A stretch of DNA of 43,605 nucleotides from Blastocatellia bacterium (GTDB lineage: Bacteria; Acidobacteriota; Blastocatellia; Chloracidobacteriales; JADJPF01), in contig JANWYG010000001.1 of assembly GCA_025057015.1 (NCBI GenBank), positions 1 through 43,605 on the forward strand, written 5' to 3'. Shown in pieces: positions 1 through 43,605 of the stretch. The stretch's first letter is position 1, and each line of letters starts with the position of its first letter. The translations under genes were made by a program, and so were the position numbers. The notes below the pieces were generated by a model. It did no database searches. It was not told where the DNA came from and saw only the letters and a list, made by a program, of their open reading frames with translations.

Positions 1-84
1 TCCCATCCCGAACACGGAAGTTAAGCCCTCCAGAGCCGATTATACTGCGCGCGTCAGTGCGTGGGAAACTAGGTCGCCGCCGGA
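1..84 (+). rRNA. rrf: 5S ribosomal RNA, 3' portion (5' end outside window)
   Basis: The first bases carry the diagnostic 5S loop-C region (CCCATCCCGAACACGGAAG, then TTAAGCCC). The end (GTCGCCGCCGG near 73-83) would pair with the missing 5' end to close helix I. About 30-35 nt of the 5' end lie before the window. This is therefore the tail of an rRNA operon reading into the window. The exact 3' end is uncertain by 1-2 nt. Confidence 0.93.
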
Positions 85-617
85 CTTCTTCATTTCAACT
101 TGTCTTACCCCACCTACTCCCCCTCCCCTACTACCGGCTGCAACCTTTCTGCTTAAGGCTTTTGTCTACGGCAGCTACCTTCCCCAAAAAGGTATGATTT
201 AAATAAACCTGCCGCTCTAGTTCCGCTTCCTTATCCCCTGTTTGCTCGCCTTTCTCCTGATGAGAACTTAAGCAAGCTGATAGTCATAGGACGAAAGGTT
301 TGAGACTTCGAGCTTAAACAACTTCTTCAAAATAGACGAGTTCAAAATAGTTATCGGTGATATGAGGTTCTACACTTCTTTCTTGTAGACCAGCCAATCA
401 TTCAGCATTGCCGAATTTACTTCAACTACCAATCCCCAACCCCTACTTACACCACTGTACACTTCCTAACATTTCCTGACCAAAAATCAAACTACTTGTC
501 TTCAATTACTCGGTCTCACGCGTCTTGCATACTTGCATAAAGGATGGTGTCAGCTGCAAATTTTCTCGCCCAGGCAAGGGAAAAACTAGCAACTTTTTTG
601 CCTACTCGACGAAGATC
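85..617. other. Non-coding spacer after 5S rRNA
   Basis: This stretch of more than 500 bases holds no credible reading frame on either strand and no tRNA cloverleaf that I can fold by eye. The first third is strikingly C/T-rich on the + strand. Near 572-604 an AGGCAA/TTGCCT inverted repeat spans a purine- then T-rich stretch. It is not followed by a T-run, so I do not call it a terminator. A small RNA cannot be excluded, because a good intrinsic terminator lies just downstream at 661-684. Confidence 0.6.
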
Positions 618-635
618 TGAATGAATACTCATTCA
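618..635. promoter_or_regulatory. 18-bp palindrome matching the Bacillus FadR-type operator
   Basis: The sequence TGAATGAATACTCATTCA is an inverted repeat with 8 bp of perfect arm pairing broken only at two central positions. It fits the published B. subtilis FadR box, TGAATGAMTANTCATTCA, at every defined position. FadR there is a TetR-family repressor of fatty-acid degradation genes that is released by long-chain acyl-CoA. Here the site lies 112 bp upstream of the ubiD start and downstream of the rRNA spacer. No TetR gene lies in the window, so the binding protein is inferred. Confidence 0.6.
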
Positions 636-660
636 CTCAGAAGCGTAAGGTTTTGGGGTT

Positions 661-684
661 GCCCGGGTATATCCGGGCTTTTTT
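661..684 (+). terminator. Intrinsic terminator upstream of ubiD
   Basis: GCCCGG (661-666) pairs perfectly with CCGGGC (673-678) around a 6-nt loop, and six T residues follow (679-684). This is a textbook Rho-independent terminator on the + strand. It lies 63 nt before the chosen ubiD start and 25 nt after the FadR-like palindrome. It could end read-through from the rRNA operon, end an unknown small RNA, or act as an attenuator for ubiD. Confidence 0.85.
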
Positions 685-746
685 ATTCTCAGTTGGCAAG
701 GTTTTTCTGGAAGGCGTATTATGGTAAGTGGGAGGGAACGAAGGGA

Positions 747-2195
747 ATGGCTTATCGAGATCTTAGGGAGTTTATTGAGGCACTTGAACGAGAGGGAGAG
801 CTGAAGCGGATAAAAGTGGAAGTATCGCAGGATTTGGAGATTTCTGAAATTACCGATAGGGTTTGCAAGATGGGCGGACCGGCGTTGCTATTTGAGAATG
901 TCAAAGGGCACAGCATGCCGGTCTTAATAAATGCTTTTGGTAGCCGGCGACGGATGGAATTAGCGCTGGGAGTGCGCAGTTTAGAGGAGGTAGCTGAGAG
1001 GATAGCCGAGTGGTTGGACTTTAAATCTCCACAAGGGTTGCTTGAGAAGATCAAGCTTTTGCCTAAGTTGGCTGAGCTGGGAAGTTTTTTTCCTAAGGTG
1101 GTAAAGACAGGTCGTTGCAAAGAGATGGTGCTGCGTGAGGGATTTTCTCTTTATGACTTTCCTATTCTGAAGTGCTGGCCTGAGGATGGGGGACGATATA
1201 TTACTCTTCCTCTAGTTTTTTCTAAGAATCCGGTCAATGGTAAGCGCAACTGTGGGATGTATAGGATGCAGGTTTACGATGAAAGGACGACGGGGATGCA
1301 CTGGCAGCTACATAAGCATGGTGCTGCTCACTTCCGAGAACATTCTCGCCGTACGTCGCAGCCTATGGAGGTGGCGGTAGCTATAGGGACAGAGCCGGTG
1401 ACGACTTTCGCAGCTATACTGCCGCTACCTGATGACCTCGATGAGATGCTTTTTGCAGGTTTCTTACGCAGAAGCCCCGTAGAGATGGTCAAGTGTGAGA
1501 CTGTCGACTTGGAAGTTCCTGCCGATGCAGAGATAGTGTTGGAAGGGTATGTAGATCCGAATGAGACACGTGTCGAGGGGCCTTTTGGAGACCATACAGG
1601 GTTTTACACTTTGCAGGACAGCTATCCGGTCTTTCATATTACCTGTATTACGAGGCGCAGAGATCCTATATACTCGACCACTATAGTAGGCCGCCCGCCC
1701 ATGGAAGACTGCTACATGGCTGAAGCAATAGAGCGTATTTTCCTGCCGATTTTCAAGAGGCAGTTTCCTGAAGTGGTCGATATGCATATGCCTTTTGAAG
1801 GCGTGGTGCATAATCTGATGATCCTGTCAATCAGGAAGGCTTATCCTGGGCATGCACGTAAGATAATGAATGCTGTGTGGGGATTAGGGCAAGCGATGTT
1901 TACGAAATGTATAATTGTAGTTGATGAGCATATAGATGTGCGGGATTATCGGCAGGTAGCTTGGTATGTACTTAACAACATTGATCCTGAGAGAGACATA
2001 CAGTTTGTAATGGGTCCGGTAGACGTGCTTGACCATGCTTCTAGGTCACCTGCTTATGGTTCAAAGATGGGAATTGACGGTACAAAGAAGTGGTCTAGTG
2101 AAGGTTTTACTCGTCCTTGGCCATCAGAAATACGTATGGACGAGGAAGTGAAGCGCTTAGTAGACTTCAAATGGAAGGATCTAGGGCTGGGATAA
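747..2195 (+). CDS. ubiD: UbiD-family prenyl-FMN-dependent decarboxylase
   Basis: This 482-residue protein belongs to the UbiD family, which decarboxylates aromatic or alpha,beta-unsaturated acids with prenylated FMN made by UbiX. In quinone synthesis the substrate is a polyprenyl-hydroxybenzoate or a futalosine-route naphthoate. Conserved family positions are visible: N168, R173 (YRMQ), H191 (HKHGAAH), E233, and E277 with D282 in the EGPFGDHTGFY motif. These correspond to the metal/cofactor ligands and catalytic Arg/Glu described for the family. I chose ATG 747, which has GGAGGG nine bases upstream. The same frame opens at 621, but the extra 42 residues would be encoded across the palindrome and terminator and have no family counterpart. 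The downstream gene follows the stop codon directly. No ubiX is in the window, so the exact substrate is unknown. Confidence 0.92.
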   Translation: MAYRDLREFIEALEREGELKRIKVEVSQDLEISEITDRVCKMGGPALLFENVKGHSMPVLINAFGSRRRMELALGVRSLEEVAERIAEWLDFKSPQGLLEKIKLLPKLAELGSFFPKVVKTGRCKEMVLREGFSLYDFPILKCWPEDGGRYITLPLVFSKNPVNGKRNCGMYRMQVYDERTTGMHWQLHKHGAAHFREHSRRTSQPMEVAVAIGTEPVTTFAAILPLPDDLDEMLFAGFLRRSPVEMVKCETVDLEVPADAEIVLEGYVDPNETRVEGPFGDHTGFYTLQDSYPVFHITCITRRRDPIYSTTIVGRPPMEDCYMAEAIERIFLPIFKRQFPEVVDMHMPFEGVVHNLMILSIRKAYPGHARKIMNAVWGLGQAMFTKCIIVVDEHIDVRDYRQVAWYVLNNIDPERDIQFVMGPVDVLDHASRSPAYGSKMGIDGTKKWSSEGFTRPWPSEIRMDEEVKRLVDFKWKDLGLG

Positions 2196-3128
2196 GTGGC
2201 TGATAAAGTGCTTATAGTAGACGATGACCTACAGCTAAGGGCAGCTTTAGTTGCTTTGCTTGGCGATCATTATGAAGTAATTGAGGCGTGTTCTGGAGAA
2301 GAAGCATTACGTATTGCCAGCCACGAGGACATAAGGCTTGTGCTACTTGATTTGGTAATGCCTGGGATGAGTGGGATGGAGACATGTTTGCGGCTGCGCA
2401 GAAATCCGCGAAGTTGTCATGCTACTATAGTTATGATGTCAGCCTATTCCACAGAAGCTGATGTGATAGAGGGACTTAGGTTAGGAGCTGACGATTTTCT
2501 CATCAAGCCGTTCAAGATGGCTGAGCTGAAGGCACGCATAGACAGTCACCTACGCAGGCAGTGGCGGGAAATGCAGGCTAGTCCCCTTACAGGTCTGCCT
2601 GGAAACAGGCAAATACAGCAGATCATTAATACAAATCTAAGGGCCAAAGTCCCTTTTGCTGTTATACATGCCGATCTGAATAACTTCAAAGCCTATAATG
2701 ACCGATATGGTTTTACTGCTGGTGACGAGGTGCTTAGCTATACGGCGAACGTACTTACCACGGCTGTGCAGGAGGTTGGTAACCCACAGCTTGACTTTGT
2801 TGGCCACATAGGTGGCGATGACTTTGTGATTGTTACGACGCCAGAGCACTGGCAGCCGATATGTGAGATGACCGTACAGCTCTTTGATGCTCAAATAGGC
2901 CTTTTTTATGACCCTGAGGACTACAAGCAACGTGGCATAAGAGTGGAGGATCGCAGCGGCAACATACGATTTTTTCCTATCATGTCGATAGCTTTGGCAG
3001 TGGTAATAGACGAAACGGGACGTTTTTCTCATCCAGGACAAATAGCTCAAGTGGCTGCTGAGATCAAGAAACAGGTCAAACTGCAGGATAGGAGTTACTA
3101 CATGGTGGATCGTAGGATGGGGAGCTGA
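2196..3128 (+). CDS. Response regulator with receiver and GGDEF-like domain
   Basis: Residues 1-120 form a CheY-type receiver: an acidic pocket at D9-D11, phosphoacceptor D52 in LLDLVMPG, a conserved Ser at 82, and K104 in IKPF. Residues 128-305 form a GGDEF-type domain that opens with PLTGLPGNR and carries HADLNNFKAYNDRYG. The signature reads GGDDF (206-210) instead of GGDEF/GGEEF, and the usual RxxD inhibitory site upstream is absent. Active cyclic-di-GMP synthesis is therefore uncertain, and a regulatory or nucleotide-sensing role is possible. The gene begins with GTG immediately after the ubiD TAA. Its TGA overlaps the selA ATG, so translation is probably coupled. No partner histidine kinase is present in the window. 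Confidence 0.85.
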   Translation: MADKVLIVDDDLQLRAALVALLGDHYEVIEACSGEEALRIASHEDIRLVLLDLVMPGMSGMETCLRLRRNPRSCHATIVMMSAYSTEADVIEGLRLGADDFLIKPFKMAELKARIDSHLRRQWREMQASPLTGLPGNRQIQQIINTNLRAKVPFAVIHADLNNFKAYNDRYGFTAGDEVLSYTANVLTTAVQEVGNPQLDFVGHIGGDDFVIVTTPEHWQPICEMTVQLFDAQIGLFYDPEDYKQRGIRVEDRSGNIRFFPIMSIALAVVIDETGRFSHPGQIAQVAAEIKKQVKLQDRSYYMVDRRMGS

Positions 3129-4498
3129 TGGAAAGTCCCAGGCAGATTCGCTCGGTGAACTATTATCTTTCAAAGCTTAAAGATCTTGTAGAAATTAGCA
3201 GCCGAGATTTTACTGTTCAGTGTATCCGTCAAGTTTTAGCAGACCTTCGTCGGGAGATACTCGAAAGTGGCTCTGTTCTATCTGAGGATGCGATCGTTGC
3301 CCGGATATATCAGTGCTGGCAAGACGCGGTTCAAAGCTCATTAAGACGGGTAATAAACGCTACAGGAGTGATAATTCATACTAATCTTGGGCGTTCTCCA
3401 CTGTCGGAGAAAGCAATTCAAACTCTTCTTACTATAGCTCGTGGTTACTCCAATCTAGAGTACGATCTGCAACAAGGGTGCCGAGGCAAGCGTGAGGTGC
3501 ATTCTGAGAGGCTGCTACAAGATATCCTAGGATGCGAAGCTGCTACTGTAGTCAACAACTGTGCTGCTGCTTTGGTGATTGCCCTGGACGAACTAGCGAA
3601 GGGTGGAGAGGTGATAATTTCCAGAGGGGAACTGATAGAGATTGGAGGAGGTTTTCGCATACCGGAGATACTATCTCGTAGCGGTGCAAAACTGCGTGAA
3701 GTGGGTACTACGAACAAGACGCGCGTAAGTGACTATGAGCGCGCTATTAACGAAAACACGAAGTTGATACTCCGAGTACATCCGAGCAACTATAGGATAA
3801 CTGGCTTTACAGAAAGGCCGACACTTGAGTCTTTAGTTAGACTTGCAGAGAAAAATTCTTTGCCGCTACTGGAAGACTTAGGAAGTGGTTGTCTTGTAGA
3901 TTTGCGCAAATTCAGTATAGATGAACCGTTTGTACAGGCTTCTGTGTCGGCTGGGGCTTCGTTGGTGACTTTCAGCGCAGATAAACTGCTTGGTGGCCCT
4001 CAGGCTGGGATAATTGTTGGCCGCAGACACTATGTGGATCGCATCAAGAGCAATCCCCTGATGCGTGCTTTGCGAGTTGACAAGCTGACTTACGCTGCGC
4101 TTGAAGCGACGCTGATTTCTTATAAGATGGGGCGAGCTTGGACAGAAGTTCCCGTCTTGCGGATGATTTCCACTGATCTAGCTTCTTTGAAGCATCGCAG
4201 TAGACGGTTTATCAGACGTGCGAGGCGGTTTTTGCCCGCTGAGATCGAGCTTGATCTTCTTGATGGGATTTCCTATCTCGGTGGTGGTTCGGCTCCTCAA
4301 CTTGAACTAAGGACAGTCCTTATAGCTCTGCGGAGCAAGGGAAGTTCTGTTGCTCAGCTTTCAAGTAAGCTGCGTTCTTTTGATCCCCCTGTCATTGCCA
4401 GGGTTGATGGTGACCGTCTACTGTTAGACTTACGGACAGTAGATAAAGGTGAAGAAGATGCCTTACTTTGCTCACTTCAGTATGCTTGCAAGAAATGA
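3128..4498 (+). CDS. selA: L-seryl-tRNA(Sec) selenium transferase
   Basis: SelA is a decameric PLP enzyme that converts Ser-tRNA(Sec) to Sec-tRNA(Sec) using selenophosphate. The 456-residue length fits the family. The PLP-binding lysine is K286 in FSADKLLGGPQAG, preceded by the LEDLGSG cofactor loop (249-254). The N-terminal VINATGVIIHTNLGRSPLS block (75-93) is highly characteristic. The ATG overlaps the preceding TGA as TGATG. The last 27 bp overlap a convergent gene. SelA implies that this organism makes selenoproteins, but selB, selC and selD are not in this window. Confidence 0.96.
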   Translation: MESPRQIRSVNYYLSKLKDLVEISSRDFTVQCIRQVLADLRREILESGSVLSEDAIVARIYQCWQDAVQSSLRRVINATGVIIHTNLGRSPLSEKAIQTLLTIARGYSNLEYDLQQGCRGKREVHSERLLQDILGCEAATVVNNCAAALVIALDELAKGGEVIISRGELIEIGGGFRIPEILSRSGAKLREVGTTNKTRVSDYERAINENTKLILRVHPSNYRITGFTERPTLESLVRLAEKNSLPLLEDLGSGCLVDLRKFSIDEPFVQASVSAGASLVTFSADKLLGGPQAGIIVGRRHYVDRIKSNPLMRALRVDKLTYAALEATLISYKMGRAWTEVPVLRMISTDLASLKHRSRRFIRRARRFLPAEIELDLLDGISYLGGGSAPQLELRTVLIALRSKGSSVAQLSSKLRSFDPPVIARVDGDRLLLDLRTVDKGEEDALLCSLQYACKK

Positions 4499-5926
4499 GA
4501 AAAGGGTGTGAGCTATTGCAATAATAGACAAAATTTTTGCTGCCAGAGCTAAGCCCTTTCCTTCTTCTATTTTGCAAGCTTCTAATGTTTTTGTGGCATC
4601 GTGAGCTTTTACGAGACTAACTACTGATAGTGGAACCAAGCAGCTACACAACAGGCTTGCTGCAGCCAGCAGGAGTGCTGTTTTAGCGTCTCTTTGAGCT
4701 CTTTCTATGCTCAATTCCATTTGAGCTCTTGCTGTGCTCAATTGTATTTGGTAGATAGGTGGATTAGGTTCTCCTGGATAACTATATGTATTGGCAGTTT
4801 GAAGTGGTTGGCTGGTTGGTGGAAAGTGAGTAAAGCCAACAGGTGGGAAGTGCGTAGCTTCGTGGGTTTGAGCTGAAGTAAGGGGACTAGTGGCGGGCGG
4901 GACGTTTGTAGCACTAGCTATAGATGGAGGTGTCTGAGTAGTAAGTGGTGGAGGAGGGACTTGCGGCTGAGCTGGCAGCCAAGGATCTTCCTGTTTGAGT
5001 AGCTCTAGTCCGTCACACCATCTGACTAGGTACTGACTTTTGCCTGGTTCTAGCCCGGAAGCCAGTTTTTCTTTAAGACTGCCTAAGTACTGTTCTACAT
5101 CACTTTCTTTGTATACTATCTTGATTAGCTCATCATCTTTCAAGAAGCGGTAAGTTGGTAGGTCAACGAATGCGGACTTATTGCCTTTTAGCAGTTGTTT
5201 TACGAGCTCTGCTACGTCACTTTTTAGGTTTCCAGTTGAGATTTCAAAGCTTGGAAAATTTATCAGACTTGCTTCAATTCGTGCTGGACGCATCGTGTCG
5301 CGAAGAAACAAGTCTAAGAATATCTTGCCATTTGTAAGTTGAAAGACTGATATCAGTTGGAGATCGTTGTAGTCTATACGACTGAACACAGGATGAGATG
5401 TAATTATTTCTCGTCTTCGCTTTGAAATCTTACCGATAGTGATGGGAGACAGAGGTCGAGCTGATTTCTCGTACGGTATATTCACGATCCAAGCATCTTT
5501 CCACCACGGATCTTCTTGCAAATCAGCAGGTGTTTGTAAGGAACTCGGAGTAGGTCCAGGTTTTGCACTTTCGTCTTCAGTTAATAACTCTTCGCCAAGG
5601 CTTTCTTGAGTGACTTCTAGCTTAGCAGGTATTTCTGAGGTTTGTCTTGGAAAATTTTCAGAGGTGTGGCTGTCTGGTTGTTGGCTGTCGGCTTCTGTCT
5701 TCAGGAGAACAATCCTAGCTCGTGCTCCTATGGATTCGAGGGCGGACTTGTATTTTCTGGCCTCTTCTAGTGTTGAGACTTTTTTCACGACCAAGGGAGC
5801 GGTGGTGATTATCTTCTTTGCCTTATCTTCGCTTAGTTTGAACTTTTCTGCGAGTTTGCTTTGAATGATCGCTTTTTCTTGCTCGGAGATAGCCTCGTCG
5901 AGTCGCTCAAAGATAACGTGATACAT
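4472..5926 (-). CDS. Unrecognised C-terminally membrane-anchored protein
   Basis: This 484-residue protein has no function I can name. Residues 1-76 resemble the L7/L12 C-terminal or ClpS-like alpha/beta fold (LSEDKAKKIITTAPLVVKK, then an EEARKYKSALESIGARARIVLL-type helix and strand). A Pro/Ser/Glu-rich linker follows to about 135. Next comes a soluble domain starting PWWKDAWIVNIPYEK (about 138-310) and a second Pro/Thr-rich linker (about 318-375). The C-terminus has two hydrophobic helices (about 416-438 and 463-483) separated by a short charged loop, like DUF4190-type anchors. The N-terminal bulk is probably cytoplasmic. It stands alone on the minus strand, convergent with selA (27-bp overlap) and divergent from the dcw cluster. 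AGAGAG and AAG lie upstream of the ATG. Confidence 0.85.
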   Translation of the reverse strand: MYHVIFERLDEAISEQEKAIIQSKLAEKFKLSEDKAKKIITTAPLVVKKVSTLEEARKYKSALESIGARARIVLLKTEADSQQPDSHTSENFPRQTSEIPAKLEVTQESLGEELLTEDESAKPGPTPSSLQTPADLQEDPWWKDAWIVNIPYEKSARPLSPITIGKISKRRREIITSHPVFSRIDYNDLQLISVFQLTNGKIFLDLFLRDTMRPARIEASLINFPSFEISTGNLKSDVAELVKQLLKGNKSAFVDLPTYRFLKDDELIKIVYKESDVEQYLGSLKEKLASGLEPGKSQYLVRWCDGLELLKQEDPWLPAQPQVPPPPLTTQTPPSIASATNVPPATSPLTSAQTHEATHFPPVGFTHFPPTSQPLQTANTYSYPGEPNPPIYQIQLSTARAQMELSIERAQRDAKTALLLAAASLLCSCLVPLSVVSLVKAHDATKTLEACKIEEGKGLALAAKILSIIAIAHTLFSFLASILK

Positions 5927-6090
5927 TTCTTACTCTCTGTGTCGTTGAAGGCTAAGATCATAGCATAACATGGGATTGGAAAGTTTGTTAGGCTAGAGAG
6001 AGCTAATAAGTTTAAGCAAAACTCTAACTTAGTCAAGTTAAGTTACGAGATCTAATGACTTAGTTTTGTTTGTGTGAAGCCTTTTTCCAC

Positions 6091-6119
6091 TTGACAGTGA
6101 AAGAGGGCTAGCTTAGTAT
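6091..6119 (+). promoter_or_regulatory. Sigma-70-type promoter for the dcw cluster
   Basis: A perfect -35 hexamer TTGACA (6091-6096) is followed by a 17-bp spacer and TAGTAT (6114-6119, five of six consensus bases). It is the best promoter in the region and points at rsmH. Transcription would start near 6126. Confidence 0.72.
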
Positions 6120-6271
6120 AACGGCAAGGTGGCAGAGCAAGCTAAAGTAATTTTTTTATAAAACTTTGCACGGATTTTTTGAGGTAAAACTTTAAGTACT
6201 TAGATCTTTGTTCAGAACGGTTTACGGTGTGTAGTTGCTACTAGAATTAAGTTGGCTGCCGAGTTCTCTAC

Positions 6272-6288
6272 ATAAGCTGTAAGCTTAT
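6272..6288. repeat. Perfect 7-bp inverted repeat in the dcw leader
   Basis: ATAAGCT (6272-6278) and AGCTTAT (6282-6288) flank a 3-nt spacer. TTTTAAG follows, and a seven-T run lies about 16 nt further on. It could be a protein-binding operator or a weak RNA hairpin in the rsmH leader. The A/T-rich stem argues against an efficient terminator. Confidence 0.5.
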
Positions 6289-6342
6289 TTTAAGAGTTAG
6301 TTTTTTTGACGGGGCTAAAGATATTAAAGCTTAGCAGGTTGT

Positions 6343-7281
6343 TTGAAAAGTGTGAACTACCGACACGCTCCAGTGATGCCACAAGAGGTCGTAGCAGCAT
6401 TACTGCCGCAGCGAGGCGGGATTTTTGTGGACTGTACGGTCGGGCTTGGTGGGCACGCAGAGCTACTACTTAGAGGGTCTCCGGAAGTTAGGCTGATAGC
6501 TTTTGACAGGGACGCTGAAGCTATAGAAATGGCCAGGCGGCGTTTAGGTATGGAGCGTGTAACTTTTGTCAAAGCTGACTACAGGCGTCTGCGTCAGGTA
6601 TTAGCTGATTTAGCTGTCTCTGAAGGCGAGGTAGCTGGTGTATTGGCGGATCTCGGAGTTTCATCAATGCAGCTCGAGAGCTCAGAGCGCGGGTTTAGCT
6701 TTCAAAGAGACGGGCCGCTGGATATGCGCATGGATCGCAGCTTCGGACCTACGGCTGCGGATTTAGTCAACTCGCTTTCTGATCGCGAGCTGGCAGACAT
6801 ACTTCTCCGCTATGGTGAAGAGCGCTCTTGTTTCAAGATAGCGCGAGCAATCTGCGAGGCAAGAAAGCGGTCTCCGATAAAGACGACTTTAGAGCTTGCA
6901 AAAATAGTCGAACGAACTGTTGGGTGGAGAAGAGGCCGAAATACACATCCCGCAACGCAGACCTTTCAGGCACTTCGTATCGCTGTAAATTGTGAATTGG
7001 ACAGGTTGCAAGATTTTGTCTCTGATGCTGTCCAAGTCTTGATGCCAGCTGGAAGGTTAGCGGTGATTACCTTCCACTCATTAGAAGACAGGCTGATTAA
7101 GGGTGCTTTTAGGTACGAAGCCGGTATTTGCCGTTGTTCAAACTGGCTGCCAAGCTGTGTTTGCGGAGCGAAAGCGAAGGTTACCATACTGACTCAAAAG
7201 CCTATCGTGCCGAGTCAAGAAGAATTGAGGTTAAATCCAAGGGCGAGAAGTGCGAAATTACGCGTATGTCAGAAGATATGA
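6343..7281 (+). CDS. rsmH: 16S rRNA m4C1402 methyltransferase RsmH (MraW)
   Basis: RsmH methylates N4 of C1402 in the ribosomal P site using S-adenosylmethionine. The 312-residue protein shows the HAPVMPQEVV start block, the SAM-binding VDCTVGLGGHAELLL region (29-43), LADLGVSSMQLE, GFSFQRDGPLDMRMD, and VITFHSLEDRLIK near the C-terminus. All are diagnostic of the family. It is the first gene of the dcw cluster. The start is uncertain. TTG at 6343 has AGCAGG a few bases upstream, and GTG at 6352 would begin NYRHAPVM, which also matches family N-termini. The TGA overlaps the internal ATG at 7278 that may start ftsL. Confidence 0.95.
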   Translation: MKSVNYRHAPVMPQEVVAALLPQRGGIFVDCTVGLGGHAELLLRGSPEVRLIAFDRDAEAIEMARRRLGMERVTFVKADYRRLRQVLADLAVSEGEVAGVLADLGVSSMQLESSERGFSFQRDGPLDMRMDRSFGPTAADLVNSLSDRELADILLRYGEERSCFKIARAICEARKRSPIKTTLELAKIVERTVGWRRGRNTHPATQTFQALRIAVNCELDRLQDFVSDAVQVLMPAGRLAVITFHSLEDRLIKGAFRYEAGICRCSNWLPSCVCGAKAKVTILTQKPIVPSQEELRLNPRARSAKLRVCQKI

Positions 7282-7610
7282 AATCGTTTAATCAACGGTG
7301 TATACAGCGACATTACAGACAGCGCAAGTCTTCTTGGAAGCTATATATGGTCATATTTATAGCCTGCTTCATGGCTTATGCTTTTGTATCAGCGACGCAC
7401 TATCATTTTCGAGCTTTAGACCTTGCTTTTGAAACCGAGCAGATGAAGCAGAAAATGGTAGAGCTTGAGGCTGAGAAGCGAAAGCTTGTGCAGAGACTGG
7501 CAAGCAAATCTGCTCCCCAAAAATTAGATATTGCTGCTGAAAGACAAGGGATGGTTCTACCTAAGGTGAAACAAACGGTTGCAGTGAGGACAGCTGTGCC
7601 TATGCAGTGA
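7266..7610 (+). CDS. ftsL: Cell division protein FtsL
   Basis: This small bitopic protein of about 114 residues has a basic N-terminus, one transmembrane helix (WKLYMVIFIACFMAYAFV), and an extracytoplasmic coiled coil (FETEQMKQKMVELEAEKRKL) ending in a basic segment. This is the FtsL architecture. FtsL bridges FtsQ/FtsB to FtsW-FtsI in the divisome. Sequence conservation in this family is weak, so position between rsmH and ftsI carries much of the weight. Two starts are plausible. ATG 7266 lies within the rsmH end, and ATG 7278 forms an ATGA overlap with the rsmH stop. The frame is open further upstream (from 7128), but that part lies entirely inside rsmH. Confidence 0.85.
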   Translation: MSEDMKSFNQRCIQRHYRQRKSSWKLYMVIFIACFMAYAFVSATHYHFRALDLAFETEQMKQKMVELEAEKRKLVQRLASKSAPQKLDIAAERQGMVLPKVKQTVAVRTAVPMQ

Positions 7611-9679
7611 AAATATTCAGCTGTTGGGAACGACCGAGAATGTTTCGTAATGCTATCCAAAATCTGAGGCTACTCAAGCGTAGAACATTGGTCATAGCTT
7701 TGTGTTTTGTGTTTTGGGCAGCAGGAATAGTTTCGCGGTTGGTTCATTTTCAAGTAACTAGACATGCAGAAATGTCAAGGATGGCTGAGCGACAGCAACA
7801 TCGTACAGTCAAGCTTGCAGCTAGACGCGGCTCGATAGTAGATCGTAACGGTAATGAGCTGGCTGTCAGTCTCGAAGTTGATTCTATCTACGCTGCTCCC
7901 GAGGAAGTGCCGCTTGCTGAGGTCGACCGAATGGCTGCGGAGCTTGCCAAAGTGCTCGGGCTGGACGCTACGGTTGTTAAGTCCCGATTATGCTCGGATA
8001 AGGTGCTTGTTAGCATAAAACGAAAAGTGTCTGACCAAGAAGCTGCGAACGTCAAAGCCTTGGGTTTTAGAGGTATACACTTTGTTAAAGAGACGAAACG
8101 CTTCTATCCGAAAGGAGAGCTGGCAGCTTATATCCTGGGCTACACTGGTATTGACGAAGAGGGCTTTAGCGGCATAGAACGACAGTTTGGAGCTCAAATA
8201 AGTGGTAAGCCTGGCTATGTAATCGTCGAGAAGGATGCCCACGGTAGGCCATTCGATCGGTATGAGAAGCAGTCCGAACTCGGCCGATCTCTGATGCTTA
8301 CTATAGATGAACAGATACAGTTTCGTACGGAGAAAATATTGAACGAAGCTGTATCGACGATGCGTGCCAAAGGCGGTGTAGTAATAGTTCTCAAGCCAGA
8401 TACCGGCGAGGTACTGGCAATGGCTTCTACACCAGGATTTGATCCTAACGAACCAGTGAAAGATCCTGAAGAGATAAGAGCTAAACGTCGAAATAGAGCA
8501 GTAGAAGATGCTTACGAACCTGGCTCAGTCTTTAAACTAGTTACTTACGCAGCAGCTTTTGAATCAGGTCTATTGCGTCCCGACGATTTGATAGATTGTC
8601 AAGGAGGGGCTATCGAGGTAGCCGGCCACGTAGTAAGAGATGGTGGCAGTTATGGCGTGCTCTCAGTAGCGAAGGCGGTAGAAGTGTCGAGCAACGTAGC
8701 TGCTATAAAGACAGGTCGGCGTCTTGGTAAGGACCGATTGCTTAACTTCGTAACTAGGTTTGGTTTTGGCAAGCCTACTGGTGTAGGACTTCCAGGCGAA
8801 GCTCCAGGTTACGTCGGGGGTATGAGAAGGTGGAGTGATGCTGCTTTCGGAGCTCTTCCTTTAGGATATCAAATCGTAGTAACGCCGATTCAACTTGCTG
8901 CTGCTTATGCTGCGGTTGCTAATGGCGGAGAGTGGGTGCAGCCACACTTGCTCAAGAAGATCTTTGCTCCTACAGGAGAAGTTGTCTTTGAGTTTGAGCC
9001 GCTGCGCCGTCGATGTATAAGTCGCAAGACTGCCGATATGATGAAGCTTGTGCTGGAGGGCGTAGTCCTTAATGGTACGGCGAAAAAGGCAAGGCTTGAA
9101 GGCTACACTGCCGCTGGTAAAACTGGCACATCTCGCAAGTTCGACCGTGCTATAGGACGATACTCTAATAGCCGATATTTTGCTACTTTCTGTGGCTTTG
9201 CTCCGGTAAACAAGCCAGAGATAGTAGTGCTTGTGATGATAGATGAGCCGCCTCTGGGCATGCATCATGGCGGGCAGGCGGCAGCGCCTGTTTTTAAACA
9301 GGTTGCTGAGATGGCTTTAAGAATGCTTGCAATACCACCAGACGCCGTAGTGGCTCAAGCCGTTGAGCTCGTTGCCGAAACTTATGATGATGAAGCTGGC
9401 GCACAGCTCTATTTGTCTGGAAAAGTGCGGTCTGAAGATGACGACTTTGAATCTAAGCTGGTAGTAACTACGTTTAGCGACGGGCAAGAGGATGGAGCAA
9501 TAAGAATGCCTGATCTACGCGGTCGCTGCATAAAGACAGCTATTCTTCAGTGCAAGGAACTCGGTATCAAACTGGAGTTTACAGGTAGTAATGGCCAGAT
9601 AGTCGAGCAGTTTCCTGCTCCTGGAGCAGCGATCTTTCCTGGAGAGAGCTGCCAAGTGGTCTTAAGGAGCACACGATGA
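7607..9679 (+). CDS. ftsI: Peptidoglycan transpeptidase FtsI (PBP3) with C-terminal PASTA domain
   Basis: FtsI is the septal DD-transpeptidase that works with FtsW. The 690-residue protein has an N-terminal membrane helix (about 26-48), a class B PBP dimerisation domain starting AARRGSIVDRNG (71-82), and the transpeptidase domain. Its catalytic motifs are S307-V-F-K310, S361-S-N363 and K505-T-G-T508. A single PASTA-like module follows at the C-terminus (about 627-690, MPDLRGRCIKTAILQCKELG). Proteobacterial FtsI lacks this module, while SpoVD/PBP2x-like enzymes have it. GTG 7607 overlaps the ftsL stop (GTGA). ATG 7640, with GGGA ten bases upstream, is an alternative start. The TGA overlaps the murE ATG. 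Confidence 0.95.
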   Translation: MKIFSCWERPRMFRNAIQNLRLLKRRTLVIALCFVFWAAGIVSRLVHFQVTRHAEMSRMAERQQHRTVKLAARRGSIVDRNGNELAVSLEVDSIYAAPEEVPLAEVDRMAAELAKVLGLDATVVKSRLCSDKVLVSIKRKVSDQEAANVKALGFRGIHFVKETKRFYPKGELAAYILGYTGIDEEGFSGIERQFGAQISGKPGYVIVEKDAHGRPFDRYEKQSELGRSLMLTIDEQIQFRTEKILNEAVSTMRAKGGVVIVLKPDTGEVLAMASTPGFDPNEPVKDPEEIRAKRRNRAVEDAYEPGSVFKLVTYAAAFESGLLRPDDLIDCQGGAIEVAGHVVRDGGSYGVLSVAKAVEVSSNVAAIKTGRRLGKDRLLNFVTRFGFGKPTGVGLPGEAPGYVGGMRRWSDAAFGALPLGYQIVVTPIQLAAAYAAVANGGEWVQPHLLKKIFAPTGEVVFEFEPLRRRCISRKTADMMKLVLEGVVLNGTAKKARLEGYTAAGKTGTSRKFDRAIGRYSNSRYFATFCGFAPVNKPEIVVLVMIDEPPLGMHHGGQAAAPVFKQVAEMALRMLAIPPDAVVAQAVELVAETYDDEAGAQLYLSGKVRSEDDDFESKLVVTTFSDGQEDGAIRMPDLRGRCIKTAILQCKELGIKLEFTGSNGQIVEQFPAPGAAIFPGESCQVVLRSTR

Positions 9680-11139
9680 TACTAGGCGATTTGGCAAGGG
9701 TACTAGATGCCGAAACCTTTGGAGATATGAACGTTAGGATAACCTCTGTCTCGCATGTTGCCTCGAAGTGTGCTCCGGGAGATCTGTTTGTGGCGATTAA
9801 GGGGTTTAGATTTGATGGGAATGACTATGTGCAGCAAGCTGTCGCGGCTGGTGCTGTGGCTATTTTATCTGAGTTTCCCAGACCAGAGCATCTGAAGCTG
9901 CCGTGGCTACGTGTAGCTAATGCTCGACAGGCATTGGCTCGAGTAGCTGCCGAAGTCTATGGCCATCCTAGTCGATTCTTGCAGCTGATAGCTGTGACGG
10001 GCACTAACGGCAAGACCACTACTGTTTACTTGCTGGATGCCGTCTTAAGAGCTGCTTATTCTAAGTCGGCTATGCTTAGCACTGTTTGTACCCGAGTGGG
10101 TGAAAAAGTTAGTGCCTCTGAAAGAACTACACCTGAGTCTACTGATATTCAGAGGTTACTTCGTGAGGCAGTCGATTTAGGCTGTCCGGCAGCAGCTATG
10201 GAGGCGTCTTCTCACGCCATAGATTTGCACCGAGTAGACGAGCTGCACTTTAGCTCGGTTGTGTTTACTAATTTGACTCAAGATCACCTCGACTATCACA
10301 AGACTATGCAGGCTTACTACGAAGTCAAGCGGAGGTTGTTCGATGGTACGCTTGATGTTCGAAATGCCATGGCTGCTATTAACATTGATTGTCCTTATGG
10401 CAAGAGGCTAATAGGTGAAACGGTTTGTCCTGTTATTAGCTATGGTATCAATTCTGGGCAAGTACGTGCCTTAGGGTATGAGATGTCGATCGAAGGCTTG
10501 TGGCTGGCAGTTGAGGTGATGGGTGAGCAGGTAGAGATAAGATCGAAGCTCGTAGGTCGGCCTAATGTCTACAACATACTTGCTGCAATTGCTGCTACAC
10601 GCTCGATAGGGATAGATATGGGAAAGATAGTTAAAGGTGTAGAGTCTCTCGAACGCGTACCGGGCCGCTTTGATAGAGTGCCGTTTGACGGCGATTTCGC
10701 TGTATTTGTCGACTATGCTCACACGGACGATGCTCTAAGTAACGTACTTGCTACAGCTCGCGAGGTAGCAAAAGGGCGTGTTATCTGCTTGTTTGGTTGC
10801 GGCGGTGATCGAGATCCGCTAAAACGACCGAAGATGGGTAAAGCAGCTGCCTTAGGAAGTGATCTTGTGATACTGACCTCGGATAATCCTCGCTCAGAAG
10901 ATCCTGAAAAGATAATGGATCAAGCTGAAGAGGGACTGAGACAGGTAGGTAGACCTTACAAGAGGGTAGCTGATAGACGCGAGGCTATAGGGCTGGCTAT
11001 ATCACTTGCAAGGGCTGGTGATGTCGTAGTTCTTGCTGGCAAAGGCCATGAAGATTACCAGCTGATAGGAGATAAGAAATTGCACTTTGACGACAGGGAG
11101 GTAGCAGCTGAGTACCTGGCTGCTTATCAGAGAACGTGA
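9676..11139 (+). CDS. murE: UDP-MurNAc-tripeptide synthetase MurE (meso-DAP type)
   Basis: MurE adds the third stem-peptide residue to UDP-MurNAc-L-Ala-D-Glu. The 487-residue protein has the Mur-ligase P-loop GTNGKTTT (109-116), EASSHAI, the lysine-containing VKRRLF segment that includes the usual carbamylated lysine position, and DNPR at 403-406. DNPR marks enzymes that use meso-diaminopimelate, so the peptidoglycan is predicted to be DAP type. The start is ATG 9676 in an ATGA overlap with ftsI. The stop overlaps the murF GTG. Confidence 0.96.
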   Translation: MILGDLARVLDAETFGDMNVRITSVSHVASKCAPGDLFVAIKGFRFDGNDYVQQAVAAGAVAILSEFPRPEHLKLPWLRVANARQALARVAAEVYGHPSRFLQLIAVTGTNGKTTTVYLLDAVLRAAYSKSAMLSTVCTRVGEKVSASERTTPESTDIQRLLREAVDLGCPAAAMEASSHAIDLHRVDELHFSSVVFTNLTQDHLDYHKTMQAYYEVKRRLFDGTLDVRNAMAAINIDCPYGKRLIGETVCPVISYGINSGQVRALGYEMSIEGLWLAVEVMGEQVEIRSKLVGRPNVYNILAAIAATRSIGIDMGKIVKGVESLERVPGRFDRVPFDGDFAVFVDYAHTDDALSNVLATAREVAKGRVICLFGCGGDRDPLKRPKMGKAAALGSDLVILTSDNPRSEDPEKIMDQAEEGLRQVGRPYKRVADRREAIGLAISLARAGDVVVLAGKGHEDYQLIGDKKLHFDDREVAAEYLAAYQRT

Positions 11140-12539
11140 GGCTTGCCGAAGTTGCTGAAATAATAGGATCAAATTTGTCGCCGCTGCTAGCTGATGTTGT
11201 CCCTAGCGGTTATAAGATAGACTCTCGGCAAATCAGCGGTGGTGAACTATTTTTCGCAATCCGTGGACAACGTCTTGACGGGCATGCTTTTGTAGCCGAG
11301 GCGCTCGAGCGAGGGGCTATAGCTGCGGTTGTCGAAAAGGCCTGTGTGAACGTTCCTCTTGAAAAGCAACTCATAGTTCAGGACACCTTGGGAGCCTTGC
11401 AATCACTTGCTTCGGCTGTAATAAGGCGTTGGGGCAAACCTGTAGTAGGTATTACAGGTAGCGCGGGCAAAACTACTACTAAGGAACTGGTGGCGTTAGT
11501 CCTAGCTGCTCGTGGTCAAGTGCTCAAGTCTACCGGCAATCTCAACAATGCTTATGGACTGCCTTTGTCTATCTTAGCGATGGAAAGTTCAGGTAGTAAG
11601 CCTCAGGACTATTTTGTTGCCGTGCTAGAAATGGGGATGAGTAGCTACGGTGAGATACGTCGACTCTGCGAGATAGCTCCGCCCACTGTTGCCGGCGTGC
11701 TGAATGTGGGCACTGCACACATAGAGTTTTTTGGCTCGCAGGACGCTATAGCTGTTGCAAAAGCGGAGATAGTTCAGGGTATTAGGAGCGGAGGGACAGC
11801 TTTACTAAACGCTGATGATCCTAGAGTAGCCGCTATGGCAAGTTTGCGGCCTGATGTACGCAGCGTCTTTTTCGGTATAGAGTCCGAAAATCCGGAAGTA
11901 CGAGCCGTAGATATAGTTGACAAAGGAGTCCTTGGTAGCCGTTTCAAGTTGTTACTGCCGAGTTCTGAAGCTGTAGTCGAGCTTAAGTTAGCCGGGCGGC
12001 AGCTTATCTATAACGCTTTGTTTGCTGCTGCAGCGGGCTATGTCTTTGGCATGCTGGCAGATGAAATAGCAGCTCGACTTGAACTTGCTCTGCCTATAAG
12101 CAGGCGCGGTCAGCTAATAAGGCTATCTTGCGGCGCTATGGTGGTTGATGACAGCTATAACTCAAGCCCTGACGCTCTAGAGCAGGCAGTATCAGCGCTA
12201 GCAGCGACGCCAGGCTTCAGCCGCCGAATAGTAGTTGCTGGCGAGATGTTGGAGCTAGGTGAAGCTTCATTGCAGCTGCACCGTCGTTGTGGACAAAAGA
12301 TTGTTGATTTGGGAATAGATCTGCTTGTTGGCGTACAGGGAAATGCTTACGAGATGGTAAAGGCTGCGCAGGAGCTAGGATTGGAGACGAAGTTCTTCAG
12401 CTCTTCCTCTGAAGCTGCTGAGAAACTGCCCTCACTTCTCACTTCAGGCGACCTAATTCTAGTGAAAGGTTCTAGGGGCGTAAGGACTGAACTGATAGTT
12501 GACGCTCTGAAAGATGGTTTTGGTGTAGAGGTAAGTTAG
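11136..12539 (+). CDS. murF: UDP-MurNAc-tripeptide:D-Ala-D-Ala ligase MurF
   Basis: MurF adds D-Ala-D-Ala to complete the pentapeptide precursor. The 467-residue protein has the P-loop GSAGKTTTK (108-116), the following [14 protein letters not shown] motif, and [14 protein letters not shown] in the C-terminal domain, all typical of MurF. Translation starts at GTG 11136, overlapping the murE stop as GTGA. Its TAG shares one base with the mraY GTG. The D-Ala-D-Ala ligase Ddl, which supplies its substrate, is not encoded in this cluster. Confidence 0.96.
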
Positions 12540-13630
12540 TGCTCTACTATTTGTTTTATCACGTTCTAAGAGGGATGCATGATTCGCTGTCCTGGCTACG
12601 GGTATTTGAGTATGTCATCTTTCGGACTTCGGTAGCTGCTTTGTCGGCGTTGATGATGAGCTTGCTAGTAGGGCCTTACATGATACGCAAGCTGCGGGAA
12701 TTTCAGGTTGGGCAACAGATACGAGAAGAAGGCCCGCGGTCTCATCAATCGAAGAAAGGCACGCCGACCATGGGAGGGTTATTAATAATAGGCTCGGTGG
12801 CGGTGTCTACGCTGTTATGGGCTGATTTGAAGAACGCTAACGTCTGGATAGTGCTGTTTTCTATGTTGGCATTTGGGGCAATAGGTTTTGCGGATGACTA
12901 TTTGAAAGTCGTGCGTAAGCATAATCTGGGACTAACCGGTAAGCAGAAGATAGCGTTGCAATTTGCAACGTGTGCGGCCGTCATAGCTGCGTTGTATTTT
13001 ACTGGCTATCAGACAGTCTTGACTGTGCCGTTTATCAAGACTTTCAAGCCAGAAATCTGGTGGCCAATATATGCTGTTTTCATATGGTTTGTCATTACAG
13101 GTTCGTCTAATGCTGTCAACCTCACTGATGGACTTGATGGACTGGCTATCAGCATCACTTTTGTTACTGCGGCTGCGCTTACGGGGTTTACTTATGTTAC
13201 AGGTCATGAGCTGCATGCCGTATATCTAGGCCTAGTACCTATGCCTCAGGTGGAGGAAGTGACGATTTTTTGTGCTGCACTGGCTGGTGCAAGTCTAGGT
13301 TTTCTTTGGTTTAACGCTCCGCCTGCAGAGGTATTTATGGGCGACGTGGGCAGTCTGAGCATAGGTGGAGCTATAGGTACGGTGGCAGTGGTTATAAAGC
13401 AGGAATTTTTATTAGCGCTCATAGGCGGAGTCTTCGTCATAGAGGCGCTTTCTGTAATGTTGCAGGTAGGCTTCTATAAGTTAACTAAGGGTAGGAGAAT
13501 TTTCAAAATGTCTCCTCTACATCATCACTTCGAGCTGAGCGGGTGGAAGGAGACGAAGATAGTTTTTAGGTTTCTGATACTTGCTATTTTCTTTGCACTT
13601 TTGAGCCTTGCTACGCTCAAGTTGCGGTAG
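12539..13630 (+). CDS. mraY: Phospho-MurNAc-pentapeptide translocase MraY
   Basis: MraY transfers phospho-MurNAc-pentapeptide to undecaprenyl phosphate, forming lipid I on the inner face of the membrane. The 363-residue polytopic protein carries [16 protein letters not shown], the catalytic FADDYLKV (D119-D120), [26 protein letters not shown] and SPLHHHFE. All are hallmarks of MraY. About ten hydrophobic segments alternate with these loops. GTG 12539 starts on the last base of the murF stop, and the N-terminus aligns naturally with family starts. Confidence 0.97.
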
Positions 13631-13636
13631 GGATTT

Positions 13637-14992
13637 ATGGAGCTTTCAGGTAAGCGCGTAACTGTAGTTGGAATTGCTCGCAGTGGCTGTGCTGCTGCAA
13701 AGTTTCTTGCCCGACAGGGAGCAGACGTCACTGTCTCTGACGCTGCTTCTGCCGAGCGGCTAGCTGCTCAGATAGAACAGCTACAAGCGTTTGGTGTGAA
13801 AGTAGAAGCTGGTGTTAACAGCGAACAAACTTTGCTTGATGCTGACCTAATAGTGCTGAGTCCTGGAGTTCCACTGACTAATCCAGCTGTAGCGAAGGCT
13901 ATTGCTGTAGGTAAGCAAGTAATAGGTGAAGTCGAGCTTGCTGCGAGATTTCTTAAAGGGACACTAATAGGGATTACTGGTTCAAACGGCAAAACTACCA
14001 CGACAGCGCTCACGGCAGCCATTTTGCGCAAGGCAGGTTTAGAGGTGCTCGTTGGTGGCAATATCGGTACGCCACTGGTTGATTTAGTTGAGCGTTCTAC
14101 ACCAGAAAGTGTTGTAGTGGCTGAGCTTAGTAGTTTTCAGCTTGAAACTGTAGAGAAGTTGCATTTGCGGGTAGCCGCACTGCTAAACGTCACGCCGAAT
14201 CATTTAGACCGATATACCAGCTTTGAGCAGTATGCGCAGGCTAAGAGCAGAGTTTTTGTCAATCAAACGAACGAGGATTTTGCTGTACTTAATGCTGAAA
14301 GTAGTATTTGCGTTGCCATGAGTGAGCTAACACCTGCAAGGAAGCTCTTCTTTAGTGTCCGTCGCGAGTTAGAAGAAGGGGTCTTCTTGAGAGATGAACA
14401 ACTGATACTGCGCTTTGCGGGGCGCGAGTATTGCTATCCACGTTCGCAGATATTGCTGCGTGGATTGCATAACGTGGAAAACGTCTGTGCGGCGATGGCT
14501 ATAGGGGTGGCTATTGGAGCTGAAGTAGATAGGATGTGGGGGAGCGTACAAGAGTTTTTACCTGTCGAGCATAGGCTTGAACCTGTAGATGAGATTCGAG
14601 GTGTGCACTTTGTTAATGACTCCAAAGCGACGAGTGTAGATGCTGCTATGAAAGCGCTGGAAATATTTTCCGACGTCGTGTTGATACTAGGAGGTAAGGA
14701 CAAAGGCAGCGACTATAGCCTGCTGCGTCGGCTTGTAGCAGAGCGTGCGAGGGCCGTCGTGTTGATAGGCTCTGCGAGTGAGAAGATTGCTGAAGCTCTG
14801 GCTGGTACTGTCGAGCTTGTCCGAAGCAGCTCTATGTATGATGCCGTTGAGAAGAGCTTTGCGCTAGCAAGGCCTGGGGACACGGTGTTGCTTTCTCCGG
14901 CCTGTGCTAGTTTCGACATGTTTGATAGTTTCGAGCATCGTGGAAACGTCTTTAAGGAAGCTGTCAGAAGGTTGAAAGCAAGACTGGTATGA
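13637..14992 (+). CDS. murD: UDP-MurNAc-L-Ala:D-Glu ligase MurD
   Basis: MurD adds D-glutamate to UDP-MurNAc-L-Ala. The 451-residue protein has an N-terminal Rossmann-like UDP-binding domain (VTVVGIARSGCAAAKFLA), the P-loop GSNGKTTT (115-122), the ELSSFQLE motif, NVTPNHLDRY, and FVNDSKATSVDAA. ATG 13637 has AGGGA at a normal distance and lies 6 bp after mraY. Its stop overlaps the ftsW ATG as ATGA. Confidence 0.96.
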   Translation: MELSGKRVTVVGIARSGCAAAKFLARQGADVTVSDAASAERLAAQIEQLQAFGVKVEAGVNSEQTLLDADLIVLSPGVPLTNPAVAKAIAVGKQVIGEVELAARFLKGTLIGITGSNGKTTTTALTAAILRKAGLEVLVGGNIGTPLVDLVERSTPESVVVAELSSFQLETVEKLHLRVAALLNVTPNHLDRYTSFEQYAQAKSRVFVNQTNEDFAVLNAESSICVAMSELTPARKLFFSVRRELEEGVFLRDEQLILRFAGREYCYPRSQILLRGLHNVENVCAAMAIGVAIGAEVDRMWGSVQEFLPVEHRLEPVDEIRGVHFVNDSKATSVDAAMKALEIFSDVVLILGGKDKGSDYSLLRRLVAERARAVVLIGSASEKIAEALAGTVELVRSSSMYDAVEKSFALARPGDTVLLSPACASFDMFDSFEHRGNVFKEAVRRLKARLV

Positions 14993-16080
14993 ACGATGAG
15001 AGAGGCGGCGATAGATTACTACTTGCAGTCAGTATAGGTTTGACTCTCTTTGGTGTGATCATGGTCTACAGTGCTTCGGCAGTGATGGCAAAGTATAGCT
15101 ATAACTCGCAGTTTTACTTCGTAGTTAGGCAATCTATAGCTGCTGTGCTTGGTATAGCTATAATGCTAGTGCTTATGAACGTAGATCCGCAGCTTTTGAG
15201 GCGTCCGCTTACGGTCTATGCAGTGTTGCTAATCAGCATATTGTTGCTTGTCGTGGTGCTGTTTTTGCCGGCGACAAAAGGTACGCATAGGTTTATCAAG
15301 TTGCTAGGAGTTTCTTTTCAACCGTCTGAGTTGGGTAAATTTGCTCTGGTGCTCTTCTTGGCCTACTACTTGAGTAAGCGTTCTGGCGAGATAAGAAGCA
15401 TACTCAAGACTTTTGTCCCTTGCTGCGTAGTCACTGCGCTAATCAGTGCTTTGGTGCTTGCTGGGAAGGACCTTGGCACTACGGTAGTGATAGGCTTAGT
15501 GGCCGCAGTGATGATGCTTGCTGCGGGAGTGCCGTTCAGGTACATGGCCGTGTGCGCGTTACCGACAGTACCAGTGCTATATTGGCAACTTTTCCATGTT
15601 GCTTATAGGCAACAGCGTCTAAAGGCGTTTCTAGATCCTTGGCAGTATGCTCGCGATGAAGGATTTCAAGTGGTTCAGTCATTGATAGCCATAGGTAGCG
15701 GCGGGATGCATGGCTTAGGGCTGGGGCAGGGCAAGCAGAAGATGTTTTATTTGCCAGAAGCACATACAGACTTCATTTATGCGGTGATAGGAGAAGAGCT
15801 AGGGTTTATCGGTGCTGTGACAGTCGTGCTAGTGTTTTTAATATTTATGTGGCGCGGCCTGCATATAGCTCGTGCGGCAGAGGATATGTTCGTTAGTCTT
15901 TTGGCTACTGGCATAACAGTAACTTTAGTAATGCAGGCTTTTTTCAACATGAGTGTCGTACTGAGCCTTGTACCGGCAAAAGGTATACCGCTTCCGTTCA
16001 TCAGCTATGGTGGTTCGTCGCTGCTGTTGAGCCTAACCGCTGTGGGGTTATTGCTTAATCTGTCGAAGCAGGTGGAGTAG
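14989..16080 (+). CDS. ftsW: Septal peptidoglycan glycosyltransferase FtsW (SEDS family)
   Basis: FtsW polymerises lipid II at the septum with its partner FtsI. The 363-residue polytopic protein shows the SEDS blocks VYSASAVMA, FQPSELGKFALVLFLAYYLSKR, GKDLGTTVVIG, GEELGFIGA and the C-terminal PLPFISYGGSSLL. ATG 14989 overlaps the murD stop. Its TAG directly abuts the murG start. RodA is the close alternative, but the location inside the dcw cluster between murD and murG supports FtsW. Confidence 0.95.
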   Translation: MNDERGGDRLLLAVSIGLTLFGVIMVYSASAVMAKYSYNSQFYFVVRQSIAAVLGIAIMLVLMNVDPQLLRRPLTVYAVLLISILLLVVVLFLPATKGTHRFIKLLGVSFQPSELGKFALVLFLAYYLSKRSGEIRSILKTFVPCCVVTALISALVLAGKDLGTTVVIGLVAAVMMLAAGVPFRYMAVCALPTVPVLYWQLFHVAYRQQRLKAFLDPWQYARDEGFQVVQSLIAIGSGGMHGLGLGQGKQKMFYLPEAHTDFIYAVIGEELGFIGAVTVVLVFLIFMWRGLHIARAAEDMFVSLLATGITVTLVMQAFFNMSVVLSLVPAKGIPLPFISYGGSSLLLSLTAVGLLLNLSKQVE

Positions 16081-17172
16081 TTGTTGGGTTCGGTAGCAGT
16101 GAAGGTGATCATAGCTGGTGGTGGTACAGGAGGCCACATATATCCGGGAATAGCCGTGGCTAGGGAGTTCAGGCGCCGCAATGCTGATAGCGAGATAACT
16201 TTTGTAGGTACGGCACAGGGATTAGAGACTAAGATAGTACCTCGTGAAGGATTTCGCTTGGAGTTGATAAAGATAGCTGGGCTTAAGAACGTTTCATTGC
16301 TAAGTCGACTGAGGACTCTGCTGATGTTACCGGGTAGTTTTTTACAAGCTCGTTCTCTGATAAAGCGACTTATGCCGGACATAGTAATAGGTGTAGGTGG
16401 ATATTCTTCTGGCCCAGTCGTATTAGCGGCGTCGCTGATGGGGCTACCGACCATGGTCATAGAGCCTAACGCTCTTCCGGGCTTTACTAACAGAATGCTT
16501 GCCTCTTTTATAGACAGGGCTGCGGTGACGTTCGAAGTCTCGAAGAGGTATTTTCGCGGCAAGGCAGTGGTGACGGGAAATCCTGTAAGGCCTGAGTTTT
16601 ATGCTCTGACGAAGAAGCAACGGACGGAAATGTTTCACTTGCTCGTTTTTGGAGGTTCGCAAGGTGCTCATGCGATCAATCTCGCTATGCTAGAAGCTGT
16701 GAGGCTACTTTCTGACGAGAAGCATAGGTTGACGATTACGCATCAGACTGGAGAAAAGGATCTTCAGATGGTAAAAGCTGGCTATGAGCAAGCTGGTTGG
16801 ACGGTTGACGTAAGGCCGTTTTTGCACGAAATGGCATCAGAATTCGAGCGTGCTGACATAGTGATATCTAGAGCAGGAGCAACTACTGTGGCAGAGCTAA
16901 CTGCTGCCGGTAAAGCAGCAATACTGGTGCCTTTTCCTTATGCTGCAGATGATCATCAACGCAAGAATGCTGAGACACTGCAAGCTGCTGGTGCTGCAAG
17001 AATGATCCTGCAACAGCAGCTAAATGGCGAGCGTTTGGCAAGCGAAGTGAAGTCGCTTATGGCTAATCCGCAGCAGATAGATGACATGGAAGCAGCTGCG
17101 CGCCGACTAGCGAAGCCTGATGCTGCTGCAGCGACGGTAGAGCTGGCCTTAGGACTTTTAAAAGGTGTGTGA
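16081..17172 (+). CDS. murG: UDP-GlcNAc:lipid I GlcNAc transferase MurG
   Basis: MurG adds GlcNAc to lipid I to form lipid II on the cytoplasmic membrane face. The 363-residue protein has the N-terminal [11 protein letters not shown] donor/acceptor loop (13-23), [30 protein letters not shown], and the [31 protein letters not shown] block. The start is unusual. Two consecutive TTG codons (16081, 16084) follow the ftsW stop, with GGTGGAG just upstream placed best for the second one. GTG 16099 is an alternative with a poorer site. The stop overlaps the murC start region. Confidence 0.96.
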
Positions 17173-18536
17173 TGTTTAAGCGGATTCAGCATATCCATTT
17201 TGTAGGAATAGGTGGTGTAGGGATGAGTGGCATAGCCGAAGTGCTACTTAACCTTGGCTATAAGGTGAGTGGCTCAGACATTAAGCTTTCGCCAGTGACA
17301 GAGCGGTTAGCTGGGTTAGGTGGGCAGATATTTGAGGGTCATAGGGCAGAGAATATTTGCGGTGCAGATGTTGTCGTAATCTCTTCTGCTGTAAAGATGG
17401 ATAATCCTGAGGTAGTAGCTGCCAATAGCCATCAGATACCGGTAATTCCTCGGGCGGAGATGCTCGCCGAGCTGATGCGGCTCAAGTATGGTATTGCCGT
17501 TGCTGGAGCGCATGGTAAGACTTCTACGACCTCGATGATAGGCCATATGCTGAACTTCGCTGGTTTAGATCCTACGATAGTGGTAGGAGGACGCGTAGGT
17601 GCTCTTGGTAGCAATGCCAAGCTTGGTCGTGGCGAGTTTATGGTAGTTGAGGCTGACGAAAGTGATGGATCTTTTCTAAAACTTTCTCCAGCCATAGCTG
17701 TGGTGACGAATATTGATAGGGAACATCTGGACTATTACGGCAGCTTGGAAGAATTGTGCAACCACTTTGCTAACTTCGCAAACAAGGTACCGTTTTATGG
17801 AAGCATAGTGCTTTGTCTTGATGATACCAACGCGCAATCAATCATACCGCAGATCAAGCGACGGCTTATAACCTACGGGCTGCAGAGTCAATCGGACGTA
17901 CTAGCTACAGCGGTGGAAATGACGGCTAATTTTGGCTCTCGCTTTGAGGTTAAGTTTCAAGGTCGGCGTTGTGGGATGGTAGAGCTTCATGTACCCGGTA
18001 TGCATAGTGTGTATAACGCTCTTGCCTCGATTGCTGTCGGACTCGATTTGGAAATAGAGTTTTCTACTATAGCTGAGGCGTTGGCAGAATTTCGCGGCGT
18101 AGACCGTCGTTTTCAAATTAAGGGAGAGCTAGCAGGCGTACTTGTAGTAGACGATTACGGTCATCATCCGGCAGAGATTCGAGCGACGCTGCGTGCTGCG
18201 CAAGCTGCTGGTCGCAGAGTGGTAGTAGTGTTTCAGCCTCACAGGTATTCGCGCACGAGCTTGCTTATGAACGATTTTGCTCGTTCGTTTTATGATGCGA
18301 ACGTAGTGCGCATCTGTGACATTTATCCTGCTGGGGAAGAGCCTATTGAAGGAGTTTCGTCTCGAAATCTAGCGCTACTTATCGAGCGCTATGGGCACAA
18401 GGATGTCAAGTATGTAGGTAGTTTAGCAGAAGCTGTAGCAGCAGTTAGGCAGCTGCTACAGCCAGGAGATCTGCTGCTTACACTTGGTGCTGGCAACGTC
18501 TGGCAGGTAGGAGAAGAGTTGCTCAAGGGAGCTTAG
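17172..18536 (+). CDS. murC: UDP-MurNAc:L-alanine ligase MurC
   Basis: MurC starts the stem peptide by adding L-alanine to UDP-MurNAc. The protein of about 454 residues has the [15 protein letters not shown]-binding motif near the N-terminus, the P-loop GAHGKTST (near 112-119), [34 protein letters not shown], and FQPHRYSRT. These clearly mark MurC rather than Mpl. I chose ATG 17172, which forms TGATG with the murG stop and has AAAAGG upstream. GTG 17169 would add one residue. Confidence 0.95.
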
Positions 18537-18539
18537 GTT

Positions 18540-19391
18540 ATGGTTGAGGCCGTCGAGCGAATTTGTAAAAAACTCGGGGTCTTGGTCAGGTATGGCCAGC
18601 TGATGCGGTTTCACACGGCCGTAGGCGTAGGTGGTGAGATAGACTGCATAGCTTATCCTTGCGACTATGCGACGGCAGCACGGCTTGTGGCTGAACTAGA
18701 AAGTGCCGCAGTAGATTGGCGTGTTCTTGGTGCTGGCTCGAGGTTGCTTGTAGCAGACCTACCGATAGCTAGAACGGCTGTGAGTCTCAAATTGATAGAA
18801 GAGATGATGCTGTTTGATGGCGAGAAGGTTAGGGTTCCTGCTGGCTATAGGGTAGCTGCGATAGCTGCTGCTACGATCGAGCGAGGTTTAGCTGGCCTAG
18901 AGAAGCTAGGATATTCTGTTGGTACGGTTGGGGGAGCTTTACGACGGCAAGATACAGCCGAAGGGAGGATACTTGCTTCGCTGGTAAATAAGGTGATTGT
19001 AGCTCGTAATGGGCGTTTAGTGGAGCTTGATGCGACGGAGGTTGTGTTTGAAAGGGAGTCACTATTACTTGGCTGTGAATTACAGCTTCGGAGGGTAAAA
19101 AGAAAGCGAAGACTAGTTCGTAACAAGCTTCACTTGAGGGGCCGACCTTGGGCGGTATCCGGACCAGTTTTTTTGAATTCTGCCGGTTGGCCAGCGGCAG
19201 AACTCTTGCTGAAGGCCGGGCTCAAGGGTAGCAGAAGAGGGGGAGTTAGGCTTGCTCCTTGGAACTGTGCTTTTCTGGTGAATGACGGAACGGCTACTGC
19301 ACGGGATATCGAGTTGTTAATAGATGATGTTATTTCTGAGACTGACCGCAGGCTAGGCCAAAGGCCTATTGTAGCACTTGAGAGGTGGTAG
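18540..19391 (+). CDS. murB: MurB-like protein with degenerate catalytic motifs
   Basis: MurB normally reduces UDP-GlcNAc-enolpyruvate to UDP-MurNAc using FAD and NADPH. This 283-residue homologue keeps the fold signature: HTAVGVGG (25-32), VLGAGSRLLV (62-71), GLAGLEKLGYSVGTVGGA (116-133), and AELLLKAGLKG with FLVNDGTATARD in the C-terminal domain. Key residues are altered. The GSxFKNP loop reads GPVFLN (208-213), so the catalytic serine is P209. The FAD-loop NAGAYG after GGA is replaced by RRQDTAEG. The YRxS motif is at best ERES (171-174). The C-terminus ends LERW, without the usual acidic continuation. It sits in the normal dcw position between murC and ftsQ with a good ribosome binding site (AAGGGAG). 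It may be an inactive structural or regulatory remnant, or a strongly diverged enzyme. Confidence 0.82.
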   Translation: MVEAVERICKKLGVLVRYGQLMRFHTAVGVGGEIDCIAYPCDYATAARLVAELESAAVDWRVLGAGSRLLVADLPIARTAVSLKLIEEMMLFDGEKVRVPAGYRVAAIAAATIERGLAGLEKLGYSVGTVGGALRRQDTAEGRILASLVNKVIVARNGRLVELDATEVVFERESLLLGCELQLRRVKRKRRLVRNKLHLRGRPWAVSGPVFLNSAGWPAAELLLKAGLKGSRRGGVRLAPWNCAFLVNDGTATARDIELLIDDVISETDRRLGQRPIVALERW

Positions 19392-19394
19392 CAA

Positions 19395-20435
19395 ATGCGT
19401 GGAGTAACGGCTGAGCGAAGGTCTGTTTTTAAGCAGAAGGTTATCAAGAGGAAGAGCGCGTCGGGGAAAGTGACGAGGGAGAGGCTTTTGTCGTATCTCT
19501 GGGTTGCAGTTGCTGGCTTAGTGCTTTTCGGAGTTGTGATAGGTATCATTTCTGCTTATCGAGTAGTAGTTAGGTCTGAGGTATTTCGTCTAAGCAGCAT
19601 AGAAATCACCGGCGTACGCCGGGTAAGTATTCAGGACGTGGAGCGTCTGTTACGAGAGAGTGCCACGGATCCGCTAATTTTTGCTGATCTTGGAAAGATG
19701 AGGAAGGTTTTGGAGCAGATGCCTTGGATCAAGCGAGCATATTTGACGCGCGTCTTACCTGATAAATTGCGAGTGAAGGTAGAAGAGCGAGTTCCGTTTA
19801 TGCTTGTCAAGATAGGCAGCAAGCTTTTTTGGGTAGACGACTGTGCCGTAGTGCTTGGTGAGTTTGATATGACGGCTGATAAGGACGTACCGCCTGTAGT
19901 GACAGGTTTTAGTGCTAAGCCTGATGAAATCTCTAGAGCCGAGGACTTGGAGCGGATAGCCACTTATAAGAACATACTTTGGGCGCTTGACAGTGGGACT
20001 ACCAAGTACTTGTCGCAGGTAGAAGAGATAGATCTGACGAATCTGAAGGACGTGCGGATTACTGTTGTGCAGGGTTTGGGTGAGCATCCTGTAGAAATAG
20101 CTTTAGGACATCGGGATTTCAGAGCGAGGGTAGCTTTAGCTATGGATATATTGGACGCTCTAAGGACTCGGGATTCTGCTAGGCTTCGCAACTATCAGGT
20201 ACTAGATCCACAGGTTTTAAGTAATCCGGAGTTAATAACTTTTATCAGCGTAGTTCATCCTGCGCAGATAGCAATTAAACTGGCAAGAAAGCCTGTAGAC
20301 TCCGAGCGAGCTGATTTTGCTGAGAGGCGCACTGAGAAAGCGATGCAAGTAGCTAGTTTAGTCAAAACTCGTGGCGTTTCTGCATTGCAGCAGAAGACAG
20401 CTACGCCTACTAGGCCGAGGAGGGTGGAGGAATGA
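19395..20435 (+). CDS. ftsQ: Cell division protein FtsQ
   Basis: FtsQ is a bitopic divisome protein that recruits FtsL/FtsB. The 346-residue protein has a very basic cytoplasmic N-terminus (1-30), one transmembrane helix (about 31-54), a POTRA domain (about 65-135, from FRLSSIEITGVRRVS to LPDKLRVKVEERVP), and an FtsQ beta domain beginning LFWVDDCAVVLGEF. The C-terminal tail (about 290-346) is charged and likely disordered. GAGAGGTGG precedes the ATG. The gene lies 3 bp after murB and 3 bp before ftsA. Confidence 0.93.
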   Translation: MRGVTAERRSVFKQKVIKRKSASGKVTRERLLSYLWVAVAGLVLFGVVIGIISAYRVVVRSEVFRLSSIEITGVRRVSIQDVERLLRESATDPLIFADLGKMRKVLEQMPWIKRAYLTRVLPDKLRVKVEERVPFMLVKIGSKLFWVDDCAVVLGEFDMTADKDVPPVVTGFSAKPDEISRAEDLERIATYKNILWALDSGTTKYLSQVEEIDLTNLKDVRITVVQGLGEHPVEIALGHRDFRARVALAMDILDALRTRDSARLRNYQVLDPQVLSNPELITFISVVHPAQIAIKLARKPVDSERADFAERRTEKAMQVASLVKTRGVSALQQKTATPTRPRRVEE

Positions 20436-20438
20436 TTT

Positions 20439-21683
20439 ATGCCTAAGGTTCTACAGGTTGTCGGGCTTGACGTTGGCACTACGAGAGTGCGCGTCGTGAT
20501 AGCAGAGGTAAACGGTGGGAACATAGAGGTAGTAGGGGTAGGAACAGCCAACTCCAAGGGGCTACGCAAGGGAGTGGTAGTGAATATAGACTCTGCGGTT
20601 GAGTCGATCAAGCGGGCTTTAGAGGCCGCAGAGCAGATGTCAGGGACTACTGTAGAGCAAGCATATGTTGGGCTAGGTGGGGCGCACATTAGAAGTTATA
20701 ACAGCAAAGGCGTAGTAGCTATTTCGCGTAAGAATCGTGAGATTACAGTTGAGGACATTAGAAGAGTTGTCGATCAAGCCAGTGCGGTTTCAGTACCTTC
20801 TGACAGGGAGATAGTAGACGTAGTTCCGCAGGAGTTTACTGTAGATGAACAGGATGGGATAGGCGATCCGCTGGGCATGCTTGGTATGAGGCTTGAGGTA
20901 GTGGTACATATAGTCACCTCACCGATAACTGCTAAGCAAAACATAGTGACAAGTGTGAATCGTTCGGGTATTATAGTTATCGATACTGTCCTAGACCCTC
21001 TGGCAGCAGCCGAAGCCGTACTGACGGAAGAAGAGCGCGAGTATGGCACTGCACTTATAGACATAGGTGGAGAGACTACTAAATTGGCAATTTTTCATCG
21101 CGGAGCTATCCGCCATACGGCAGTCTTTCCGCTAGGTGGCAATCATTTCACGAATGATATAGCAGTCGGTTTACGTACGCCCATCCCTGCAGCTGAACGT
21201 ATCAAGCGACAGTACGGTTGCACTTTGAGTGGTCTGTTAAGTGAGAATGAGCGTCAGTCTGCCTTAGAGATTCCTAACGTAGGTGGGCAGAGTGCAAGAT
21301 CGCTTTCTAGGTACATGCTGTGTGAGATACTTCAAGCTCGAGCTGAAGAGATATTTGCACAGGTACATCAAGAGATACAGCGTATGGGTTTTGACACGCA
21401 GATATCGAGCGGAGTGGTGCTGACTGGTGGTGGATGCTTACTTTCTGGGATGCGGGAGATGGCTGAGCAGGTGCTGGATTTACCGGCGAGGCTTGGTGGT
21501 GCTCCGAAAGGTATTGGTGGGCTGTCAGATGAAATAGCGAGTCCTGAGTATGCTACTGCTTTAGGACTGGTAGTGGTTGGTTGTAAGTCTCGTCTTGGCG
21601 GCGTTCGAAGCTATCTGCGCACTGAGACAAGTTTGCGCAGTAGGGCGTCTAGATTGAGAGAGTGGATAGCTGGTATTTTTTAA
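20439..21683 (+). CDS. ftsA: Cell division actin homologue FtsA
   Basis: FtsA is the actin-like ATPase that tethers FtsZ to the membrane. The 414-residue protein shows phosphate-1 (VVGLDVGTTRVRVVIAE), the SHS2 1C subdomain (VEQAYVGLGGAHIRSYNSKG), phosphate-2 (DIGGETTK, 208-215) and the adenosine motif (VVLTGGGCLLSGM). The last 17 residues (SLRSRASRLREWIAGIF) form an amphipathic helix matching the conserved membrane-targeting sequence. GGTGGAGGA lies just upstream of the ATG. Confidence 0.97.
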   Translation: MPKVLQVVGLDVGTTRVRVVIAEVNGGNIEVVGVGTANSKGLRKGVVVNIDSAVESIKRALEAAEQMSGTTVEQAYVGLGGAHIRSYNSKGVVAISRKNREITVEDIRRVVDQASAVSVPSDREIVDVVPQEFTVDEQDGIGDPLGMLGMRLEVVVHIVTSPITAKQNIVTSVNRSGIIVIDTVLDPLAAAEAVLTEEEREYGTALIDIGGETTKLAIFHRGAIRHTAVFPLGGNHFTNDIAVGLRTPIPAAERIKRQYGCTLSGLLSENERQSALEIPNVGGQSARSLSRYMLCEILQARAEEIFAQVHQEIQRMGFDTQISSGVVLTGGGCLLSGMREMAEQVLDLPARLGGAPKGIGGLSDEIASPEYATALGLVVVGCKSRLGGVRSYLRTETSLRSRASRLREWIAGIF

Positions 21684-21722
21684 GGCTATTTTAGAGGTCT
21701 ATTTATTTTAAAACTTAATTAG

Positions 21723-21740
21723 AAATGGAGGCTCCCATTT
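21723..21740 (+). promoter_or_regulatory. Hairpin over the ftsZ ribosome binding site
   Basis: AAATGG (21723-21728) and CCATTT (21735-21740) are perfect inverted arms around a 6-nt loop, and the second arm touches the ftsZ ATG. The Shine-Dalgarno GGAGG (21727-21731) lies half in the first arm and half in the loop. If folded, the hairpin would limit ribosome access to ftsZ. Confidence 0.5.
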
Positions 21741-22865
21741 ATGGCTGCTAGCAGAACAGAAAACGGGCTGAATTTGACTTTTGCAGATAATCCCCCGGCA
21801 AGTGGGGCTTGTATAAAGGTCATAGGTGTAGGTGGCGGCGGCGGTAATGCCGTCGGCAGGATGATCGAAGCGGGAGTCGAAGGTGTGGATTTTCTTGTAG
21901 CAAATACTGATTTACAAGTGTTATCTCGTTCAAAAGCTCCGATTAAGATTCAGATAGGAGCTAAGCTGACTAGGGGGCTAGGGGCTGGCGCAAATCCCGA
22001 GATCGGTCGTCAGGCTGCTATAGACGATACTGATAAGATTCTGGAAGTACTTGAAGGAGCAGATATGGTCTTTATCACCGCTGGCTTAGGTGGTGGCACT
22101 GGTACAGGTGCTGCTCCTATAGTGGCAAGCCTAGCTACTGAAATAGGAGCTTTAACCGTTGCCGTGGTGACTAAGCCGTTTGCTTTTGAAGGACGCAAGC
22201 GTATGATGCAAGCCGAAAAAGGTCTTGCTGAACTGCGCGAGTGTGTGGACACGGTGATAACAATTCCTAATGAGAGGCTACTCTACACGGTAGAGAAGAC
22301 TACTTCGCTGCAGGATGCATTTCGGGTAGCGGATGACGTGCTACGGCAGGCTGTGCAGGGCATATCGGATTTAATTACGGTTCCGGGTTTGATAAATTTG
22401 GACTTTGCGGACGTCAAGACGATAATGCAGGGCATGGGCATAGCGTTGATGGGTACTGGTACTAGTAGCGGTGAGAACCGTGCTCGAGAAGCTACGCAGA
22501 AAGCTATAGCTAGCCCTCTTCTAGAAGAAGCATCTATAGAAGGCGCTAAAGGTATACTTGTCAACATCACCGGAGGCCCAGATCTGACGCTGCATGAGGT
22601 GAACGAGGCTTCTACCATAATTCGCGAGGCTGCTGATGAAGATGCCAACATTATTTTCGGAGCTGTCATAGATGAACGTATGGAGTCGCAGATGAAAATC
22701 ACGGTCATAGCTACCGGATTTGACAGAACTCATCAGCAGACTGTAACTCCGGTAAGGACGTATGTGTTACCGACTAATCCTACGGTGCAAAGGTTGTCAG
22801 ATGCTGTCACACCGAAAAAGGAGGACTTAGATATTCCTACGTTTATACGTAAAAAGGCAGATTAA
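21741..22865 (+). CDS. ftsZ: Cell division tubulin homologue FtsZ
   Basis: FtsZ is the GTPase that forms the division ring. The 374-residue protein has the N-terminal [15 protein letters not shown] nucleotide-binding loop (28-41), the tubulin signature GGGTGTG (117-123), the T7 synergy loop NLDFAD (219-224), and a conserved C-terminal peptide DIPTFIR (364-370) that binds FtsA. The C-terminal linker is short (about 40 residues). A 57-bp gap separates it from ftsA, the widest junction in the cluster, and its ribosome binding site lies in a small hairpin. It is the last dcw gene. lpxC does not follow. Confidence 0.98.
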
Positions 22866-22878
22866 CTGTAGAGGTCGC

Positions 22879-22907
22879 TTGACAAACTTGAGGAGAGGCA
22901 GTTTAAT
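22879..22907 (+). promoter_or_regulatory. Strong sigma-70-type promoter for tRNA-Leu and tig
   Basis: TTGACA (22879-22884) is followed by a 17-bp spacer and TTTAAT (22902-22907). The predicted start near 22914 gives a 5' leader of about 15 nt before the tRNA. No terminator was seen between the tRNA and tig, so this promoter may also serve tig-clpP-clpX. Confidence 0.75.
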
Positions 22908-22928
22908 TTTGACTACTGAACTTAATGA

Positions 22929-23010
22929 GCGAAAGTGGCGGAATTGGCAGACGCGCCAGACTTAGGATCTGGTAGGGCAACCTGTGGGGGTTCGAGTCCC
23001 CCCTTTCGCA
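22929..23010 (+). tRNA. tRNA-Leu (anticodon UAG)
   Basis: The acceptor arms GCGAAAG (22929-22935) and CTTTCGC (23003-23009) pair fully, with discriminator A at 23010. The anticodon stem CCAGA/TCTGG encloses the loop CTTAGGA, giving anticodon TAG (22963-22965), which reads CUA and other CUN leucine codons. The T arm is GGGGG-TTCGAGT-CCCCC. A short extra variable arm (AGGGCAACCT) and the D-arm TGGCGGAATTGGCAGACGC are typical of leucine tRNA. The CCA end is not encoded. Confidence 0.97.
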
Positions 23011-23092
23011 TTGGCTCTAGGCAGTTCAGGTTTACCTCCAGAGTGACCCCGCATAGAATATCCCTTTTTAGATTTGTTTAAGAGAGGAAGGT

Positions 23093-24466
23093 ATGAAAGT
23101 AGAGATTACTGACCTGTCGAGTTGTATGAAACAGGTCCTTGTTGAGATACCTGAATCTACGGTCAGCGAGCAGTTCAGGCGTGTGTCGATGATGATAGCT
23201 CAGAGTGTTAGTATTCCGGGGTTTAGAAAAGGACGTGCTCCTTTGAGTGTGATTAAAAATAGGTATCGCAAGGAGATACACGATCAGGTGATGCGTGACC
23301 TGCTGCCTACGGCGTTACACACTGCTATTGTCGAAAATAACATACCTATGGTGGGTGATCCGCATATAGATGAGATAGTTCTCAAAGACGGAGCTGCGTT
23401 TGTTTTCAAGGCCAGGTTGGAAGTGATACCGGATTTTGAAGTAGGTCAGTATAGAGGGCTCAAGCTTGTTCGTCGCGTGCGAGTAGTTACTGATGAAATG
23501 GTGAAGGCCAAGCTTGAAGAGCTGCGTCATCAGCATGCTACGCTAGTTCCTGTAGAGGATCGTGAGGCTCGTCTAGGTGACTATGTTAGCATAGAGCTAC
23601 ATGGCGAGTATCTGACTGACAAACCAGAGGAACCGATGCACGCTGATAATCTACCGCTTTGGCTCAGTCCTCAGGAGGGTATGGAAGAAATCGTCAATAA
23701 TACCGTAGGTCTTAAAATAGGTGAAGAAAAGACTTTTGAGACCGAGTACGGGCAGGATTATCCGAATCCCAAGTTTGCTGGCAAGCGGCTGAGATATCGT
23801 ATCCGACTGAATTCGATCAAAGTAAAGGAACTACCTGAACTGGATGATGAATTTGCTGCGTCAATAAGCGAATTTAGTTCTCTTGAGGAGTTACAAGCTA
23901 GCATAAGGCGGGCGCTAGAGGACGGTGCTCGCAACGAAGCTGATGCGAACCTGAGGGAACAAGTTTTTCGAGCTCTAGTAGAGGGCAAAGATTTCGAAGT
24001 GCCTGAGATTATGCTCCAGGCACAGCTAGGTAGTCAGCTGAATAGCTTCAAGATGCATCTGGCAAGAAGCGGCATAGATCCGCGCACCGTTGACTGGAAG
24101 CAGCTACTCGAACAGCAGCGCGAAGAGGCTAAGCGCGAGGTCAGGTCACGCTTAATCCTAGAAAAGATAGCTTCCATTGAGGATATAAAGGTTTCTGAAG
24201 AAGAACTCGAACAGCATATAGCAAGCCTTGCTGCGGCATTGGGTGCAACGGTAGAGGCCACTAGGTCACGCTTGACAAAGGAAGGAGCTATCGATAGTAT
24301 CAAAATTAGGATCCGCAATAAAAAGGCTTTAGATCTAATAATAGGAAGTGCTCAGATCTCTGAAGAGACCGTCGCTTCCGAAGAAGTGGACAAAAAGAAT
24401 AGTGATTTTGGCTTCGGTGCTTCATCCGAAGAAGAGCCAAACTTGCAGTCAGATAACTCACCTTAA
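23093..24466 (+). CDS. tig: Trigger factor (ribosome-associated chaperone and prolyl isomerase)
   Basis: Trigger factor binds nascent chains at the ribosome exit tunnel next to protein L23. The 457-residue protein has the ribosome-docking motif GFRKGRAP (43-50), a central FKBP-type PPIase domain beginning around [15 protein letters not shown] (about 160-245), and a helical SurA-like C-terminal domain. An acidic, low-complexity tail follows (about 425-457) that is longer than in E. coli (432 residues). GAGGAAGG precedes the ATG. It leads the tig-clpP-clpX-lon order familiar from many bacteria. Confidence 0.96.
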
Positions 24467-24480
24467 AAGAAATAGCGCCT

Positions 24481-25089
24481 ATGAACCTGCCAGGAATTCA
24501 TTCAGCCCTGATACCAATGGTTGTTGAGCAGACAAGTCGAGGTGAAAGAGCCTATGATATCTACTCTAGGCTGCTTAAGGATAACATCATATTTATCGGG
24601 ACACCTATAGACGATACGATAGCGAACCTTGTTGTAGCGCAGTTGCTTTTTCTTGAAGCTGAAGACCCTGACAAGGACATCTCTTTGTACATTAATACTC
24701 CGGGCGGATCTATAACTGCTGGTATGGCAATTTACGATACTATGCAGTTTATACGTCCTGATGTAGCCACTATCTGTGTTGGACAGTGTGCTTCTATGGG
24801 GGCCTTACTTTTGTGTGCTGGAACGAAAGGCAAGAGATTTGCTCTTCCAAATTCGCGAATTCTCATACATCAACCCTCTGTAGGTGGAATTTCAGGTCAA
24901 GCGACTGATGTAAGAATACATGCTGAAGAGCTGATGAGGATGAGAAGGCTCACAAGTGAGATACTTGCCAAGCATACAGGACAGCCTTTCGAGGTGATAG
25001 AGCGCGATGTCGAGCGCGATAGAATAATGGACGCTTATCAGGCTAAAGAGTATGGCTTGATAGATCAAGTGATAACACACCGTGAATAG
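24481..25089 (+). CDS. clpP: ATP-dependent Clp protease proteolytic subunit ClpP
   Basis: ClpP is the serine peptidase that forms the tetradecameric chamber fed by ClpX. The 202-residue protein has catalytic S105 ([11 protein letters not shown]), H130 ([11 protein letters not shown]) and D180 (ERDRIMDA). The N-terminal [20 protein letters not shown] block is typical and implies a short propeptide. It lies 14 bp after tig, and the ribosome binding site is weak (AAAGAAA). Confidence 0.98.
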
Positions 25090-25115
25090 CTTACGGAGCG
25101 ATTGAGGAGCATGCT

Positions 25116-26357
25116 TTGAGACGAGATGAAACGCTGCGGTGTTCGTTCTGTGGAAAAACACAAAACGAAGTTAAAAAGTTGATAGCTGGCTCTACGGTCT
25201 ACATCTGCAATGAGTGTATAGACATTTGTAACGAAATCATTGCAGATGATGCTGGTCAAGAACAGGAATTTTCCTCTCAGCGTCCCCCCTTGCCAAAGCC
25301 TGTAGAAATAAAGGCTTTCCTAGACGACTACGTGATAGGCCAAGAGGAGACTAAGAAGAAACTGGCTGTGGCCGTCTATCAGCACTACCGACGTATAGAA
25401 ATGGCCCGTCGCAAAGTGCAGCTCGATGTAGAGATACAAAAGAGTAACATTCTGCTAATAGGACCTACGGGTACAGGCAAGACGCTGCTGGCACAGACGC
25501 TTGCGCGACTACTGAACGTGCCTTTCTGCATAGTTGATGCAACAACACTTACCGAAGCCGGCTATGTGGGTGAGGATGTAGAAAACATAATACTTAAGCT
25601 CTTGCAGAATGCAAACGGCGATATAGAGCGTGCACAGCAGGGTATAATCTATATCGATGAAGTTGACAAGATCTGTCGCAAGGATGAAAACCCATCTATT
25701 ACGAGGGACGTCTCTGGCGAAGGTGTCCAGCAAGCGTTGCTTAAGATACTTGAGGGAACTATAGCCAATGTTCCTCCGCAAGGTGGACGAAAACATCCTC
25801 ATCAAGACTTCTTTGCGGTAGATACTACCAACATACTTTTCATATGTGGGGGAGCATTTGTAGGCCTGGAAAAGGTCATAGAGCGTCGTGTTGGAAAGAA
25901 GGCGCTTGGTTTTAACGCTAAAGTTGAGAGCCCTAAGTTTGCTCGCAATGCCAACATACTCGAATATGTTCAACCTGAAGATTTGATCAAATATGGGCTG
26001 ATACCTGAGTTTGTAGGGCGACTTCCCGTAATAGGTACTCTACACGAGCTGGATGAAGCTGCTATGATAGATATACTGGTTAAGCCTAAGAGTGCCTTGG
26101 TTAAGCAGTATCAGAAGCAGTTTGAATGGGACAATGTCAAGTTGAAGTTTACTGATGATGCTCTACAGGCTATAGCCAGACAGGCTTGCGAGCGTAAGGT
26201 AGGGGCACGTGGCCTGAGGATGATAATAGAAGAGCTTATGCTCGACGTTATGTATGCTCTGCCTTCGCAGAAAAAGGTGAAGGAATTTGTAGTCACCCGT
26301 GAGATGGTGGAAAACAGAAGGGCTACCTTCCCCCCTGTTTTGGAGAAGGCTGGCTAG
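25116..26357 (+). CDS. clpX: ATP-dependent unfoldase ClpX
   Basis: ClpX is the AAA+ unfoldase that delivers substrates to ClpP. The 413-residue protein has the N-terminal C4 zinc-binding domain (C9, C12, C31, C34), Walker A GPTGTGKT (116-123), Walker B IIYIDEVD (177-184), and the substrate-binding loops around [14 protein letters not shown] and GGRKHPHQ. The start is TTG 25116, with GAGGAG about 6 nt upstream. The nearby ATG at 25111 is in another frame with a stop two codons later. A rare start may keep expression low relative to clpP. Confidence 0.96.
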
Positions 26358-26371
26358 GAAAGGTAGGGATA

Positions 26372-28825
26372 ATGCAAGAATTTCATGACAGTACTCCCGA
26401 CGATGTAGCTAAATATCCTATGGTGCCTATAAGAGACGTGGTGGTCTTTCCTTATACTTTGGTCAGGTTTAAGATAGGCCGCCAGCCGTCGGTATTGGCG
26501 CTGCAAAAAGCTTTGCTAGGTGACAGAATAATCTTTCTGGCTACTCAGCACGATGCTACTTTAGAAGAGCCTACTCCTGAACAGGTCTACAAAGTGGGTA
26601 CACTTGCGCGGATAGCGCATCATCTCTATCTTGCTGACGGGAACATAAAAGTTCAGGTTGAAGGGGTAGAACGAGCAAGAGCAGTTCGTATAGAGGATAG
26701 CGAACGCTATTGGCAGGCTACGGTACGTCGTTTTGTTCAGCCTGTAGAGCGTAGCAGTAGGATAAACGCTCTTGTCGGTCGGCTAACGTCTTTAGTAGAT
26801 CAGTATGTGCGGCAAGCGCCGGAAGGTGTAGATGCTTTGCACAGCGACCTTCAGATAGAAGACCCTTCGCGGCTTGCCGATGCTATAGCTAGTCATCTTA
26901 AGATAAGCGTGGAAGAAAAACAGGCCATACTCGAAGCTTTTCCGCTGCATGAGCGACTGCTTAAGCTCATCGAAATCGTCGAGATAGAGCTCGATAAACT
27001 ACAAATAGACCGCATAATACAAAATCGCGTCAAAAAACAGATGGAAAAGGCCCAGCGCGAGTACTATCTAAACGAGAAGATAAAAGCTATTAACAAAGAG
27101 CTGGGTCGCAAGGATGAAAAAGCGGAGCTCGATGAACTGAAAAAGAAGATAGAAGCTAGTGGTATGACGCAAGATGCCTACAACAAGGCAATGTCAGAAC
27201 TACGGCGGCTTGAACAAATGCCGCCTATGTCAGCTGAATCTGCTGTATCGCGTAACTATCTTGAGTGGTTGCTGGCTGTTCCTTGGAAGGAAGCTTCTCC
27301 CGAAGTGCGTGATATGAAGTATGCTGAGGAGGTTCTCGAAGCTGATCATTATGGCCTTGAGAAAGTAAAGGAGCGCATCCTTGAGTTTCTCGCCGTGCGT
27401 CAGCTAGTGGAAAATCCCAAAGGCTCTATTCTCTGCTTCGTAGGTCCTCCAGGGGTCGGCAAAACTTCACTTGGTAGGTCGATAGCCAGAGCTACAGGAC
27501 GAAAGTTTGTGCGGCTGTCGCTTGGTGGTGTTCGCGACGAGGCTGAAATTCGCGGTCATCGCCGTACTTACATAGGAGCTTTGCCAGGCCAGATAATACA
27601 GATGATGAAGAAGGCAGGTACGATAAATCCCCTGATGCTGCTAGATGAAATAGATAAGCTCGGGATGGATTTTCGAGGTGACCCAGCAGCTGCCCTTCTT
27701 GAAGTGTTAGATCCTGAACAGAACAATACTTTTCAAGATCACTATCTCGATGTAGAGTATGACTTGTCGAAAGTAATGTTCATAGCTACTGCAAATGTCC
27801 TTCATACCATACCTCCAGCACTGCAGGACAGGCTAGAAATTATCAGGTTATCTGGCTATACCGAACGTGAGAAGGTAGAAATAGCACGCAGGTATCTAGT
27901 ACCGAAGCAGCTGGAGATGGCAGGTATAAAGAATGCAAACGTCGTGTTTACCGAAGATGCCATTACTACCATCATACAAAACTATACCCGAGAGGCAGGA
28001 GTTCGTAACCTTGAACGTGAAATATCTTCCGTCTGTCGGAAGATAGCGCGTAAGTACGTTCTGCTTAGTGAAGCTGAACGGGGAAACTTTTCCGAAGTAG
28101 TCGACGGCGAAAAAGTCAAGTCTTTGCTCGGCCCCATTCGCTACCGTAGTCAGATAGCTAACGAGAAAAGTGAAGTCGGCATAGCAACCGGGCTTGCATG
28201 GACAGAAGTCGGTGGTGAGGTCTTGCAAGTAGAGACAACATTGATGCCAGGCAGAGGTGCGTTGACGCTCACGGGTAAGCTTGGCGAAGTGATGCAAGAA
28301 TCGATGCGTGCTGCTATGAGCTGCGTACGGGCTCGTGCAAAGCGGCTGGGAATCCCGAACAACTTTTATAAGAAGTATGATATCCACATTCACGTTCCCG
28401 AGGGCGCAATACCAAAGGACGGACCCTCGGCAGGTATTACAATAGCTACGGCAATAGTGTCGCTGCTTACCGACACACCGGTCAGAAAAGAAGTAGCTAT
28501 GACCGGTGAAATCACCCTTCGTGGTAGAGTCTTGGCTATAGGAGGAGTAAAAGAAAAGCTTTTGGCCGCGCATCGAGCTGGTATCAAAGTGGTTGTGTTG
28601 CCTAAGGCAAATGAGAAGGACCTGGTCGAAGTGCCACAGGAAGTTCTGAATACTTTTGAGATACATCTGGTTGACTCGCTCGACGAAGTGTTGCAAATAG
28701 CTCTAGAAGAGACCTCTTCTGATAAGGTGCAACAAGAAAGAATTGTGCCAGTCTGGGATAGTAAGTCTCCTGAGGACGTACCTCGCGTCGAATCGTGCCA
28801 CCGAACGCTAGGCCATGCGCGTTAG
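26372..28825 (+). CDS. lon: ATP-dependent protease Lon (LonA)
   Basis: Lon is a cytoplasmic AAA+ serine protease with a Ser-Lys dyad that degrades misfolded and regulatory proteins. The 817-residue protein has an N-terminal LonN substrate-binding domain (about 15-210), a coiled linker (about 210-300), Walker A GPPGVGKT (358-365), and the C-terminal protease domain with S686 (PKDGPSAG) and K729 (VKEKLLAA). It has no large insertion, so it is LonA rather than LonB. GGTAGGGAT precedes the ATG. Its last 11 bases overlap engB. Confidence 0.97.
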
Positions 28826-29387
28826 CGTAGAGTTTGTCAAAGGCGTTGTTAAAGACGAAGATTTTCCTACGGATAGGCGATATGAGGTGGCGTTTGTAGG
28901 CCGCTCAAACGTCGGTAAGTCGCGTCTGATAAATTCTTTGCTCGGATGCAAAATAGCTCGTACTGGAGCTACGCCAGGTCGTACTCAGCAGGTTAATTTT
29001 TTTCTAGTAAATGATGCTTTCTATTTCGTAGATCTGCCAGGCTACGGCTATTCAAAGCTGTCTAAGGCAAAGCAGCAGCAGCTTCACGAGTTAATAGAAA
29101 AATATCTTGCACGGCGTAAAAGCCATATGTTAACTATTATATTGGTTGACTGTCGTCATCCACCTTCTGAACCTGACCTGCGTGTGAAGGCTTTGTTGGA
29201 AGAAGCTGCAAAGCCTTTCCTAGTGGCTCTGACCAAGTGTGACAAGCTCTCCAACAACGAGCTCAAACGTAAGCTTGTCGAAAGCTGTGCTCTTTGGGGA
29301 GCAGATCGCGTGATTGCTTGTTCTGCAATGACAGGGCTGGGACGCAACGCTCTTTGGAAAGCAATTCTTTCACAAATCAACGCCTAA
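28815..29387 (+). CDS. engB: Ribosome biogenesis GTP-binding protein EngB/YsxC
   Basis: EngB is a small TRAFAC GTPase needed for late 50S subunit assembly. The 190-residue protein has G1 GRSNVGKS (29-36), G2 and switch [14 protein letters not shown]3 DLPGYGYS, G4 TKCDK and G5 CSAMTG. It starts inside the end of lon (11-bp overlap), which suggests translational coupling. Its function links the protease cluster to ribosome assembly. Confidence 0.95.
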
Positions 29388-29455
29388 ACTTTCCTGGCTG
29401 TCGTTAGGCCTGAAATCTTTATCAACTCTATGTTAGAAAGAACGAGGAACTGACT

Positions 29456-30826
29456 ATGGAGCAAGAACCTGTTTATGAATCACAACAGCAAGCACCACAA
29501 AAACGTAGTAGAGCTAAGAAGGAGCCGCCTCCTCCACCAGAAGAGCCACCAGCAGTGGTAGAGCCGCCTACGGAAATGCTTGATATCTCTACGTTAAAGG
29601 AGATGAGCATTTCTAAAATGATCCAAATAGCCAAGCAGCTGGACGTGCCGGGCGCTACCGGAATGCGCAAACAAGAGCTTATCTTCAGCATCTTGCAAGC
29701 TCAAGCTGAAAAGTCAGGCCTTATCTTTTCCCAAGGTGTGCTCGAATGTCTACCGGACGGTTTCGGCTTCCTGAGATCACCAGACCATAACTACCTTCCC
29801 GGGCCAGACGATATATACGTTTCGCCTTCGCAGATACGCAAGTTTGACCTTAGAACCGGAGATACTATCTCTGGTCAAATCCGCCCACCAAAAGAAGGTG
29901 AAAGATACTTTGCTCTGATTAAAGTCGAGGCGATTAATTTTGAACCACCTGAGGCTCACAAAGAGAAGGTCTTTTTCGATAACCTAACTCCCCTTTATCC
30001 TGCCCGACGACTAAAAATGGAAACGACTCCCGACAACCTCTCTGCCCGCGTAATCGATCTGATCACGCCAATAGGTAAAGGCCAACGTGGCTTAATAGTG
30101 GCCCCACCTCGTACAGGCAAAACGATGCTTTTGCAGACGATAGCTAACTCTATTACTCGTAACCATCCCGAAGTCATACTCATCGTGTTGCTCATAGATG
30201 AAAGACCCGAAGAAGTGACCGATATGCAACGCTCGGTTCAAGGCGAAGTGATAAGTTCTACTTTTGATGAACCTGCATCTCGACATGTCCAAGTGGCTGA
30301 TATGGTAATAGAAAAGGCTAAACGCCTGGTAGAGCACGGTCGTGATGTAGTGATACTGCTAGATTCTATAACGCGCCTTGCGCGGGCACATAATGCTACA
30401 GTTCCACCTTCAGGTAAGATTTTGTCCGGTGGTGTCGATTCCAATGCTTTGCAGCGTCCAAAGCGCTTCTTTGGCGCAGCGAGAAATCTCGAAGAGGGCG
30501 GTTCTCTGACGATCATAGCTACAGCGCTGATAGATACCGGCTCGCGTATGGATGATGTCATATTCGAAGAGTTCAAAGGTACAGGCAATATGGAGATACA
30601 CCTGGAACGAAAGCTCGTTGAAAAAAGAATGTTTCCAGCTATAGATATTAATAAGTCTGGCACGCGCAAGGAAGAACTGCTCGTGCCTAAGGAAGACCTG
30701 GCAAGGATATTTGTCCTGCGACGAGTACTTAGCCCGCTGTCGCCCGTAGAATCTATGGAACTTATACTAGAGCGCCTATCTAAGACCAAAACTAACGCCG
30801 AATTTTTAGCTTCGATGAACCAGTAG
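29456..30826 (+). CDS. rho: Transcription termination factor Rho
   Basis: Rho is a hexameric RNA helicase that ends transcripts lacking intrinsic terminators. The 456-residue protein has a basic and Pro/Glu-rich extension (about 1-37), the Rho_N helix domain ([20 protein letters not shown]), the cold-shock-like primary RNA site ([27 protein letters not shown]), Walker A APPRTGKT (216-223) and Walker [15 protein letters not shown]. The extension is longer than in E. coli (419 residues in total there). A GAGG ribosome binding site precedes ATG 29456. The 68-bp gap after engB may contain its own promoter, but I saw no clear one. Confidence 0.97.
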
Positions 30827-30874
30827 CCTCGCAAGATAGCTCTGCTCGAAACTTTTTATACCTCATTGTTCGGC

Positions 30875-33679
30875 ATGATAGAGAAAATAGTAGTTCGCGG
30901 TGCTAGGCAGCATAATCTCAAGAACATAGATTTAGATATTCCGAGAAACAGCTTGACGGTCATAACAGGACCAAGTGGTTCGGGTAAATCTTCTCTAGCT
31001 TTCGATACCATATATGCAGAAGGGCAACGCCGCTATGTAGAGTCGCTATCCCCTTACGCACGTCAGTTTCTAGGGTGCTTGGAAAAGCCCGAAGTAGACC
31101 TCGTCGAAGGCCTAAGCCCTGCCGTTGCTATAGAGCAAAAGACATCGAGCCATAGCCCTCGCTCGACTGTCGGTACTATGACAGAGATATATGATTATCT
31201 GCGGTTGCTTTTTTCTTCCATAGGAAAACCGCATTGTTATCAGTGCGGCCGACCAATAGAGCGTCAGTCCCTAGAACAGATCATAGAGAGCGTGCAAAAT
31301 CTGCCTCAGGGCGAACGTGTGATGATACTTGCGCCCATAGTGCGTGGTCGTAAAGGAGAATTTCGCAAAGAACTTGAAAAGCTCGCTAAAAGTGGCTTCG
31401 TACGAGCTCGTATCGATGGTGAGCTCAGGCAACTTGATGAGGAGATAAAACTGGATAAGAGACGTAACCATACGATAGAGGTTATGGTTGATAGGCTACT
31501 TATTAAGCCGGGCGTGCAAAAGCGACTAGCCGATGCCGTAACGCTTGCTGCAAAGCTTGCCGATGGCCTAGTCATAGTCTGTGTGATAGACAAGTACGAG
31601 AAACTCTATTCGGAAAAGTCAAGTTGTATTGACTGCGACATAAATATACCTCTGCTTGAACCTCGGTCGTTTTCTTTCAACAGCTCATATGGCGCTTGTA
31701 AGACTTGCCAAGGAATAGGGACCCTGCTCGAAGTAGATCCTGCCAGGATCATTCCTGACGAAACGATGGTGCTCGATGAAATAGAGTTCCTTTCAACTGA
31801 GTCTCTGCTCAAAACTCAGCTCAAGGAAGCACTAAAGATACTTGCCCACGCAAACGGACTGACGACAAAAGCGCGGTTTTCTGACTTGCCAAACTCTGCA
31901 AAAGAACACTTCTTCTATGGTTGTGACGAACGCTTAAACTTTGACTATGGTGGCAGCTCTTACTCGGTTCGTTGGAGCGGTGCTATAGCACTGATACATC
32001 GTTACTACCAAGAAGCTTACTCTGAAAGATTACGTTCCGAGTTAGCGAGCTACATTCGAGAAACTAACTGTCGAGACTGCAGAGGGAAAAGGCTGCGACC
32101 GGAGTCGCTGGCTGTGCGTGTGGCAGATCTTACTATAGCAGATTATGTCGCTATGCCGATAAGCGAGGCTTTGGCAACTTTTGACAAAATACAACTCGAT
32201 GCCCGCAACGAGAAAATAGCAGGACAAATCTTGCGAGAAATACGCTCGCGATTGCGATTCCTAAACGACATAGGGCTTGGCTATCTGTCTTTGGACCGAC
32301 CTGCTTCGACTCTTTCAGGTGGTGAAGGACAACGCATTCGGCTGGCCGCACAGATAGGCTCGCAACTACGCGGTGTGCTTTATGTGTTGGACGAACCAAG
32401 TATCGGCTTGCACTCTCGAGATAATCTGAAGCTGATAAAATCTTTAGAACGCCTTCGAGATCTTGGTAATACTATCCTGGTAGTGGAACACGACGAAGAA
32501 ACTATTCGCAGAGCAGACTACATAGTAGACCTAGGACCGGATGCCGGTGTCCGTGGTGGGTATCTGGTAGCTAGCGGTAAACTGCAAGATATAATTCAAG
32601 CTCGAGAATCGCTCACTGGGAAGTATCTGTCTGGTGCCAGAAGAATAGAGGTGCCTAAGCGTAGACGCTCTTTTAATGGCAAAGTATTACGGGTACTCGG
32701 CGCAACTGCAAATAACCTCAAGAGAATAAATGTGACTTTTCCGTTAGGCGTGTTTACTGTCGTTACAGGGGTCTCTGGTGCAGGTAAGTCTACGCTAGTT
32801 AACGACATACTCTATCAAGCCCTGGCAAAACTGCTCCATAAAGCTCAAGCTGAGCCTGCTGAGCACGCCGGTATCGAAGGTGTAGAGCATATAGACAAAG
32901 TAATACAAATAGATCAATTGCCCATAGGACGTACGCCGCGATCTAATCCGGCAACTTATACAGGCGTCTTTACCCATATCCGGGAGCTTTATGCCTCACT
33001 ACCAGAAGCAAGAGCCAGAGGCTACAAAGCAGGCCGCTTTTCCTTCAACGTCAAAGGTGGCCGTTGCGAAGCCTGTCAAGGAGAAGGCTTGCGCTGTATA
33101 GAAATGAACTTCTTGCCAGACGTGTATGTCCTGTGTGAAAGCTGCCGCGGCAGTCGCTACAACAGAGAGACTCTAGCAGTTAAGTATTGCGGCCTTTCTA
33201 TTGCAGATATGCTTGGAAAAACAGTAGACGAGGCATTGGAGATACTTGCTGCTATACCGCAGATTAAACAGAAGCTACAAGCATTGCGTGACGTAGGCCT
33301 AGGCTATATACAGCTAGGACAAGCAGCTACAACACTTTCTGGTGGAGAAGCTCAACGCGTTAAGCTCGCAAAGGAACTCAGCCGTCGAGCCACAGGCCGC
33401 ACGCTCTATATACTGGACGAGCCGACTACGGGACTGCATTTTGAGGATGTGCGTAAGCTGCTTGAAGTACTGCATAGACTGGTAGATATGGGCAACACCG
33501 TGCTGGTAATAGAGCACAACCTCGACGTAATCAAAACGGCTGATTGGATAATAGATCTCGGCCCAGAAGGAGGGAACGAAGGGGGTCAAATAGTGGCCGA
33601 AGGCACACCTGAGCAAGTCGCTGGTATCAAAAAGTCCTATACCGGTCAGGCACTTGCAAGGTTGGCATTGCTCAATTAG
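30875..33679 (+). CDS. uvrA: Excinuclease ABC subunit A
   Basis: UvrA is the damage-recognition ATPase of nucleotide excision repair. The protein of about 934 residues has two ABC modules: Walker [10 protein letters not shown] (32-40) and GVSGAGKST, both with LSGGE signatures. Zinc-binding cysteines appear in CIDC/CKTC of the first module and in CEAC/CESC of the second. I chose ATG 30875 because family members begin close to [20 protein letters not shown] 30866 would add three residues. Neither start has a good ribosome binding site. The 3' end overlaps the convergent small exported protein by 8 bp. Confidence 0.97.
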
Positions 33680-34229
33680 GCTTTCTGCGTATTTGCTGAG
33701 CCCTGATATAACCTGTGATCTCTTTTTTAACCTCTTGGTATGGCTTGCTGATGATGCTAAAACCTTGCGCAAGAACTGCTTCGGTTGAATCTGATGAGCC
33801 GTTCGGTGGAGCAGTAGGCGGCCCTTCGTTGCTTACTCGCCAGTTTTTTACCTCTTCGCTTGCTATAGTGAACCTTCCATGCTGGAAGTTGAGAGTGTGA
33901 AAGAATGTTTGCTCACGAGCTAAAAACAGCAACAACTGAGTTTTTTCTTGGTAGAAGTCGTCCGCATAAGCGATCCTACTTCCGGCCCAAATTATCAGTT
34001 CTTGTCCTACCCATCTGCTGTCACCTTTGAGCACCTCCGAAACCTTGAAGGTAACCCGCTGTGTATAGTTGCCAAGATAGACGACGCTGCGTACCTTTTT
34101 GACTTCGCCACGCACTATCGCATCCGCACGCAAGGTAAGCTCCTCTACTGGCATAGCGCGCAGATCCTGCATGGCTATAGAGGTTATTGTCGTCGCCAAG
34201 ACTAACAAAGCTGCTCTTAACAAGACCAC
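33672..34229 (-). CDS. Small exported protein, function unknown
   Basis: This 185-residue protein has a hydrophobic N-terminal signal segment (about 1-20, [20 protein letters not shown]). A short beta-rich domain follows, beginning [21 protein letters not shown] and continuing [26 protein letters not shown] and [10 protein letters not shown]. The pattern ([13 protein letters not shown], then a strand with VxEVLKG and LLFL) resembles a family of small secreted bacterial proteins of unknown role. I recognise no catalytic motif. It starts with GTG, follows rimO by 18 bp on the minus strand as the last gene of a four-gene run, and overlaps uvrA tail to tail. Confidence 0.8.
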
Positions 34230-34247
34230 TCTCTACCTTGAATAATA

Positions 34248-35612
34248 TTACACTATTCTGCCTACTAGATCGTAGTCGTATGCTTGAGTAATTTCTACGT
34301 TTACGAAGCTGCCTGGCATAGGCGTGTATGCTGCATCATTGATAAGTACGTAACCGTCTATTTCAGGCGCTTGTGACTCTAGCCTAGCTTGCCAAAGCAG
34401 CTCGGTTTCCTTTGAGCACCCTTCAAAGAGCGCCCTGAAGGTCTTACCAACGAGGCGCTTGTTCAACCTACGCGAGATCTGCGACTGCAACTGCATCAGC
34501 CGCTTTTGGCGAGATAGCGCAGTACGAGTCGGCACTTTGTCTTCAAACTCATAGGCATCTGTTCCTTCTTCATCTGAATAAACGAATGCACCTAGCCGCT
34601 CAAACTTAGCCTGACGACAGAAATCCATCAGCTCTTCAAAGTCCTCTTCTGTTTCACCTGGAAAGCCGACTATGAATGTGGTTCTCAACGTGATGCCTGG
34701 TACACGCCGCCTGATTCGTTCAACTAACTGTTCTACATAACGCCTGTTACCAGGTCGTTTCATCGCTTTGAGCATCCGACTACTTGCATGCTGCAGTGGT
34801 ATATCGACATACTTACAAACTTTGGACTCTTCAGCTATCACGTCTAGCACCTTGTCTGACAGCCGTGATGGATAGCTGTAGAGAAAGCGTATCCATTCAA
34901 TACCATCTACTTTCACAATTGACCTGAGTAGATGCGCCAAACCGTCCCTTAGCCCTAGATCCTCGCCGTAATAAGTACTGTCTTGCGCTACTAAAACTAT
35001 TTCCTTAACTCCTTGCTCGGCTAATCGTTCGGCTTCTCTTATGATGGATTCAGGCCGACGGCTGCGGAAACTACCGCGAAGTTTTGGAATTATGCAAAAG
35101 GTGCAAGGATGATCACAACCTTCAGAGATCTTGATGTAAGCTGTGAAACTTGCAGTTGTAAGCTTGCGAGGAGTGGCATCAGTGTAAAGATATGCTGAAG
35201 AACGCTCTGAGGTAGCTACACTTGCCTCGTCGATAGTTACGTTTAGTACAGGCAGCGAACGCCGCTTTCGGCCAGCTACGGCATCGACTATCTTCTCAAC
35301 TTCATTAGTGCCCAGCAGAGCGTCTATTTCCGGTAACTCTGCCGCAAGTTCCTTTCTGTAACGCTCAACAAGACAGCCCGTGACGATCAGACGCTTGCAC
35401 GTACCCTGCTTCTTGTGCTCTGCCATTTCCAGAATCGTATCTATCGACTCTTGCTTGGCAGCATCTATGAAGCTGCAGGTGTTGACTATTAAAACCTCAG
35501 CTTCTTCTTTATTTGTTGTAAAGGTATAGTTTGCTTTCTCCAGCAAACCCATCATTACCTCGCTGTCTACGAGGTTCTTCGGACAACCTAAACTTATGAA
35601 TCCTACTTTCAT
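34248..35612 (-). CDS. rimO: Ribosomal protein S12 methylthiotransferase RimO
   Basis: RimO is a radical-SAM enzyme that methylthiolates an aspartate of ribosomal protein S12. The protein of about 454 residues has the N-terminal cluster cysteines C10, C46 and C80 (SLGCPKNLVDSE, NTCSF, TGCLVERY), the radical-SAM cysteines C166, C170 and C173 (CDHPCTFC), and a C-terminal TRAM domain ending in VNVEITQAYDYDLVGRIV. SLGCPKNLVDSE separates RimO from MiaB. Starts at ATG 35624 or TTG 35633 are also open, but MKVGFISLGCPKN matches family N-termini best. Confidence 0.95.
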   Translation of the reverse strand: MKVGFISLGCPKNLVDSEVMMGLLEKANYTFTTNKEEAEVLIVNTCSFIDAAKQESIDTILEMAEHKKQGTCKRLIVTGCLVERYRKELAAELPEIDALLGTNEVEKIVDAVAGRKRRSLPVLNVTIDEASVATSERSSAYLYTDATPRKLTTASFTAYIKISEGCDHPCTFCIIPKLRGSFRSRRPESIIREAERLAEQGVKEIVLVAQDSTYYGEDLGLRDGLAHLLRSIVKVDGIEWIRFLYSYPSRLSDKVLDVIAEESKVCKYVDIPLQHASSRMLKAMKRPGNRRYVEQLVERIRRRVPGITLRTTFIVGFPGETEEDFEELMDFCRQAKFERLGAFVYSDEEGTDAYEFEDKVPTRTALSRQKRLMQLQSQISRRLNKRLVGKTFRALFEGCSKETELLWQARLESQAPEIDGYVLINDAAYTPMPGSFVNVEITQAYDYDLVGRIV

Positions 35613-35652
35613 ACTCGGTCGCATAAAAACCAAAATTATAGCCTAGCTGGTG

Positions 35653-36534
35653 TTAGAAGAAAAAGTCATTTAGGCATTTTTCTACAGCGTCAGCAAAGTT
35701 AGAGGCCGCAGTCGGAGATGTACGAAAATAGAGCGAAGGCTCTATTAGCTCGAGCTCCATCAACGCAAGCTCGCCGTTCTGGCGGACCAGATCTACTCTT
35801 GCATAAAGTAGGCTTCTGCCGATTGACCTTATTACCCGATCTGCTGCAGCTATCAGTTCTGCCGTTGGTAGAATCGGCAGTATTTGCCCTCCGTGCTCTT
35901 CCTGAACCCTGAAATCTTCAGCTTTCGGCAGCTTGACTATGGCATGGCTGAAATGACCACCAAAGTAGAACACCGAATACTCGCCTTCTTCTACAACGCT
36001 TTCTAGGAAAGGTTGTAGCAGGTACTTCTTGCCAGAAAAAGTAGTTTGTAGCAAACCAATGACCTTGCTGAAGCAGCCACTACGCAAGCGATAAGTGAAG
36101 TCTGCATTAGCGCTGACCAGGGGTTTTATTATCAGCTCTTCGCTACCAAATTTCCTGCAGGCATCCTCTAATAAAGCTTCACTTGGCATAGTATCCAAAA
36201 ACCAAGTTTTGACTGTGGGAATGCCCCTTAGCTCTAGGTCTTTTAGATAGCTCTTTTCTAGATTCCATTTGACTATGCCTAAAGGATTTTCCAGCCTGGT
36301 TGCTGCGTTTATTTTTTCTAAGGCGCTAATGAAGGCTTCGGGTGATTGCTGGTAGTCCCAGGTGGTGCGTATGATGACAAGCTCGTAACTTGCCCAGTCG
36401 AGGTGTCTACGCCAAGAAACAGTGTGTACTTCTATGTTGCGCCGGGAGAGCGCTTCTTGTGCCAGCTCATCGTCGCTCACAAAGCCTTCCAGGCTGTCTG
36501 TCGACAAAAAAGCTACCTTCAGGGTTTTTCCCAT
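35653..36534 (-). CDS. ATP-grasp family ligase, substrate unknown
   Basis: The 293-residue protein has an N-terminal pre-ATP-grasp domain (VAFLSTDSLEGFVSDDELAQ, then VIIRTTWDY near 54-62), the NPLGIVKWNLEKSYLKDLELRGIPTV block (about 83-108), the lysine-bearing ELIIKPLVSANADFTY, and a metal-binding end (ARVDLVRQNGELALMELELIEPSLYF). The WDY and KWN-K-YL pattern resembles glutathione-synthetase-like ATP-grasp proteins such as the DcsG type, rather than RimK. These enzymes join a carboxylate to an amine or thiol through an acyl phosphate. No biosynthetic partner is visible. It lies between maoC (12-bp gap) and rimO (40-bp gap). Confidence 0.85.
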   Translation of the reverse strand: MGKTLKVAFLSTDSLEGFVSDDELAQEALSRRNIEVHTVSWRRHLDWASYELVIIRTTWDYQQSPEAFISALEKINAATRLENPLGIVKWNLEKSYLKDLELRGIPTVKTWFLDTMPSEALLEDACRKFGSEELIIKPLVSANADFTYRLRSGCFSKVIGLLQTTFSGKKYLLQPFLESVVEEGEYSVFYFGGHFSHAIVKLPKAEDFRVQEEHGGQILPILPTAELIAAADRVIRSIGRSLLYARVDLVRQNGELALMELELIEPSLYFRTSPTAASNFADAVEKCLNDFFF

Positions 36535-36546
36535 ATCTTCTAGCTT

Positions 36547-36957
36547 CTAAACAGGTTCATAAAGTATTTTGGCTTCACCTTTGACCACAACCTCATTGTT
36601 TTGATTTGTGCATTCGGTGGCAAGTGTGAGAATACGCTTTTCAGTATTTATCGAGGTGACGGTAGCTTTAGCAGTAACCGTATCGCCGATAAATACGGGT
36701 TTTAGGAAGTTGAGCTCTTGGGACAAGTAGATAGCACCTGGCCCGGGCAGATGCATGCCTATCACGGTTGAGATGAAACTTGCCGTAAGCAACCCGTGAG
36801 CTATTCTTCGGCCAAATCGCGTCTTTGCCGCATATTCTTCGTCGAAATGTATAGGATTGCGATCACCGCAGATGCTGGCGAACGCGTCTATATCTTCTGC
36901 CGTGATCGTCTTAGAAAAAGATGCGCTACGGCCTACGCTGAACTCTGCTATGGTCAT
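36547..36957 (-). CDS. MaoC-like (R)-specific enoyl-CoA hydratase
   Basis: This 136-residue hot-dog-fold protein hydrates trans-2-enoyl-CoA to (R)-3-hydroxyacyl-CoA, linking beta-oxidation with polyester or fatty-acid synthesis. The catalytic pair is D32 and H37 in GDRNPIHFDEEYA. The GRRIAHGLLTASFIS helix and the QELNFLKPVFIGDTV strand are typical of PhaJ-type proteins. TTGGAGG lies ideally before the ATG. It is the first gene of the minus-strand run and is divergent from the YhbY gene. The true acyl-CoA or thioester substrate cannot be read from sequence. Confidence 0.92.
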   Translation of the reverse strand: MTIAEFSVGRSASFSKTITAEDIDAFASICGDRNPIHFDEEYAAKTRFGRRIAHGLLTASFISTVIGMHLPGPGAIYLSQELNFLKPVFIGDTVTAKATVTSINTEKRILTLATECTNQNNEVVVKGEAKILYEPV

Positions 36958-36977
36958 CTTGCCTCCAACTACGATTT

Positions 36978-37005
36978 ATCCTAAATTAGCATATTTATCG
37001 TTCAA
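36978..37005 (-). promoter_or_regulatory. Possible promoter for maoC-ATP-grasp-rimO
   Basis: Read on the minus strand, TTGAAC (37000-37005) and TAGGAT (36978-36983) are spaced by 16 bp, each matching four of six consensus bases. The predicted start is only about 15 nt before the maoC ATG, so it is a tentative call. Confidence 0.3.
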
Positions 37006-37032
37006 AGATGCAGGAAGTTTAGAGGTATCAAA

Positions 37033-37323
37033 ATGCTTACAGGCAAACAGAGGAGATTTTTGCGATCTCGGGCTCATCACTTAAGTGCTGTCTTTCAGGT
37101 CGGCAAGTGCGGCGTAACTGACCGCTTGACCGAACACTTGAACACGGTCCTCGAAGCGCATGAGCTTGTGAAAGTGAACATTCTTCAAAGCTGCGAGGAA
37201 GATCGCTACGATGTGGCAGAACGCTTAGCAACTGCTACTGGTGCTGAGTTGGTGCAGATACTAGGTAAAACCGTGGTGTTCTATCGCCGATCCTCTGAAA
37301 AGCCTAAGATAGAGCTTCCTTAG
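37033..37323 (+). CDS. yhbY: YhbY/CRM-domain RNA-binding protein
   Basis: This 96-residue protein is a stand-alone CRS1-YhbY (CRM) domain, which in bacteria associates with pre-50S ribosomal particles. It opens with LTGKQRRFLRSRAHHLSAVFQVGKCG. The GKCG segment (24-27) corresponds to the GxxG RNA-binding loop, and the ELVKVNIL strand and GAELVQILGKTVVFYR end complete the fold. AGAGG precedes the ATG. Its stop codon overlaps the stop of the convergent membrane protein in the four bases TTAG. Confidence 0.93.
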   Translation: MLTGKQRRFLRSRAHHLSAVFQVGKCGVTDRLTEHLNTVLEAHELVKVNILQSCEEDRYDVAERLATATGAELVQILGKTVVFYRRSSEKPKIELP

Positions 37324-37787
37324 CTCTTCCAAGCAGCTATAGCTTGCGAACCGATAGCGTATACAAGCATTAAAGCTCCTATAGGCACTAAGAAAATGCC
37401 TATGCCGGGATCTCCTTCGGGATGTGATAGGCCGCCTAAGAAAAATCCTAGTGGCATCAAGATACTTCCTGTAACAAGCAGGCCTGAAGCTATACGGCGC
37501 TGGTTGACAGGCAAATCGTCTGCACGCTGTGCATAGACGAGATTGACTAGCGCAAGTAGTGCTCCGTGAAAGTGAGCAAGCGACCATAGCTCTCTTCTGA
37601 GAGGATCAAGTAAAAACTCCTCTGACTTGAATCCTAGCAATCCTTCGAGAGCTAGCCCCATCAGCATAAAGAAAAGAAGGGCACTCCAACCGTAACGCTT
37701 ATGTAAAGTAGCTGTTGAGAAGACTGTCGCTGGGTTCGCTGCTACAGCTTGTGCTGATTCCTTAGCAGCCCTTGTAGCCACTTTCAC
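37320..37787 (-). CDS. Four-helix membrane protein linked to the octaheme cytochrome
   Basis: The 155-residue protein has a cytoplasmic-looking N-terminus and four predicted membrane helices (about 33-53, 68-86, 98-120 and 129-150). I do not recognise a named family. Two histidines lie in the second helix (H72, H74, LAHFHGALLAL), a third (H122) follows helix 3, and acidic residues (EEFLLDPLRRE) precede helix 2. Histidines in helices can bind haem b or a quinol, so it could be a membrane electron carrier, but this is inference. Translation starts at GTG, overlapping the cytochrome stop as GTGA, so the two proteins are very probably made together. Confidence 0.82.
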   Translation of the reverse strand: MKVATRAAKESAQAVAANPATVFSTATLHKRYGWSALLFFMLMGLALEGLLGFKSEEFLLDPLRRELWSLAHFHGALLALVNLVYAQRADDLPVNQRRIASGLLVTGSILMPLGFFLGGLSHPEGDPGIGIFLVPIGALMLVYAIGSQAIAAWKS

Positions 37788-39625
37788 TCTCCTATCGAGA
37801 TATCCTTGTCGTCTTGCTGAGCCAGTAAGTTGCTTATGACGGCCTCGATTGGCAAAAGGTGTTCGTCTAAAGGTACTTCGCTTCCGGGGTGGCGGATGCG
37901 GCTTTTATCAAGGTTCACCCACCAGCTACGCCATTCAGCAATCCTACGTTGTCGCTCTTCTGGTGGTGCTTGCGGGTCAAACTTTGCTATTCTGCTTGTT
38001 GCTTCATCTAGCCTAGCGTCGGCTTGAGCAGCACGAGCTACGAGAGTCTTCAGACTGCGGTAGGCAAAGTGTCTGATGGCAGCGTATCGGTCGTTCATGG
38101 CAACTAGCAGCAGCGGCACTGCCCAGAGTCGCTCGAACGGATCTGCAGTGTAGGTTTTTTCTGCCCTCAGCGATTCTATGGCGACAGCCCGCTGAACTAC
38201 ATCACCGGCGAACATCGTACGAACGGTCTCGGCTATTTTGCTGTACTGCTCGTCGATGGGTAGTTCTGGAAGTTGCAGGCCATAAAGTTCACTAAGGTTT
38301 TTAGCTGCCCATACCGCAGTTTTGTTTGTATGGCAAATAGTGCAAGCATCGGGCATTTGATACTTCCAAGCCCGCGAGGGATCTGGGCTATGAATTCTAT
38401 GCGTTGGGTGAATGGTTAGTAACCCATAGGTCATCTTCGGCATGTGGCAGCTGTAGCAGTCACTGCCTGCTCCTTGAGGATTGTGCCGAGTGTGTGTTCG
38501 AATGTCTTTGGCTATCTCTTTGTGACATTGTAAGCAACCTTGTTGTCCTCGCATCTGTTCGTCAATCATCCCATGCGGGTCTCCGCCATGCATGTTGTGG
38601 CAAGAGATGCAGGTAAGATTGCTCTTTTCATGCCCTTTGGACTGGAGAATTCCCTGATATTCGTAGGCGGATAGTCGAGGAGTTCCGTCTTTCCAGAACC
38701 TAAGCGACAGGTCTACGCCTGCAAGTTTGCTGTGTATCCAAATTGGCGTAGTGTATTTGTTCAGGTCGCTGCCAGCTGTATAAGGGTCACCTTTTGAAAG
38801 AAGTTCACGTATGCGCTCCAGAGGATTCGGAGTACGCTGGCCATGACAGTGTCCACAGACCTGTATGCTGCGTTCACGAGGTAATTTTGCAGGATTTATT
38901 ATGGTTGGGTCATCGCGGTTAGAGTAGTAGAGAAAATAACGCCGCAGGGGATTGCGGTTGTATTCTATATGCTCTTTGCCGGGACCATGGCAAGCTTCAC
39001 AGGCTATACCAAGTTCAGCTACTTTCGAGCTGAAGGTTTGCTTTTGCCAATCATAGCCTGGAGCAGCTTTGACATTATGGCAAAAGATGCAGTTTGCATC
39101 CCAAAGGGCACGATGCTTGTTGAAATCTGACCCATCTGGATCGAGAAAGCCGCCGTTTAGGTGAAACCAGCGCTTCTCTTCTATGTTCCAGGCAAGCGGC
39201 AGCCGGATAAATCTATCCCCTACTTTAGTCAGGTACTGCTGGAAACGACGCGAGCCTACGGTACGCTCCACGCGATAGCGCGTCATGCGGCCTTGCTCAT
39301 CGATAGTCTCTATAAAGAAGTCGTCGCCGTCACGCAAAAATCGCGATGTGACTCCGTCATAAGTAAACGACGCGTTGTTAAAGTCACCACGAACAGACTT
39401 TGAGTTGGCAACCTGTGTCATGGTTCTGTGAAAAGTGCGCTTCCAGCTTTCTTGATGTACAGGATGACAGCGTACACAAGTTGCCGAGCGAACGTAGTCT
39501 ACAGAGTCCAGGTCACGAGCTTGACCTACTTCATCATAGATTGATTTACAGATACTGCCAAAGCCTAGGGCAAGAAAGATGCCTATTACTACTATGTTTA
39601 CAGCGTTACCTGAACTACGCTTCAT
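37784..39625 (-). CDS. Membrane-anchored octaheme c-type cytochrome
   Basis: The protein of 613 residues has an N-terminal membrane anchor or uncleaved signal (about 9-27), then eight CxxCH haem sites at C50, C179, C209, C257, C339, C364, C390 and C428. The arrangement resembles cytochrome c554/doubled-CxxCH proteins. Several other histidines (for example in HRTMTQ, HGGDPHG, HPTHRIHS) could be distal ligands. The C-terminal 170 residues lack haem sites and look alpha-helical with HEAT-like repeats (RHFAYRSLKTLVARA). It probably acts outside the cytoplasm in electron transfer. I chose ATG 39625 with GGAAAAG upstream. The frame is open to GTG 39661. It is followed with overlap by a four-helix membrane protein. 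Confidence 0.9.
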   Translation of the reverse strand: MKRSSGNAVNIVVIGIFLALGFGSICKSIYDEVGQARDLDSVDYVRSATCVRCHPVHQESWKRTFHRTMTQVANSKSVRGDFNNASFTYDGVTSRFLRDGDDFFIETIDEQGRMTRYRVERTVGSRRFQQYLTKVGDRFIRLPLAWNIEEKRWFHLNGGFLDPDGSDFNKHRALWDANCIFCHNVKAAPGYDWQKQTFSSKVAELGIACEACHGPGKEHIEYNRNPLRRYFLYYSNRDDPTIINPAKLPRERSIQVCGHCHGQRTPNPLERIRELLSKGDPYTAGSDLNKYTTPIWIHSKLAGVDLSLRFWKDGTPRLSAYEYQGILQSKGHEKSNLTCISCHNMHGGDPHGMIDEQMRGQQGCLQCHKEIAKDIRTHTRHNPQGAGSDCYSCHMPKMTYGLLTIHPTHRIHSPDPSRAWKYQMPDACTICHTNKTAVWAAKNLSELYGLQLPELPIDEQYSKIAETVRTMFAGDVVQRAVAIESLRAEKTYTADPFERLWAVPLLLVAMNDRYAAIRHFAYRSLKTLVARAAQADARLDEATSRIAKFDPQAPPEERQRRIAEWRSWWVNLDKSRIRHPGSEVPLDEHLLPIEAVISNLLAQQDDKDISIGE

Positions 39626-39698
39626 GGCTTTTCCAAGTATAGCACTTTTAGCTAAGAGCACAATCTGTGATTGTTTTGAAAGTCAGTGAAAATTTTTC

Positions 39699-39727
39699 TT
39701 GACATTAAGGTTGCTTTACTAGATAGT
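39699..39727 (+). promoter_or_regulatory. Candidate promoter for the subtilase gene
   Basis: TTGACA (39699-39704) is followed by a 17-bp spacer and GATAGT (39722-39727), a weaker -10 matching four of six consensus bases. If used, it gives a leader of about 235 nt containing the triple repeat. Confidence 0.45.
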
Positions 39728-39878
39728 TTATCGGCTAGGCTGTTTAGCACCCTCAGGCAAATATAGCTAAAGCTTTGAATCAGGAAAGAGTCACCTTTGT
39801 TTTGCATGAGCACTCTAGAGTTAGCGATGATTGATAAGGCAGGGAGAGTGTTAGTGTACCTAAGGTTTTCTCTTGCCT

Positions 39879-39931
39879 AACATCTTCCGGGTGTCTTTAA
39901 CATCATGTTCGGGTGTGAACATGTCGGGTGT
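39879..39931 (+). repeat. Three AACAT-N(2-6)-CGGGTGT repeats upstream of the subtilase
   Basis: AACAT is followed by CGGGTGT three times: 39879-39894 (gap 4), 39899-39916 (gap 6) and 39918-39931 (gap 2). An overlapping inverted repeat ATGTTC (39905-39910)/GAACAT (39917-39922) joins copies 2 and 3. The region ends 38 nt before the start codon. It could be a multi-site operator or a structured leader element. Confidence 0.55.
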
Positions 39932-39969
39932 AAATTTTAGTTTTTAAACAATTTTTAAGGGAGGAGATA

Positions 39970-42900
39970 ATGAGCCATAGAAGTAAATGGCGGCTTGCGA
40001 TAGTGATGGCGATCTTTCTGAGCTCGCTTGTGTGGAACCTATCGCTGGACGCTTCGGGTAAAAAGGGGAAGCTTTCGTCTAGCGAGGAGAGTGCGGAGAC
40101 ACAAGCGGTTGAAGCAACCGGTCGGGAAGATGCTGAGAGACCTACTTCAATTCCTCGCAACACAGGGTATCGCAGCTCTACCGAGCGGCATAAGGTGCAG
40201 ATAAACGATAGACAACTTGCAGCTCGGATCAAGGGTAAGCTTATAGGTGACTACAAGTCCTTCCAGGTTTATGAAGTCGACACAGCCACTTTGGAAAACA
40301 TTCTTACAGAAGAGAAAGTCGACTTACGAGACGAATACAATCTGGTAATGCTCGATGCTGGTTATATAGATACGACGACCGAACAGGCTCAAGCACTGCG
40401 AAGCGCAGAACGCAGCGACCTTAGTGCAGATACCTCTAGACTACATTTGATACAGTTCATAGGCCCAGTTCAGGATTCTTGGTACAGAAGCCTTGAAGCT
40501 ACCGGTGTACAGATAATCGGATATTTGCCGAGCAACTCTTATTTAGTTTACGGCGATGCAGCTAAGATAGAGAAGGTCAAAAAGTTAGCAAAGAAGGGCT
40601 TCGTACAGTGGGACGCACCTTACCTGCCTGAGTACGCCATTCGTCCAGACCTACGGCAGGAGTTAACCAATCTAGAAAAGGCAGAAGCTGCAGGTATACA
40701 AGCACAGATGACTGGAAACATGCAAGTCGAGGTGTTGCTTGTTAGCGATCCTAAGACTAATTCAGCAACTATTGACTACATCAACAGCTTGGGTGGTGAG
40801 GGTGTAAAGCATCAGGATGCCTACCAGAAGTACAGAGTGATCATAGCTAATTTACCGGCGAGCTCCGTCAAGCAGATAGCTTCACGTCCTGACGTACTGA
40901 CGGTTGATAAGTATGTTACGCCTAGACTACTTGATGAGCGCCAGAACAGGATTATCTCTGGTTTCCTAACAGGCACCTCGCCGACGCCAGGCGACTATCT
41001 GGCATGGCTAACCTCTTTGGGATTTAACGTGAATGTTGCAGCAAGCTTTGGCGTAGATGTCAGTGATGACGGTATAGACGATGGGGCAAATGCTCCCACA
41101 GCTACTACGCACTTTGGCTTGAGGGTAGCAGGTAGCCTGTCTAATCCTTCACGTGTGACCTACGTCCGTAAAGAGGGAACCGGCAGCGGATCCGAAATAC
41201 GTGGCTGTTTTGGTCACGGTAACATTAATGCTCATATCATAGCTGGTCACACTGGAACGAGGACCGGCACTCCACATGCTGACAGTTCTGGCTTCAGGTA
41301 CGGACTCGGTGTAGCTCCTTTCGTACGTGTGGGTGGCTCTGTGATATTTGCTCCAGGTTTCACTAGTCCTAACTACGAAAATTTGCAGGCAAGAGCTTAT
41401 AACGATGGCATGAGGATAAGCAGCAACAGCTGGGGAGGAGGTGCTAGTTGTAGTTACAACACTGATTCCCATCGTTATGATTTTCTGGTTCGTGATGCAC
41501 AGCCTATGGGCAGCGTACATCCAACGGCTGGCAATCAGGAGATGGTTATAGTATTTGCAGCCGGTAATAGCGGCTCTTCAAGCAGTACAATTGGTTTCCC
41601 CGCTACGGCAAAGAACGTAATTACGGTTGGCGCTTCCGAAAATGTCCATCCGTTTGGTGGGGCTGATGGCTGTGGAATAGCTGATAGCGGAGCTGATAGC
41701 GCCATGGACATTATAGGCTTTTCAAGCCGAGGACACTGTAACAGCAGATTTAAGCCAGAGATAGTAGCTCCAGGCACACACGTAACTGGCGGCGTGTTCC
41801 AGCAGACGGCTAGCGATGCGGGGACTGGTACTGCACACAGCTGCTTTGATGGAAGTAGCGTATGTGGTGGTGTTGGTTCGAACTTCTTTCCATCGGGTCA
41901 GCAGTTTTACACTGCGTCGAGCGGTACTTCGCATTCCACACCTGCTGTAGCTGGTGTGGCAGCGTTGCTAAGGCAGTTCCATATAAATAACTCCCTGCCA
42001 GTACCTAGTCCGGCTTTCACTAAGGCGGCACTGATAAACGCGGCCCGCTACATGACCGGCGCGGGTGCTAACGATAACCTCTGGTCACCCAACCAAGGCA
42101 TGGGACTTGTCGACATGGGAAGGATGTTTGACAGCGTACCGAAGATTCGCCGTGATCAAACCACTGTACTTACCAACGTAGGAGATACGGTGACTATCAC
42201 TGGTAATGTCTCCAACCCTTCTCAGCCCTTTAGAGTGACACTTGCCTGGACTGATGCTCCGCCTGCAAGTCCAAGCAGCAGTCCTTGGGTCAACGACCTT
42301 GATCTAGAAGTGACCGTAGGTGGCAACACCTATCGCGGTAATGTATTCTCTGGGGCGAATTCTGTAACTGGTGGCACGGCAGACTTCCGTACCAATGCCG
42401 AATCTGTATTCGTCCCTGCAGGTGTAACCGGGTCGTTCCTTGTAAGGGTGCGAGCAACTACTCTAGGTGGTGACGGTGTACCTGGTGTAGGTGATACTAC
42501 CGATCAAGATTTCGCTCTGATAATCTACAACGGTGTTGAGATGTCTCTTCCTGTGATTCAGAATTCGGGATTCTCGTTGGTATCTGAGGGATGCAGTCCT
42601 GGCAACAGTGCTCCGGATCCTGGGGAGACAGTAACGGTGAGTCTTGCGCTACAGAACGTAGGTACGGCAAACACTACGAGTAATGTTATAGCTACGCTGC
42701 AACCCACAGGCGGAGTGACTTCGCCCAGCGGCCCACAGAACTATGGTATCCTAACTGCTGGAGGCCCTGCTGTCACGCGCAACTTTACCTTCACCGTCGG
42801 CAGCGGTGTAACCTGCGGCAATCAGATAACGTTGACCTTCACGCTGTCGGGCGGTGCTACAGGCAATATCACTGTCAACATGCAAACCGGGCAGTTGGCA

Positions 42901-43605
42901 GTCTCATTTGCAGAGAACTTTGACAGCACACCTGTCAATTCACTGCCGGTAGGTTGGGTGGCTACTAGACCCATTGGTAGTGTGCCACTATGGACTGTAG
43001 TGAATACTGCATCTCATACTGCGCCCAACGCCGCGTTTACGCAAGATCCGAGCACTGTCAATGACAACCGGTTGGATACGCCTTCGTTTATGGTGACCTC
43101 TGCGTCGGCACAGCTAACGTTCAGTCACAGGTATGGTTTTGAGACGGGATTTGATGGAGGAGTACTGGAGATAGCGATAGGCTCAAGTCCGTTCCAAGAC
43201 ATACTGGCGGCTGGCGGTAGCTTTGTGACCGGCGGGTATACACATACTATATCTACTGGATATAGCAATCCAATAGGCGGGCGACAAGCTTGGAGTGGCA
43301 GTACAGGTACTTCGTTTGTACAAGTGACAGTGAATCTACCAGCATCAGCGAACGGTCAAAGTGTCAGGTTGCGCTTCCGTATGGGGTCTGATAGCAGCGT
43401 TCCAGGCACTGGTTGGTGGGTAGATACGATACAGGTCTTCGGTGGCTTTGTCTGCTGTGGAGGGCCTACCGGACCGAGCTTGGACCATCTTGCGGTGTAC
43501 GTAGCGGACACAGGGAACAATAGGATACAGAGGACTACAGATGATGGAGCGACGTGGCATCTAGTAGGTAGTGGGCTAGGAGCAACAGCAGGAAGTTTCA
43601 ACAAG
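39970..43605 (+). CDS. Large secreted S8 (subtilisin-like) protease, 3' end outside window
   Basis: The frame runs 1212 codons to the window edge without a stop. Residues 1-30 form a signal peptide. Residues 75-330 look like a prodomain or inhibitor region with two similar alpha/beta units (RLHLIQFIGPVQDSWYRSLE; MQVEVLLVSDPKTNSATIDY). The S8 catalytic domain follows: D366 (VDVSDDGID), H416 (GHGNINAHIIAG), oxyanion N533 (FAAGNSG) and S654 (GTSHSTPAVAG). The His motif lacks the usual HGT. Beta-sandwich domains span about 725-975. A choice-of-anchor-J-like domain (ENFDSTPVNSLPVGWVATR, about 975-1160) follows. The last 45 residues begin NHL or beta-propeller repeats (AVYVADTGNNRIQRTTDDGATWH). AAGGGAGGAG precedes the ATG. 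It is probably surface-bound or secreted for protein degradation. Confidence 0.93.
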   Translation, partial: MSHRSKWRLAIVMAIFLSSLVWNLSLDASGKKGKLSSSEESAETQAVEATGREDAERPTSIPRNTGYRSSTERHKVQINDRQLAARIKGKLIGDYKSFQVYEVDTATLENILTEEKVDLRDEYNLVMLDAGYIDTTTEQAQALRSAERSDLSADTSRLHLIQFIGPVQDSWYRSLEATGVQIIGYLPSNSYLVYGDAAKIEKVKKLAKKGFVQWDAPYLPEYAIRPDLRQELTNLEKAEAAGIQAQMTGNMQVEVLLVSDPKTNSATIDYINSLGGEGVKHQDAYQKYRVIIANLPASSVKQIASRPDVLTVDKYVTPRLLDERQNRIISGFLTGTSPTPGDYLAWLTSLGFNVNVAASFGVDVSDDGIDDGANAPTATTHFGLRVAGSLSNPSRVTYVRKEGTGSGSEIRGCFGHGNINAHIIAGHTGTRTGTPHADSSGFRYGLGVAPFVRVGGSVIFAPGFTSPNYENLQARAYNDGMRISSNSWGGGASCSYNTDSHRYDFLVRDAQPMGSVHPTAGNQEMVIVFAAGNSGSSSSTIGFPATAKNVITVGASENVHPFGGADGCGIADSGADSAMDIIGFSSRGHCNSRFKPEIVAPGTHVTGGVFQQTASDAGTGTAHSCFDGSSVCGGVGSNFFPSGQQFYTASSGTSHSTPAVAGVAALLRQFHINNSLPVPSPAFTKAALINAARYMTGAGANDNLWSPNQGMGLVDMGRMFDSVPKIRRDQTTVLTNVGDTVTITGNVSNPSQPFRVTLAWTDAPPASPSSSPWVNDLDLEVTVGGNTYRGNVFSGANSVTGGTADFRTNAESVFVPAGVTGSFLVRVRATTLGGDGVPGVGDTTDQDFALIIYNGVEMSLPVIQNSGFSLVSEGCSPGNSAPDPGETVTVSLALQNVGTANTTSNVIATLQPTGGVTSPSGPQNYGILTAGGPAVTRNFTFTVGSGVTCGNQITLTFTLSGGATGNITVNMQTGQLAVSFAENFDSTPVNSLPVGWVATRPIGSVPLWTVVNTASHTAPNAAFTQDPSTVNDNRLDTPSFMVTSASAQLTFSHRYGFETGFDGGVLEIAIGSSPFQDILAAGGSFVTGGYTHTISTGYSNPIGGRQAWSGSTGTSFVQVTVNLPASANGQSVRLRFRMGSDSSVPGTGWWVDTIQVFGGFVCCGGPTGPSLDHLAVYVADTGNNRIQRTTDDGATWHLVGSGLGATAGSFNK

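Follow-up and report, generated by a model that had tools for sequence, protein, structure and literature searches.

A degenerate MurB homologue kept between murC and ftsQ in a family of Blastocatellia whose genomes encode a second, intact MurB

MurB is commonly studied as an enzyme and a drug target. The position of murB in the dcw cluster of B. subtilis is reportedly important, as Real and Henriques are said to have found in 2006 (cited in PMC8871954). In type IIb MurBs, exemplified by the Thermus caldophilus protein (PDB 2gqt), the proton donor is a cysteine (PMC3689657). In the P. aeruginosa enzyme the nicotinamide is held by residues taken here as the equivalents of E. coli Ser229 and Glu325, and the nicotinamide ribose by those taken as the equivalents of Tyr125 and Arg159 (PMC3689657); a Ser229Ala mutant of E. 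coli MurB has been crystallised with its substrate (1uxy). In Verrucomicrobium spinosum MurB is physically tied to MurC as a fusion protein (PMC4803751, PMC12283558), and Caulobacter MurB localises like other Mur enzymes, as reported in PMC6420597. CwlM in mycobacteria and EnvC in E. coli illustrate how peptidoglycan enzymes can have degenerate relatives that are retained as regulators (PMC4946905). LucY, considered as a potentially inactive MurB, was rejected, being described as a fluorescent but ordinary MurB homologue (PMC4408115). The open-licence papers searched yielded no description of a catalytically dead dcw MurB or other MurB pseudoenzyme, no demonstrated non-catalytic role for MurB and nothing on MurB in Chloracidobacterium.

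The window analysed here is a stretch of 43,605 nucleotides from a Blastocatellia bacterium (contig JANWYG010000001.1). It contains a murB-like open reading frame that starts with ATG, is preceded by GGGAG and is separated by three bases from the murC stop (18536) and by three bases from the ftsQ ATG (19395), within a run of open reading frames that extends on into apparent ftsA and ftsZ genes. The features discussed below are as follows.

17169..18536, plus strand: murC, immediately 5' of the dcw murB (three Mur ligase domains)
18540..19391, plus strand: putative MurB pseudoenzyme of 283 aa, dcw-located and of type IIb descent (Pfam PF02873 at 3.4e-11 and PF01565 at 9e-8; tree; dN/dS 0.149 in a close pair of degenerate relatives)
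18735..18743, plus strand: G66-S67-R68, the GxGS phosphate-binding loop retained, with Asn51 replaced by Arg (alignment; GxGS present in all four degenerate copies of the family)
18948..18965, plus strand: QDTAEG (residues 137-142) at the position of the FAD/substrate loop N-x-G-A-Y-G (alignment)
19050..19055, plus strand: junction Glu171-Arg172, site of the YRxS deletion (E. coli Tyr158-Arg159-x-Ser161; alignment)
19164..19166, plus strand: codon CCA, Pro209 at the proton-donor position (Ser229 in E. coli, Cys in the sister family; alignment)
19374..19376, plus strand: codon GCA, Ala279 at the position of catalytic Glu325 (alignment)
19395..20435, plus strand: ftsQ, immediately 3' of the dcw murB (FtsQ-type POTRA domain, 2.4e-16)

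Between genera of the family ftsQ diverges about as fast as the degenerate murB (35% identity between the window genome, G000, and G002), and low identity alone is thus no sign of decay in this operon. The murB/ftsQ junction is tighter in G002 (L073 3789-3798) and G003 (L084 2069-2078) than in the window, the first possible ftsQ start lying about 10 bases inside the end of the degenerate murB.

An earlier note on this DNA had recognised a MurB homologue in its normal slot between murC and ftsQ, and both the flanking genes and the domain matches confirm that assignment. The protein scores 43.6 bits against MurB_C (PF02873, cut-off 27) and 32.3 bits against FAD_binding_4 (PF01565, cut-off 26.4), and the solved structures related to it by sequence are MurBs without exception. 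It shares family, domains, length class and operon position with the T. caldophilus enzyme and with the intact dcw MurB of a sister family and, like type IIb MurBs, has neither the type I tyrosine loop nor the extra fold. Predicted models, built from only five sequences, have moderate confidence, with a pLDDT of 66.6 compared with 70.5 for an intact orthologue at equal depth. Foldseek and VIA-align rank MurBs first for the modelled protein (Z 16-17 over approximately 260 residues), although with an rmsd near 15 Å, so the domain arrangement in the model is unreliable; residues 1-208 fit FAD-domain folds at approximately 3 Å. Domains, tree (see below) and operon position agree on membership of the MurB family by descent. 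The features expected of an active MurB, namely a Ser or Cys donor, Glu325, the YRxS motif with Arg159 and a score above the NCBIfam equivalog cut-offs, are all missing, the last by a wide margin (119.3 of 259 bits for NF010480 and 75.5 of 144.5 for TIGR00179). Descent thus makes the protein a MurB, but its residues are not those of a MurB enzyme.

The active site was compared in an alignment of the window protein with E. coli MurB and 32 other MurBs of the same class. The donor loop, GSFFKNP in E. coli, reads GPVFLNS, which places Pro209 at the position of Ser229; NIGAYG has become QDTAEG; the equivalent of Glu325 is Ala279; and GxGSN has become GxGSR, with Arg68 in place of Asn51. The earlier note, reading the sequence by itself, had proposed a Ser-to-Pro change in the GSxFKNP loop, replacement of the NAGAYG FAD loop and a missing acidic residue near the C-terminus, and the alignment with known MurBs that it called for bears out all three, the proline being present in four of four family members. 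It was also right that the YRxS motif is lost, but what it took for ‘ERES' is a deletion of about seven columns at Glu171-Arg172 that removes Tyr158-Arg159-x-Ser161. The equivalents of Ser/Cys229, Glu325, Arg159 and Tyr125, which are needed for both half-reactions, are therefore absent together. As the residues for nicotinamide and ribose contact and the proton donor are missing, both half-reactions should be impaired or lost, and the protein is predicted to lack MurB activity. The loss of donor, Glu325, Arg159 and the NAGAYG loop sets it apart from type IIb MurBs, to which its ancestor would have belonged: the ancestral donor of the dcw copy was probably Cys, as the donor loop is SAGC(I/M)FKNP in the sister family's intact dcw MurBs. 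Chance or sequencing error does not account for these changes because Pro209 and Ala279 are common to three other, independently assembled genomes of the family.

Catalysis is probably provided for elsewhere. The genome (3.33 Mb, 97% complete) contains one further MurB_C gene, on contig 6 (G000:C6), which answers the earlier suggestion to search for a second canonical MurB: it encodes a type I protein of 353 aa in which all motifs are intact (GSFFINP, YRSS, QNVGAYG and the final Glu). Every one of the four family genomes, which come from three genera, shows this two-gene state of a degenerate dcw copy and an intact type I gene. The type I genes cluster in the tree with type I genes from other families, and in each of the four genomes the gene follows a dus gene; this shared adjacency rules out contamination as the origin of the type I gene and argues against four separate gains.

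The four dcw copies of the family, each located between murC and ftsQ, form one clade (support 100/99) inside the type IIb/dcw clade, and in all of them Pro occupies the donor position and Ala replaces Glu325. In the sister family the Cys donor and Glu325 are present in 10 of 10 genomes, where the dcw MurB, unlike that in the window, is the only MurB. Since the family copies form a single clade sharing Pro209 and Ala279 while the sister family is intact, the loss of the catalytic residues most simply preceded the last common ancestor of the family and hence its diversification. The named relatives are Blastocatellia or Acidobacteria MAGs (JACQZQ01, JAEUQL01, JAHFUF01 and JAIBAN01). In one sister-family genus (g6; L010, L011 and L013) murC is only about 50% identical to that of G004, G005 and G012 from the same family, the adjacent murB genes being 63-69% identical; the murC of this genus may have been replaced or have sped up.

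Of 162 genomes in the class, only six encode two full MurBs: the four family members, G016 and G018. None of the 162 was seen to have two intact MurBs. In G016 the copy between murC and ftsQ has Gly at the donor position and Gly for Glu325, in G018 it has Arg and Asp, respectively; both have lost Arg159, and both genomes encode an intact MurB elsewhere. The exact placement of these two copies is not settled by the tree, but as the genomes belong to other families and the substitutions differ, they likely represent losses apart from that described here. Second matches in G062 and G073 were dropped, as under a stricter model they are not MurBs. Clean loss is frequent: the junction was examined in 29 genomes, and in 23 of them ftsQ comes directly after murC, with no dcw murB, and a type I MurB is encoded elsewhere (L074-L100). 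The dcw murB has thus been cleanly lost again and again in this class. In a phylum-wide sample nearly all of the best dcw-like matches outside two-copy genomes retain the catalytic residues, and viral contigs yielded no relative.

These deletions raise the question of whether the degenerate copy is a slowly decaying relic of the type I takeover, heading for the same fate. The faster evolution of the degenerate copies points in this direction: relative to murC, divergence is 2.1-5.7-fold between degenerate family members and 0.56-1.59-fold between intact copies, which indicates that constraint has changed and is partly relaxed. Selection could be estimated from one MAG pair of a single genus (G002 and G003), all other degenerate pairs being saturated at synonymous sites and so left out; the set includes no close relative of the window genus, which sits on a long branch (1.55). 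In this pair pairwise maximum likelihood gave a dN/dS of 0.149 (dS 1.16; bootstrap 0.09-0.20; likelihood ratio against dN/dS = 1 of approximately 102), with values below 0.18 in each of the three domains. The dN of 0.174 matches the value for the active type I genes of the same two genomes (0.175), which have a higher dS (2.11). Approximately 10 in-frame stops would be expected under neutral drift over the distance between G002 and G003, yet the frames are open in four of four genomes and have been so since before the family ancestor. These data show that the degenerate dcw MurB is under purifying selection in this one pair, so that the protein has been kept after catalytic loss; they agree with the earlier judgement that a gene with an open frame and a good ribosome binding site is not simply decaying, and they make a relic unlikely. 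The three-base junctions on both sides would also suit a frame preserved solely for the sake of the DNA or of translation, whether as a spacer for coupling or because it contains an ftsQ promoter. Selection at the amino-acid level, together with the existence of relatives in which murC is joined directly to ftsQ, renders this explanation very improbable.

The distribution of conserved positions bears on what is being selected. Of the positions that never vary among the intact sister copies, those kept by all four degenerate copies number 25 of 42 in domain 1, but only 12 of 52 in domain 2 and 9 of 46 in domain 3 (21 of 98 together; P = 2e-5 for domain 1 versus the rest, with sites not strictly independent and domain limits approximate and set by us). 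For comparison, a single intact MurB of a less closely related family keeps 27 of 42, 34 of 52 and 38 of 46, respectively. Between genera the constraint on domain 1 is therefore comparable to that in a functional enzyme, which is not true of the other domains, and this hints that domain 1 may be the seat of the retained function; the bias is absent in the young pair G002/G003 and not clear in G018. The protein might, alternatively, still be an enzyme, of weak or changed chemistry, that binds FAD and uses a different proton donor to turn over a related substrate. The FAD-domain motifs GxGS (64-67) and GTVG (128-131) are retained in the window protein and in all four family copies, the FAD_binding_4 match is significant and the predicted FAD-domain fold over residues 1-208 would accommodate such a role. 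The substrate domain, however, is among the least conserved between genera, and the residues that contact nicotinamide and substrate (PMC3689657) are lost together. No Ser or Cys in the donor loop is conserved among the four copies; Ser207, which adjoins the donor position, was rejected as a compensating residue, being Val or Thr in relatives. We consider continued catalysis quite unlikely, and the new variant with different chemistry that the earlier note had offered as one option finds little room, both half-reaction residue sets having gone.

The other option in that note, that the protein is inactive but has been retained because it serves a different role, is favoured by the residue losses, the second MurB and the dN/dS of 0.149, and the protein is likely a pseudoenzyme preserved for some function other than catalysis. 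Under this explanation, two MurBs would have been present in the family ancestor: an active type IIb enzyme with a Cys donor, encoded in the dcw cluster, and a type I enzyme, encoded next to dus, which, as we infer, took over the reduction of UDP-GlcNAc-enolpyruvate. The dcw copy would then have lost its donor, Glu325, Arg159 and flavin-site loop before the family diversified, and a folded protein would have been retained under purifying selection, tightly encoded between murC and ftsQ. The reason for its retention may be that it, and perhaps chiefly its N-terminal domain, helps to hold MurC or other cytoplasmic Mur/divisome proteins together. The V. spinosum fusion makes contact between MurB and MurC plausible by analogy, although that protein is a working, essential enzyme whereas the window MurB is separate and degenerate. 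Together with the localisation of Caulobacter MurB and the precedent of CwlM and EnvC, it makes a scaffold or regulatory role plausible; CwlM and EnvC, which may work in a like manner, come from an unrelated family (amidase or hydrolase relatives), and their regulatory action was shown by experiment, that of the window protein being inferred. A scaffold specifically is a tentative proposal, to which we give slightly less than an even chance. The role would be dispensable in the longer term, since the dcw copy has disappeared altogether from most relatives that have a type I MurB.

The wider possibility is that MurB has a second function in the dcw operon that is separable from catalysis, as a platform for MurC or the divisome, and that several acidobacterial lineages have split it off while catalysis moved to another MurB; the case for this is suggestive, falling somewhat short of even. 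Automatic annotation would label the degenerate dcw gene an active MurB, which calls for caution. Nature has in effect run a separation-of-function experiment in the lineages where catalysis has moved and a dead copy is kept between murC and ftsQ. These lineages suggest that the MurB protein has a structural or regulatory role, and make testable the old question of why murB adjoins murC and ftsQ.
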